Of a DNA stretch of 64,000 bases, positions 1 to 64,000 are shown piece after piece. The position numbers and the translations under genes were made by a program. A model generated the notes under the pieces. That model saw only the letters and a list, made by a program, of their open reading frames with translations. It made no database searches and was not told where the DNA came from. The stretch lies in the NCBI GenBank assembly GCA_010093705.1, contig MU006091.1:186001-250000 (forward strand), in the 5' to 3' direction. Each line of letters starts with the position of its first letter. Position 1 is the stretch's first letter. The DNA is from Patellaria atrata CBS 101060. Taxonomy: Eukaryota; Ascomycota; Dothideomycetes; Patellariales; Patellariaceae.

Positions 1-62
1 GTGATGAGGTACGAGCCGCGAGCTTTAGAAGGAAGTTGGATAGTCTTCTGTGTCCAGGACAT
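1..62 (-). CDS. YjbQ/UPF0047 family protein, N-terminal 20 residues (runs off window)
   Basis: The minus strand opens with an ATG at 60-62 and stays open to the window edge. It encodes MSWTQKTIQLPSKARGSYLI. This matches the very conserved start of the YjbQ/UPF0047 family (a Trp after Met-Ser, then QKT.xLP.KxRG.HLIT), small cytosolic proteins linked in bacteria to a thiamine-phosphate-synthase-like activity. Only the first ~20 residues lie in the window, so domain content, introns and integrity cannot be judged. The T/C-rich leader just upstream (63-200 on the other strand) looks like a fungal 5' UTR. Identity rests on a short match, so confidence is good but not full. Confidence 0.72.
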   Translation of the reverse strand, partial: MSWTQKTIQLPSKARGSYLI

Positions 63-974
63 GGTTGGCTTATTGTACGATTTCGATGGGCTAGTTGGAA
101 CGCAAGGTGGGGGATGATTAGAGGTGTCGGTTGAACGAGGCAGGAGGCGGAGTGGAAGATGAAGGATTCCAATAAAGAGATTAGGAAAGAAAGCTAAGGT
201 AAGAATTAGAAATAAAAGAAAGGTATGGTTTGCGGACACCAATGAGGTTCGTTGTCTCTGTTGCTGCATATGGTTGTGGAGTTAATACAGTTCGAATTGC
301 TCTGATGTATCTTTTGTGGACGAGCGGGAAGTGAGATGATGTCATTGGTGGATGAGATACAGAGTGTATTCCCTCCCCTGTTACGATTTGCTGTACTCTA
401 AAAACCGAACAGTAAGGCTAAAAGATAATCGTTATGTACATAGTATAGTAAAGTTGGTTTATATAAGTACTGTTGTAAATTCACAGTACGTTTCCACTTT
501 TACCTCTATAATGGACTCAAGCAATTCTCATGCGTAACTTCCCTGACATGTAGTTTTATTGGCAGAGTGGCAGTGAACGTAGAAAGCACGTGTGAAGAAG
601 GATATGCCTGATTTAATTCTTATACTATGCACATGATATCTCTGGGGGTCTGATTGCAGTTACCATGTCATCCTAAATTCCTCTCGCACACGCAAACAAA
701 GGATCAAAAAGCCAGCCCAAGAGGAAGGAAAGAACTACATGAGGATTTCAGATAAAACTCGAACCCCCAGCTGTGCTTCCACTAAAGCCCAAGTTGTTCC
801 CATCGGAGCGTTCCATTATCCCCGGAACGAGATTAGATCATTCGAATTAACAGGACTTCGAGATGATGCGAGGAAGTGTATGAAATGAATTGCAGTGCAT
901 GTCTGCTTGATGACGTCAGCGTTGTTACTGAATTTAGGGTAGTAGAGCACGCACGTTAGGGACTGTTCTTGTCC
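63..974. other. Intergenic, 912 nt
   Basis: No gene recognised. The left part is the likely promoter and leader of the minus-strand UPF0047 gene. A perfect CRE/ATF-type palindrome TGACGTCA sits at 911-918, downstream of the 975-1679 gene's stop. Short open frames here look random. Confidence 0.6.
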
Positions 975-1679
975 TTAAGATGGTTTCTCACGGATGAAAT
1001 AAAGATAGTTGTTCTTCTCGGGATGAACCGCCCATCGCCCTGGTCGACAGACTTTCTCGATCGTCTTGAAATTGCGAAGAACATGAGATCCGTCCAGTTC
1101 AACTACCCAGAACTGCTGGTCGTCTGTGGGATCTTTCGGTACCAGCTCATTGAACTCATACACACCGGTAGCAGTAGCTATCTTCCTGTTGTCCTCTTGC
1201 ACCTCAGCCTTAGAACGTCCATACCAGTGATTGTGCTTCGTATCACCGCTAGGGTTGATTGCTGGCGCGAATGTGGGAGGATATCCGTAGAGGTACCCAT
1301 GCGGACCTGTGCCTGGATACTGCGGAGCGGCAACAGTTGGAGTGTGGGGTTGTGGAGCTTGTTGCGCAAACGGCGCCCAGTATCCTGGTGACTGTGGCTG
1401 ATAGTAAGCATATGGGTTGACGGGAGGCCAATAACAGTAAGGATTTGGGGGCTGAGCAAAGTGAGAAGGTGATGGATGATATTGGAAGGTGAAAGGTTGG
1501 TTTTCAGCAGCTGCTGCGCTTTGATAGCAGCCTTGAGCAGCAGCACTCTGAGTATCAGCTGGCGGTCGCGCGTCTGGAGGCGGCGGTCCAGCTTCTGCAG
1601 CGGCAGCGGCTTGTTGCTCAGAGTGTTGAGCTGCTCGCGATTGCTGATCAATGATCCATTCCCCGTAAGTTGGCATCAT
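975..1679 (-). CDS. Hypothetical protein, Q/A/P/Y-rich with a compact C-terminal module
   Basis: A single-exon frame of 234 residues starting at a double Met (ATGATG). Residues 1 to ~150 are low complexity: poly-Ala/Gln, then Pro/Tyr-rich. From ~153 to the end the sequence becomes ordinary globular protein (YGRSKAEVQEDNRKIA; QQFWVVELDGSHVLRNF; RPGRWAVHPEKNNYLYFI), with several aromatic and charged residues suggesting a small folded domain. I do not recognise a family. The tyrosine/proline spacing in the N-terminal half recalls RNA-binding or condensate-forming proteins, but no RRM or zinc finger is visible. An upstream 5' exon is possible: a CAG acceptor at about 1728 keeps the frame open. 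No phase-compatible partner exon was found, so the ATG at 1679 is kept. Confidence 0.6.
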   Translation of the reverse strand: MMPTYGEWIIDQQSRAAQHSEQQAAAAAEAGPPPPDARPPADTQSAAAQGCYQSAAAAENQPFTFQYHPSPSHFAQPPNPYCYWPPVNPYAYYQPQSPGYWAPFAQQAPQPHTPTVAAPQYPGTGPHGYLYGYPPTFAPAINPSGDTKHNHWYGRSKAEVQEDNRKIATATGVYEFNELVPKDPTDDQQFWVVELDGSHVLRNFKTIEKVCRPGRWAVHPEKNNYLYFIREKPS

Positions 1680-1903
1680 GCATTCGGAGTATTGATGTAA
1701 AGGTGGGTTGCGCGATGTGCTGTCAATTTAAGATGATGAAGTGTGGGTTTGATGCGAGTTCGTTGACGGAGGCGGGTGGAAAACGAGATATCTTAGTAAT
1801 TAATGGGAGGAGTGTGGCACCAGACGGGAGTAGGTCGTGTGATGCGTATGTCAAATGAAAGTGGAAGGTGGCAAGCGAGAATAGGAAAAGAAAGGTAGGT
1901 ACC

Positions 1904-2128
1904 TTAATGACATCGTAAAGGTGATAGAATTACGCTGAAGAGAAAACGTCCCAAACATACCTCAGGTTCAGGATAATGGTATACGATTCTACGCTTCACC
2001 GTCGTCTCCCGCTGTCTCCTTGACATTGTCCTTGATTTTGATCTGGATCTCGTCCTCGTCGTCTTCCTCGTGCGCAAGGGTTCCTCGAGTTCTAACTCAC
2101 TCCATGCGTGACAAAAGGGGAAACACAT
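1904..2128 (-). CDS. Possible small Arg/Ser-rich protein (weak)
   Basis: An open frame from ATG 2128 encodes MCFPFCHAWSELELEEPL followed by an Arg/Ser/Thr-rich stretch (RTRSRSKSRTMSRRQRE) and ends HYPEPE before a GAG|GTATGT donor-like site at 1960. Read through, it stops at 1904. The basic RS-type composition and the start MCFP are unlike a random shadow frame, but length is only 74 residues and no family is recognised. It may be the first exon of a spliced gene whose second exon I could not place in phase. The rest of 1680-2715 shows nothing else. Confidence 0.25.
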   Translation of the reverse strand: MCFPFCHAWSELELEEPLRTRKTTRTRSRSKSRTMSRRQRETTVKRRIVYHYPEPEVCLGRFLFSVILSPLRCH

Positions 2129-2715
2129 CTTCGAAAAATTTGTTCGTGCAGGAATGATGAGAAGTGACAATTGTCTAAGGTACCTAGACTTACTGTGGGG
2201 GCACCACAAAGGATTTCGAGAAGGGGCGATCGCGTGACTCTTGCTAAGGTAGTCACGGGAGGATATAGTTGCCAACCTTGTGTGAATGTTAGAAATTACG
2301 ATCGAATACCGTACTCTGGCCAAAGAAAGCACAGAAGGTCATCCCCTACATATCCCCATTTCGTGCTGGAACCTGGCAAAGGGTGGGCTCGCGATGAGAT
2401 GAAATAGACCTCATCGGTTCCGGGTTCTACAGCCACTTACCGAAGCGTAATAAAGTAACCAGTCTGCGGAATATAAGAACCGCAAGGAAGGCTCTATTAT
2501 ACGCCCGGACGTCCGTTTGAGGCTCCGCAGATAGCTAGAGTTTTGTAACAGAACCTAAGAGGCATTACCGCTTATCATAAAAGGTCCTCTAAAGACGGAG
2601 GTATCAATTCAACCGTCTAGCAAACAGCAATTCCAGGTTTACAGGACAATCTAACATAATCCAACCTCCAATTGAAACTGCGGAAGAATATTCTTCATAT
2701 TCTGTCCCTGTTGGG

Positions 2716-3495
2716 CTAAGTTTTTTCAAGAAGCCTGCTGACGGTCACTACATCATAACCTCTCCGTTTGAGCTCCGGAAGAACGATCTGTAACATAGGC
2801 GGAGTCCAAGTTCTCCTATCGTGACAGATTATGATGCTTCCTGGCTGGACCATACTGAGTATGTGGCGGGCGTTCACACTCGAATACGGAATCTGAGGAT
2901 CGTGGGGATAGACATTTCCGAGTACCATTCTGTACCCTATGTCCCGCATAATTTTGCGCATTTTTGTACTGAAGAACCCTGACCCTGGACGAAAGTACCT
3001 CTGGGGAAGACTACGGCCTACGGCGGCGTATGCACTGTTTATGCTAGTTTCGACTTCTTGCATCTGCAAAACAAGTTCCGCATCGCTCAACGATCGTGAT
3101 GGCTCATCATGCATAGCGTGGTTCCCAAGCTCGTTTCCGCCGCGGACGATATCCTCCATGATATCTTCGTGTCCTGACACCTGGGAGCCGATTATAAAAA
3201 ATGTTGCGGTTGCATCGTGGTCCTTTAATAGCCGGAGGATATCCTTAGTGTATCTCGATGGAGCATCATCTATAGTGAGTGCAACTATCTTCTTCGAAGT
3301 TGAGACTCGCCATAGTACGTCCGGCCAACGGTACTGGAAGTAACGAATGACGAGAGCTGGTGGCTTATAGACGCAGTAAAGAGGGAGGAGTAAAAGAAGG
3401 AAGAGGACGAACATGATGACTAGTAGCGATAACATGGAGTGCCTTCTATTGCGTAGTCTTGACAGAAGACGGGTTATCTTTCTTGTTATCCTCAT
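2716..3495 (-). CDS. Membrane-anchored polysaccharide deacetylase (NodB/CE4-like)
   Basis: A 259-residue single-exon protein. The N terminus is basic, then a hydrophobic segment at ~21-43 gives a type II signal anchor. The NodB homology domain fills 65-259. Motif 1 is TIDDAPS (Asp76, Asp77; usual TFDDG). Motif 2 is GNHAMH with metal-binding His126 and His129. Motif 3 is RPGSG at 169-173. The last motif is IIICHDR with His225. CE4 enzymes use one Asp, two His and a metal to remove N-acetyl groups from chitin or related polymers. The domain is a little shorter than secreted chitin deacetylases and has no chitin-binding module. The substrate is therefore not certain, and motif 1 is divergent. 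It probably acts on the cell surface or in the secretory pathway. Confidence 0.85.
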   Translation of the reverse strand: MRITRKITRLLSRLRNRRHSMLSLLVIMFVLFLLLLLPLYCVYKPPALVIRYFQYRWPDVLWRVSTSKKIVALTIDDAPSRYTKDILRLLKDHDATATFFIIGSQVSGHEDIMEDIVRGGNELGNHAMHDEPSRSLSDAELVLQMQEVETSINSAYAAVGRSLPQRYFRPGSGFFSTKMRKIMRDIGYRMVLGNVYPHDPQIPYSSVNARHILSMVQPGSIIICHDRRTWTPPMLQIVLPELKRRGYDVVTVSRLLEKT

Positions 3496-3875
3496 TCTTC
3501 AAGGTGAATAGGGGCTACGATTCACGAGAGCCGCATATCCTAGGATTCAACTTGATCGTCTGGCGTTACAAAAACTGTGCTTTGCCTATAAGAAGTACCT
3601 CCCAGAAAGCCCTTGAGATGTCTTATGAAGGTAGTTATGATCATCATACGAAAAAGAAGTAGAGACAGGAGGACGCTGCAGTTCGAGTGTTCAAGAATTG
3701 TAGTCTGAGTGCCAGGGTCTGGGATGACGGGACGGGAACAAGGGAGATCCCTGCTTCGATCTGATGCATCCATGTCAGAAATTCAAGATTCAACATCTGA
3801 GTCTACAACATGACCTCATTTGTACACTCTTCTCCAAATCATGATATTCTCCTCCGATATTAGGAATCGACCAAT
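3496..3875. other. Intergenic, divergent promoters, 380 nt
   Basis: Lies between the divergently transcribed deacetylase (minus) and the 3876 gene (plus), so it should hold both promoters. No clear motif is recognised. Confidence 0.5.
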
Positions 3876-5021
3876 ATGTCTACTCAGACATCGGGAAAGA
3901 AAGGTACCCTGATCACATCTGGTGAAGGGACGTCCAAGGTTCAACCGCCAAAGCTTGAAAAACAGCCAACCCGAGCAAATTCAAGCACTCCTCAGATACT
4001 GGACGGGACTGTCTCGAATACTGCTATCACTGAGCAAACCAGACGCAGGAGACCACGGAAACTGAAGATAAATCGCCTAATTGATCCTCCGGCTAATTCC
4101 TCTGTAGAAAAATCTAGTGACAACTTCCCTACTCCTACACCTGCTCTAGGAACGGAGATTGAGGTACTCAAAGAGAAGTTACAACAGGTTGAAGGCCAAG
4201 TCGAAGATCTATATCGCCGCCTTAGCGCCGCATCTTTAAAATCTCCCCGTCGTCGTGGCCGTAAAAAGAAATTGAACGACCAAGGGGAGCCTCAAGATCC
4301 CGAATCGTTGGCGAAAGATATAGAAGCGGCTCAACTAGAATTGGAAACACTGCTTATAGCAGAGGCTGAAAGGTCCAGGACTTGTTCGCCGCATACCGCA
4401 TCCGTACGAGCAAAAGGTATACCTGAACCCTCACCCGATGAGGAAATAGAAGAGATTGTACGGAACGATGATCTAGGAACAGCTTCGGATTCAGCAGGTA
4501 ACGTACGTGGTCTTACCTTGAGTGGAAGCTATCGGCTACCGCTTCCAACCAATGTCTCTATGGAACATGTCCGTGCGATACAAAATGGGATCTCATCTGC
4601 AAACGCTGTAGCCCGCGGTATTTTGGATGCCAGACGGGCCAACCCACAGGAACAAAAATACGAAAGTTCTCATTCAATGCAGAGTAAGTAACCAAACGCC
4701 GGACTCCGAATACACGAGATTCCTGCCAACATTGGACTAATGTTCTTGTTTCCATTCGCAGCTTCTGGACCTTCAGGCTCGAGTTGGTCCGAATGGATTG
4801 GTGGATATAGCATGTCAGTAGCTCGTATTGTGAACAATATACGAGTCGATGCTGTTATAGGAGATGAAACTTTACCAAGTCGAGTTCATCAGCAAAATCG
4901 CCGATCTGTTGAAGGAAGGACTACAAGTGCATCCGTTGCAAGTGTGCAGCCTGCAATCCAAGGCCGTACATCAAAGCGTACGCCCAGAAAACCCGCAGCG
5001 AAGACGAATAATTCGGGTTGA
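3876..5021 (+). CDS. Hypothetical nuclear-type protein with coiled coil and AT-hook-like motif
   Basis: Two exons, 3876-4683 and 4762-5021, joined over a 78-nt intron (GTAAGT donor, CTAAT branch region, CAG acceptor); the frame holds and gives 355 residues. Visible parts: a Ser/Thr-rich basic N terminus with RRRRPRK at 56-62, a short coiled coil at ~94-117, an AT-hook-like RRRGRKKKL at 125-133, an acidic stretch, then a conserved-looking core (LPLPTNVSMEHVRAIQNGIS, residues ~226-245) just before the splice, and a basic C-terminal tail. The composition suggests a chromatin or nuclear protein, but I recognise no family and assign no function. It converges on the 5519-7222 gene. Confidence 0.7.
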
Positions 5022-5518
5022 GGATAGCGATTCGAGACATGAAGCTCTTGCTCTTTGTTCTGTGCGTGCTCTTTCTTGTGGAGGAGACGATATTCTCATC
5101 ATCCCGATAGTCTGCTGTATATCCCTGTATCCAGTAGTGTACAGTTCCCTAACATATCCTCTGCGGAAGGGACAAAACTCAGCTATCTCTAACTACACTA
5201 TACTGGACAAAATCAAACTTATGGAGAATTCATAGTTATATAAAGGATTTATTGTCATGGTAGAGTACAAGGCGTATGCTTCCGGTAACCTGATTCTGTA
5301 TGAGCTCGTCACAAGCGTTTACCGGTTGAAATTCATCATAGAGTGGAAAGTATTTATTTACTAATTAAGGGGAGAAGTAATACTATGCAAGTAATGATAA
5401 GTTTCAGATTGAATATCCAATAGCTACTGCTCCGACAAGCAAGTAATCTACTACCCATTCCGATACCGTGTGCACCATATCCAAATTTTGGTCAACAATC
5501 GTTCAAGAGTGGGAGGCC
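5022..5518. other. Intergenic between convergent genes, 497 nt
   Basis: 3' flanks of two convergent genes. AT-rich in the centre. Nothing recognised. Confidence 0.5.
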
Positions 5519-7222
5519 TTAGTTTGACCAAAACCAACCTCTATTCTTCTTCTTATCCGAACCATTTGTTGTTGCTTGCGTCTCCGCTGATTCTGTGGCT
5601 GGATTCTGAAAATCGTTGAATGAGTCCGTTCCATCACGATCTTCGGACACATTGGATGTATGAACACTGGAACTCGTTTCCTCTCTACCATCGTCAAATC
5701 GTTTTTTAAGCACAACCTTGGTTGTAACTGTGCCGTCAGGAAGTGTAGATCTTTCAGTGGTAGTGAGAGTTGAGAGTATCTTTGACGACCTCACCGTCTC
5801 CGGATCGAGTGCACGGGCACTTGGGGAATCTTTCGTAGAATTCCGGGATTCCTCTATGGGTGGGGATATGCGCTCGTACAAGTCTAATTCTGTAGAAGGT
5901 TCTTCAGACTCCAGCGCTCCAGATTGCTCGCGCGCGTTAAGCCAACCCCAAGCATAACCCCTAATGTAACAGGCGCAGTCTTCCATTAGATGAGGCTCTT
6001 TGTTGTCGCGAGGTGATTTCTTATCCGAGTTAGGATCATTCTCTGAATCATACCAGCGGTCGGTTTCTTCATCGAGTTTGAGTCCAAGCCAGTTCATATC
6101 CCTCTTGACCAACTCATCTAACTGTTCCTCGTCTTCACCGGTTATTGTGTTCTGCAATTGTCTGATTGCTGTCCACCCTGACTCGGGTATCTTGCCAGCT
6201 TGGTCCTCGCTAAACTCTTGTGGGTCAAGAGCAGTGAAGCTCTTCCCTAGGATCAAACCAGAAATCCAATCACTGGGACACTTACGAACGGGGTTTGTAG
6301 AGTTGCTAGGTCCTACCAAGGTGAGACCGCTTTCGGCTCTCTGGAGGTCTTCGAATGCTCTGCGCCAATTATCATCTCCATTTCCCAGGCGAAACTCCTT
6401 TTCTAGCTTCAAGGGCGAATAAGAGTTTAATTGTAGGTATCGAAACATACTAGGAGCGGGATGATGTGCTCTCGATTCGCCAAAAGGAAAGGCTTCGTCT
6501 AGGAAGGAATCAAACTGCGAACATAAATGCCAAGGAAGGAATTCAGATAGGGGGACACGCCGGGCATCATCCGTAGGGATTCTAGTATCTGCGGGGCGCA
6601 AATCCACATGATCTACGAGATCGCTCCACAGTGACTTGGATGGCTTGGACTTTTCGTCAATATCAACAACAGCTTCTCGCGCGGGTCGTGGTGCTTGTGG
6701 TAGATTCCATGTCTCAAAGTCTTTCAGCATCTTGTCCGCGCTGCGAGACAACTCCCCCCACAGTCCTTCAGCTTGTCTCCATAATTGTTCCCTCTGAAGT
6801 TCCGCCCTCCCTACCGCCTCGTTGACCTCGTTGTTATCTCCTGGCTCTTGGGAATCATTATACGAGCCCTGCCAATGCCATTCGCTCCCCCAAGGATGGT
6901 CTTTACGGCTTTGTCTCCATCTCCAACCGTCCTGGTGCCCCTGTTGTTCTTCACTCGCTTCTTTGAGATCAGAACCCCGTAGTGGCCAATAAGCCTCTTC
7001 TCCCGTACCTGGGTTGCTTCTGTTGTTTTCTGTGAATCGATCGCTCGGATCGCGTTCGTTGTGCTTTCGGTTTAGAGAGGAGCGGTCGTGCGGCGCAAAA
7101 CTCTTGTAGAGCGCATTCGCTTGATCGTCGATGAAGTGACGAAATGTGATGAATGGGTTATTACGCTCTGAATCCTGAGGAGTGGAAGTGGGGTAAGTAT
7201 CTTCGGTTTTTCGAGGATCCAT
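5519..7222 (-). CDS. Conserved fungal hypothetical protein, 567 aa, with conserved ends
   Basis: A single-exon, highly charged, largely disordered protein. Two parts look constrained. An N-terminal segment at ~22-42 (NPFITFRHFIDDQANALYKS) resembles a short amphipathic module seen at the start of many Pezizomycotina proteins of unknown function. A C-terminal segment at ~484-522 (TTTERSTLPDGTVTTKVVLK, then RFDDGREE) resembles the TTTE...PDG.V...R..DGREE pattern in HAX1/MLF-like and related fungal proteins. That likeness is from memory and not a family assignment. The middle is rich in Trp, Asp and Glu (e.g. GYAWGWLNAREQ). It ends in a Lys-rich GWFWSN tail. No membrane segment or signal peptide. 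Function unknown. Confidence 0.75.
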   Translation of the reverse strand: MDPRKTEDTYPTSTPQDSERNNPFITFRHFIDDQANALYKSFAPHDRSSLNRKHNERDPSDRFTENNRSNPGTGEEAYWPLRGSDLKEASEEQQGHQDGWRWRQSRKDHPWGSEWHWQGSYNDSQEPGDNNEVNEAVGRAELQREQLWRQAEGLWGELSRSADKMLKDFETWNLPQAPRPAREAVVDIDEKSKPSKSLWSDLVDHVDLRPADTRIPTDDARRVPLSEFLPWHLCSQFDSFLDEAFPFGESRAHHPAPSMFRYLQLNSYSPLKLEKEFRLGNGDDNWRRAFEDLQRAESGLTLVGPSNSTNPVRKCPSDWISGLILGKSFTALDPQEFSEDQAGKIPESGWTAIRQLQNTITGEDEEQLDELVKRDMNWLGLKLDEETDRWYDSENDPNSDKKSPRDNKEPHLMEDCACYIRGYAWGWLNAREQSGALESEEPSTELDLYERISPPIEESRNSTKDSPSARALDPETVRSSKILSTLTTTERSTLPDGTVTTKVVLKKRFDDGREETSSSVHTSNVSEDRDGTDSFNDFQNPATESAETQATTNGSDKKKNRGWFWSN

Positions 7223-8224
7223 AGGAGTGTAGAAGGTGTGAATGAAAAATAAAGTATATGCGCACGTAAGAGGTCTCTATATAATAGGATATATTATCCT
7301 TTTGAAGAGTATGAATTCATCTGCAACGGCCAGCGATGGAAGAAGGTGTTTTGTACTTAAGTTGAAGTCAGTGGGTACGTAGAGTGCAAGAGTGTTGTAT
7401 ACACGTAAGAGCGCGCGTACATCTGAACCGCCAGCTAACAACCAATCAATTGCCGCCTTGAACATCAAAACCGCTTCACAGCCAATCATAGTGTATAAAT
7501 ATTAGAATTTTCTTTCTGATTTCTAAGAAATGAATTCCATCTTAAATGAATGATTGGATGCTACAGCCTGGATATCGTAAACCACAACGAAACTTCCCAC
7601 CAAAATAAACTGCCACAACGTTTTATTTGCTGTAAAATCGGGAAACTTTGACATTATTACTGCTATCATAAATGCTGACCACTAAAGTAATTCTGGAGAT
7701 AGAACCAGGTACGTCTCTATTCTATATTCTCTGTATCCATATTCGATTACCTCAAAAAGATATCAACGAACGCATCCCCTTCTCTGCCGCTACTCCACCG
7801 ACCTACTGTAGAGCTAGGTCAGAAAGACAAACGTAGGACATATTCTTTCAAGAATCGGAATTCTGACCCGAATGATGAATCGTCCCCCCCCGACAAATGC
7901 GCTGCCGAGCTCAAGCTAGGTAAAGAAGCAAGCCATGCGCTTGTTATCTACATTGCCACTCACTCAAGCATAGCATGAATGATGAAGCTCAAGATATATG
8001 TATGAATCGCATCGGTGGCCGTTGTGTACACCACAAGAACTTGCCCTCCCTTTGAGCTACTAACATTACCATTCATTCTATTGCCAGCTGGACCTGGACT
8101 GTTGGGTTCGCTCAGATACCATAACCTACCATCTGGAATTTGACGCCATCGTAAATGTCTGATAGAAGACCGGAAAGTGAAATTAGACGGTACAATCCCC
8201 GGATTCGCTGTCGACATCATTGAC
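7223..8224. other. Intergenic, about 1 kb, with one small frame of unclear status
   Basis: Promoter of the 5519-7222 gene at the left. At 7960-8229 (minus) an open frame includes MSTANPGIVPSNFTFRSSIR and HLRWRQIPDGRLWYL. This recalls the start of fungal Tubby/LURP-one-like C-terminal proteins, but it is short and abuts the decayed acyl-CoA dehydrogenase, so it may be a gene remnant. Otherwise nothing recognised. Confidence 0.35.
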
Positions 8225-9511
8225 TGCAACCCCTTTCGACAGCCTCACACCATGGTCCGAACCTCCATGGTACAACTCGATGCATTCACCTTATTATAAC
8301 GACTCTCATCGAGCACTCCGTAACTCCATTTGGACCTAAATAGATACTCATATCCAGCCCAGCTGGGTGGACTGGGAAGCCCAAGGTTCTGCGCCCCGTG
8401 AGTCGATGAAAGCATGGGCAAAATCCGGCATTCCGTTCTCCGATATTCCCGGTGCATATCGCCCTTCCTAGGTTCCTCGGCCCGCTAACATTTTCTTCGA
8501 TGAGCTTGATGTCTTTCATCTGCTAGTGCAGGTAGACGAGATCTCCCGCATCGAAGGGGGTGCCATGACTGCTCTCGGGGGCGGATCCGTCGTCGGAGCA
8601 CCACCGATCTTCAACTGGGTCACCGAAACGTAGAGAGAAACCTGACTCCTAGGTCTGTTTACGTGGGATACAAGTATCACCCTCGGGTTAACGGAGCCGA
8701 GCGGTGGTGGTGATTATCGGGAATATATAGACTACAGCTGTTAAGACCGAGGACGGTAAGTACTATATTGTCAAAGAGCACAAGAAGTGGATTTCAGGGG
8801 CACCGTGGGCCACACATATGACTACCGCCGTTCGAACTGGAGGACCAGACGCGAAGGGTATCAGCGTTCTAGTCATTCCTACGGGGTTGGACGGGTTCAG
8901 CAGCCACAAGGTCCCTAATAGCGGGCAAAACGCCGGTGAAGCTTCGTTCATCGAGTTGGATGATATGAAAGTGCCAGTAGAGAACCTCGTCGGTAAAGGA
9001 AATGAGGGTTTCCAAGATACTCATGACCAACTTCAACAAAGAACGGCTCATAATGATCGTAGGGCGTAATCGCAAAGCGAGCACTTGCCTGAAAGTCTCA
9101 ATGAACTATGCGCATAAGTCGGAAACGTTTGGTAAAAAGCTGATCGAGCACCATATCGTCAGACATAAGATTGCGACCATGGCTCGATATGTTGACTCGC
9201 ATTGGGCATGGCTCGAACAATTGGCTTACCACACCCAATGCTCGCCCCAAAAGTGGCAGACGCCGGACTTCGCTACGAATATTGCCTTAGCAAAGGTTCA
9301 CGACGGTCGACTGTTGGAATTGGCGAACAGAGAAGCGCAACAAGTTTTAGGTGGACTCGGTTACTAAAGAGGAGGTGTAGGTGCAGTCATGGAACAGATA
9401 TCGAGAAATCTGAGAATGATGGTTGTCGGCGGAGGAAGTGAGGAGATTATCGCAGACCTAGCGGTTAGACAGGAGACTGCGATGGCACGGAAAAGGGGGT
9501 GGAAGTTATGA
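8225..9511 (+). pseudogene. Decayed acyl-CoA dehydrogenase
   Basis: Pieces of one acyl-CoA dehydrogenase follow each other in the right order over ~1.29 kb, close to a full-length gene. They begin TPWSEPPWYNSMHSPYYNDS, then WVDWEAQGSAPRESMKAWAK, then DEISRIEGGAMTALGGGSVV. The central region has KKWISGAPWATHMTTAVRTG (FAD/substrate domain), followed by VPVENLVGKGNEGF. The C-terminal helical domain has MNYAHKSETFGKKLIEHHIV and ANREAQQVLGGLGY, and the piece ends with GGGSEEIIADLAVRQ. In-frame stops interrupt it near 8338, 8475 and 9365, and the frame shifts between ~8630 and ~8750 and again near 9010. Family members carry out FAD-dependent alpha,beta-dehydrogenation of acyl-CoAs in mitochondria or peroxisomes. 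Here the gene is dead. Preserved order and moderate similarity suggest fairly recent loss. Confidence 0.88.
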
Positions 9512-9955
9512 GGGAGCTGCATCCTTTGTTTACCTTTGCGCTGTCGCCCGTTTTCTTTTCAGTTGCTCTTAAAAACGGCCTTCGGATTTCAGCTGTACAG
9601 TAGGTAGTTGATCAGACTATACAAATAACTGTATTCTGTACGAACGTCAAGGAGTATAATTGTAGTTATAAAGTCCCTCCCTCGAGGGGCTATCCATATT
9701 TAGGTTGGGGCATTACAATAATAAGATACGGTTTAGTGCCATCAGGGTAATTCCAACCTTTTCTTCACGTGTACACTGGAAAGAGAAAAGTGGTGGTGGG
9801 AAACCAAGTGAAATAGGGGCTAGATCGCAAGCCACAAAATGCGAAGTGGAATCCCCTCTCCCCAGTTATAAATATTAAATGCGGCCGCGACCGCACGTGG
9901 TCGCAACTTGCAAATTTTGGAATTCGCACCTCTGGGTAGAAGCGCTGAGGTAGGC
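9512..9955. other. Intergenic, 444 nt
   Basis: Flank of the relic and promoter of the 9956 gene. Contains a NotI-like GC block (GCGGCCGC at ~9881) in otherwise mixed sequence. Nothing else recognised. Confidence 0.4.
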
Positions 9956-11115
9956 ATGTTGTTGGTTGCGATTTTGTGTCTCTTGCTACAAGTTCAAGCG
10001 CAAGTATTTTCACCGCTACAGTTCATAAACACCCCAGATACAATCGAGATAGGGACCCCATATACGATAACATGGGAGTCTACAGTGGAAGAAGTATAAT
10101 TCTAACCCTTCACCTGAAACGGTGTGCTGACATTCTTTTTGCGCTTGAAAGCCCGTCACCCTATCCCTCGTCCGAGGTCCGGCTGAAAATGTTCAAACTG
10201 TCGCGATAATTGCAGGTGAGAACAGTGAGTTCTATGGGTTGATAATTGCTGAGAAAATCGTTTCAAGCGAACATACCCAACTCAGGATCATACACATGGA
10301 CACCGAGTAGCTCGCTGACCGAAAACTCTGGTTACGCTTTGGAGATCTCCGCTGGGGAAGTAACTAACTACTCGCCGTTTTTTACTATCCAAAGAGGCGA
10401 TGATACAGTCTCCAATGGGTCCTCTTCATCCTCGTCCTCGTCCTCGCCCCCTCCTCCAGCCGAGACGAGCACTGGAAGGCCTTCAGCTCCAACTCCAACT
10501 CCAACTGCAATATCAAGCCCAAGAACCTCGAGCATTCCAGTTCCGACGACCACGTCTGTAGAGACATCGTCGATCATCGAGTCAACAGAAGGTCGACCCC
10601 AAGGAACAAGCCAACCAGTCGTGGACTCAACATCGGCATCAGTTGATGCAGCAACAACTGAACCCGTAAATTCCAAGGCTCCCTCCACAACCGGTCAAGA
10701 TAGTCCGGACGTGACCTCAATACAAACAACATCAGAGGCCGCGGCAGGTACACCAACAGGGAGTACAGAAGATACTACACCTGGATCGGGCGGCCTCTCG
10801 ACGGGTGCGAAAGCTGGAATTGGTGCAGGCGCAGCAATTGGTGGTATTGCTGCTCTCACAGGTGCTTTTCTTTGGGGACGGCGAGGAAGGAAACGAGAGA
10901 ACAATCGAGAGCCGGAGCAAGACGTTGCGCGGCCGGCTGAATTGCACGGAAATAACTCTAAAGAGGTCCAACGAGCAACTTATCGAGGCCATGAGATGGA
11001 AGGGAGTCCTGTGGCATATCGTCACCGGAATCCGGAAGGGCAGGTATGGGAGATGGAAACTAATGCGAATATCCCGGAGATGCAATACTCGCCGTATAGG
11101 GCAGAACTTAAATGA
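9956..11115 (+). CDS. Secreted/surface Kre9-Knh1-like Ser/Thr-rich protein with C-terminal TM
   Basis: Three exons (9956-10093, 10152-10215, 10268-11115) with introns of 58 and 52 nt; both have CTGA-type branch sites and AAG acceptors, and the frame is kept, giving 349 residues. The start is ATG 9956 because it opens directly into a signal peptide (MLLVAILCLLLQVQA|Q). Residues ~17-107 form one Kre9/Knh1-type Ig-like domain: INTPDTIEIGTPYTITWEST, then PVTLSLVRG, then IPNSGSYTWT and SGYALEIS. Then comes a long Ser/Thr/Pro mucin-like stalk to ~245, one transmembrane helix at ~250-270 (GIGAGAAIGGIAALTGAFLW), RRGRKR, and a short cytosolic tail. This family is often GPI-anchored; this member uses a TM helix, so it may be a wall sensor or anchor. 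Substrate and partner are unknown. Confidence 0.85.
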
Positions 11116-11434
11116 ATCCATCTTAAACTCTATCGCTAGTGGACTAGTAGGTCCAATACAACATTGATATCTCCCCTCGTAAACATCCTAGTAAGTGGTC
11201 ACGGCCCGTAGAGGACTTCAGGTAACATATAGCAGCGGGCGTAGAGCTAAATGGGCGTCGACATAACATATGTAAGAGTTTATGACTGTGTAGAATAGGC
11301 TTGTAGAGTGCAACGATCGCGATAACAATTTCTAGAAGATAAGAACACGATAGCCTAAGAACTTAATGGAAACCGAGCAGAACCTTATTGTTCTAGATGT
11401 TTTTGGTTCCCTGCATTCCGCACGCCTTGTGTTA
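11116..11434. other. Intergenic between convergent genes, 319 nt
   Basis: 3' flanks of the Kre9-like gene and the SDR gene. Nothing recognised. Confidence 0.5.
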
Positions 11435-12230
11435 TCACCAAGGATAGACTCCATCTTTGTGAATTAAAGTTCCAGATTCTGCATCTCTTTTGCCTTGAAT
11501 GATACTAAGTATCGTCTCGCCAGAAGTTCTCGGGTCGCCAGCTTTACCACCAAGAGTTCTTGCCTCGTCGCTCGTGCCCCGAAGGTTAGACACTACCAAC
11601 CCAGGACACATGGTAAAGGTCTTCAAACCTTGTGATTTATACTTCTTCTGTTCGAGTACGGCGAGCATGTTAAGGGCAGCTTTACTTGTCCGATATCCTT
11701 CTTCCATAGGGACCGACCATGGGTCAGTTGCTGCGCCGGTAAGGGAACCGACACCGCTGCTCACATAGATTGAGTAAGGGTTTGACGACTTGAGTAGCAG
11801 CGGCCTAAAGATTTCGGCAACCACAGCTGACCCGAAAACGTTGGTCTCCATGGAAACTCGCAGCCGGGTCCTCAAGTCCGGATGAAGGAAGCCAATTGCT
11901 GCATTGTTGACTAAGACATCGAGCCGTCCACGATCCTTCATAACCGTGTCTGCCGCTTGTTTGATGGATTCATCGTCCGTGATATCCATATACAGTGTAG
12001 AGAGGGAACCTTTAATACCAGTGGCCTGAATCTCCGACATCGCGGTCTGCAATTTGTCTAAGGAACGTCCAGCCATGATGACGTGGAACTCGGAAGATGC
12101 TTCTACTAACACGGCGGTAGTAGCATAACCTACGCCAGAGTTCGCCCCTATAATAGAGATTGGATCAGGATCAGCACATACACGATATATGTGAGCTCTT
12201 ACCCGTGATGAGTACGACCGTAGAAGCCAT
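11435..12230 (-). CDS. Short-chain dehydrogenase/reductase (classical SDR)
   Basis: A 28-nt first exon (12230-12203) encodes MASTVVLIT plus one base. A 55-nt GTAAGA...TAG intron (12202-12148) follows, then exon 2 from 12147 to 11435, giving 246 residues. Splicing rebuilds the Rossmann glycine motif TGANSGVG at 9-16, so the first exon is well supported. Other SDR marks: VNNAA at ~89-93, catalytic Ser139/140 in YVSSG, and YRTSK with Tyr161 and Lys165. Such enzymes use NAD(P)(H) to oxidise or reduce small alcohols or carbonyls in the cytosol. The substrate cannot be read from sequence. The Zn2Cys6 regulator lies just upstream on the same strand and may control it. Confidence 0.92.
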
Positions 12231-12653
12231 TATGGATATACTGGATCTCCGTGTTTATTGATGTGCTGAATCTAATAGAGGAGAGTTACCTTCGTGTTGA
12301 TGCTTGAACGAAGACCGCATTTATAGCACCGATCTTTACTCAACATCACTCCAAAGAGTATGGGAACGTATGGCATGTCAGCATCGTTGCATCCATCCCT
12401 CTTCGCCCTTTGGGACGGAGCTCGGATTTAAGCTGTGATAACGTAGTAACGCGCCATTATAACATAGCTCGGAATGCTAGTAGTCATCATAGTGGAGCCA
12501 CACTCCGTCTATAGATCATCCTACTGGTCTATATTAAAGAAGGACGCTAGTACTAAAAGGGGGAAACTCTGCGAATGTCGGCCATAACATGGAAAATGTG
12601 GAAGATACTAACAGTTTGCAACATTAATAAAGCACTGTAGCTGTACGCCCTTC
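12231..12653. other. Intergenic, 423 nt
   Basis: Promoter of the SDR gene and 3' flank of the Zn2Cys6 gene. Nothing specific recognised. Confidence 0.4.
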
Positions 12654-14208
12654 TCAAAGAAATGGACCTTGGTGCGCTTCCACTCCTTCAAGAATGCCAT
12701 CGCCTAAGCACTTCCCTATTCTTGCAAGCTCAGATCTGAACCAGAACTGGTGCGGTTCATCGATTCCTTCTAGCCCAGATCCAATGGTCAATGGCCACAC
12801 TAAGACATTAGCGAGATAGGGTTTTATATCCTCATTCGTATTCAGGATAACGCAAGGAACTTCCACTGTCGCCGGTGATTCACCTAATTTGAACCTCTCT
12901 AGGCTAAACGGTATAGCTGATGCTAAGCTGCTAGCGAGACTCTTCAGATTGACAGTGCATTCTAACTGTTGTCGTTCATAGACATTAGAAGGTAGACCAT
13001 TGGCATGACACAATTTGAGTAGTTTCAAACGCGAATCGAAAATAAGCATTCTAATGGAAAACTGATAGCTCCAAAATGCAGCCTCAGAAGAACTACAGAA
13101 GCTGAAAACATCTGTAGAGTAGAAGTGCGGGTCATGATATTGGTCAAGTTCAGTAATCTTATGGCGCTGGTAGGGACTAACACCGGGTATTCGGGTTGTT
13201 AGATGTTGTAAGTCTTGGTCTAATTTTTGCGCCTCTTGATTTAGATCTTCTGTAATTGCTGTTTCGCTTTCACCTCTCTGTAAAAGAGTCGCGAGTGCGG
13301 AACGAAGATTTAAAATTCGGGTAAGGATTCGATCATACTCTAGCCCTACCCCCTGTTCACCGAAATGTTCACCAGCCAAAATCCAATCCGGCATACGTTG
13401 ATTCCTGAGGAGAAAGGCTTTGAATAGGCCCCTTCTAGTCTGTCTGATGATTGAAGACGGCGAGCCTCGATTTGAGTTATCCTTCCAAAGTTTCAAAATA
13501 GCCAGTGCCCCATCAACATGGCACCAACTCCGAAGAGACAGAAATGACAGATCCGGAGTCGGGTTTGCCGGTGAATATGTTGCACCTTCATATCGAAACA
13601 TAAGAGTGCTTGCCAGCAAACAGGCTTCAACATCGTCTTCAGTGAATGCTGAGCTAAGCACCTGTCGAATCTGTTGTTGTGTAATCTGTAGCAATCGGCA
13701 ATAGCTTGAAAAAGCCTCTCTCGCAGCAGGAGGATTATTCTGAGTTCTCGAGAAGACCACAAGAGCCAGAGACGAAAGAGCAAGATCCACCATATGAGAA
13801 GTCCGTCCAGAAGTTTTCCATGACAGAACACATTCTGTCAAGCATCCGGGGTTCTGCGGGAAGTTCGCCAATTCGTGTAAATGATACTGTAGGTAGTAAG
13901 TAACGGCTCGGGTTTGGAGATCCAGATATGGACGCATCATGGTTAAACTTGAGCGTGGCCCCCTAGGCCTCTTGACCTCCCCACTTGCATAGTTGTTCTC
14001 GATATTGATGGAGAAGCAAGCTTGTCTAGTTGCGTTTGTCTCCAGGCAAATTCTTCGAGATTTCACGCATCTCCCACATATTGGCTTTTCTCCATCGCAC
14101 TGTTTAGGATCAATTAGTTAGTGAATAACCTCAGAAAATATCGAATGATCCTCTTGCCTTGATTCTTCTCATCTTACAGGTTTGACATCCAGTGTTTGAG
14201 GGAGACAT
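12654..14208 (-). CDS. Zn2Cys6 fungal transcription factor
   Basis: Exon 1 (14208-14158) encodes MSPSNTGCQTCKMRRIK. Exon 2 (14099-12654) resumes CDGEKPICGRCVKSRRIC, giving 498 residues with a complete binuclear cluster C8-x2-C11-x6-C18-x6-C25-x2-C28-x6-C35. The 58-nt intron has the donor AAG|GCAAGA instead of GT, a CTAAC branch and an ACAG acceptor: a GC-AG intron of canonical shape. After a short linker the rest fits the fungal-specific TF middle region (e.g. LALSSLALVVFSRTQNNPP, EACLLASTLMFRYEGATY). It ends with the helical C terminus typical of these regulators. It should bind DNA in the nucleus. Targets are unknown. The SDR gene downstream on the same strand is the nearest candidate, then the MFS transporter. 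Confidence 0.9.
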
Positions 14209-15728
14209 GACTTTGTGTGGTATCGTCCTCAATCAGAATGTGCTGCTTTACTCTCCATCACTGCAAGTTTAGCAGGTATCGTGCGAAAGTAAATGCGAAA
14301 GACGTCGCAGAGTTTCTCCCGTTACGGAATAGTATCGTTCCTCATAAGTTCTTCCGTTAACTCCGAGAACTAAAACTAGAACTAAGATGGATGACAAAGC
14401 TCAAATTCCAACTTCCAACTTCCGTTCACCACCTCAGTTCCTCTTCATATCATCGTATCGCACTAAACTATGGTTGAGTGAAACACTGCGAGCAGAATTT
14501 ATTTTCACTTCGGCTCAGCATTACTGCTAATCTGAGTTGTATGGGATCGTTGCCGTGGGCCCTTGTTAAAGTACGATACCGCTAGCCCCTAACTAGGTAA
14601 ACACGACGATGTCTCCTTTGCACTGCATTTCATTATTTTACGAGCCAGACAACAGTTCCTTTTTCGCAATTATGACTGGCAAGAGATGGGGCAATCTGGT
14701 TACCTATTCACTTCCGATACTTAAACCCTCTATTTGCCCACAGTCATATACTTTATCCACTAATGCCATCTTCATCATTTACCTTTTTGGTCAGAAGTGA
14801 AGTCACTAGATTACCTCGTTATCAATCCGAATAGGCGTCTACCAGCTATGCGAGAATCTAATACCGGAATCACGTTGTGGGAATCCGGTGCCAGTATCGA
14901 ATATTTGCTCGAGCAGTACGACGCATAGCATAAACTGAGCTTTCCCTCCCTAACACCAGAGGCATACTACGCAAAGTAGAGGCTTTACTTCCAAAACTCA
15001 GGTCAAGGACCATACTACGGACAGTTACCGTGGCACAAGAAGTTTCCTCCTGAAAAACTACCGAGTGCAATTGAGCGCTAGGCCAAAGAAGGGCATCTCG
15101 CGTATCAACACTACAATAACGAGTATTTTGTCTTGGCATATTTTATATAGAGAATCACCCTAAGTATATTTACTACACTACCAGCACTGCTAAACTCCTT
15201 TATAAAAATATAGATATGCTCTAAATAACCTCTTTATCCGACTTTAACTTTTAGAATCGTATAAACAGGTGTCGAAGTAATTAATAAACCTACTTTTATT
15301 TTCGGTTGTTGACTTCTGATTTTTATGCAGACGTTCGACGAAAACTTTATCCGACGCACGCTTCCGTTTTCGGACTAGCTCGGCCTATATATAGAGAATC
15401 GCACAAACAGTGTTGAATGCTCCACGTCGCAAAGGCATTTATGACAGTACTATTTTCGACGGACCTTGGTTCGTCGGCAATAAACTTTCCTACGCAGATA
15501 TTGCGTCCTTACAGTAGCAGAGGGTTATCGTCTTGTTTCTTGAAGAGGAGGAGTACAGTACAAGTTGGGTTTCCAGCATAAGAGCAAGTATCATCTGTTT
15601 TCTGCCCCTTTTCCGGGTCAATACACGTCTCCCTCCCATTGTTCCATTATTCTTGGATACGAACGATTGTGGAATTAACTCTTATTGATTATATTTTGCT
15701 ACGTAGTATAAAGCATAGCAAGCAGAGT
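14209..15728. other. Intergenic, 1.5 kb, partly AT-rich
   Basis: No gene recognised. 15140-15400 is AT-rich and bounded by a 13-bp direct repeat TATATAGAGAATC (15144-15156 and 15388-15400), perhaps an eroded repeat. An 89-residue frame on the minus strand at 14870-15139 has no recognisable family. Confidence 0.45.
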
Positions 15729-17435
15729 CTAAACGTTGATGAATTCTACACTAGGCGCATGACCTTTCTCCGCTTCAGCTGTTTCCGTTGGGACCCTATT
15801 GTGTGCAAGTTTCATCTTAGAACTATCCAATGTTTGTGCACCAAATATAGAGTCCATGTCTTCCAACAGTTTCCCCTTCGTTTCAGGCACGAATATGAAC
15901 GCCCAGAAACCCATTGCAATCATCAAGCTGGCGAAAAACATGTAGGTACCATATCCTAGAGAGGTGATCATATATGGGGTCGTCCTCGAAATAATAAAAC
16001 TCCATAGCCACTGGTCCGCTGTCGTGATAGCCACACAAAGCATTCTAATATCCAGTGGGAAAATCTCAGAACAGTATACCCAGGTGATACCTTGCCACGT
16101 TGCGCAGTAGATCAGTCCATACAAATACACACATACCATGGCAAGATAACCCCAGCCATTCTGCGACGTCTCGCCTCTTGTCGCAACAGAGGCGGGATCT
16201 GACTTATAAACATATCCACCGAGGTACCACATCGGAAGCGAGCCGATGAAAGCTCCATAGATAAGCCCTGGGCGACGGCCTACTTTCTCAACAAGCCAAA
16301 AGCTGAATATAATCATACCAAGCGTTTTGGCTACACCGTAAAAGCCGGTCGCGAATAGTTTAGTGTCCGTTCCGGTAATACCGAGTGTTTCGAAAATGCG
16401 AGGAGAATAGTAACTATCAATGTTAGCAAATTCTATCATCCTCTCGCACTATGGCGTTGTGAGGTGCAAATTACTTACGTGATGATGTTGACTCCGGTAA
16501 GGTTCTGGAAAGCCATAAGAAGGAGACCGATGCCGATCCGGTTGCGCGTACCTTTTTGAAAAAGGCGTTTGAGGTAATATTTATTTACAGAACTGATTCC
16601 GGCAGGGGGATGCGTAAGAGCAGCTTGTAGTCTTCGAGTTCTGATTGAATGTATGCGTGATCTCGAGGCAATCTCCGAATCCAAGCCAGCGTCAAAGCAG
16701 CTTCATCCCAACGGTCCTTCTTAGCGTACCACCGTGGAGATTCGGGACACCAGAGTATCCCTATAAGCAGGAGGACTCCAGGGAGAAGTTGTAAACCCAG
16801 CGGCACGATCCATTGCGTCCTGGTCCCCGTGGGGATGGTTCTGTTTACAACATAATTGATCCAAAACCCACACATCCCGCCGCCCTGAGAGAGGATTTCA
16901 AATATACCACCCAAACGGCCACGGATAGATGGCGGACTCATTTCAGCTATGTAGACGGGAACGAGTAAAGAGACGGAGCCGATGCCGAACCCAGCAATTG
17001 CGCGGCCGGCGTAGATGATTTCCAAGTGGCCAGAAGCAGCAGTCATCAATGTGCCACCGAGCAAGAATATAAGGACAGCTATCATCAAAGCTCTTTTTCT
17101 ACCGATTTTCTCACCACGCGAAAAGGTCGCTAGAGCCCCAAAGAAAGTCCCGGCTTGAAAGGTTGAAACGATATTCCCTTGTAGGGTGTCTCTTCGATGG
17201 CTCGATGCGGCATCTAGGTTGAAATCCCTTTTGAAGGAGTCCAGAGCCATAGTTCCACCAATGACAGCAGTATCATACCCCACTACACTTTTTTGTTATC
17301 ATAAAACTTAAGAAATCTAAAGATTTGCATACTAGCTAGTGATCCCATGCTGACAATGAAAGCCATAAGATGTACTCTCCAGTTTCGTACCTCTTGGGGA
17401 TCCGCAGTATTGTCGGCGTGAAGATTGAACCCCAT
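15729..17435 (-). CDS. MFS sugar/quinate-type transporter, one frame break
   Basis: Three exons: 17435-17333, 17282-16479 and 16413-15729, with introns of 50 and 65 nt, both in phase with the flanking protein. Hallmarks of the sugar porter family: MGYDTAVIGGTMALDSFKRD, R-A-[IG]-GFGIGS then VPVYIAEMSPPSIRG, PESPRWYAKK, FQNLTGVNIIT-YYSPRIFETLG, GRRPG and PETKGK. The start MGFNLHADNTADPQEVRNWR and the YYSPRIFETLGITGTDTKLF stretch are closest to quinate permease-like proteins, so a plasma-membrane importer of a sugar or aromatic acid is likely. Between ELEDYK and HPPAGISSVNKYYLKRLFQK (near 16620) the reading frame shifts by one base, and no intron fits. Otherwise all ~530 residues are intact. It is either a very young pseudogene or a base lost in sequencing. 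Confidence 0.85.
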
Positions 17436-18259
17436 ATTTTTGGACTGATTCTTTTTATATGATCCAATTCAGGGCATTATTCCAACATAGAGGGAGGGTG
17501 GTCAAATATCTAAACAAAACAGGTATGATGAATTTATAGCGAAGAGACCACGCGATTTCGGGTTCGATCTCAAGAGAGTGCTGATAACGCATGATGACAG
17601 CAGATGTTTGGACTTTTATTGTAATTCATCCTGCCACCGAGTGCAAATGAACAGAGTGGCATACATGTCGGACGATGAGTCGGGCAAGGGGTCATAAAAC
17701 CAATCATTTAAAGAATACATCTTTGGCTTAGGGTTGAAGTGAAGATGTTATGGGAACGATGACGGGGCAAATGACTACAAGCAGACAGAAGACCGGGTGC
17801 TTGTGCTCAAGCAACAGAGAAAGAGCGGGGAAAGATCCAATTGAGATCCTTGGCACATGGCACATGGAAAGAAGAATATCTTAGGCCATAGTATCCTTAG
17901 AAACCTGAATATGAATACCTTATCTTATTGTACTCGTAAAGTAGACTATATGCACGAACCTTAGTTGTCTTCCAAACGATGTCAACAACGGACGCCCGAC
18001 GTCTGTCCGATTTAGCGTTTCGACTGCACAAGGTCTAGTTTAGTATCCCATCGAACTTAACTGGAAATAGAACTAGTCTTTAAAAATTCATCTACAATAC
18101 AGTGGAACTACCCGGACAGTATTGACGGGAATTAAAGACCTTTCTAGGCCACTGCTCAGCCCAACTATAATCCGACCTCAGACCAGGAAACACACCGTCC
18201 CTACTGTCCCTTGAGTCTGCAGTACACTTCTTCAAATCAATATGCTTCGACCTACGTCT
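17436..18259. other. Intergenic, 824 nt
   Basis: Promoter of the MFS gene and 3' flank of the kinase-like gene. A B-box-like GGTTCGATCTC occurs near 17568 without a credible A box. No gene seen. Confidence 0.45.
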
Positions 18260-20215
18260 TTACTTGTCCGCTTCGAAAATATGTGAACTTTCAGCGGTGG
18301 CTGATGCGGTAACTGATGCGGTAACTTTGATCACTCCCAGGCGTTCAGCTACTTCTTCAGCATGTGGGCGGCTGTCAGGATCAATCTTCCAGCCGTCTTC
18401 CACGAGCTTCATAAGTGCATTCACGGAAGATGCATTCCCACGATCTGTGGCAGCACCTCGTACACGAGCTATCTGCGCTATAACGATGTCTCGAACTCGA
18501 CAATTACCTTTATTAGCGGAATCTTTCACAAAGTACGAATCTGTCTGGATGTCGTCGCTCTCGCATTCTGTTGTCTTCCCCCTAGAACTGCTATCAGCCC
18601 CTCAATGTACTTTAGCAAAGTATGCCGGGTGACGTACCGCTTAAAAGCGAAATTTGCAATGCCTCGCTTACCCGCCATGATCCATGTTACAATTTCGAGA
18701 ATAACACACCCGAAAGACCAGATATCGTACGGTCGAGACTGATAGGGTTTTGGTGTTTGTTATTGTCGTTTTTGGTACAAGATTCCGGTGCCGCATGTGT
18801 TGGGGTCGCCCTCACTGTGTACGTGTAGGAACCGTCGAAATCATTTCGAAGCTTACCGAGTCCAAAATCTGAAATATTGATCCTTCCAAATATTTTTTCT
18901 AGCTGTTTCAAGCCAGATATCTCATTCTGGTGAAATTGATCGAAGATTAACAGATTCTCAGGCTTTAGGTCGTGGTGGTAACCTATGATATGGTCCTCAA
19001 ACCCATGGATCTGAGCAAGGCCATCTGTCATCCCTCGGAGCTGTCGAAGACACCACAGAAACATGCTTCTGTTCATGATCCCGTCTTCCAATTCCATCCA
19101 TTGTTCTTAAGTACATTTGCAAAGGGAAAATTGGCGAAGCACTGCTCCTCCAGTTTGAACCCCGTTAACATAGGTATGATATATGGATGCTTCAGCTTGG
19201 TGAGTTCGAACAGGATTTGACACTCATGTGTAAAGTCTTGATTACGACTTATTTTGCGGAATTCTTTGACGGCAAGAGCTGGATTATTTTCCTACGCATA
19301 AAATTAGGATCAGTACTCAATGGTCGATACCACTCCTCAACTTACCGCTGGTAAGGAGTAGATATTCTGGTGACTGTGTTCAAACTGAACACGCCATATA
19401 TCTGCATATCCCCCAATGCTAATTTTTCCCTTCGCACGAATTGGCAGTAGAGTTTGTGCTGGATATTGGAGGCTAGGACTTTTGTCACTCAATGGCCGGA
19501 GCTCCATCGCGGTTAATTGCCACTGTGCGAAGAACGAGTCCTTACGAATATGTTCTCTCACCTGCATTGGAGCCTCCCCCTTGTAATCAAACGGAACCGA
19601 ATGATCTCTCTTACAGTCATTCCAGTAAAGGAGAGACACTTGTCCAAAGGGAATGATACCAGCCAAAATGAAGACAGCCATCATTTTATATCCTTCCAAA
19701 GCGATCTTCGTAACAAACTCCGGGTCCTCGTTTGCATTCTGTTTTAAGTTTTCATCGTTCTCACACATCTTCTTGATTTCGCGTTCCGACATTATCTCTT
19801 TCAATTTGTCATTAGGGATGAAACCCGATTTGGTGTAGTCATTTACTATCCTCTCCGCCGACAGACGTCTCCGAATGACCTCTTTTCGATCAAGGGCATC
19901 CGCTTTGTATGTTTCCTCTTTTATTCGAACATATACAAGAAATACCTTGTATCCACCTTCTCTATACTTCGTAATGGCGAGGTCCAAGTCACTTCTACCC
20001 CTTAACGGTAACTCAAGGTCTTCATAAGTACCTTGAGAAAAACGCATGAACGCCGGGATGTTGACCTCATTCCCATGGGTGAGTCGAAGCCCGTCACGAA
20101 TAGTTTGGTATTGCACGGCGGGAGCAGGGTGGCGAAGCTGTGTTGAGTTTCTCCTAGGCTCTGTTTCCGAGCCTACGTAGACCTCAGAATCAGCCTGAAA
20201 GCTCTTGAAACCCAT
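18260..20215 (-). pseudogene. Protein kinase-like gene with N-terminal extension, frame broken three times
   Basis: Exon 1 (20215-19346) encodes 290 residues of a fungal-specific extension and then the glycine loop ISIGGYADIWRVQF. A 54-nt intron leads to PALAVKEF with the ATP-binding Lys. Kinase motifs follow in order: HHDLKPENLLIF (HRD variant HHD), ISDFGLGKL, a Pro-Glu APE-like segment, YDIWSFGCVILEIVTWIMAG, and a C-lobe ending DPDSRPHAEEVAERLG. The pieces lie in different frames. Shifts occur near 19106, 18746 and 18580; each is explained by one missing base in a short G or C run (GG, CCCC and GGGGGG in an intact copy). Similar kinase-like proteins are numerous in filamentous ascomycetes and often of unknown role. 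Integrity depends on whether those bases are really absent. Confidence 0.8.
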
Positions 20216-21947
20216 CGATAGCTAGTGTAGGGTTACTTGGGGCCAGGGCTTTAAGGGACCCGTGGGACACCTCGCACCGTGGTCGTCTTATTCCCAATCA
20301 TCATGGGTCTGGGTCTACATTTTTGGGTGTGAGGGACGGCCACTTCTATCATCCGCTTCCAAAGTTACCCACTGAATATTCTCTTGTAGCCCGATATTAC
20401 AGCGTCTCATTCTGTAAGGTTGCAGTCACGTACTGGGAATGAGAAAGGAAGCAGCGTTTGATCAATCGGTATTCGTTGCTGAAGCTGGCTCGTCTGCTAA
20501 CCGACACTTGCCTGGTTGCCTTGTTGTATTTTAGCCTTGCGCGAAATTAAGCTGAAAACTGCGGTTCCTAGGTCGGAAAAAAGGCTGGGCATGCAAGTGA
20601 ATCGACCCTCAAGTAGTCCAGAGAGGACCTTACGTTGTTTGAATGATCTACCTAATTAGAGTGCTCCCTGAATATAGGCCTGTGAACAATTCCGGCGAAC
20701 CTCAAGAAAGCAAGATCGAAGTGACCATGGGCCAATAAAGCGGAAATTCGGGGGGATCAACATTCTGAACAATTGCACTGGTGATATCGCCGGTCAGAAC
20801 GCCCTTAGATTGTAGGATCCAGATCAACTAGATTGGCGAGTCGTTTACCTTCTCCTTGTATCGCGAACACCACATTGCCTGTTTCCCCCCTGCTGGTTGA
20901 CACTTGTGGAAGGACTCGATTATCGGGCTGTCCGCGATAATCTACCCTCATACCAGTAGTTGAGATCTGGCCCAGTGTGTATTCAACTATCGGATGTCGA
21001 TATGTTTCTATTCATGTTTCCGTGTGAGATACTCCGTATCAATCTCCTGGTTGTTAGAGTGATCTGCAAATTCGAGTCATCCTTCCTCATACATATTACT
21101 CCCAATAATATCGAATTAGAAGAGAAAAAGCCGTTAAATGGACTATAACCGCAAAGAAAATCCAAAGCGTGCTCTCCACTAAGGGCTGGTTTCCGGTGAA
21201 ATCATAATAAATAAATAGAAAATTACTCTAGCAGCTACTCAGACTTTATTTGCACATAATCTTAAAAATTTACTAAACAGCGGTAACGAAAGAAGTTTCG
21301 CTCTGATTATGGTGGTTAGGTTTACTACACCAGAGCCTTTCGTGGCTTTTTCCGTTAATTCCGTGGTCTTTCTCGTCAGTTACTACATATGTATATTTTC
21401 AATTCTTTAACAATCCGCCGGGACTTTAACTGGATACGCATCCTCATAAGTAGGAGACGCGAGAGTACGGCCTCATGCACCTTAGGCTTGTCTGTGAAGT
21501 ATGTTCGCCTCGATGATCTTGAGAAAGGTAACAAACATCTCTTTGTCTTCAGTCTATCCTTCCGACACATTAGCGGCCACAGCTTTATTATAGCTTCTAT
21601 ATTGATGTTGGTGCTTAGAGGAAGTCGACAGTTTACTTGAACCAATCTTAGTGGCAGTTATTCAATCAATCTGGAAGTATCTTTCTGCTGTACCTTGACA
21701 TCCCATCCTGATTGTATTGGAGCATGGTGCTACCAATCCAAGCCGTAGACTTCTTAATCAACATAGAATTAGTATTCTGAGGCGGAGCACAGAGGAAAAC
21801 TTTTGGCGAGGAGCGTTGTCTATGATCCACGCTGAGATAAGTTCAGTTGTGTATGACGGATAGTTCTAAATTCCCCACCATTTCAAGCTTTTCCTTGCTT
21901 TTCAAGTCCTTTCCTCCATCAGATAGTTGCACGATTCGTCTTGAAGG
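20216..21947. other. Intergenic, 1.7 kb
   Basis: No recognisable gene. 21180-21400 is AT-rich. Overlapping open frames on both strands at 21376-21645 give unfamiliar protein and may be part of an eroded repeat. Confidence 0.4.
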
Positions 21948-22425
21948 ATGAGCTCAACAACTCCGACTCCTCACAGCGAACGTGAACCGCAGATTATTAA
22001 CGCTCGTTATGTTACTGAAGCCGAACTCGAGAGGCTACTGTCCAGTATTTTCAGCCAGGGCACGTGGAAAGCGAGAGTAAGTCCAGGGAAAGCTGGTGTG
22101 GTAACCACGAACTGACATGTATATTAGTACAAGGACAAAGGCTGGATCATTATGGCGCCGAGAGACCTCACTGATGTACGTCCGTTCCTCATTATTTGAA
22201 TCAGAGGCTTACCTTGTCGCAGGCGGAGATTAAGTCGATCCACAAGCTCTCAACGGCCACTTAGCTGTATATGATGCAGATAGGTTTACGGTGATGCCGA
22301 CGGCGGCACAGAACGTTATCTTTAGAGATACTATTTAATCGGGTGCTTTCAATCCGGATGATAATATTGCCGGACAGATGGAGGAGTTGGCGAAGAAGAG
22401 GGAAAGGAAAGCCATATCTTCTGTC
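21948..22425 (+). pseudogene. Small hypothetical gene, probably decayed
   Basis: ATG 21948 opens MSSTTPTPHSEREPQIINAR..., with a 51-nt intron (22077-22127, GTAAGT...TTAG), a 48-nt exon encoding YKDKGWIIMAPRDLTD, a 47-nt intron (22176-22222, GTACGT...GCAG), then AEIKSIHKL. Read literally it ends at 22264 with 72 residues. One base out of frame the protein-like sequence goes on: GHLAVYDADRFTVMPTAAQN, VIFRDTI, a stop, then SGAFNPDDNIAGQMEELAKK. So a longer protein of ~130 residues seems to have been lost through one frame shift and one nonsense codon. Splice signals are good, so it was a real gene. No family is recognised. Confidence 0.5.
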
Positions 22426-24226
22426 CAGGAAACATCTTTCTGTCAGAGTCAGCGACTTATCGTACATAATGCTCTATTCCTGCATTCAATGAATCCCCGT
22501 GGACTTTATATTTGCGTTTTATGCAGAGTTGAGGTAAAGGCGTGCTCTAAGTCTCCGTGTTTAAACTCCGCGTTCCTTTTGTCCTGACTTTTTGAAACTG
22601 TGATTCAAAATTGACAACAAGCTTGCTTCATTATACTCAAGCGGCGGGATCTTGCATCTGCAACGTCAAAGAGACAAGACGAAATTGACATAATGACTCG
22701 CAGGAGCACAGCAACTGCTCAGTGTTAGGACGGATACTCGCAAGTAACGGGCGGAAAGAGTTCTGTAATACCCTTTACGGTTGATTAGTCGACGCGCCAA
22801 CCATCGTTTTTCTAAAATGCGCACAGTAGATTTGGTGGTCGTACCGGTTTAGTAAAATAGAGTTTGGGAGAGCATAAACTTACCACTTAAAATAACAACC
22901 ATCCGATCAGATGAAAATATGATGGAGTGATTACCCCTAGTGGAAGAAATGACGGACAGCCTTAGAGCCTATGCTTCTCGGGCTTGATCATCGAACATGT
23001 TAATGATCCGGAAGTTCCAATGACTTGGATATCAGAAAATACGGGATATTAGTGCACAACAAAGTAGATGCGTTAAAACTGTTTAGAGCCGCGCTTGGCA
23101 TGGAAATATACTACTCAAATGATGATTTAAAGCGAGGTGATGAGACGAACGGAAAGCCGTGCTACACTTAAATAACAGTGCCATATAATGCACAGTCTCA
23201 GCGAGTGAGAATGCATTATTGACAGAATTGTGTATGATCACATCTTTATATACTATATTTAGAATGAATGATGACCCAGTTATCCTTAGACGGATCTCAA
23301 TTATAATTGAAGAGGAACGTTTTCGACACCAGTCATCGGAATAAGTCCCAGCGCTTTTATTCGCCAAGTATAAGTGACATCCAATATCTTCTACGACTGC
23401 GATCTGGATCCAGACAATGGTGATCATTGTCTCCGGTACACGTTTGCACTTAAGAAAAAAGCCGCTGGAAAAATCGAGATGATGCTCTAGTGATTATTCT
23501 GTAGCAAAATCATCTCATGCTCGATTTAGCTGATGGTGTTGTTCGGTGAACGCCTTTAGGTTCTCAATGTGATGATGAAGGTTTCTGACGGCCGAGACGA
23601 GCCTAACCTTAAGAGGAAATATGTCAACAGAGCGCACAGATGAAGAAGCCCGGGACTCGGGGAACTGGAGATTACATATTCGTTCGTGCAGACGGCAGGA
23701 TGGTTCAACTGCATCTTTTGGAACCAAGTGGCGCACCGTCCAAGCTTTCGAAGTGCAGGGGATAGCCGTGGTTTTGGGAGAAGGTGCACATATATAATAG
23801 TCTTCAGGTACTGCCGTATTGAGTACAGTATGACAACACTTGCTGTCAGCGTGAATTATCGAACAGCTGCTACAGGAGTATATGTTGAACTGTAAAATAC
23901 GACGTTGATTCGAATTTAGAGTATACAAGTGTCAGAACTGTCATTTCGTGTTCGCGGAAGAGGTAAGGTAAAACCTAAGGTAGGTCATTGCTCGTTGCTG
24001 TGGAGGCTATCGATAAGCTCCTCGGCCCAAACACGCGATCCATGCTCCGACAATCCAGACCAAATGAATTGATCTCACCTCTTCCCCTTAAGCATCCTTA
24101 TGTCTTAGCACTTAAATTCTACAGCTGCAACCTCATTCTTTCTTTAATCTGGCATACACCTGGCCAGCCATTCCATCTTACATTGTCGTTTGCGAGTAAA
24201 CAACAGCATCAGGCGTTCCAAGCATA
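22426..24226. other. Intergenic, 1.8 kb
   Basis: Sparse. A 57-residue plus-strand frame starting at ~23627 (MSTERTDEEARDSGNWRLHI) has protein-like composition but no partner exon or family. The rest shows nothing; the right end is the promoter of the GCK kinase. Confidence 0.4.
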
Positions 24227-26461
24227 ATGGCGGACAATTACCAGGTTCTAGAGGAACTGGGCAGTAAGCGCTGGCACTTATTCTTTTTCAAATGCGGAGC
24301 TAACCTCTAATCGCAGGCGGAAGCTTTGGTGTCGTCTACAAAGGGATTGAAAAGTCTACAGGCGACCTCGTAGCTATCAAACATGTATGCGCAAACACGA
24401 ACCTTGACGTCGTAACATACTGACAATCGGGGCAGATAGATTTAGAGGGTAGTGATGATGACATTCAGGAAATTCAACAAGAGATATCACTATTAAGCAC
24501 ATGCAAAAGCCCATTCGTTACCCAATACAAGACGAGCTTCGTCAAGGGTGTAAAACTATGGATAGTCATGGAATATCTAGGCGGCGGGTCTTGCTTAGAT
24601 CTTGTATGTGACTCCTTTCACAGTAGCCCACGAAATGAAATTACTGATAGAAACATAGCTCAAACCAGGACCGTTCAGTGAAGCGCATATTGCTATCGTC
24701 TGTCGTGAACTCTTGCTTGGCCTCGACTACCTCCATCAAACGGGAAAGATCCATCGCGATATCAAGGCCGCAAATGTTCTTCTATCACAGACGGGAAGGG
24801 TTAAGATAGCAGATTTTGGTGTCGCCGCGCAGCTAACGAACATAAAATCTCAGCGCATGACGTTTGTTGGTACCCCCTACTGGATGGCACCGGAGGTGAT
24901 TCAGGAGGCTGGTTACGACTTTAAGGCAGACATCTGGTCATTAGGGATAACAGCGATGGAGATGGCGAACGGCGAACCCCCACACGCGAATACCCATCCG
25001 ATGAAGATCCTCTTTCACATCCCAAAGGCCCCAGCTCCGAGATTAGAAGGGAGCCACTTCAGCAAAGAGTTCAAAGACTTCATAGCGTCATGTTTGATAA
25101 AAGATCCAGATCGAAGATGTACAGCAAAAGAGCTCCTTCGTCATCGCTTTATTAGCCGGGCAGGGAAGGTTGAGTCATTGCGCGAGCTGATAGAGAGACG
25201 GCAACTATTCGATGCATCGGAAGAGAAGGCGGACCATCCGAAATATTATGAAGAGACCATGCAAGATATTTCTCCGCGAACTGAGCAGGAAGAATGGATT
25301 TTCGACACTGTCAAACCTACCACCATCGCTCCTCCACCACGACATACCTCAAAGAGACAGAAACTGGCTCGCATACCTTCAGGAGGAGAAGACTCACCAG
25401 AGACACTCATTCAACGACTCAACCTCAATGATGCTCCGCTTGGCTGCGCTTCTCCTGGACCTTACAGGGACACCGTGCGCAGAACTCCCGCCAAAGATCG
25501 CCGTAGGTCCTCTGCAAATACAGCTATCCATACTCCATCCGGCGCAGCCGCAATCCGCATACCATCAGGAATGACGCCCACCGCACGGCGCGTCAGCGGC
25601 CAAGCAAAGCAGCCCCTCGGCGTCGACATGTCCTTCGGCAACGGGAACTCCACCGTCCGCCGATTCCGCCGCGTGTCCGCAGAGCAAACCCCCAATTCCA
25701 CTATGGTTTCAGAAGGCATAGCCGTAGCTGACATGCAACCACCTCCCACTAATATGCTCCCAGACACAAGAGACGAAAATTCACCGCCACTAACAGCTGG
25801 GACACCAGGGGTGTCAAAAGAGGTGCTATTAGGTCGAAGGACATACTCCAAAGTCGTGGATAACGCATTCCAGGAAACGTATGCGCAGACAGCGAACCAA
25901 GCGAAAAGGGAAGCTCTAGCAAGAGTCGCCCATGCATGGAGCGCACTCGACCGCATCGATCCCGAAGGCGAGTTCCTGCTCCTCAAAGCTATCGTGGAGA
26001 AGGCACAGAGCGATGCCAAACTATCCGTCGCCCTTGGACTCAGCACGCCCGCGCCTCCAGCCACGCCATCCCCCGTCAAACAGCAGCGGAGGGAATCCCT
26101 CGCTCCTGTCCCTGGGCCCATCTCTACACCCACCCGCACTCCGGCACAAAGCCGCCGTAACTCCTCCTTCGCCCCTTCGGAACAGTCCACACCTACCAGC
26201 AGCCCTACCAAGCAGTCAAAACTGGTCCTCGCGCAGAATAACCCGCACCTCAAATCCCACCACCGACGACGCCAGAGCGCCATCGTTGGGAACGGCGGGC
26301 CGGTTGGGGGATTAGAAGGAGGGAGGGAGTACGGTTATGGCGGCGTCGATGAGAGGAAGTTGCCTGGTTATGTGAGGCCGGGCATGGAGCATACGGGTAT
26401 GCTTGCCGATGTGCTGTATTCGAGGTGGATGGATGGACTGAGGGGAAGATGGGGCATGTAA
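24227..26461 (+). CDS. sid1: GCK-family Ste20 kinase, Sid1/SepL-like
   Basis: Four exons (24227-24263, 24317-24384, 24436-24603, 24659-26461), all phase-checked, give 691 residues. The kinase domain is N-terminal (~5-255): glycine loop GSGSFGVVYKG, Lys34 in VAIKH, HRD with Asp125 in IHRDIKAANVLL, DFG Asp143, then MTFVGTPYWMAPEV and DIWSLGITAMEMANGEPP, with HPMKILFHIPKAPAPRLEG at the end. That last segment and the domain order resemble fungal GCK-III kinases of the septation initiation network (S. pombe Sid1, A. nidulans SepL). The C-terminal half is disordered, Ser/Thr/Pro-rich, with a predicted helix near residues 405-440 that could bind a Cdc14-like partner. Expected role: cytoplasmic/spindle-pole kinase promoting septum formation. 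Sid1 versus its paralogue MST-1 is a judgement from memory. Confidence 0.85.
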
Positions 26462-27028
26462 CGAAAGATAATGGAGAGAGGGTCTCGAGGAGATTCGTAC
26501 CATGAGTCGTGAAGTCTGATCTGGACGACAGATGTGGAAACTGGTGGCGAGAGCTAGGAGGATACTTATTTTCGATTCTTTGTACTACCTTTTGACGGAT
26601 GGGGGGAGGAGGTTCCTTTTGCATTTCCCCTGTACGAGTTTACGGCAGTCGGTTTTGTTTTTGCTTGCATTTGATGGTGCATTTGCATATGCATCCTGCT
26701 TGGCGTCAATTTTTTCATCCGGCGTTGAAAAAGGGAACGAGTTACTTTTTTATAAAATAGATTCTCTGATGCTATTTGGATCAGAAGACTTGCATTTGTA
26801 CATAGAGTAATAGAGATTTTGAGTCTGAAATCAAGACTCATTAGCGCCTGTTATGCATGAACAACTCACTGAATAATTAAGATCTCTATCCCATGTGAGT
26901 CAGATGAAAAGGGTATCTAAGTGTAGATGCCACCGTTACGCCTCGCTCTCAATGACATCCATCTACATATCCAACACATTCCTCCCGACCCTCCTCTTCC
27001 ATTTCCGTTGTCCCGTAAGAAACCGCAC
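26462..27028. other. Intergenic between convergent genes, 567 nt
   Basis: 3' flanks of the kinase gene and TIM22. AT-rich with T-runs that could be poly(A) signals. Nothing else seen. Confidence 0.5.
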
Positions 27029-28036
27029 CTAAATTACTGCTTTTCGGGTTTCATCAGCTGGTAGACGCATATAATAATCGATCGCGGCCGAGAAAGCGGC
27101 GAAACCAGCGCATCCCAATGCCGCAGCCTGCGGTCCAGCTTTTATGGCCAAGGCACCGCCGGTCAAGCATCCCGCTGCAATACCGTTGGAGAGGTCGTTT
27201 TTCGCGCGGAACTAGGGCGGTTGGTGTTAGTTTAAGTCTTTGTTGATTTGGTAACTCTTATACACCGCACTCCCCCCTATCCCCATTCTGAGGCTGCAGT
27301 CGCAAAACAGAAAACGGGTGCTTGTAATTCCCTACGACCATCGGAGTGCAGTAGATAATGATGATGAAGGCTAGTAAGGAGGTAAGAGGGGAATTATGAG
27401 TCCTTATAGTCTGAGGTTTGGGGATGCCTGGATGCGGGTATTTAGAGAATAGAGATATTATTGCTCACTCCTTCGATACAACACTCAGTCCCCGCAAAGA
27501 TAGCCCCGATGAGTCCAAAGTTTTTCCCTGAGGAGTACGATGCTCTTCCCATTTCTTTGAAACCGCGACGGAGTTGCTCCCGCACGGGGAGTTTGGCGAT
27601 CTCGGCGCCTTGAGGGGTGAGGGGGGTGTCGTAACGCATCTATCCTAACCGTAAGCTTCCGCTATAGTTCTTGCAATGTCGCACTCTGTAATGCGTACGC
27701 GAACGCAAAGGAAGGGCGGGATTTTAGTGAGCGATACGTGGGGAAGAGGGAAGCCGTACGCTCGACATGAAAAGTCCAAACATGGCACCTAAGCCCATAC
27801 CCATAACGCCGGACATGGAGGTTTTACCGGGGCAGGATTCCATGGTGGTTTGCATCTGGAAGTCTGTCAGTAATTGGTTGGTAGGTCTGATGTCAATGCC
27901 GCAATTGGGGTCCCAGACGTGGTCTAAGAAGGCGGCGTACCCATTTGATCATGTTGGCCTGCTGAATCTGCTCATCGGAGAGACCTTGCTGTCCGCCTCC
28001 AAACATTCCACCAGGCAGCATACCGGGGAGAGACAT
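27029..28036 (-). CDS. tim22: Mitochondrial inner-membrane translocase Tim22
   Basis: Four exons, 28036-27941, 27855-27760, 27639-27469 and 27211-27029, all joined in phase 0 over introns of 85, 120 and 257 nt, give 181 residues, the usual Tim22 length. Order: Gly/Met-rich start ([18 protein letters not shown]), [32 protein letters not shown], then [39 protein letters not shown] and [20 protein letters not shown], with [20 protein letters not shown] at the end. The four hydrophobic segments and the two cysteine sites match the Tim17/22/23 fold. Tim22 is the channel of the carrier translocase that inserts metabolite carriers into the inner membrane. It shares a short promoter with the mitochondrial ribosomal gene next door. 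Confidence 0.93.
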
Positions 28037-28241
28037 GGTGGGCGTGTTGGAAGATGACAAGGAGGAACAATCGAGGTTCAATACACTTTTGAAGCTTTGG
28101 CATGCGATGATGGGATGGTACAATTTCGGCCCGATTGTTTCCAGGATTCAATAGGCGCCTAAGCGCGATAAGCGACCTACATTTTCAACCTCATCTTCAA
28201 TAACATCCAGACCATCTACAATCCCATCAGGATACCTCCAA
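28037..28241. promoter_or_regulatory. 205-bp shared promoter between TIM22 and bL27m
   Basis: The start codons of two nuclear genes for mitochondrial proteins face away from each other over only 205 bp, so any promoter elements must be shared or overlap. No TATA box is evident. A GGCGCC at 28155-28160 and the following GCGCGATAAGCG are the only GC-rich palindromic marks I see. Confidence 0.55.
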
Positions 28242-29081
28242 ATGCTCCTCCCGCGGATACGCGCCCCTATTCAGCGGGCAGCAAGAGCTGCATCTAAGCT
28301 TCTTAAACCCGACACCACTCCCCTCGAAGCACTCCGCTATTTCAATCCCTCTACAGCCTCCGCGTCCCTCACATTCTCCCGCAACGCAAGTCATCAAGCA
28401 CAAGGTCGAGCCAACGGGGTAAAACAAGGAGCAGGCAAACGTCTCGGTGCCAAAAAGACTGGCGGTACGTCCTCCTTGAGATTCTCGAAATACACCTACG
28501 AAACCCTATCTCCCATACCTTACTAACACTTGTTGATCTGGTTAGAACAATATGTTGTCCCTGGAAACATTATTTTCCGCCAACGTGGCACGCACTGGTT
28601 CCCCGGGACGAACTGCGCAATGGGTCGTGACCACACCATCTACGCGACGCAGCCTGGTTTTGTAAAATACTATCGTGACCCACGGCTTCACTCGAAGAGG
28701 CAGTATATTGGGGTCGTTTTCAAGCGGGACGAAGTGCTACCAGCCCCTCCTCATGCGGCACGGAAGCGAAGACTGGGTATGATCGCTAGCCCGATACAGG
28801 AACCGGCTAAAGATGCGTTGAGCGAGTGGGAGGATAAGGTCGATGATGCGGCAGCTGGGAAAGGAAAGAAGAGAATTGAGCAGGGAGGAGTTACTAAGTT
28901 AGCTCTGAGACCAGGATATATGTATAGAGAGGCTAATTGGGAGATTGGACGCACCGCGGAGAAGGCGGGTATAGTGGCAAAGAAGTTTGTTCCAGGTGAT
29001 AGGTTTTTAGCTTGGCGGAAGTCGAATGCAAGAAAAGCGAAGAATTTGGAGAGGAGAGCGTTGAGTAAGAAGAAGAGGTAA
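28242..29081 (+). CDS. mrpl2: Mitochondrial large-subunit ribosomal protein bL27m (MRP7/MrpL2-like)
   Basis: Two exons (28242-28464 and 28546-29081) over an 81-nt intron with GTACGT donor and TTAG acceptor, 252 residues. After a mitochondrial targeting stretch rich in Arg and Ala, the bL27 core appears: [36 protein letters not shown] then [20 protein letters not shown] and FVKYY. Bacterial L27 reaches the peptidyl-transferase centre; the mitochondrial form is a structural and maturation factor of the 54S subunit. The ~130-residue C-terminal extension, rich in Lys and Arg, is typical of fungal MRP7. Splicing rebuilds the K-T-G-E-Q junction, which supports the intron. Confidence 0.94.
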
Positions 29082-32000
29082 GGGGTGTCCAAATTTGACA
29101 ATGTACAATACTAGGGAAGGGGCATCTACCTGTACAGCATCGATTATCTATCAGTTCATATCTCGCTTTCTCTGTCGCAATTGTGCCATTCCTAGCGTCA
29201 GTATGCTTGCCCGACACTTAGTGAATTCGTTGGGTTCCAAGTTCGCATTATTATGAAGTTCCTATAGTCTATACGGTAAATTGACTGTAGGTTTAGGAGT
29301 TCCAGCGCGTTCACGTCTAATGTATACGGTATAGTTAGAGACAGTATGAAAAGGAGCGTACAAGAAGCGAGAATTACCAGCCTTGAGCTCCATTGGCCGG
29401 CACATAAATTATTCCCATCCTTACGAGTGTGCACACTTAACTATAACACTAAGCATCTCAACGCCGTGGTCTCACTTCAATAAACATTTCCAAGTATGGG
29501 CTGTTCTAGCGCTCGCCATCGTGAGCTGTGGTCTGTCCAGCCTTCCGGCAATTATCCACTGGAATAATGTTTTCGACAGTGGTCTAAAATCACAGTACTC
29601 TGCACTATCCACCTGATAATTGTAGATCCACCATATGTCCTGTCGTGTTCGACTATGAGAGACCGCAGAATCTAGCGTAGGCATGGCGAATAATAGGGAG
29701 CGCACCGGGTCCTCTGATTTCCTCGAAAGAAATGGAAAATGTCTGTTGGAGAGGAATATTGCAATGCAATTTGGTTATGAGGATATAGAAAACCAGGTTT
29801 GAGTCGTGAGGTTAGGGTTGTAGAAAGTGAAACATTTGCTCAGATCATACTGTCTTCACTTTCTCCAGTTGCCCGGCCAACAGTTCGAAAGGGACGATGT
29901 ATCGTATCAAGGGGAACTAGGAGAACAGTATTAATGAAATGTATGGTATAGCTAACCTGTACGCCGGCACGTGAGAACTTTTCTCTAAGATTATTGACAC
30001 AAATGAAGACCACCTATCCACGTAGTAGCAGATTTACAGGAAGAATTAGACCCCCATTCCACCTCTTGTACAGCAATCAAACAGACCCACTTCGAGACGT
30101 ACCTTGTGTACTTTTACCGCACCCCGATAAGGCACATATTCATACTCTCCTGGTTCTCACCACCGTCGCATTTTGCAACAATCCATTGTCCCTGCGTATT
30201 GATCTCTCCGTGAGATAGCGGTCGCCTCCATATTGTCTTCTCTCTGTAGAATAATGTGCGCTACGGCCTTATCCGCGTTGTAGTTTCCGTCGTGACTTAA
30301 ATATGTTCGTAGAATGATTGCTCGAAGAGCAGAGTCATAGTGAGACTGTGGGAGTAGAAAATGCGAATGGGTATGAGCGAAGTCTGGCGGATTAAAGTAG
30401 CGGGTCGGAAATGGGAGAAGTTTCACCGATAGCTCGTTCCCGTATAAGCTGTTAATGCATGAATTGGAGAACAAAATGGGATTTGGGGTAAGTGATAGTT
30501 CATGACGTACTATACTGCGTGGCGAAGCTGTCCGTAAACCATTTTTACGAACAGGAAGGGATACTTGTACAATGGTTCATAAAGGTGCATAATGAAACAG
30601 ACCTAAGGATATTCGGGCTTGATTAACGTACTCCTGCGCTTGTAGACCGTCAAGGGTTCCTCGGGGATGGATAGGTGTAGGATAATAAATTCGGGGAAAA
30701 CGACGAGCGATCAACGACAGAAGATACCACTTACCCGTACACGGTTTCGGGGTCCTTTTACTGCTTACTTTGCCATAAGGTACAACCTCCGTAAGGGATC
30801 CGCCATTGTGGATTCCCTGAATGATCTAACTTCTCTTATCTTCCATACATGACAACCACATGACAGGGGAACATGAAGACATCAGCTGATGGAAGCGTCT
30901 GTTGGGACAGGATCCTGTATAGTCTAGGTAGAGAAAATTTTCCCACACTTCCCCTTATGGGACCAATCTTCTGCATTCACTGTGGAGATGCAGCGGAGGA
31001 TAAAGAACCGGAAGTATTGACAGCCGTTAACGGTGGCAAACTTACTCACCCTTCTTTCCTTGTGTCTCGTCACAATCGTACTAAGGCCTTGAGGATCATC
31101 TCATTGCCCTGGATGCGTCGGGTGTTATCTATCCGTTCTTAGAAAGAACGACTATGAGGTAACCTGCATGCGGACGTAAAACGAAGAGAACCAGTTCCGA
31201 TAACGGCAGTACCTTACTGTGAGAAGGAAAGAGGGGGGGAGAGAAGCAGATTGTGGACGTCACTGGGCGCGGAGCAAACACGCTGTCTCGTGCTCTACCC
31301 ACGCTCGGGGCCCTTTCTGCATCGAACGTTTGTTATATACACACCAACCTAACGAACCTTCAAGTGCAAAGCATGAACAACCCTAGGTACGCATTGTATT
31401 CGCTTCAGGTGTTTGTACGGCAGCAACTTGTCCTGTAAGGTACAATCTGATCTTTATAAATAGCAACCGACTTAGGGGCCATTTCCACAATGGAATCACC
31501 GAACGATGAACCAGGGGTAATATGACAGGAGAGAGGGAAAGATAGGAAAGCAGAAGGGGAAGGTACACAGTGTTACCTAATATTGTTGCGGTCCTACAAG
31601 GTACTTTACTGAGGGAAGGTAGGAAATGAGGCGCATTCTTAAGGGGAAGGATCACCTACAATGGGGGAGCGCAAGATCCCGACAAACGAATGGCCTGGCA
31701 AGACACCTGGAGGCAGAGCTTCAAGTATTGTATCATTGAACTATCAAAACCTTTTACGGAGCTTGTCCATGAGCTCCTTCGAGCTGCTCACATGGTGATA
31801 TCTGTAGATAGATGATGTATCAGTATGACGGTTGCTACGGTGATCATCGAACTGGTGTGATTACTTACAAATTTTGGGAGGAGTAGTACAGCCCGGCATA
31901 CACCCCCGAGGCGTTGTTCTTTCCGTACCTTACTGTTTCCCCCTCTTCGCAGGAAGTCACATGGCAGGTGAAGGTAATAAAACGCGAGCCTCCGCCCACT

Positions 32001-32088
32001 TCTGTACACCCCAGTTAACATCCTCATTCGCACTCAGATTATGGTACAATCCTCAATACTTATGCATCCTTATCTTTTCTGCTGAGAT
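29082..32088. other. Longest gene-free stretch, 3 kb
   Basis: No recognisable protein gene on either strand. A perfect 7-bp inverted repeat CGTTCTT-AGA-AAGAACG lies at 31134-31150. Several short frames (30873-31142 plus, 30157-30474 minus) give unfamiliar protein. It may include a long 5' leader of the 32089 gene or a non-coding transcript, but the sequence alone does not show which. Confidence 0.45.
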
Positions 32089-34407
32089 ATGGTTACTTTT
32101 GTCGAGATACTTGACCATTCCCAACACGACGCCAGTGGTTACGACAAGTTGTTTGACGAGGATCCAGGTCAGCATTTCGAGCTCGTCACGGGCTCCAAGA
32201 AGAGGCAAGTCCATCAGCATCTCCGTCAGGGGATCTTGAACCACTATATCCTACGCAGTCGAGACAAGAAGATTCTTGGTGATCTTGGCGGCTCCCCTAG
32301 GGATATCGATCCAGGTGTTAAGCTACTAAACGGGCCAAATCACCCAATCTTTGAGGGTGACCTTGATTTCAGTCTTCTGTGGTCTCTGTACGGCGGTTAT
32401 CAACGTGTTCAATCTAGATTGAGGGATCGTTACAGAGAACTAGCAACTTCAGACTTACTCATCTTCCTGCAAGTGTACGACGACCAAGCCCCGAGATACG
32501 TTCTCGTGAATGACACCGAACTTCTCATTGCTCTAGCAGCTCGAAAGAACCTCATCACGCAAGAATTACGCCGTCGAGGTGAGTATCCAGAAGAGGACGA
32601 CAGCAAAGACTTCGTGGTCACCATGACTCCAGCAGGAAAGACTGACAACAACGTCCTATCCAGTGGAGAGATTGAGGCTGTCGTTGACAGTGCAGTGAAC
32701 TGTGAAACTCCTCAAGTCTTCAGAAAGCCATATCGCGGTCCGGTATTCCTGAAACAACACGAAGCCTCAATGGTAAACTTTACAAACCCTTTTCCATCCC
32801 GAAACGTCACCACTCCTACACCCAACAAGGTACCTAGACGGATACCAGCTTGGGAGCAGGAGGCTCTTAAGAAACAAAAGGAAAATGAACCCACTCAACA
32901 GCAATCGGAACCAAAATTCACTCCAGCTCTTCCACATGGAACTCAACCCACAATGAACGCTTACGTGGAGAATGCTCAAAGGAGCTCCGAAACGTCTGAG
33001 CCAAACGCTGGCAACACGACCTCTCGTTGTGCGGTGCGTCCAGTTTACTTCAATGAACATGCACACCCGATATCATCTCGCGGTCTGACAGCTTGTTGCA
33101 GACCCAACGGTTCTCCCTACGGTCCGAGAATGTCAGAGGATTCAGAGTACTCTAACCCTTGGTCCCGCACTGATACATGTTCATACTGCGCTTCAGATAC
33201 ATGTGCGAGCAGGTTTCCAGTGATCTATGGACAGCATAGTCACCCAATGATTCACAACAGACCCTGTGACGGCCCCTTGCGTGCTGAAGTTGAGCCAATT
33301 ATCCATTCAATTCGCCCTTCGAAACGTCGTCCGGACTTGATTCACACCCTTGAAGAGTACGCTCGAGCACAATCTAAGAGAAGACGCCGGGACGACAGTC
33401 TGTACGATGATATCGACATCTACGATCCTTTCGTTCATGAGCCATCACCATGGACATTGTGGCCTATGGGGCATCCGCTTGCAGCACAAGCCGTGAGCTT
33501 GGGAGAACCAATTTACGCCGCGCATACTGGAATTCCGCACCATAGACAATATCGCCTGGAAGAACCAAATGTCATGCACTGTACGACGCTCGAAGATACC
33601 CTACCAGGACACCTCCACACTCATCCGGCACATACGGTTCGCAGATGTCATGCTGGTCTGGAATGCCCTGGTACACAAATTTCGAACACCTCTGGGAGAA
33701 CGCGTACCCGAAGGTCAAAGCCGTACGCGGGAAGAGTGAATCCACCAAGGTGGTACCAGGATCTCTTCGATATGCCAGACCACAACGTGGGAGCGTACAC
33801 TGGAAACCTCGAAACTGAGGGTGCCGGGTTTCTTCAAGATCACGGGCAGTACGATGCTCCAATTGCAGCCTCCAAGACGTTGCCTCGTATGGGCACAAAG
33901 CAATACGGACTAGAGAGACGCGCCCAGCAGTGGATGACTTCGAACGAAGAAGCTGGGGTTCGGGACTTTGCAAAGGAGCAAAGCAGTACTATGCCCAGGG
34001 ACTCCCGAACCCGCAGTACGCGTTATCGTGAGCTCTTCGGCAAGCTTGTTACCTCGGGGACGTACCGACCAGATCCTAGGTACACAGAGAATCAGGAGAG
34101 ATCACCAACCTACAGTCCCCAGTCTCCCAAGTACGTTCCAAAGTCCCCTGTGTACGTCCCCAAGTCTCCTGAATACACTCCACAGTTACCGCAATACAAG
34201 CCTGAGTCTCCTGGAGCTACGGTGTATGATCCAGTGTGTCCGATGAAGAATAAGGGATGTTCGGCTTGCAAGTCAACTGGAGTCGACCCTGACAACGTTT
34301 CGGCAGACAAGGAAGCTGAAGAGAGTCGAGGAGGTGAAAACCAAGTTTCAAAAGAGGAGGAGATCGGAACGCACGAAGCTCGTGGGTCATACTGGGAATC
34401 TGAGTGA
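32089..34407 (+). CDS. Hypothetical protein, 772 aa, with Pol II CTD-like heptads
   Basis: One uninterrupted exon. Residues 1 to ~170 look folded (LDHSQHDASGYDKLFDEDPG; FEGDLDFSLLWSLYGGYQRV; VYDDQAPRYVLVNDTELLIA, followed by ALAARKNLITQELRRRG). I do not recognise the fold. The middle is disordered, rich in Pro, His, Cys and Arg, with several CxxC-like spots (CSYCASDTCAS; SACKSTG near the end) and a basic SKRRRRDD patch that could be a nuclear signal. At residues 672-709 there are five successive heptads of the Y-x-P-x-x-P-x type. The C terminus is acidic. No signal peptide or TM. A nuclear role is an inference. The start is the first ATG of the open frame. Confidence 0.75.
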   Translation: MVTFVEILDHSQHDASGYDKLFDEDPGQHFELVTGSKKRQVHQHLRQGILNHYILRSRDKKILGDLGGSPRDIDPGVKLLNGPNHPIFEGDLDFSLLWSLYGGYQRVQSRLRDRYRELATSDLLIFLQVYDDQAPRYVLVNDTELLIALAARKNLITQELRRRGEYPEEDDSKDFVVTMTPAGKTDNNVLSSGEIEAVVDSAVNCETPQVFRKPYRGPVFLKQHEASMVNFTNPFPSRNVTTPTPNKVPRRIPAWEQEALKKQKENEPTQQQSEPKFTPALPHGTQPTMNAYVENAQRSSETSEPNAGNTTSRCAVRPVYFNEHAHPISSRGLTACCRPNGSPYGPRMSEDSEYSNPWSRTDTCSYCASDTCASRFPVIYGQHSHPMIHNRPCDGPLRAEVEPIIHSIRPSKRRPDLIHTLEEYARAQSKRRRRDDSLYDDIDIYDPFVHEPSPWTLWPMGHPLAAQAVSLGEPIYAAHTGIPHHRQYRLEEPNVMHCTTLEDTLPGHLHTHPAHTVRRCHAGLECPGTQISNTSGRTRTRRSKPYAGRVNPPRWYQDLFDMPDHNVGAYTGNLETEGAGFLQDHGQYDAPIAASKTLPRMGTKQYGLERRAQQWMTSNEEAGVRDFAKEQSSTMPRDSRTRSTRYRELFGKLVTSGTYRPDPRYTENQERSPTYSPQSPKYVPKSPVYVPKSPEYTPQLPQYKPESPGATVYDPVCPMKNKGCSACKSTGVDPDNVSADKEAEESRGGENQVSKEEEIGTHEARGSYWESE
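34111..34215 (+). repeat. Five tandem 21-nt units coding YxPxSPx heptads
   Basis: Five in-frame 21-nt units, each starting TAC, encode YSPQSPK, YVPKSPV, YVPKSPE, YTPQLPQ and YKPESPG, preceded by SPT. Four of five keep Ser-Pro at positions 5-6. The DNA units have diverged at many third positions while the protein pattern stays, so the pattern appears to be selected rather than a fresh slippage product. Confidence 0.85.
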
Positions 34408-35083
34408 ATGAACAGAAGACGGTGGAAGGAGCTATTCGGCCGGAAGAGCCGAACCAACGCCGCGTGTTCATTGGCGAAAAAATGGTGTTCAGGTGGCCGC
34501 CCTATATTTGGTATTTTTTTTTTTTTTTGAAATGCGCATTTCTGAGCATTGCTCGTCTTGAGATTGAGAGGATACATCGCTTTTTCTTTTTAACATCGTT
34601 CATCTGCATCGCAGGGGGTTATCATCATGGGGATCCCATGGACTCTGTCATGGAGTGGGTAAATGGAAATTTTGTCCAGAACCCATCGTTTCGTGGCATC
34701 TACCGTTCTTCTTTTCGTATCTCTCACCTGTATCACTGGAGAACATGGTGATCGGGACTCACTAGGTTCAAGCATGAATTGGGCGAATGAAACTTCTATT
34801 CAGAGCCCATTACTTCATGTTCAAACGTGGTTTTCTATTTAGATAGCTAGACATCCAACAATGGCAATATTGATAGCTAAGAAAGCCTGCCATCTTGGAG
34901 TCGTGACCAAACCGTTTCAGAGAGTCCAAATTATGTTGAACGCTCCAGCGATGCGCGAAGCGATTCGCAGTGGCAATAATTGCTCAAGTGTATGCGCCAT
35001 GAGAGTTTATGCATACCATTACGTCTGTAGCATGGGTCTTCATTGTCTTCGTTAAGCCGTCCCGTCATTCATCATTAACCCAT
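34408..35083. other. Intergenic between convergent genes, 676 nt
   Basis: 3' flanks of the 772-residue gene and UBC7. A T14 run occurs at ~34515. Nothing else. Confidence 0.5.
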
Positions 35084-35648
35084 CTACAACCCCAGACCCT
35101 TCCTCACGTTCTCTCTCACGATCTTCTCATACTCCGATCTCCTCTCTCGCCACATCCTCGCCGCATCCACATTCGCGGGACTTTCGTCATTCGGCTCGGC
35201 CAGCATGCTCATGACGCTGATCAAGATCTTCTCAACCGACTGTATCGGGGACCATCTCTCGCTCGCGTGCTCGTAATGATTCGGATCATCGCCAGGCGGA
35301 TGCAGGATACTGATACACACGTCACCGCTCGGATAGACTGGACTCGCACATCACGTCAGCGTCAGACTTCAGGTGTACGCGGATGGGGTTACGCTCACCG
35401 TTCGGATGCCAGATGTCGCAAGTGAACTTCATCTTCGGCGGCGCGAGCGGGTAGTCTTTCGGGAACTTGAGCTCGGCGGGGAAGAGGCCGCCTTCGAATG
35501 GCGTGCCTTCAGGGCCTTGGATCAGCGCTTCCCAGAGGAAGAGGTCGTCTTCGTTGACGGGGCCCGCGGTGATGCCTTCGGGCGGGTCGTTGGTGAGGGT
35601 GCGGTATTCGTGGAAGAGGCGCTTGGATGCGACGGCCGAGGAGGACAT
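35084..35648 (-). CDS. ubc7: E2 ubiquitin-conjugating enzyme Ubc7 (UBE2G2 class)
   Basis: Exons 35648-35399 and 35337-35084 over a 61-nt intron (GTGAGC...CCAG), 167 residues. The E2 fold is plain: [55 protein letters not shown], then [12 protein letters not shown] with catalytic Cys91. Directly after the cysteine comes the acidic loop [19 protein letters not shown], the insertion that marks the Ubc7/UBE2G2 and Cdc34 group; the short length without a tail points to Ubc7. It ends NVRKGLGL. Ubc7 works with Cue1 and the Hrd1 or Doa10 ligases in ER-associated degradation. The intron splits the HPN-VYP junction exactly as the protein requires. Confidence 0.95.
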
Positions 35649-35992
35649 GGTGGTGGTTGGGTTTATAGGCTAACGCGTGAGGTAGGGCGAGGACAAGTTC
35701 CGTGCTCTTGAGGAGTGAGGTTGTGGCTAGATGGAGATGGAGATAAGATAAGATTGTTTTCACGTGCTTCGACACGAACGTCGCGTCAAAGGGTTGAGGT
35801 TTGGGTTGGGTAAGTACAACTTCCTTAGGACCAGCAGCTTGCTATAGGTTATTTTTATTATTCTAATCAGAATTTCATCAGCCAATGTAAGAATCGTAAA
35901 CTACTATCCATTTGAGCACCCACATTGGTTAATAACCATTAGTGGAGAATCTCGACACTCAAGTTACTTCTACATCGACAACCGGTCAAATA
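35649..35992. other. Intergenic, 344 nt
   Basis: Promoter of UBC7 and 3' flank of the scramblase gene, both on the minus strand. AT-rich middle. Nothing specific. Confidence 0.5.
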
Positions 35993-38092
35993 TCAAAACC
36001 AATCCGAAAAGGCATCACTAACATTACCTCCTCCACCCCCTAAGCTGCTGTCCCCAGGGTCACCGTCTCCCCGACCTCCTGAACTATTTCCGGAACCCCT
36101 ATCGGCCCAGGGACTCTGTGCGTTTTCACCCCAGACGTCTTCACCTTGCGGAGCTTCCGGTGTATTTTGCGCTTGTTGCCCTTCGGGGTAGTCCCAGGTC
36201 TGGTGTGATGCATCATCCTGAGACGATCTTCTAGACCCGTATGCTCCTCTTTGCATAGCTTCATACGCCGCCGCTGTACCCGCACCTGCTATCGCACCTT
36301 CCCCCATCCCTCCTATTCCTTTAGCTGCACCCCCAACCACACCTGTACCCGATTCTGTAGCTGCTCCCGTTCCAACAGCTGTCCCAGCTTCAGCGCCAGC
36401 TGCACCAGCTTCACCAGCAGCGCCACCATAGCCCGGAAACCACATTGGAAGCCATCCACCAGTGCCGGCATGACTGTGCCGACTGAAATAGTCAAAGTCG
36501 ATGCTTACCGCCGTGGCAAGCATAACTGCTCTCTGATCCAATGTCATGCCCGGTACTGACTGAGTGCTATCGGCGGAGCGTTTACCGGTTTTAGATATCA
36601 GATATTGAGACTCTGCCTCTAAACTTGCAGCATCCATTCGCAATGCATACGCCCCGGTATCCGTGAAGATTTCCCTGGCAAAGCTTCTAAAGTTGCGGTT
36701 CACGGAGCCGATAAGTCGATCGTCTGATGAGAGAAGCGCGAAATCCCATGACAAAAGGGGTTCATTGACGTGTGCGAATTGTGCGAATCCCACCTCGCTC
36801 CTATTATCCTTGGAGACTTGAGCTGCCTTAGTGTCTGATATGGGGAGCTCTCCAGACGTCGGTTGACGCACTTCTTGCGCTTGCTTGTCTTCAAGCGGAC
36901 GGTTGAGGAAAAGGTCATATTTTCGCCTCCAGGGGTGCCATTGTTGGTGCGCTTCCCCAATGATTCGCATTTCAGACATGCCAAGAGTAGGAATCCGACG
37001 GGCTTCAGGGATTGTAGATTGAAGAGCCGTTTGCGATGACGGATTAATACCGCTGTTGGGGTTTACGGTATCGTAGATGCGTATCCTGGAATTTATCCAG
37101 CTGAAGGGACGGTGAAACTGGAAACGTATCAGCTAACTGCTTGATTTCAACCTCAAATACCTCTTCTGTCGCTGTAACACCCCTAAGTTACTGTGCAGTC
37201 ACTGCTGGAAGGTTTTTGACTTCCACAGATTCAAACTACCGCACCATGGAGAATCACTGTACCGTACAGATGACCGAACCATACAAACCGACTTGACGAT
37301 ACGGATTGACTGGGTTGTACGGAGAGGCAGGTCGCTCAAAATGGCGGAATCATGCAGAGTAATCATACCGTACGGATCTACTAGTCTCTACAAGATGACT
37401 TTTTAAGGTGATTACACGCACATTATGTAGAGCCGAAAGAGCCGAAAGAGAGCTCTCGTTACCCGAGTAGTACAGGTCTCCATAGTTACAGCAACTGTAC
37501 AACAAGGGGGGGGGGGGTTGTGATACGTAACCGAGAGAGAGACGAATCAGTCATTTGATGGACCTACCCGTAAGACCTCTATCTCATTCTTATCAAACAC
37601 ATGCGTCGTGAAACTCCTATGGGTACGAAACATCTGCCTGGCCAACATGTTTCCAACTCCATGCTCTTGCTCGGCTAAGAATCCAACATGGTTTCCCTGC
37701 GCATCCATGATGATATATTTGTTTGCTTGTTCAAAGCTAAGGAGGACGTTCATAAGCTCAATTTCGCGCTGTACTACGATTGAAGAGTTCGCAAGTATAG
37801 AAGTGACGGGATGGTTTCCTTTCAAGATCCCATGCGGATCTTCCGGTATGTGAACTAGGGAGAGTAAATGACTCTCATCCTGTGTGGTAGCTTGTTTCAG
37901 CGCCTTTGAAGTGATGGCCGTTTGAGAGGCATCCAGTTCCTGATTGACCCGAGCCCGATGATTAGGTCGTGGTAATGGGCGAGATGGACCAGGTTTTCGT
38001 AGGGTGTTCCGAGGACCGGGAGAGCGACCAGTAGAGATGCTACGAGTCGCCTGTCTGAATATTGTCGCTCTCCATGCTGACGAAGCGAGCAT
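35993..38092 (-). CDS. aim25: Mitochondrial scramblase-family protein (AIM25-like)
   Basis: Exon 1 (38092-37568, 175 residues) and exon 2 (37117-35993, 374 residues) join in phase 0 across an unusually long 450-nt intron. Exon 1 starts with a mitochondrial targeting stretch (MLASSAWRATIFRQATRSIS) and enters the scramblase fold: SILANSSIVVQREIELMNVL, KYIIMDAQGNHVGFLAEQEH. Exon 2 continues FHRPFSWINSRIRIYD, RKYDLFLNR, LLSWDFALLSSDDRLIGSVN and DTGAYALRMD, then LDQRAVMLATAVSIDFDYFS. A Gly/Ala-rich tail (~470-549) is probably disordered. Yeast Aim25 belongs to this PF03803 family; actual lipid scrambling by fungal members is not proven. The spliced protein reads through all the expected scramblase strands, which supports the intron. 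Confidence 0.9.
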
Positions 38093-38436
38093 AGTCTTTA
38101 AGCGAGGGAATATCTACAACTATATATATGTTGTTGAAGACTAGATGAAGATAATGTGCAAAGGCAGTGAAGTTAGTTTCTAGCTAGCAACCGAGGTTTC
38201 GCCGTTGTAAAATCCGCTGATCTGAAGGCTGGAAAATCAATTCAAAATCTGACCCAGATGTCTTCCAAGATCAGGACTGCTAATAATTCTGAGTGTTGAC
38301 TTTCCATCAGCTGAAAACCTCTATTAGTCTGGAAGATTTACTCAATACTTGCCTCCCAGACCGAAGCTAAAAAGATCCATCCCTTGCTTCCTGACAGGCC
38401 GAGGATGACCGCGTTTTAGTAAAAGCTGACCCTCAT
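38093..38436. promoter_or_regulatory. Divergent promoter region, scramblase and SEN2
   Basis: 344 bp between two divergent start codons. A TATATATAT tract lies at 38119-38129 near the scramblase start. No other motif recognised. Confidence 0.4.
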
Positions 38437-39765
38437 ATGGATTCAGCAACTGAAGGAAATGGGGCTGTTGCTAGCAATTTCCCATCAATTCCAACAAAAC
38501 CATATCAAAGACCGAATTATGCTCAGATCCATCAATCACCACTTCCCATCAAGATATATCCTTTGCCGGCTTTCATCCCACAGAATCCTCTATCAGTCTT
38601 AAGGATAGCATACGCTGTTTTATCACAGTGCACTTCGTCATCTCGATCTCACGATAACCCTTACAAAGCGTACTATTCTGCAGCTGACAGATCTGTTCAC
38701 GTGACAGATCCCCTTGCTATCCGAGCCCTATGGGAAAAGGGGTTCTTTGGAAAGGGTTCCCTGAGCCGTAGTGAACCAAACTGGTTTGTTGGGGAGCGGC
38801 GTAGACTTGGGATAGACAATGCCGAGACTGCTGAGGAATATACCCGCCGAAGACGTGAAGAGAGGAGGCAATTCAAGGAAGAGCGCGCACGGCAAGAAAG
38901 AATGGCCATAGAAGAGCGGTTGAATAAGGAAAAGAGATTAGCGGTTGGTGAGTTGCAAAACGGAATAGTTTTCTCGTCCAACGAATCTGAGGATGCAACT
39001 CAGCGGAGCGTATCCGGACATCATGAGCAACATCCTAAAGAGATTCCCGGCAATACTCAGAGACATGATGATCAATCTGAAGGTTTGATGTTGCAGCGAG
39101 CCCCAATCCAGACTTCTTCGAAGGTTCTGTCCCAGACGCCTATTCGACAGTCCCCTGCCGATTCAAATGCTATGGAAAATAAAGAGCATTTACAGCTAAG
39201 CCCGGAGGAGGCCTTTTTCCTTGTTTATGGGCTTAACATGCTTGAGATTGTCGATCCTGATACAGGACTAGTTAACAGTGCCACCTCCCTTCTGCGGTTG
39301 TTTCGAGGAAACTCATACTTTCCACCTATATCGTATTCCAGTTTTCAACCGGATGATCCGTTCCTCTTAAGATATGTTACATACCACCATTTCCGATCTT
39401 TGGGGTGGGTTGTCAGATCAGGGATAAAGTTTGCGGTTGACTTTCTTTTATATAACCGTGGTCCAGCTTTTACACACGCAGAGTTCGCAATAATATTACT
39501 CCCGTCTTACTCTCATCCCGAGTGGGAAAACTCCACATTTGCAAGTCTCAAAGGAGGAGAGAGATCATGGTGGTGGTTCCATTCCCTTAATCGGGTACAA
39601 TCACACGTTAAAAAAACATTGGTTTGTGTATACATTGATGTCCCGCCACCATCCAAGGACATCTCGCGTTTCGGTGAAGATGCGAATATCGGTTCTTTCC
39701 TTAAGCATTACAGAGTCCGAGAATTTGTCTTCAAAAGATGGATTGCAAACAGGAGTCGAGATTGA
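38437..39765 (+). CDS. sen2: tRNA-splicing endonuclease catalytic subunit Sen2
   Basis: A single-exon protein of 442 residues. The N-terminal part has the Sen2 signature (LPAFIPQNPLSVLRIAYAVL; IRALWEKGFFGKGSLSRSEP, then NWF), followed by a charged coiled-coil linker. The C-terminal nuclease domain starts near LSPEEAFFLVYGLNML. The catalytic triad is visible as Tyr339 (LLYNRGPAFTH), His347 and Lys393 (HVKKTLVCVYI). Sen2 cleaves the 5' splice site of intron-containing tRNAs as part of the Sen2-Sen34-Sen15-Sen54 complex, at the mitochondrial surface in yeast and in the nucleus elsewhere. Length and domain order are normal. Confidence 0.95.
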   Translation: MDSATEGNGAVASNFPSIPTKPYQRPNYAQIHQSPLPIKIYPLPAFIPQNPLSVLRIAYAVLSQCTSSSRSHDNPYKAYYSAADRSVHVTDPLAIRALWEKGFFGKGSLSRSEPNWFVGERRRLGIDNAETAEEYTRRRREERRQFKEERARQERMAIEERLNKEKRLAVGELQNGIVFSSNESEDATQRSVSGHHEQHPKEIPGNTQRHDDQSEGLMLQRAPIQTSSKVLSQTPIRQSPADSNAMENKEHLQLSPEEAFFLVYGLNMLEIVDPDTGLVNSATSLLRLFRGNSYFPPISYSSFQPDDPFLLRYVTYHHFRSLGWVVRSGIKFAVDFLLYNRGPAFTHAEFAIILLPSYSHPEWENSTFASLKGGERSWWWFHSLNRVQSHVKKTLVCVYIDVPPPSKDISRFGEDANIGSFLKHYRVREFVFKRWIANRSRD

Positions 39766-41104
39766 GGTTTTAAGAAAAGAAAGTAGGAGGCGCACAAAAA
39801 TACAGAGAAAGGGCAAAGGAGGAGGGAGATCAGGTGTCACGGGCGTAAAGAAGGGGAATGGGCATGTCATAAATGTCAGGTCTTTACTCTTTTCACTGAC
39901 CCAATGGACCCTCACCTTTTTTGACCATTCCTTCGTCTGAATCGTGGCGTCTACATCATCATACAGGTATGTACAGCACCTAGTAGACTGCTGTCACCTA
40001 CTCTCATCTCACGATATTTCCTTCCGTCGATGCACCGACGTTATATCTACTGTACGATACTAGCAGCCTGATACGGTATTACTCCTGAGAAGCCACGTAC
40101 GGCTTGGTTAAACGGCCTCAACCATCTTCCACAGCTGCCACCACAACCCTTAGTAACGAATCCCTAATAAGGCATTACTCCTCAACGGACACGTACAGTC
40201 ATAAAATACCTCTGGTACGGCGTGCTCCTACGCGAACCTTTGCATAACCCCTTTTTACGAGCTGCTGCACGCCCAATCGTATAGCGCGCACCACGACGAG
40301 TAATACTATACCTAACTCTATAAACACTTGGGCAAGCGTGTTTAATAGGGCCAGATAGATCAGAATAGAGCACAGAGGCAATTTGCAGAGCCAGATAAAC
40401 TAGAACTAGAATCATTCTAGCCGACGCGGTCTATCAGCTCCCTCAGTATAACCAGGGAAGCTGTAAAGCTGCGTAAGATTAGAACTGGACCAAACAGATA
40501 TGACACTCAGTGGAACTCTATGCTATGGTATCTTGGTAGAATTCGTGTATTTAGGACTGGGTTACCCTTACAGGAATCAAGAACTATCAATCCTGAGCCA
40601 TCTTACAGCATTGCTCATCAAGTTTAGAGAATATCTAAGTTTACGGAGCCGCACATGTTGAAGAAGGCCAATTAATACCCACACGTGATCACAGTTTATT
40701 AAGAATTTTCGTCATATTCCTTCTTGCAAATAACATCTTTACGAAAAGCGGATGACGGTCCGCCAAGCCCGATGTGAATCCCCTGCGAAGCCGCAAATAG
40801 ATTAAAGAAGATTCACAGAGATGGACACCTTTCTATTTCCTAGACCTGTTCCCCACAAAATACATCGACCTTGACTAGTAAAATATGCTTGGACGTAAAT
40901 TTAAGCTACTATCCAGATCGTTCCGTCGGCTCTTCCAGATTCGCATCCTGGTGGGAAAGCATGGGATGCAATAAAAACCTGGTCCAGTATGTAGATGAAC
41001 GATTTCATCGATCAGCGTACAAATATAAACGCCTCGTATCTTTGGATTTTTAGAACCCCTTTTGTGTTAGAAAGCAATCCACATACACCGGTTCGAATTT
41101 CAGA
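39766..41104. other. Intergenic, 1.3 kb, with a diverged 26-nt direct repeat
   Basis: No gene. Two related 26-mers (40075-40100 and 40171-40196, both GGyATTACTCCT...CACGTAC, 20 of 26 identical) are 96 bp apart. The stretch 40200-40450 has the feel of an eroded dispersed repeat, but no family can be named. Confidence 0.4.
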
Positions 41105-42252
41105 ATGCATCGTCCAGCAATTCTAGCAGCAACCCTTTTCGCCGCTGTGGCCGTGGCCCAGCAACCGGCGTATGCGCAATGCGGAGGAAACAACCATCAG
41201 GGAGACACGACGTGTGTTTCAGGTTACCACTGTGAAATGGTCAATGAGTGGTATTCCCAGTGCATGCCTGGAGACCCTCCAGTTGAGGAACCTACGCCCG
41301 AGCCTGAACCTCAACCCACTCCTGAGCCCACGCCCGAGCCGACGACGTTAGTAACCAGCATACCGGTTGAGACTCCTACTGAAACTTCAGTCATCACAAG
41401 TCCATCCCCTTCTCCAATCAACAAATGCCCGGTTGTCCTGGATGGACGTATACCAGTAGGCACAGCGGCTACGGTCCTCGATACCAACAACAAGTATTTC
41501 AACCCGGACTATGTTAAGGGTAACAACCTGAAGTGGAGCGATATTATCAAGCTTCCCTCAGTCCCACAATCGAGGTTCGATGCTGCTGTTGGAGCCCAGG
41601 CCCTCGAGGTCACCATTAGCGATAAGAGCATTTTCATGCAGCAGAACGGGTTCAGACGCGCGGGACTGCAATTCAACGGGGATTCATCCGATGACGCAAG
41701 CTCCAAAGGTGTCAAGACTATCCACTTCAGTGTAAGAGTTGATGCCACGAGGGCATTGAACCTAACTCATGAGTATCTAGTAAGTTATGCTAATGGAGTG
41801 GAACAAAATACTTGATATTAAGCGAAACATAGAATGTGTGGCACGAGACGGCCGATTACTCAGCCAATCAGTTCAACTTCCAAACTGGAACTATCATTGG
41901 AAAGAGTAGCTCCGACAGGAACAACTGGAAGGTCCTAAACAGGAACAACCAGCTCGTATGGTCAACTCCGATGGTCGCGGATACATGGCAAAACTTCGCT
42001 ATCACTCTTGACTTCAGCAAGAATACCTTCCAAGTGTATTATTCCGCCGGCAACGATCCTCTGAAGTCCGTGACCAGTTCTTTATCCAACAACCTTGCTG
42101 GTAACGGACAGTACCAGATTGGTGTGCTCAAGAAACCAACCGGTACCTCTGATGTCGTCAACAGTGGATACCAACAAAGGAATCTTAACGAAGGCGTCAT
42201 CTATGGTGGGTTATTCGTGGAAGATAGTGCGGGTGGCTGCGTGAGTCTGTAA
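41105..42252 (+). CDS. GH131 beta-glucanase with N-terminal CBM1
   Basis: Exons 41105-41779 and 41833-42252 over a 53-nt intron give 364 residues. A signal peptide (cleavage after AVAVA, ~18) is followed at once by a CBM1 cellulose-binding module (~22-54: YAQCGGNNHQGDTTC, then NEWYSQCMPG with the usual four Cys and aromatic face). A Pro/Glu/Thr linker reaches ~106. The GH131 domain follows: CPVVLDGRIP, DIIKLPSVPQSRFD, SDKSIFMQQNGFRRAGLQFN, TWQNFAITLDFSKNTFQVYY, and it ends GVIYGGLFVEDSAGGCVSL. GH131 enzymes cut beta-1,3, beta-1,6 and some beta-1,4 glucans outside the cell. Plant or fungal wall glucan is the likely substrate. N-terminal placement of CBM1 is notable. Confidence 0.9.
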
Positions 42253-43063
42253 ATACCAGCAATCCGAATGTCGCTGTAGATCCACGCATCTTTCTTTATG
42301 CTGTACAGTGCTCTCGAGTGCTTGTTTATAGATTCTAGCACTCAATCAATATAACATTTCACTACCCAGAGTTCGGGAGAGTGCTTTTTCTTTTTCAACA
42401 TGTCATTAGTAAATGTTCGGAGCGACTCGGGCTGAAAGCATTACCTTATGGACCTCGATGTTTTGAGATGATCAGGACACGGCTAAATGTATAAATCAAA
42501 CGGGACATTAACCAACCTGATTGATAATTTCACTAGTGGTTTGTGACTTTCACACCTTAGGCAAATAAGGGGCTAAGACTGGAAGATGATGGGGACACAG
42601 GATCATTTGAAATCGAGAGACATGAGATATAAAACATATTCAAGCACTCAGGATCTTCTGAGCCTAGAGATTGCAAGCTAGACAGATAAGTCGAGTACCA
42701 CTACGCACTGGGCTGACAACATTTCACTGCAGACTCGAGTTTATGATGATGTGAATACAGAGCTGAATTCGCATTTGAACCTATCTTACTAACATATATC
42801 TTGCAGAATCTTACAGTATAAGAAGAGGTCCAGATCAGGTCACACTTTTGTTGACACATCCGAAATCCGTTATATGCCGCATCTTCTACTCCTATTGGTT
42901 GAATCATCCGAGTTCGGTCAATCTAAGCGCCAATGAGGGAAAGCGTGGTTAAGACAATTTCCACCCCACCCTTCCTCAGCCGACCCTCTGAAAATTCGTT
43001 ATCGTATCTGATCAATCTCCAATCTCTCACAATCTCATCTCATCTCTCCCCTCGCAGCCCGTC
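42253..43063. other. Intergenic, 811 nt; promoter of the bZIP gene
   Basis: GTATCTGAT at 43004-43012 is one base off the reverse of the SreA iron-GATA site ATCWGATAA, and AGATAAG occurs at ~42685. A pyrimidine-rich leader runs just before the ATG. No gene seen. Confidence 0.35.
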
Positions 43064-44545
43064 ATGTCCGCGACAACGATAAGCAATGCTCCAGTCAACA
43101 TCAACAATAATGCTTCAACGACCTCAAAGCCAGCATCTTCAGTCTCCACCGTATTCAGTGCAATTGCAGCAGGAGGGTCTCCTTCCGGTCACACTCTTAG
43201 CTCCCCTGCACCCGCCCGTGCTCCTGCTTCGATCACCTCGCCTTCCACGCCGTCGACTCCGATTTCTACGACGACGTCTCAGGATTCAAGTATGAGCAAT
43301 TCTGCAGTATCAAATGGTCCAGTATGCTCTAATTACACCGTCCCCGCTCGACCGAAACCAGGCCGCAAGCCAGCTACCGATAGTCCGGTGGACAAGCGAC
43401 GTGCTCAAAACAGGCAAGCACAGCGCCAGTTCCGAGAACGGAAGCAGAAGAAAGAGCACGACCTTGAACAAGAGCTAAAGGAGATGAAAGAAGAGTTTGC
43501 TCGAGAGGTCGATGTGTATAAACGCCAGATCGAGGATCTCCAACGTCGAAACGAGTCCTTGGTTCAAGATTTATCGAAGGCTCAGCAGCTTCTGGCCGAA
43601 AGACAAGCTTCTGATGACTGTGGAGAACCGCTCCCGAAACGTGCAAGACGATACTCGAATGGATCGCTTATGCCGTTAAGCACTGCCTTTCCCGATATTG
43701 ATATCAATCAGCATGCCGCTCAGAACGGCCCCTTAACGCCTCCCACTACCCAAGATTCTAAAGAGCTTGGTGGATGCGGTAACTGTAGGGACAATGGAGA
43801 ATGTCCTTGTGTCGATGAAGTCGTTAATATCTCCGGCCCCATAACAACGCGCCCCGAGCCCACTCCACCTCAACACACTCCTACGAACCCCATGCCTTTC
43901 ACTAACACTGACCACTCTGAGTATGAAATCGACTTCACCACTCCAGCATACACCAAAATCGCCCATCCACACGCCGTCCTCTTAGCTTCCGTGTCCAATC
44001 AACAATCCCAAGGCTGTGAATTCTGCACTCGGGACGGAAAGTGCATCTGTCTCGACCGCCATTCCCCATCCACCTCCCCCGGCCGAAACGACAAGCTCCC
44101 ACCCCTCCTCTCGCAATCATCTAGCTTCTCGTCCCGCAGGCCGACCATGGAGCCCATCCCTTCGATGGAACCCGGCTCCTGCGTCAAATGCCAGCAAAAC
44201 CCGGCACAACGCGCCTGGTGCAAATCACTCGCCGCCAACAGCCTCTCCCGCACCCCAACAAACCCCATCGCCTCCTCTCCGGCAACATACAGCTGCGCCG
44301 AAGTCGCCGATATCGCCGAGCGCCAGGCTAAGAAGTTGAAGAAGCCGAGCAAGGAGATTAGAGATAAGTTTTTGGGCGAGGCGGGAAGAAAGCATACCAT
44401 GATTGGAAATCGGCGGGCGACGGCGGTAGAGGTGGATGCAGCGGGCGTGTTGACGACTTTGAGCCTGTTTAAGGGGTTTGATCCGATGGATGTGCCTACC
44501 CCTGAGGGCATCGATGATAGGGCTGAAGAAGGTAGGAGTGCTTAG
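43064..44545 (+). CDS. HapX-like bZIP transcription factor with cysteine-rich regions
   Basis: A single-exon protein of 493 residues. The Ser/Thr-rich N terminus leads into RPKPGRKPATDSP (96-108) and a bZIP basic region RRAQNRQAQRQFRERK (~112-127) with a leucine-zipper-like helix to ~180. Three cysteine clusters follow: C238-x2-C241-x5-C247-x-C249, C318-x2-C321-x5-C327-x-C329, and C373-x2-C376-x9-C386. These mirror the iron-sensing cysteine-rich regions of HapX, and the RPKPGRKPATD box is the HapX segment just before its bZIP. The Hap4-like binding motif that normally precedes it (KEW...) is missing; here it reads CSNYTVPA. So it may be a HapX paralogue acting without the CCAAT-binding complex. 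Nuclear regulator; iron sensing is inferred from the cysteines. Confidence 0.85.
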   Translation: MSATTISNAPVNINNNASTTSKPASSVSTVFSAIAAGGSPSGHTLSSPAPARAPASITSPSTPSTPISTTTSQDSSMSNSAVSNGPVCSNYTVPARPKPGRKPATDSPVDKRRAQNRQAQRQFRERKQKKEHDLEQELKEMKEEFAREVDVYKRQIEDLQRRNESLVQDLSKAQQLLAERQASDDCGEPLPKRARRYSNGSLMPLSTAFPDIDINQHAAQNGPLTPPTTQDSKELGGCGNCRDNGECPCVDEVVNISGPITTRPEPTPPQHTPTNPMPFTNTDHSEYEIDFTTPAYTKIAHPHAVLLASVSNQQSQGCEFCTRDGKCICLDRHSPSTSPGRNDKLPPLLSQSSSFSSRRPTMEPIPSMEPGSCVKCQQNPAQRAWCKSLAANSLSRTPTNPIASSPATYSCAEVADIAERQAKKLKKPSKEIRDKFLGEAGRKHTMIGNRRATAVEVDAAGVLTTLSLFKGFDPMDVPTPEGIDDRAEEGRSA

Positions 44546-45446
44546 ATGATCTCTTTTCTCCAAACTTAGTGACGTTGGGACGTTGTTGAGGTTGCGATAA
44601 CCATGATGTAAGCAATGCGGCAAAGTGGACGAGAGTACAGGTCTTGTGCCCATTAGACCCTACATGTCTAAGAAGTAGCGATGCGAAACTTGAGCCGGAT
44701 ACTCGATCATAGACAACTCTTACTCTACATATCGAGGCTAATAGAAGTGATCTCACTCGAGGTGGTTGGCTTCATCGATATAGTAATTTGGATAGCTACG
44801 AGGAATATGAGAGGCTTGGTTGTTGAATTTCTTAATTGGGAAGGAGTCCATATGACATGCTAGATGATCGATTACGACGAAGGAACGCCCATATGGCGTA
44901 GCTAAAAGGAGTTATACCCAGGTGTAATAGCTGTACATAATGCTAGGTTAATGGTTTGGGATGTAAATACTGCAATGGAATCTCCAATACTACTCAGAGG
45001 ATGTTTATCAAGAAGATCAGAAACATGTAGAGTGTCATGTTGCTGTGGAACATCAGAAATTGAAAATCATGCGTTACAACGAGAAAGATGATCAGTACAT
45101 GTGATTGCTTAGTCCGTTGGGCCTTGACGGGAACGATTGTTTAGATTAACATTATTGTACATAATTCCCCTCCCGTCACTGTTGGGAGGGGACGGGTATT
45201 AAGATTTGCAATTCAAGCCTTGAACACGGGGAGGTTTCCTCGTGTTTTTGCACAAGTATAGAGACGTAAAGAAAATTATTCCACTGGATGAGAGAGGATG
45301 ATATGATGATTGACGGGTATATGCCATAAAGTGTCTTCTTTGATTTGCCGACATAATGGAAAGAGTGACTAAGCACTACGGTAACCAAGCGCGGTGATGC
45401 AATATCCCGCAACCCCACAACAGATAGCATTGCTCGTGAACAAACT
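44546..45446. other. Intergenic between convergent genes, 901 nt
   Basis: 3' flanks of the bZIP gene and the Glc8 gene. Nothing recognised. Confidence 0.5.
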
Positions 45447-46414
45447 TCACTGCCCATTTGCAATACCAGAAGAACGTCCTGGGACAGCTGGTGTATCGTC
45501 ATCCTCAATCTCATCAAGTTCTTCTGGATGACTACTTGAGTGTTAGTCATATCTGATGGGACTTGTCATATCCTAACCCTAAGGGTAGGGATTATGACAC
45601 TTACCCAAGCAAGTCCTTAACATTCTTCATTTCATAGTGCTTCTTGCGCAGCTCCTCAAACTTGCGATGTTTCTCCCGCTCCTCCTCAGACATATTCACT
45701 GGCTCCTCGCCGTGATGAAGGTCATCTACCATACTTTCATCAACGATGACGCGCTTCTCGCTATCCGGTGTATGACGTTCTCCCTCTGGTTCTATTTCTG
45801 GTTCTCCAAGCTCAAAGTCAGGAATGTCGAGGTCACGTGAAGGCTTCTTATTTGGTTTCGCTTTGTCCAACTCGTCAACCATAATCTCATCCGCGTTGAT
45901 TGCCTCTATCTCCGCGTCATCCTCAGTAGGATCATATCCGCCTGCGTAGGGTGTCTTAGGCTCCGTTATCTTCATGGTGCTGTCCCTCTCCTGCTCTGTG
46001 AGATATAGGTTCGCTTCGTCCCACTTCAATCGGGGGCTGGTCTCATCTGGATGGGTGTAGATTGGTGTTCCCGACTGGCGGCGGGAAGGCGGGCCTCGTG
46101 GATTCGAAGAGGAGCGACGATGACCTGCGTTTTGTATAGTATTCTGAAGCACGATCTCCTTCTCAGACATCTCACGACCAAGCACCGGTCTCTCGGGTGA
46201 TTCGACGGGCTGAAGGGGAACCCCTTCAGTGACGGGAGAGGTCTGGGTAGCCAACGAAGCATTGTAAGAACTCGAGTTCTTCAAGATACCTAGATTCGAA
46301 TTAGTTTGCGCTTGTGCGGCCTCGGTTACGGCGGTACTTACCTTTTGGTCGAGGAGGATGCTCTCCTGATGCTAGTTTCACGGGTTCGTGAAGAGCGGGA
46401 GCTTGTTGGGTCAT
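45447..46414 (-). CDS. glc8: Protein phosphatase 1 inhibitor-2 / Glc8
   Basis: Three exons: 46414-46342, 46289-45605 and 45531-45447 (introns of 52 and 73 nt), 280 residues. Splicing of exons 1 and 2 rebuilds the PP1-docking motif KGILKNSS. Further inhibitor-2 marks: SPRLKWDEANLYLTEQE, KITEPKTPYAGGYDP with the conserved regulatory Thr in KTPY, and FEELRKKHYEMKNVKDLLG corresponding to the HYNE helix. Without the second intron the frame would stop right after LLG; the GGTAAGT donor there and the in-phase exon HPEELDEIEDDDTPAVPGRS show that the protein goes on with an acidic tail. Glc8 binds the PP1 catalytic subunit and tunes it, in cytosol and nucleus. Confidence 0.92.
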
Positions 46415-48553
46415 TTTGATGTAGTACTTGTGCTAGAATGCTAATGTTTAGAAACTGATGATTCGCTAGTCACAGCGACGTCATCAGCAGAGCCGTTCCA
46501 AAGGTTATAAATGGTCTGACACGTGAGACTGAGATAGGTCAGAGTATCGCTTTCCGCCGGGCTGGACGAGTATTCTCGGATGATGTGAGCTTTAAGTGGG
46601 AGATGGGACGTTATGGAGAAGTCAAGGTTGAGATGGGTGTAGTGGGACAAAGTGGAGGGGTCATTGGGTGAAAGGTAGGAGAGGAGGGCAGGGGCAGGTG
46701 CCGAGTGGTAGACCGACCTCCTACTCGCGAGTCAACAATACTCTTTAGCTCTATGAGTACATAACGATAGTGACTACAGCAAGCTGAGATTATATCTTTG
46801 CCATCATGGCCCTTACAGAGTGTACTTGCAATCATATAAGAAAATTCCATCACTTATCAAATCACAGATGAGGCTCGTTCTTTAGTGACGTCACACTCTC
46901 TCTTCGTTCGCCAGGTGGCTATATTCTACCCGCTCGCTACACTTATTTTAACCTCCTACTAAGGTAAGGTACCTATTCGTACTGTACAGTACAAGTACAC
47001 CTCAGTCTTAGATAGCCTCGCACCGATACCCGACATTAACTTTAACCGACATCACCCCTCTCGTACATAATTGTAAGACAGCCACTTGATCTTTTTAGAA
47101 ATAAGAAAATCGTGCATTCAGCAAACCATTACATCCCTTTACGTTCGTTGACCGTTGGACGCTATCTCTGCAATGAGTCCAAAAACTCCAAAGACCTCTT
47201 ATTCGGAATGTGTTGCCAGGTCATACGGTCCTAAGTGGGAAGCAGAATGTATGGATCTTGGTCTTCCTCCTAGTAGATAATGCCACTAAATCTCAAATTA
47301 AACGGCTTTAAATATACTCCTCTGATATCAACCTTTATACGTTAAATCTTTAATCCTTTGCTCTGAGATTATCATCCTTTCCTCATCATGATCGTGACTC
47401 ATATATGTTGTCCATGTACCGTGCATTATAGTAAAGGGAAGGGAATGCGTATCAATGGATGAATGTAGTGAAGAGCAATGCCACTGGATGTATGAAAATC
47501 GTTTACTAAACGATGTACTACATGTGACTGGGAGACCGTTCAATTGAGAATTGCACAACAGTGTTGGGAAAGGTATTCGTTTTTCTGTGATGGATTCTAA
47601 AGGAGTGTACAGTACTATATACTAATGTCAAGGCTGTCAGCGTACATCCATCAAAGCTGATATTGTCCCCCAAATTTTACAGAAGTACGATCAGGATTTG
47701 CCATTAAACGTCATGCTCAACCAGCTTACAGTCAAGTATGAAAATTGATCCCATACATGTGTCCAGCGGCTGAGCGTATATTCTGATTACCAGAGCTGTG
47801 AATAAACTTCATCATGTGCGAATCTGGGTGAATATTCATGGACGAAAGTACTCACACATATCATTGTTGAAAGAAGATTAATAGAGGATGAACATGTCCA
47901 AGCGTGGATGGTACTCAAAATTGAACAAAATGTTGTATGTCCCATCTCTTAGGTCGTCATCTTGTCATGGGAAGCCGCCCGAAGGGACCCTCGTGACAAC
48001 GGTTTTAAAGTGGGTTGTTCATTCGTTCTCGACACATGCATTCTGTAGGCAAAACTAGTAGAGGAAGCTAGTCAGCCTGATGAATTGATGCAGGTGGTCT
48101 TGTTTGTAGAGGGAAAAAGGGAAAAAAAATTGGGACGGGTCAAATAAATAACTGTTTAGGACACCCCCGTCCGCAAGCGAGCGCTAAAGAAGAATCGGGT
48201 ATTGCCCGCAAAGAATAGGTACAGACTTTAGACTTCAAGACAAACCTAACCTAACATCACTTCTCTTCAATCTACAGTTTAAATCGCAATACCAACTCAT
48301 TCTTAACTTAATAATCCATTCCAGAGGTTACCTCATATACACATTCTTTACGACACGTCCTCCGTTAATCCATAGAACCCCGTCACAAACGCAGACAACA
48401 TTGACGGCACCGCTGAGATCCTGCACCCGGCCACTAGGCCCTTCGCTCTTGTCTACTTGCTTGTTCACTCTTTTTTTCATTACTAGCAGCGGAAAGGGCG
48501 AGAAACTTATAGATCCACGGTCACTAACGGCAGGATAAGGTACCTTACTCTCA
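46415..48553. other. Intergenic, 2.1 kb
   Basis: Left end is the Glc8 promoter. A CRE palindrome TGACGTCA is at 46886-46893. GTACTGTACAGTAC-type palindromes occur near 46981 and 47607. A 35-codon frame at 47173-47280 (plus) reads MSPKTPKTSYSECVARSYGP and ends LGLPPSR; it has a clean ATG context but no recognisable family. Otherwise nothing. Confidence 0.4.
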
Positions 48554-49768
48554 ATGGATAGAGACCGTGACAATTTATGGACTCGCCGCTCAAAGTAGGT
48601 ACTCTCGTTGAAACGACCAAGATAGGTCGATGTCGTAGCTTTCTTCACTAACAGCTTCCCACAGCTCAAGCAAGCTCTCTCTTTCCACCTCTGGTAATGA
48701 TCATAATGACCACAAGAACGACCACCCTACCCGTAATTATTCTGGCGCGAAACGGTTCGGAGGTGGTGACTCCTCCCATGGTGGAAGGAATCCTTTCAAT
48801 GCAATATCTCCATTGACAACAGGTACAATATCCTCACCAACTGCTGGAGCTTCCACCGCGTTCGGATTAGGCTCTGGTGCTTTCGCATCGTTTGGATCTG
48901 CGTCTAAGACTCCAAAGACTCCTGGTCCGGCGATCGACTTTAGCAAAGCTGCTGGCACCGGTACCACTTCGCCATCTACTCCCGGAGAAAAGAAGGATAA
49001 ATTGGTTGCAAAACCCTTGCCTACCACTGCCCGTGGAACTGTTTCGAAGACAATTGCTGGCGAGTCAACGACAACTGGCCGTTCTTCAGCAGACTTTGGA
49101 GCTCTCTTGACGCTCAAATACACTTGGGTGATCTGGTACCGACCCCCTACATCTAAGAACTCCGATTACGAGAAATCAACGAAGCCAATGTGTAAGATGG
49201 CAACCGCACAAGAATTCTGGACTGTGTACTCGCATTTAAAGAGGCCATCTTCACTGCCAACAGTGTCAGATTACCATTTCTTCAAGGAGGGTATCCGTCC
49301 AGTTTGGGAAGATGAGGAAAATAAAAAGGGTGGAAAATGGATCATGAGGCTCAAAAAGGGAGTATCAGACAGGTACTGGGAGGATCTTTTGATGGCTATG
49401 ATCGGCGACCAATTTGCGGAAGCTGGGGAGGAAGTATGCGGTGCGGTTCTCAGTGTTCGGAGCGGAGAGGACGTTTTCAGTATCTGGACCAAAAATGATG
49501 GGGGAAGGAACATTAAGATACGGTGCGTCCCTCACCGAAGCATACCATTTGGGAAATGCTAATATGTTGTAGGGAGACTATCAAGCGCGTTTTATCCTTG
49601 CCTCCAGATACTAATATCATCTGGAAGAGTCATGATGACAGTATCGCACAGAGGACAGCAATCGATCAAGCCCGCGAGAAATCCAACCACCACCAGTCAG
49701 ACAAACGTAGAACAACCCTGACTAGTGATGACTTACCGTCGATCAAGGAGAAGACTAATTCGTCTTAA
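48554..49768 (+). CDS. eIF4E-family cap-binding protein, 4EHP (eIF4E2) type
   Basis: Three exons (48554-48594, 48665-49522, 49573-49768), introns of 70 and 50 nt, 364 residues. The tiny first exon MDRDRDNLWTRRS joins NSSKLSLSTSGN in phase; an alternative AACAG acceptor 10 nt earlier would break the frame. A Ser/Gly/Thr-rich arm (~20-185) precedes the eIF4E core: YTWVIWYRPP, FWTVYSHLKRPSSLP, KEGIRPVWEDEENKKGGKWI, EEVCGAVLSVRSGEDVFSIW, ETIKRVLSLPPDTNIIWKSH. The Tyr in SDYEKSTKP where eIF4E has the first cap-stacking Trp, and the LPPDTNI end, mark the 4EHP class. This class binds the mRNA cap but usually represses or tunes translation. Confidence 0.9.
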
Positions 49769-50609
49769 GTCCTTCTCTGGTGATTTCTCAGCTACCATTC
49801 TTCGTTTGCATCTATTTCTTTGGTATTATGCATCATAAGGTCTTGAATGAATTATCGGTTGGGTTAGCGTTTTCTGGATTTATCGACATTGTTATCTTAA
49901 CGAGCCCTTGTCTTGCAAGAGTGACATGAGCGCCTGGCTTTCGAACCTGTACAATAGTATTGCGTGCCGGGTGAGCACCTGCATAGGACCTTTTTTTTTC
50001 TTACTAGGGTTATTTTCGCCCTTAAGCTTTTGGAGATATAAATGCCAGACTGACACTGGTATAGAGCTCTGTTTAGTTTATTCAATTATGAGGAGCTTTC
50101 AAGTATGTTCATCTCGGAAGTATTAGAATATCATGTGCCAGTCCATTGAGTTCGAGGAATAGACGGAGCGGTGATCTATTCCCTTATTAGGTAATCCCAA
50201 GCTTGTTTCTGCGCTTATCACCATTGAGACCTCCAATTTTTTACATATACAGACCAGCCAGTGAAGCCGTAAAAGAACTCGCTCGATAGTAGATATACCT
50301 GTATGCATACATAAAGATGTCCAGTAAACGGAGTGATTGAACATCGTTTGACAAAGGCGAACAAGACGTCCTGATGCTTTGCGGACTTGGCAACGTTGGA
50401 GACAAACGTCACGGTTCCCCGAAGATTGGCACACAAGGGAAAACGCGTTCTCCAAATTTCTACACAGTCCTCTCTCTCCACTTCCTAATATGCGGGTAAC
50501 TGTACCCAGGCCTCTTTCATTGTCTCCCCTCCGCTTTGACACCTCCCATCTCAGTCACTACGCACTCTGTGTCTTCGATGAGCTTATTTCACTGGCTTAA
50601 AAGTCGTTC
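49769..50609. other. Intergenic, 841 nt
   Basis: 3' flank of the 4EHP gene and promoter of the Ulp2 gene. Nothing specific seen. Confidence 0.5.
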
Positions 50610-53600
50610 ATGTCCTTCATCCGCAAACCTTTAGCTGCTCTCCAAGAATACTGTTGGCCATCTACCACCTCACGAGAGGAGGACATAAGCACCGAGGTTT
50701 GATACTCCTTCCCATGCCTACAGCAGCTTTCTCTCGCATGATTCGCCATGCTGTTCTTCCTCTGTTCTAACGCAACTTTCTTAGACTAGACATGACCAGC
50801 GGGGCGCACAAACACCTAGAAAGGCCACAGGACCACTCATGAATACCGTTTCCACAAGTCCATTGCGGAAATTGGCATCTTCACAAATGGTTGAGAAAGT
50901 GGAGTCACATTTGAGCACTAATCCGCGCCCCACCCCAGACCTCGAATCATGGTCTCAAGCGTCTTACGGGTTAGAATTGTTTGCCCCGTCTTCAATACCG
51001 CACGCTCACCACTAAGTCAGTAATCCACACGACGCCGTAGCGATCCCGGTTCCGGGTCAGAGACCAATGGCAAAGGTAAGAAGTCACCCATATATGAGGG
51101 ACAAGCTAACATACCTCAAGCCGAATCTAGGATCTTCTATCCGTCCTCGGAACACGTTGAATAATGTAACCAAATTTGCCAACCAAAATATTCTTGGTAG
51201 GGAAGGAAAGAATGATCGCACGCTACAAACTAGCAATACTAGAGACAACGTACCATCGTCGACGAGACAACATGCTCAGGTAGTTTCGAAAGGGAATCGT
51301 GAAGATAATCATCGCGATAAGAGACGTAAAATCACTCAACATCCTAACACGCGAGCGGCAGAGAACGAAATTATAGCTATCGACTCGGATGACGACCTAA
51401 ACCAATCTAAACTTTCGAGTGCATCAAGTCCTGTTACAACTGCGTCGCAATCCTCTAGCCGTCCAACCAAATCTAAATGCGGGCAATATCAAGACATGTC
51501 TATCTACAATGCTCTTGGCAGGGCACCTGAATTCCGTAAAGTCGAAAAGATGCTTAACTCCAGACCGGAGTACGGCAAGAGACAGAGACGGAAATCGGAG
51601 GGCAGCCGCAGCCGCGCCAGTAATTATTCTTCAACATCATCGCAAACTTCTACACAGGGAAGACCCAAGGTTCATAATGACAGCCTTCAGGTGGAGAATA
51701 GAAGCTTCAATGGAACAGAACTCGTTCCGGTTGACAGGAACATGATTTTCGACAGCAACCATGCCGAGTACGACCTTTTGGGCCCACTTGAGAGGATGCT
51801 AAATTCTTACGGGACGAGTCCCAGTAAATCTCCGTACTTTAATAAAGACCAGACAGAACGTCAGCTGGATCGAAAACAGATACTGGCCGTAAATCAGAGC
51901 GAGAATTCAAAAATCGCTCAGAAATATGTCGATTTAGAAAGTCAACAGTTAGTCGAAGCGCCTCTGCGCAAAAGGTTCATTCGTGCCGACCAACCATCTG
52001 AGAGGACAACCCTCCAAAAAGCTTTCGATATGATTGATACAAGTGAAGATGAGTTGACCATGGATATTCCAAAACCCCTTCCTTCTCGTTACAACGAATC
52101 GCAAAGTTTCACCGCGAAACGGTCGATATCCCCATCAAAAAATACTCGGACACGGCAAAATTCTATTGATCGTTCATCTCATGCGGATATTCGTCCAACA
52201 ACTTTTGTAAATTCACGAGCAGTGTCCAGCCGATTGTTGGATGCTGCACGGTCTCGCAAAAGGTTCGAAACGAAATTTAAACAACCTTCGTGGGATATCG
52301 TATCATTTTACTTGCCCACAAAATGTTTAAAGCAGTGTGACCTCACCCTAGTTGAAGATCTTGACGTTGGCTCTTTTTACATAGCTCAGAAGGACTCCCT
52401 GCGCTCTCGAATGTTTGACGACGGTGGTGAGTTCAATCCTGAAAAGTTGAATATTGCCGAGCATTGCGTCACCTTGTCCTCAAAAATACGAATGACTGGC
52501 TCCATGAGCAATATGGTAAAGACTGAGGTCTGTTTTGAATTTTCTTCTCCAACTACCGCAAACAACTTTCTATCACGTTTAAGTGAACGTACCGGGGACC
52601 TACTCCGTTTTATCTCGAAATTACCGTGAGTGATTATCCCCGTTCTAGTCTACATACTCTGACGTCTTGATAGAGATTATCTTGACAAAGTATTTGCAAG
52701 GCGTTTCGATGAAAGCGATGATTGCGAGAGTGATCTATTAAGAAACCGTACCACCCGCCTGTCAGAACCCAACTCTGTACTAGGGGGATCCAAATTTTGG
52801 TTAAGTACTCGTTCCATATTAGATGCATTGGGACCCTCTAAGCCTGCGGTTGAAAAGACTTCTCTCCGTCAGAGAATTGGGCAAATGAATCATCACACTC
52901 AACAAGACGAGCAGATTAAGTATGATCATGAGGAAGCGCCTCTTAGGAAGCACAACACTCGTCTCGGGAATCGGAGCCAAAGACAACGCTATTGTTCTTC
53001 ACCTGTTCCAGAGATACCAGAGATAGAACGATACTCTGTCACACATGGCCTGGGTGATCGATGGGAACAGCCTGTGGTATATCCTGCATCAGGGCGGAAC
53101 CGCTCGACTGTCAATTTCGATGACCTACTTCGCCTTGACGATGGTGAGTTCTTAAACGATAACATTGTAGAGTTTTACATTCGCTATCTGGTCGAACAAA
53201 ACCCTTCCACAGCTCCAAATGTTTATTTCTTTAGCACATTCTTTTACAATTCACTCAACTCCAACCCTAAAGGAAAAGGAGGTGTGAATTATGCCTCAGT
53301 CAAGAAGTGGACTGCAAAAGATGATATATTTAGCTATGATTTCGTCATTGTTCCAGTCAACGAAGATGCACATTGGTACATGGCCATGATTTGCAACCTC
53401 ACCAATCTAGATCGAAAGTTCAAGTCTGAGGATTCACTGGAAGATTCGTGCAGTACAACTGGCAAAACTAACCACCCCACCTCCATCGTGGAGGAATCAA
53501 AGCGAGATTCATCCCCACAAGTAATCATCAACACACGTGATACTACACGGGATTCTCCTGATCTCCGAAACCGTTATTCGCAATTATCCTTGACTGAGGT

Positions 53601-54900
53601 GAGCCTGGCGGATACCACAAATTCAGTAGATGAGCCACAACAATCAAAGCCATCTGAGTTTGAGAAATCACCTGACAATGTGGACCTCTTAGATGTGGAC
53701 ACGATTGGGCGGCTCAGAAATACGTCTGTTTTTGAAGCCGGTTTAAATGAAGATATGGAAATTTTGGGAAAGAGTGAAGCCCTGCGCAGCAGGGACAAAT
53801 CTAATGTAATTAATAAAGGGACAAAGAGAAGACCACCTGGCAAGAGGAATGATCCTAACGAGTGAGTCAGCGCCGTGTTTCCTCCTCAGTCTTCAAATGA
53901 TATAATACTAATACCAAGCAGACCGATCATTCTTCTTCTTGATTCCCTTGGTGCTCCTCATGCGAAGACAGCTAAGAATCTGAAGGAGTACGTCGTACTA
54001 GAAGGTCAGGATAAAAGAGGTATGGAGATCGATACTGGGCAATTGCCATCGATGAACGCACAGCACATTCCATTACAGGATAATTACTGTGATTGCGGAC
54101 TTTTCCTGCTAGGCTACGTCAAGAAATTTTTGAAAGATCCTCGGGAGTTTGTTACCAAAATAATAGGACGGCATACTTTCTCTCCAGAGGAGTGGCCAGA
54201 TATGAATCCAAAGAGGATGCGCGGGGAAATCCGAGATCTCTTATTCAAGATTGAAAAGCAGCAATCAGACCAACGGAAGGTTGACAAGCAAGCAAGGAGA
54301 TCAGCAAAAAAACAAAAGGTTGCGGAACAGGCTGGTAATATGGAGACCGGTTCAGCTACTGAAGAAATACAATCTCCCAAACGGCAGTCAGTAAATCGGG
54401 ATATTGAACTGAATACGCCAGTTACCGGGGATCCTAAAGCTTTGTCTGGGAATAGCCATCCAGCGAGCCCACAGAAAACAACTGTACTATTTCAATCCGA
54501 GGTTGTACAACCAGCTCAGAATTCACCTATAGACCTATCCACACAAACGGAGGCTGATTCGATCGAAGTCCAAGACCATACGCTAGAACGACCCGCTAAT
54601 AATGACATGCTTCACGAGGTCGACGAGGAAGTTATCGACGAGACACCACCGCGAAGCCCCGTTGGGGAGGGTCAAATGCGAGGATTGATGGGACAACTGC
54701 ATTTTGCTGCCCATTGGGAGCCAATTGAATCTCAGACCCAGGCGCTACCGAGTATCCGCAGGAAGCGTACTATCGAAAACGAGAGGTTAAGCTCTGAAGA
54801 GTCCACAATGGAAGTGGAGATGCGCAGGGCTAAATTTCGAAGACAAGAGCGTCCGACGAGGGAGAGATCACCCGTTGTAATCGACGTGGAGGATGATTGA
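50610..54900 (+). CDS. ulp2: Ulp2-type SUMO protease (C48)
   Basis: Five exons fit one frame: 50610-50696, 50785-50969, 51021-52625, 52674-53861 and 53922-54900; introns of 88, 51, 48 and 60 nt; 1347 residues. Exon 1 reads MSFIRKPLAALQEYCW; exon 2 carries TPRKATGPLMNTVSTSPLRK. The middle is disordered, with SIM-like acidic/hydrophobic spots (IIAIDSDDD). The C48 domain starts ~775 (YPASGRNRSTVNFDDLLRLD, GEFLNDNIVEFYIRYL). The triad is His859 (DAHWYMAMI), Asp1029 (LLLDSLGAPH) and Cys1080 (QDNYCDCGLFLL), with Gln1074. About 170 residues of acidic, Ser-rich insert separate His from Asp, as in Ulp2/SENP6-7, which trim poly-SUMO chains in the nucleus. A shorter gene starting at 51067 is possible if the first two introns are wrong. 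Confidence 0.88.
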
Positions 54901-57237
54901 TAATTCATGCATTTCATACTCAATTGCTGTTTTTTGCATTGCGGGATTCATGGAAGCATAGCATATTGTGCCACGGTGTTGGGGGCCATATCTTTTGAGG
55001 GGTTCGAGTTACTGTAGCATTAGCGGCTGGAGCCTTTCATATTCCGCATTTTGCTTTTACATCGAGAGGTTCATATGTTGATATCCGATTCCTTTACTAG
55101 CTAGCATCGAGTAGATGGGAAGAGGTATGTACAGTACGCGGAAGAAACGCAAAGATTACCATCAGATTTTGATCCCCCCCGGTCTAAGCACTCCTAGTCT
55201 GCTGTACGATCATAATGAAAGAAGAGTTCCGACTCAGCTGTCCCGACAGAGTGCAACTTTGAAAAACATTCGTATCTAGTACCGTCCTGTGATCTGTACA
55301 GTACAGCCTAGCGCAACAACGTTTGAGGGGGTGGTGAAGCAGAAATACGTACTGCAAAAACTCGAAATTTGAACATTTCTTTCTTTCGAAGAAAAAAAAA
55401 TGTTTGCAAACAGTCACAATATGCTTGTTCGTAAAAGTTTTTCTCTCGATGAAAAAATTTGGTTTGCAAACACTCGCCATAGGGCGGGCAGGTCTAAGTA
55501 TTTCTCTCAGAGAAATCTTTTCTCGCGAACACTCACCATAGGCTTATTTTGTTTTCATTCAGAGAAAAAAAGGACTGGTCACAAGAGCAGGTGTATCTAC
55601 AGCACCCCATACTTTGCTTACCTATTGTAGACTGTTCGATGGCGCATTATTCCTAGCAGGATGACTATGTACTGTATAACGTAAATCACCTTACTTAATG
55701 TCTCTTCACTGAGTTGTGCCTCGCTTTTAGCTCCGGCACCTTACCGCCTGCCTAATCAGGTATTCTGCCATAGCATACGCTAGCTCTTATAATCTGGACG
55801 TCACGTGTAAGTGCAAGGGGTGTCTTATGCCCTCAAGTTGCGAGCAGAAGCGGCTATATTGGTGTGTATTTCTTTTAAAACGCCAAAAAATAACGCTACA
55901 ACACTATATTTATATACGAAAAAAAGGGTATCTTATTCGCAAGAATCGAAAATATAATCAACCTTTTAATTATTAAGAAATATCTCTATCTGGGGGGGTT
56001 ATGAATTCTTTTACTGTTGGTGTTCTTGTGAGGCATGACCCAGTGAGAGGCATAAGTAGGTGATTTACGTTATCTGAGAGTCCGTTAAAAACCCCAGGCA
56101 GAGAGGCTGTGTGTAACCTAAAATAAAAAATACCCTTGTGGAAAAGCAGATTATCGAGAACCGTTATGTACGACAGCGTTAGGTCATACACATGCCTGAT
56201 TACTCCGAGTGGTACAGAGGGACCTACAGTATACTTTGCATACCGAATATAGGATCGCATGATGGCCACGGCAGTACTGCTATAAAAAGGATGATGTAGT
56301 GATGTACTGTACAGTACCCTGCATGTGGAGTTCTCTCTCCAGTATTTTTCGACCTCTTCCCCTCGTGGAAAAAGCCATAATGGAAGATGATCGGAAGCTT
56401 AGAAGCACCGTAAGAAGGTTTCATTAAACTCCAAAGTCACATGGCTTAAAGGGGATGGATGTTATGGAGTTGTGGATGCAGCTCTGAGGAGCTGAAAAGA
56501 GAGTCTGGAAGGTCTAAGCTACAGCCCCTTAAAGGCCAAGTATAATGTCAGAGGTTAAGCTTGCCGCCCCCATGCCAAAACATGCAATACCCTCCCGCTT
56601 ACCTCTCACGTCTTTTCCTGTATAAAAAATTATGAAAATGTACATAAACCTGCGTTTCAAGCTTAGGTGGACTTCTGTTTCATCCAATCATTCATTGTTT
56701 CAAGCCTTACTCCCAACCACTTGAAGCTTCCTGCAGTCTCCCCGCCAAGCCGATGAAACCGCTATGAGTGGTTTCGGCTGCGGCCCGCTAGAAGCTTTTA
56801 CCAGAACTGGCCGTCTCTTGACCCGATGCGGCAATTCTGCACGGGGAGAGCGTGATGATCAGTGAAGGGACTCAAGGGAGTCCGATGGCGGTCACCACTC
56901 CTGCGTTTGCAAGGGGGGTACGGATTACCCCGATGCTGACGCGCGTGTAGACATCTGCTCAAAGTTCACCCTCACGTCTATGTGTTGGCAACATGGCGAT
57001 TAGGATCATTCAAGGGGCTAGCTTGGCGGGGAATGCACAAAAGAATAAAAAGAACATTTGATCTCCGTCCTCCCCCGCTACATCTTCACTAATCCTTTGT
57101 CTCTTTTTCTTTTCTCTTCTTGTAACTGTCTATTTCTAATTGACCTTTTAATTCCTGCCCATTGCTTCTTTCCGCATCTCTGCCGTACAGAACACTTCCA
57201 TTCTGATAACCCGCGATCAACGCGGTCCGTTGCAATC
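54901..57237. other. Intergenic, 2.3 kb, with minisatellite and structured segment
   Basis: Contains the 60-bp tandem repeat (listed separately), several GTACAGTAC palindromes (~55129, 55297, 56301), and a GC-rich part at 56740-56960 with a strong hairpin and box C/D-like motifs (see findings). The right end is the pyrimidine-rich leader of the bestrophin-like gene. No protein gene seen. Confidence 0.45.
55381..55560. repeat. Degenerate 60-bp tandem repeat, three copies
   Basis: Units begin at 55381, 55441 and 55502. Each has TTCTYTC then an A-rich run, then TTTGCAAACA or CGCGAACA, then GTCACAAT / CTCGCCAT / CTCACCAT followed by ATAGG-like sequence. Spacing is exactly 60 between the first two and 61 to the third. 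A partial fourth copy starts at ~55555. It lies in a gene-free interval. Confidence 0.8.
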
Positions 57238-58842
57238 ATGTCTTCAGAGAATCTCCCTCGTATGCTCGCAGACCAGCAGAAAGGTTCAACCGTAGATGTA
57301 GAACCAAAACCAGGCTCGGAGCCACCACCACCTCCAATGTCCCCTTTAGCTATGAGACCTGGCGCAAGGAAGCGGAAGAACACGAACAAGAGCATTGATC
57401 TTGATAATTACTTTGTATTTCCATCATCTGATACCACGATCAATTGACTAATAATTCTATAGACCGGACCTGCTGAAACTGACCATCATTCTAAATGGCC
57501 ACACTTCTTCAGACTTCACGGCTCAATCCTACCAGAGATGATTCTCCCCTTACTCTTTATTGGAGGTTGGGCCACTTGTATCACTTGTATCTCTGAATTT
57601 GTCTATCCACGTAAGTAGATGGAATCGGCATAGTGCCTAAAACCATATTCTAATGAGATATAGTTCGTGTTGCCAGTATCCTGCTTACTGTCCTGGGTTT
57701 CGTTGTTGGTCTTGCCCTATCTTTCCGAAGCTCCACAGCATACGAGAGGTAAAGACGAGTATGATCTTATCTTGGAAACGTAAACTTACTGGGTTGTAGA
57801 TACGCAGAAGGCCGGAAGTACTGGGCTCAATTGACACTTACATCCCACCAACTCGCAAGGACTATCTGGGTCCATACCACTGAAAGGGATGGCGAGCTTG
57901 GCAAACAGGATATTCTGGCTAAGCGAAGTGCGCTCAATCTCATCGTCGCGTTCGCTGTGGCTCTTAAACACAAGCTTCGATTCCAACCCTTCACCGAGTA
58001 TGACGACCTCCATGGCCTAGTCGGTCACCTTGACACCTTTGCCAAAGAGGCCTCCGACCAGAAGCTTCCTGCAAATAAGTCCAAGTCCACATTTAAGGTT
58101 GTTGGCGAGTATCTTGGGCTTCCGATGGCAGAGTCAAATCCACGCAAAGCGATCAAGCGTTCAAAAAAACCCCTTGGAAACCTGCCGCTCGAGGTCTTGA
58201 GCCACCTCTCCGCGTACGTGGATAGTTCCATCGCCAACGGGTCCCTCGGCGTCAGCATCTATCAAACACACGCTCGTAAGTCTTAACAGACGACCACCAC
58301 TTCTCGCGCGAACCTCACCCTAACCGTCTTATCTAGTTAACGCCGTCTCCGCCCTAAACGACGTCCTTGTTGGCACCGACCGAGTCCTCAACACGCCCCT
58401 CCCTGTTGCTTACAGCATTGCCATCAGCCAAATAACTTGGGTCTACGTGCTCATGCTTCCCTTCCAGCTCTACGACGCCCTACGTTGGGTCACGATTCCC
58501 GGTACCATTTTCGCCGCCTACATCATCCTCGGCATTGCACTCATCGGACGCGAGATCGAGAACCCCTTCGGCATGGATGTTAACGATCTCAACCTCGACT
58601 ACTTTTGCGACCAACTGGCGCAGGAGATCGATGTCATCAGTTCGAACCCGGCGCCCAAGCCCGCGGAGTTCGTGATGCACAAGAACAACATGGTCATGTT
58701 CCCGCTTGGAGAGAGTGGGTATCAGTCATGGGAGCAGAGGAGCTTGGAGCAGATCCGTACGGCGCTCAAGGCGAAGGCGAACATGACGTTTCAGGAGAGG
58801 AAGAGCGAGCATGTGCAGAGGGAGAAGGTTGGTGAAGTCTAA
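57238..58842 (+). CDS. Bestrophin-like / UPF0187 anion channel protein
   Basis: Five exons (57238-57414, 57463-57610, 57664-57748, 57800-58275, 58337-58842; introns of 48, 53, 51 and 61 nt), all in phase, 463 residues. The Pro-rich N terminus is followed by HFFRLHGSILPEMILPLLFI (first membrane region), a second TM segment, and SFRSSTAYER|YAEGRKYWAQ, the most conserved part of this family. Then come the cytosolic helical core (KRSALNLIVAFAVALKHKLR) and membrane regions near WVYVLMLPFQLYDALRWVTI and IFAAYIILGIALIG. REIENPFGMDVNDLNLDYFC is the signature after the last helix. Family members form pentameric bestrophin-type chloride channels. Substrate and location are inferred from family. The HET gene converges on it with only 134 bp between the stop codons. 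Confidence 0.92.
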
Positions 58843-58976
58843 TAAATGCCTCCTTTGAGTCGCGCATGGGATTGATTTTCGGGCTTATCGAGCTCAGTAC
58901 TGATTTCTGGATTGCCTGGCGCCCACAGGTGTGCATTCCGACGGATCTAATCTGAGCGTGAAGTTGGAAGTCTTCA

Positions 58977-60974
58977 TCAGCGAAAAGTATTATCTAGCTG
59001 CATTTGTTCTTGTGATCTTAGCGTTGCATAAAAGGGTGTAAGAATTAACTGTTCGTGTGAACTACGCCTTTCAGGGATATAATACTGAATTACCGATGTA
59101 TAGGCGTTTACGAGATGGTAAATAATTCCATTGTGACATCTCCTCGCTCTAAACCGGCCATTGCTTCTCCCTGCATGATACCACCAACGTCTGGGTGTAG
59201 CCGTTAGCTTATTGTTTTCTCTTTGACATACGGACAACTCACAGCATTCTCCGAGGAATTTGTATGTATCTCCCCATGGTCTGAGAACGTAAGGGATTTT
59301 GCCGCCGAGCAGAATACAAATTACATCTCCAGGTCGAACATTTTCACGCACTCTACCGAAGTATGACTTACGCGTTTTGATGTAGACTTGCCAATCCTCT
59401 TGCCAGTAGACATCCCTTTTGTGGGAATCCAGCCAAGTGCCATCATGGGCACTCGATATATTTGGCGGTACAGAGGTCGCAAGTGTCATGATACTAAGAA
59501 TCACCTTCTTCCTTTCGATGTCTATGTCACCTAATAGACTTTCATCAAGCACCTTTGCGCTATGTGTTGATTCAACGACGTCAAACATAAAGCCCTTAGC
59601 CACCATTAAGGTCTTGTTGGCGAAAAACATGACTTCAGCACGCGTGTCAAGAGCAGCATGAAAGGTCTCCTTCTCGTCCCGATCGTCGACCAAGTAGATG
59701 AAATAAGGATATCTTCTGTTGGAGCTCCAGTCTGGTACCCAAGAGGGAAGAGGTGCATAAGCAGGAGGTGGCCCCAAAAACATAGCACGTCGGGAAAATT
59801 CATATGCGGCTGACAGTCCTGGTAATCGCCCTGTCCTTGAGAAAAGGTCAGGACTGTGAATGACCAAGTTTTTCGGACCCCTCCTGCTTGAGGTGCCCAA
59901 AAGCTCAGAACCGAAACCCAAGGCAGCTGAAATGACGTCTAATGTGCGCGTCTGCATGATAGAGTGGATAGCGACATGTGTGAAGACCTCTTCTATTGGC
60001 TTGGAGTAAGATATCTCCAGCTCATCAGACGTTAGGCCAAGAACACCATAGACATGGTCTCTAGCGTCTGTAGCACACTGATTACGACTGAACAAGAGTG
60101 TTCTAAACAGTCTCAACGTCCAATCAGAGTTCCTATATCTAGGAAATATTGCTCCAAACGCCGTTTTCGAAAGTCTCATCCTCAAATGATGTTTCCTCGT
60201 CGTGTTCCACAAGGAGATAAGCTGGGCACCATTAGTCTTCATGAGTATTACTTGAAGTGGATCACGTAACACTCTTGCAATGGCATAGGAGTCCACTATA
60301 TTTGTAACCCACTGGCACAATACCTCCCACGGTACTTTCATATCCCCGCAACATATCAGGGCAAACTGCGCCAATATCACCTCTTGCACAATCCATACGC
60401 GCGTGAACCAGGGACTATTAAGCAGTCCTATAAGAGCTTGTGAGATCTCAACCTTCACTTCCGACGAGTCCTGCAGTTCTAGAATCTTCAAAGCATCGAA
60501 CGAGTTTCGGTTCTGCCACCAAGCGAACAGAAACACGAACGCAAGGTGTGTTTTCTCAGTCGGAAACACGGGGAAGTGTGCGATCCAGACGTACGTCTCG
60601 GCCGCTTTACCGTACAGCGACCGCATGAGGAGGATTTGAGCCTCTTTCTCCTCTATGTCGCTCTGGTTGATGCATAGAGCGTCAACCCAGATGTGGAGGA
60701 CTTGGTCTTCCCGTCTGAGCCACTGCAGCGCGTGCCATAGGTTCCAGGTTACTGCTATGCGATGGCCGTCGCAGATTACCTGCACGTGGTCCGCGAGATC
60801 GCTGTCTGGCATGTCGCCCCATACGTACGAGAGGGCGGTGAAACTTCGCTCGTCGGAAAGAAGACGGTGCTCTAGGGAGCAGTGAAGTGGTATGTCCTGC
60901 TTGTTGCTTGGGGAGAGTAATAGAACTCGGATCTCCTCCGATGAGGAGTCTAGTGGTTTGTAAGGATAGCTCAT
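58977..60974 (-). CDS. HET-domain (heterokaryon incompatibility) protein
   Basis: A single exon, 665 residues. The HET domain (PF06985) is clear: FTALSYVWGD (45-54), NLWHALQWLR, then WVDALCINQSDIEEKEAQI (96-114) and YVWIAHFP. A helical continuation carries TRVWIVQEVILAQFALICCG and later DARDHVYGVLGL. It continues to a C-terminal region of ~250 residues (RPGDVICILLGGKIPYVLRP, HLVNAYTSVI). HET domains trigger programmed cell death when unlike strains fuse, and many are of unknown allelic partner. No NACHT, WD40 or ankyrin repeats are attached here, so it is the short HET architecture. The frame is intact. Confidence 0.95.
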   Translation of the reverse strand: MSYPYKPLDSSSEEIRVLLLSPSNKQDIPLHCSLEHRLLSDERSFTALSYVWGDMPDSDLADHVQVICDGHRIAVTWNLWHALQWLRREDQVLHIWVDALCINQSDIEEKEAQILLMRSLYGKAAETYVWIAHFPVFPTEKTHLAFVFLFAWWQNRNSFDALKILELQDSSEVKVEISQALIGLLNSPWFTRVWIVQEVILAQFALICCGDMKVPWEVLCQWVTNIVDSYAIARVLRDPLQVILMKTNGAQLISLWNTTRKHHLRMRLSKTAFGAIFPRYRNSDWTLRLFRTLLFSRNQCATDARDHVYGVLGLTSDELEISYSKPIEEVFTHVAIHSIMQTRTLDVISAALGFGSELLGTSSRRGPKNLVIHSPDLFSRTGRLPGLSAAYEFSRRAMFLGPPPAYAPLPSWVPDWSSNRRYPYFIYLVDDRDEKETFHAALDTRAEVMFFANKTLMVAKGFMFDVVESTHSAKVLDESLLGDIDIERKKVILSIMTLATSVPPNISSAHDGTWLDSHKRDVYWQEDWQVYIKTRKSYFGRVRENVRPGDVICILLGGKIPYVLRPWGDTYKFLGECCELSVCQRENNKLTATPRRWWYHAGRSNGRFRARRCHNGIIYHLVNAYTSVIQYYIPERRSSHEQLILTPFYATLRSQEQMQLDNTFR

Positions 60975-63611
60975 CTTTTACTGAAGGTAGTTACAGATAC
61001 GGGATCGAATTTCGAATCCAGGTTGTTGTGAAAATAAAGGTACTGTACACTTGGCAAGGATGGAAATTGAGATCTGGATGTTGAAGCAAGCCTTTCACCA
61101 GCTTTGCCATAACTACTGAATGCGTTTCCTTATTCCCCAGACATATTTCGGTTTGCTATATTGTATTATGGATACTTTGTTGGAGATGTGTCGTTCGTTA
61201 AGTCGGAGTTCTAGGGGATTGAGCTAGTTAATTTTAGTTCTAGTCTTAGCTACGAAACAGGGGCGGAGTATGATCCTATTTTGACTCCATATCTAAAACA
61301 TCTCGACTTATTGAGTTTCCATGCGTATGTTTAACGGTTCATGTCAATCAATATTCAAAACCTGAAACCCATAAAGTTGAACTGGAGAGGTTGAAATATA
61401 TTAGTGTCCAATTTATAGGTCTGTTGCACTTGAACCGCTGTATCCACCTCTCAGTATGGGTAGATTGAAGAATGCTATCACACGGAAAGGATCACCACAG
61501 CTAATGTCCTTAATTGAGAAATTTTTATACTTCTTTTCACGCCCAAAACTCCTGCCATTGCCTTCAAAATATCATAGAAATCTGCTCGCTCGTTTTCCAC
61601 CAATGAGCACACTCTCATCTGGGCTTGAGCAGTCCGTAGAGGAGCGCTCAGGATGAAATAATGTTGTCCAAATGTAGCCTTTGTACGCGTGTAGAAGTAG
61701 TAGCCCTCGTTGCGAAGCTCCTCGTGACATATTAGCCCTTGGACCTCATCAGGGACTTGTTCCGAGTGATGGCATCATTTGTGCGTTTACAGCACTGTGA
61801 ACAAATCACCATAACCAGTAGTAACTCAGAACGTTTGCACGACTTTCGCCTTTGTTAAGTTCTCGTACCGGAAATCCAAACAAGGTCCTTATGTTCTACC
61901 GCGGAGGAAATAATAATCATATAAATCCACGCGGTGGTCAAGTGGTATGGGTCTCTAGCTTATACCATGTCCCCCAAGCGTCATGGTCCCCCCAACGCCA
62001 TGGGTTCGATTCCTAGCCTTGCTAAAGGTCAGAATTGGGGGAGGGGTCTCAGGATAGTGCCCTGAGGGAAAATATGGAGGGGCGGGCCATATTAGAGGAT
62101 ACTTTTTTTCTCTTTTTTTTCCCCCTTTTTTCCTATATTGTCTAAAGGGGTAGTCAGTTCGGTGTTGTGGGGTGTGTGTAGTGAGTGTCTCAATAGAAGT
62201 GGGCAAACGCCTTATATTCGGTTGTTTTAGTTATGTTAACGGGTTCCCTTTTAGGAGGAATGAAATAGATCCGCCCGAGATTGTGGTAGAACGGATTTCA
62301 TTTGTCAGGCAGACCAGAAGCAAATGATGGGTTTTTGGTCCTCATTAAAGAATATCCCGGGCCATAGAGGTAGGTAGCATCGAATCTAGAGTGAGTGATG
62401 AATATATCAAGTCAACGTATATCACTACATCCGATGTCTAGACTGTCTGTGACGGTAATCTCGGAACTCTAGTAAGAAAACAAATATATAATGTTCGTGG
62501 CCGTGGGAAGAAAAAGCTACGTGAGAATTAAGATGAGGTCATACAGAGCACGAAAGGAATTAGCACAATACTTTATCGAACAGAAGTCTTCAAGGAGGGA
62601 TCCCAGCTGAGGTATTTTTCGCTGTTTCTGTTACCATTTCCTTGTTCCTTGTTCCTTTAGAGAACAAGTTCCTCTGGCATCATACCTAAGACATATTCGC
62701 TCGATTCAGTTCCCTCATCCCATATACCCCATCAAATAGCGCAACCCACCTCTGAACCCTCTCCGTTTTCGCGTCGTCTAGTGTAGGGAGGTTCGTCGTG
62801 TTTCTCTCCAATGGGAAGTTTAATCATTGATGCAAGACTCTATCTGCCTAGCTTGGAAGGAAGGTTTAGGACTCTGTGCTCAAATAAAGGGGCCGCGGAA
62901 CCATAACTAGGATAGCCACCACGTCCTCGAAATGGTGTATCGTGCGGATTGAATTACCAAGACACTGGAGCGAAGGGCGGTTTCACTGTCAACATTAGTA
63001 CCGGGGTGTCTTCCGTAATCTTTATGCTCCTATTAGGTTACGTTCAGTTAAGCCTAGATCACAACACTCTCTGGCCCTATAGAGTCTGTAAGAAAGATAT
63101 ATTCGGCGTCCATCAGCCACGACAACGGTAGTCATCATTCCCTGTTTCCACTAGATGGCGGCTACAAGCGGATTCATATGGAAGATAAGTGACGAATGAG
63201 TTTGCTGCCAACACCGCTGGCCAATGATGGAAGATGATTGAGCGGGGAGAAATTGAGTAGTATGACAGGGATGGGAAAGTGAAGGCTAGTTTTAGTAATA
63301 AAATGGGTAAAGTATAAGAGTCACAAAGCAGTCAAAATCAGCAACCCAGGTCAGGAGCATGTAGAAGTTAAGAAGATGTATTTTACTTCACTAATGCAAG
63401 AGTGAAGAACTCTTTGATCAAATGAGAGAGCTGAATCCTTGAAGTCAGTGAAAGAAGACCCAGGGTTCAATGAGAAAGATGACTTCTGTTCTCCACAGCC
63501 ACTCCATGAAGAAAGCACTTTTCGTTGCAAAGATCACACCATCCAGCAACCTTTCCATCAAGAAAATCAACCTATCATAGGAGCCGTTGTAATTCGGAAA
63601 TCCACACGGCA
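60975..63611. other. Intergenic, 2.6 kb
   Basis: Promoter of the HET gene at the left. The tRNA-like Pol III element at 61930-62130 is listed separately. Short open frames (61456-61656, 62949-63131) show no family. Confidence 0.45.
61930..62130 (+). mobile_element. tRNA-like Pol III promoter element, possible SINE or tRNA relic
   Basis: An A-box match TGGTCAAGTGG (61935-61945) is followed 58 bp later by a B-box match GGTTCGATTCC (62003-62013), and runs of T from ~62104 could end Pol III transcription. An anticodon-arm-like GGTCT-CTAGCTT-ATACC is present. The acceptor stem does not pair, and the variable region holds a 16/17-bp tandem duplication (CATGTCCCCCAAGCGT / CATGGTCCCCCCAACGC), so it is not a working tRNA. 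It is either a degenerate tRNA or the head of a tRNA-derived SINE. No poly(A) tail or target-site duplication was found. Confidence 0.4.
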
Positions 63612-64000
63612 TCAGAGCATGTTGCAAGCCCACTGACCAGCCCAAGGAAATCCACCATTGGGTTTGCCAGCATTGTCCGGGTTGGCACAGTAAGCGCATC
63701 CGATACGGCTGAGGCCCGGATTCTGCAAGGTGTCAGCATGGCCAGTAATACCACGAAGATCAATGTGGTAAATGTCTTGAACAACTGTGGTGCACCAGTT
63801 GACATTTTGACGTTCCTCATCACGAGTCAGCTGAATAGCCTCCCTCTCACACAGCCAGATGACGTAGGTAGCTTCGAAGGGGCTACCACCGTAGAGCCAG
63901 ACGGGCGAAAAGTCGGAGCCGGGGGTGATAACTTCATTGACATTGTTAATACCGGCCATGTGGTGAGATTGACCTTTGGCGCCACAGCGGTTGTAATCGA
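63612..64000 (-). CDS. Probable secreted cysteine-containing protein, C-terminal part (CAP/SCP-like?)
   Basis: Open from the window edge to a stop at 63612. It reads DYNRCGAKGQSHHMAGINNV, then WLYGGSPFEATYVIWLCERE, DIYHIDLRGITGHADTLQNP and SRIGCAYCANPDNAGKPNGG, ending WACNML. The GHA..LQNP..RIGCAY....WAC ending resembles the last third of fungal CAP/SCP-type or related secreted proteins, with cysteines likely paired. The family call is a resemblance only. The start and signal peptide lie beyond 64000; an internal ATG at 63959 is not a credible start because the frame is open upstream. Confidence 0.65.
   Translation of the reverse strand, partial: DYNRCGAKGQSHHMAGINNVNEVITPGSDFSPVWLYGGSPFEATYVIWLCEREAIQLTRDEERQNVNWCTTVVQDIYHIDLRGITGHADTLQNPGLSRIGCAYCANPDNAGKPNGGFPWAGQWACNML

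Follow-up and report, generated by a model that had tools for sequence, protein, structure and literature searches.

How should a run of heptads resembling the tail (CTD) of Rpb1, the largest subunit of RNA polymerase II, be understood when it stands near the end of a protein that has no polymerase domain? The question is raised by a 772-codon open reading frame (ORF) on the plus strand, at 32089-34407 of the 64-kb stretch of DNA analysed here (the window), which encodes an orphan, polar protein. The original prediction placed heptads in the register of the Rpb1 tail at residues 672-709 (34102-34215), and both place and register hold. Position 34102 is the S of an SPT triplet (residues 672-674; 34102-34110, plus strand), which is why the predicted coordinates are right; the triplet is a partial unit in register, corresponding to the S5-P6-x7 half, and five full tandem units with Tyr1, Pro3 and Pro6 in each follow it in residues 675-709 (34111-34215, plus strand). 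The resemblance of this array to the RNA polymerase II tail is real. As a working element, the CTD-like array is suggestive and unproven.

The five units read YSPQSPK YVPKSPV YVPKSPE YTPQLPQ YKPESPG, a pattern of the form Y-x-P-x-[S/L]-P-x. Tyr1, Pro3 and Pro6 are kept in 5/5 units and Ser5 in 4/5 (S, S, S, L, S), unit 4 having lost it. Position 2 runs S, V, V, T, K, with the consensus Ser in 1/5; position 4 (Q, K, K, Q, E) holds Thr in 0/5 and position 7 (K, V, E, Q, G) Ser in 0/5. A sixth YxPxxP, YDPVCPM, occurs at residue 713, shifted by three residues from the register. The module S-P-x-Y-x-P, with pS at its head if phosphorylated, is found at 4/5 Tyr positions (residues 672-677, 679-684, 686-691 and 693-698). 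Of the 'CTD code', the array retains the Ser5-Pro6 part alone. Such a run is not expected from composition: when the whole protein was shuffled 5,000 times, tandem YxPxxPx runs reached at most two units (in 3 shuffles), against the five observed, and two was again the maximum when the local 80 residues were shuffled 200,000 times (in 127 shuffles). A six-frame scan of the window shows the array as the sole run of at least two YxPxxPx heptads.

A search of the PDB with the protein gave 16 distinct sequences at E<=1, with a best whole-sequence E of 5.9e-15 and residues 671-735 as the best-matching stretch. All 16 look like Rpb1 or Rpb1-tail peptides, two of them being named just RNA polymerase subunit and judged to be Rpb1 by their length and the place of the match. 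The low E-values come from adding up numerous matches of repeat to repeat, with a strong composition bias; taken singly, no stretch in the alignments shown does better than an E of about 0.04-0.06, and for this reason the shuffles are firmer evidence than the PDB match. The CTD family PF05001 was not reported for the 772-residue protein by hmmscan at E<=1, and the curated cut-off was not reached. This is a weak negative, because HMMER filters can drop a 14-position model.

The best-supported reading, held tentatively and with somewhat less than even confidence, is that of a convergent, short CTD-like array that would serve as a docking strip of the Ser5-Pro6 type. Tandem duplication of a single 21-bp unit would have given the array in a proline-rich C-terminal stretch, and proline-directed kinases would phosphorylate the SP sites of the tail. 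Binders of Ser5P-Pro6, such as an Ess1/Pin1-type WW-isomerase or a Ser5P-specific reader or phosphatase, would then bind the repeated pS-P-x-Y-x-P, so that in the nucleus the protein could associate with the Pol II tail, or compete with it, in a weak and multivalent manner. The run of five that no shuffle reached and the Rpb1-like character of 16/16 PDB matches would speak for such a role. Against it stand the inflation of the PDB E-values by repeat sums and the missing PF05001 report, together with the loss of Thr4 and of most Ser2, the Lys, Gln or Glu at position 4, the unit without Ser5 and the contrast with the organism's own Rpb1, which has YSPTSPx.

The docking-strip reading is nearly level with a plainer one, according to which the tail is a proline-rich, extended spacer without any role for CTD readers. 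The array would then have come from 21-bp slippage in a tail that is disordered, and it would be tolerated since a Y-x-P-x-x-P chain stays stiff and extended; the CTD look would be a by-product. A period of 21 is indeed present at the DNA level, as Tandem Repeats Finder reports a 21-bp tandem repeat of 3.0 copies with 71% matches under units 1-3 (34115-34176, plus strand). Residues 661-720 contain 25% Pro and have low hydropathy, and solely from these two features the tail is presumed to be disordered. The spacer is further in line with the poor retention of S2 and T4, the absence of Ser5 from unit 4, the modest codon bias of the ORF and the lack of any relative in the collections searched (Pfam, the own genome, viral and bacterial/archaeal). 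A spacer has, however, no need for Tyr at every seventh position or for SP at positions 5-6 in 4/5 units, and the codons of the units also argue against it. The five 21-bp units have a mean pairwise identity of 13.4 of 21 nt. At the Y1, P3, S5 and P6 columns 18/22 pairwise codon differences are synonymous, a count made among units inside the array and distinct from a between-species dN/dS; the 4/22 nonsynonymous differences can all be traced to unit 4, with its TTA (Leu). The prediction that the unit DNA has diverged while the protein pattern is kept was thus broadly right. In 200,000 star-like neutral simulations, which started from a hand-made unit near the consensus and reached a mean of 13.9 of 21 (first 2,000 runs), Y1, P3 and P6 were kept in all five copies in about 0.1%. 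This test is biased, because the array drew notice by its kept pattern and the analyst picked the starting unit. With that bias, the codon differences and the simulation would favour constraint on the protein pattern, and the synonymous excess and the 0.1% may be counted in favour of the docking strip. The units themselves were probably derived by tandem duplication of one 21-bp unit.

A docking strip could also serve SH3 or WW domains or MAPK/CDK signalling, with no relation to transcription, a reading that we consider rather unlikely. The protein has 15 SP/TP sites, seven of which are inside the 38-residue tail (672-709), and SP sites fit any proline-directed kinase. PxxP is present in 5/5 units by eye. 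Class I ligands of SH3 domains have the form [RK]xxPxxP, which is matched by the single KxxPxxP of the array, KYVPKSP. The basic residue of such a ligand is found in 1/5 units only, though, and the regular Tyr would have no role. For the Ser5-Pro6 docking strip, the share of 7/15 SP/TP sites in the tail and the patch resembling a nuclear localization signal (NLS), described below, are points that would count in favour.

It is very improbable that the ORF is not a real gene, or that the tail is not translated as read because it is spliced out or an antisense frame is the real one. The ORF starts with ATG, stops with TGA and runs uninterrupted for 772 codons. With a codon table derived from the Rpb1 frame plus six frames of the window that match Pfam families, it scores +0.061 bits per codon; the other five frames score -0.05 to -0.12 and contain 20-42 stops each across 32089-34407. 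Among the full-length 96-codon blocks the highest score is that of the heptad block, residues 673-768 (+0.139). Doubt is fed by an overlapping antisense ORF at 34110-34577, but its score is -0.038. The codon bias is modest: scores fall slightly below zero in residues 289-384 and 481-576, and an antisense frame with 3 stops does as well as the ORF in residues 1-96. There are splice-like signals within the ORF as well: position 32579 has a 5' GTGAGT, and a weaker site lies shortly after the heptads, at 34234. The heptads lie outside the candidate introns, and splicing could alter the frame or other parts of the protein.

Outside the heptads the protein offers few landmarks. A Pfam search of the 772 residues gave no family at E<=1, in agreement with the prediction that a polymerase domain is absent; membership in Rpb1 was rejected, there being no polymerase domains upstream of the heptads. 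The N-terminal region, residues 1-180 (32089-32628, plus strand), has little Pro (2-7% in each 60 residues), and its hydrophilicity is below that of the tail. It is perhaps a folded part; no PDB match was found for these residues at E<=10, and the AlphaFold2 single-sequence model of residues 1-179 (mean pLDDT 34.5) is useless for the fold. A hit to HTH_TbsP_C in residues 104-165 (E 0.031) was discarded as noise, with 14.8 bits against a cut-off of 27.1. The predicted basic patch of nuclear type is there, as KRR at residue 412 and KRRRR at residue 430 (residues 412-434; 33322-33390, plus strand), and by general knowledge of such motifs it is a possible NLS. The CxxC pairs, predicted to be scattered, amount to two (residues 364 and 724), from which, isolated as they are, no zinc site can be deduced. 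Past the heptads, the C-terminal end (34216-34404, plus strand) holds YDPVCP, CSAC and an acidic stretch, residues 721-772 having a net charge of -7.

Relatives were sought in the own genome (28,285,586 bases, 46 contigs), where the protein matched itself and, in part, one other place (C11:543133-543237; 74% identity, residues 1-35). At the DNA level this is a block of 151 bp that is 87% identical and extends from 63 bp before the ATG to codon 29 (window 32026-32176; G000:C11:543070-543220, that is, L015, 5071-5221). In the first 35 codons of the C11 copy, 9 codons differ nonsynonymously and 5 synonymously, and its frame ends after 48 residues, for which reasons it looks like an unconstrained fragment. 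The block looks like a small dispersed duplication of the start region, and a whole-gene paralogue was rejected. In the viral collection, residues 1-180 gave 3 pattern stretches and the 87-residue tail region 14, and in the bacterial/archaeal collection the whole protein gave 19, with 0 confirmed in each case; given the nature of these collections, absence from them is silent on fungal orthologues. Other genes in the window include a ubiquitin-conjugating enzyme frame (35322-35645) beside two minus-strand frames (35993-38092), each with part of a scramblase domain and probably belonging to one intron-bearing gene. A fungal enzyme active on cellulose is encoded at 41105-41815, with a CBM1 N-terminal to its GH131 catalytic domain.

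The organism's own CTD is readily found. PF05001 has 10 matches in the genome, all in one 1,649-residue Rpb1 frame on C7 and 0/10 at the heptad locus. This frame (L014; G000:C7:990500-999500) ends with YSPT directly followed by a stop, and a last small exon may exist. Of its 16 YxPxSPx units, 14 have S at position 2 and 15 have T at position 4 (the remaining one has S there), and position 7 varies without ever being K or E, so that nearly all heptads are YSPTSPx. The Lys/Glu variants of the array had been likened to those of divergent CTDs. At some positions this fits human Rpb1, stretches of which in the PDB alignment have, in places, K and E at position 7 and Q at position 4, and such variants are therefore not foreign to CTDs; the comparison fails for the own Rpb1. 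The 38-residue tail, searched against the genome, found itself, four stretches of Rpb1 (E 0.012 to 0.35) and a repeat on C33. That four of its five matches beyond itself fall in Rpb1, the fifth being an unrelated Thr-Pro repeat, would again speak for a CTD-like docking strip. The C33 match (32% identity, E 0.39) was rejected as a different, Thr-Pro-rich repeat, judged by eye from the DNA. The locus (L021; G000:C33, 25455-25565) has a 486-residue frame with an imperfect repeat of this kind, unrelated by eye to the heptads. The array does not appear to be a recent copy of the own Rpb1. Capture of a fragment of the own Rpb1 CTD exon by gene fusion or exon shuffling would suit the protein-level similarity to Rpb1 tails but is scarcely credible and already disfavoured, as a nucleotide search of the genome with 33900-34400, in which simple repeats are skipped, finds this locus alone, the tail is only 47-63% identical to the own Rpb1 (E 0.01-0.35) and none of the 16 units has K, E or Q at position 4.

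If the tail is a Ser5-Pro6 docking strip, candidate readers are at hand. It is general knowledge that CTD readers differ in their needs for Ser2P and Ser5P, and Pcf11 is a Ser2P reader. Readers that depend on Ser2 or Thr4 would find almost nothing in this tail, and those that depend on Ser5-Pro6 would find their sites; the array would suit Ser5-type kinases, Ser5-type readers or Ess1. The genome has an Ess1-like frame, with a rotamase by family search and a WW-type stretch before it by eye. A family search for the CTD-interaction domain (CID) gave 4 matches at 3 places. One is Pcf11, which would be poorly served by the tail with Ser2 kept in 1/5 units, and another is a CID protein with an SR-rich tail, whose sole PDB match is the RS-rich part of a splicing factor. 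The third, on C25, accounts for two matches and could, we assume, be Rtt103; a 299-residue frame downstream gave no Pfam match. A CID of the Nrd1/Seb1 type was not clearly recognised among the 4 matches at 3 places, and it could be missed because the family search works exon by exon. CTD readers such as Ess1, Pcf11 and CID proteins are widespread in fungi, and their presence in this genome therefore shows that the docking reading is testable, not that it is correct.

Either outcome would be of use. Recognition of the tail by CTD factors would mean that Rpb1 is not the sole place where a functional array of this type can evolve, with tandem duplication as the probable route, and the units would be a small natural peptide set separating the Ser5-Pro6 part of the code from Ser2 and Thr4. 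A mere spacer would caution that 21-bp slippage can produce Y-x-P-x-S-P arrays and that such an array alone is no proof of coupling to transcription.

CTD mimics in non-polymerase proteins are already known from Trf4, Mpp6 and Sen1 and from PIE-1, and the yeast cases are a precedent for the docking strip. A literature search on CTD mimics gave, among the matches listed, no fungal heptad array outside Rpb1 besides the yeast motifs, and one on array-type hexapeptides gave no match. The CID of Nrd1 binds Nrd1-interacting motifs (NIMs) in yeast Trf4 and Sen1, and Mpp6 is reported as another example; recognition involves negative residues, then Tyr, then a turn or extended segment, and it is expected that CTD-mimic motifs may be found in other proteins (PMC4186968, PMC7110113). 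Compared with the NIMs, the array is alike in being a CTD-like segment in a presumably disordered region of a non-polymerase protein. NIMs have a conserved Tyr after negative charge, for which the array would have SPE-YTP, with pSer and Glu ahead of the Tyr. The difference is that NIMs are short and have acidic residues in place of phosphate, whereas the present array is tandem, has Lys and Gln and would need phosphoserine. An acidic residue stands immediately before just one of the five Tyr (residue 696), and there is no acidic run. As far as the residues can tell, the array is not a NIM as defined, and the predicted working as a CTD mimic or scaffold is a candidate role.

PIE-1 of C. elegans is a CCCH zinc-finger protein with a single heptad, YAPMAPT, that lacks serines. 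A title by Zhang from 2003, listed in PMC2748068 and PMC10395837, speaks of 'CTD analogs'. In both proteins a CTD-like heptad occurs in a non-polymerase nuclear protein, nuclear in the present case by the putative NLS patch. The two differ in that PIE-1 has one heptad without serines in a zinc-finger protein and the array is tandem; the Pfam search at E<=1 gave no zinc-finger family in the 772 residues. A proposed role of the PIE-1 motif is to bind and sequester cyclin T (PMC10395837).

Polar and halophilic fungi have Rpb1 CTDs that are highly divergent at positions 1, 4 and 7 with Ser-Pro motifs kept (PMC9451162). The array shares with these CTDs the divergence with Ser-Pro kept and differs in that those are genuine Rpb1 tails; the own Rpb1 tail, unlike them, is near the consensus at positions 2 and 4. 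With the Rpb1 CTD (PF05001) in general, the array has in common tandem in-register heptads near the C-terminus with Tyr1, Pro3, Ser5 and Pro6. It differs in having five units against the 16 YxPxSP units of the own Rpb1, in the loss of most Ser2 and all Thr4, in Lys, Gln or Glu at position 4 and in the absence of polymerase domains. A bolder extension of the docking reading, which we regard as unlikely, would be a lineage-restricted fungal nuclear protein with an independently evolved tandem 'mini-CTD' of the Ser5-only kind, a decoy that would compete with the Pol II tail or bridge to it through Ser5P-Pro6 readers and kinases. If so, such a multi-repeat CTD decoy would be unlike the single-motif mimics of yeast and worm.
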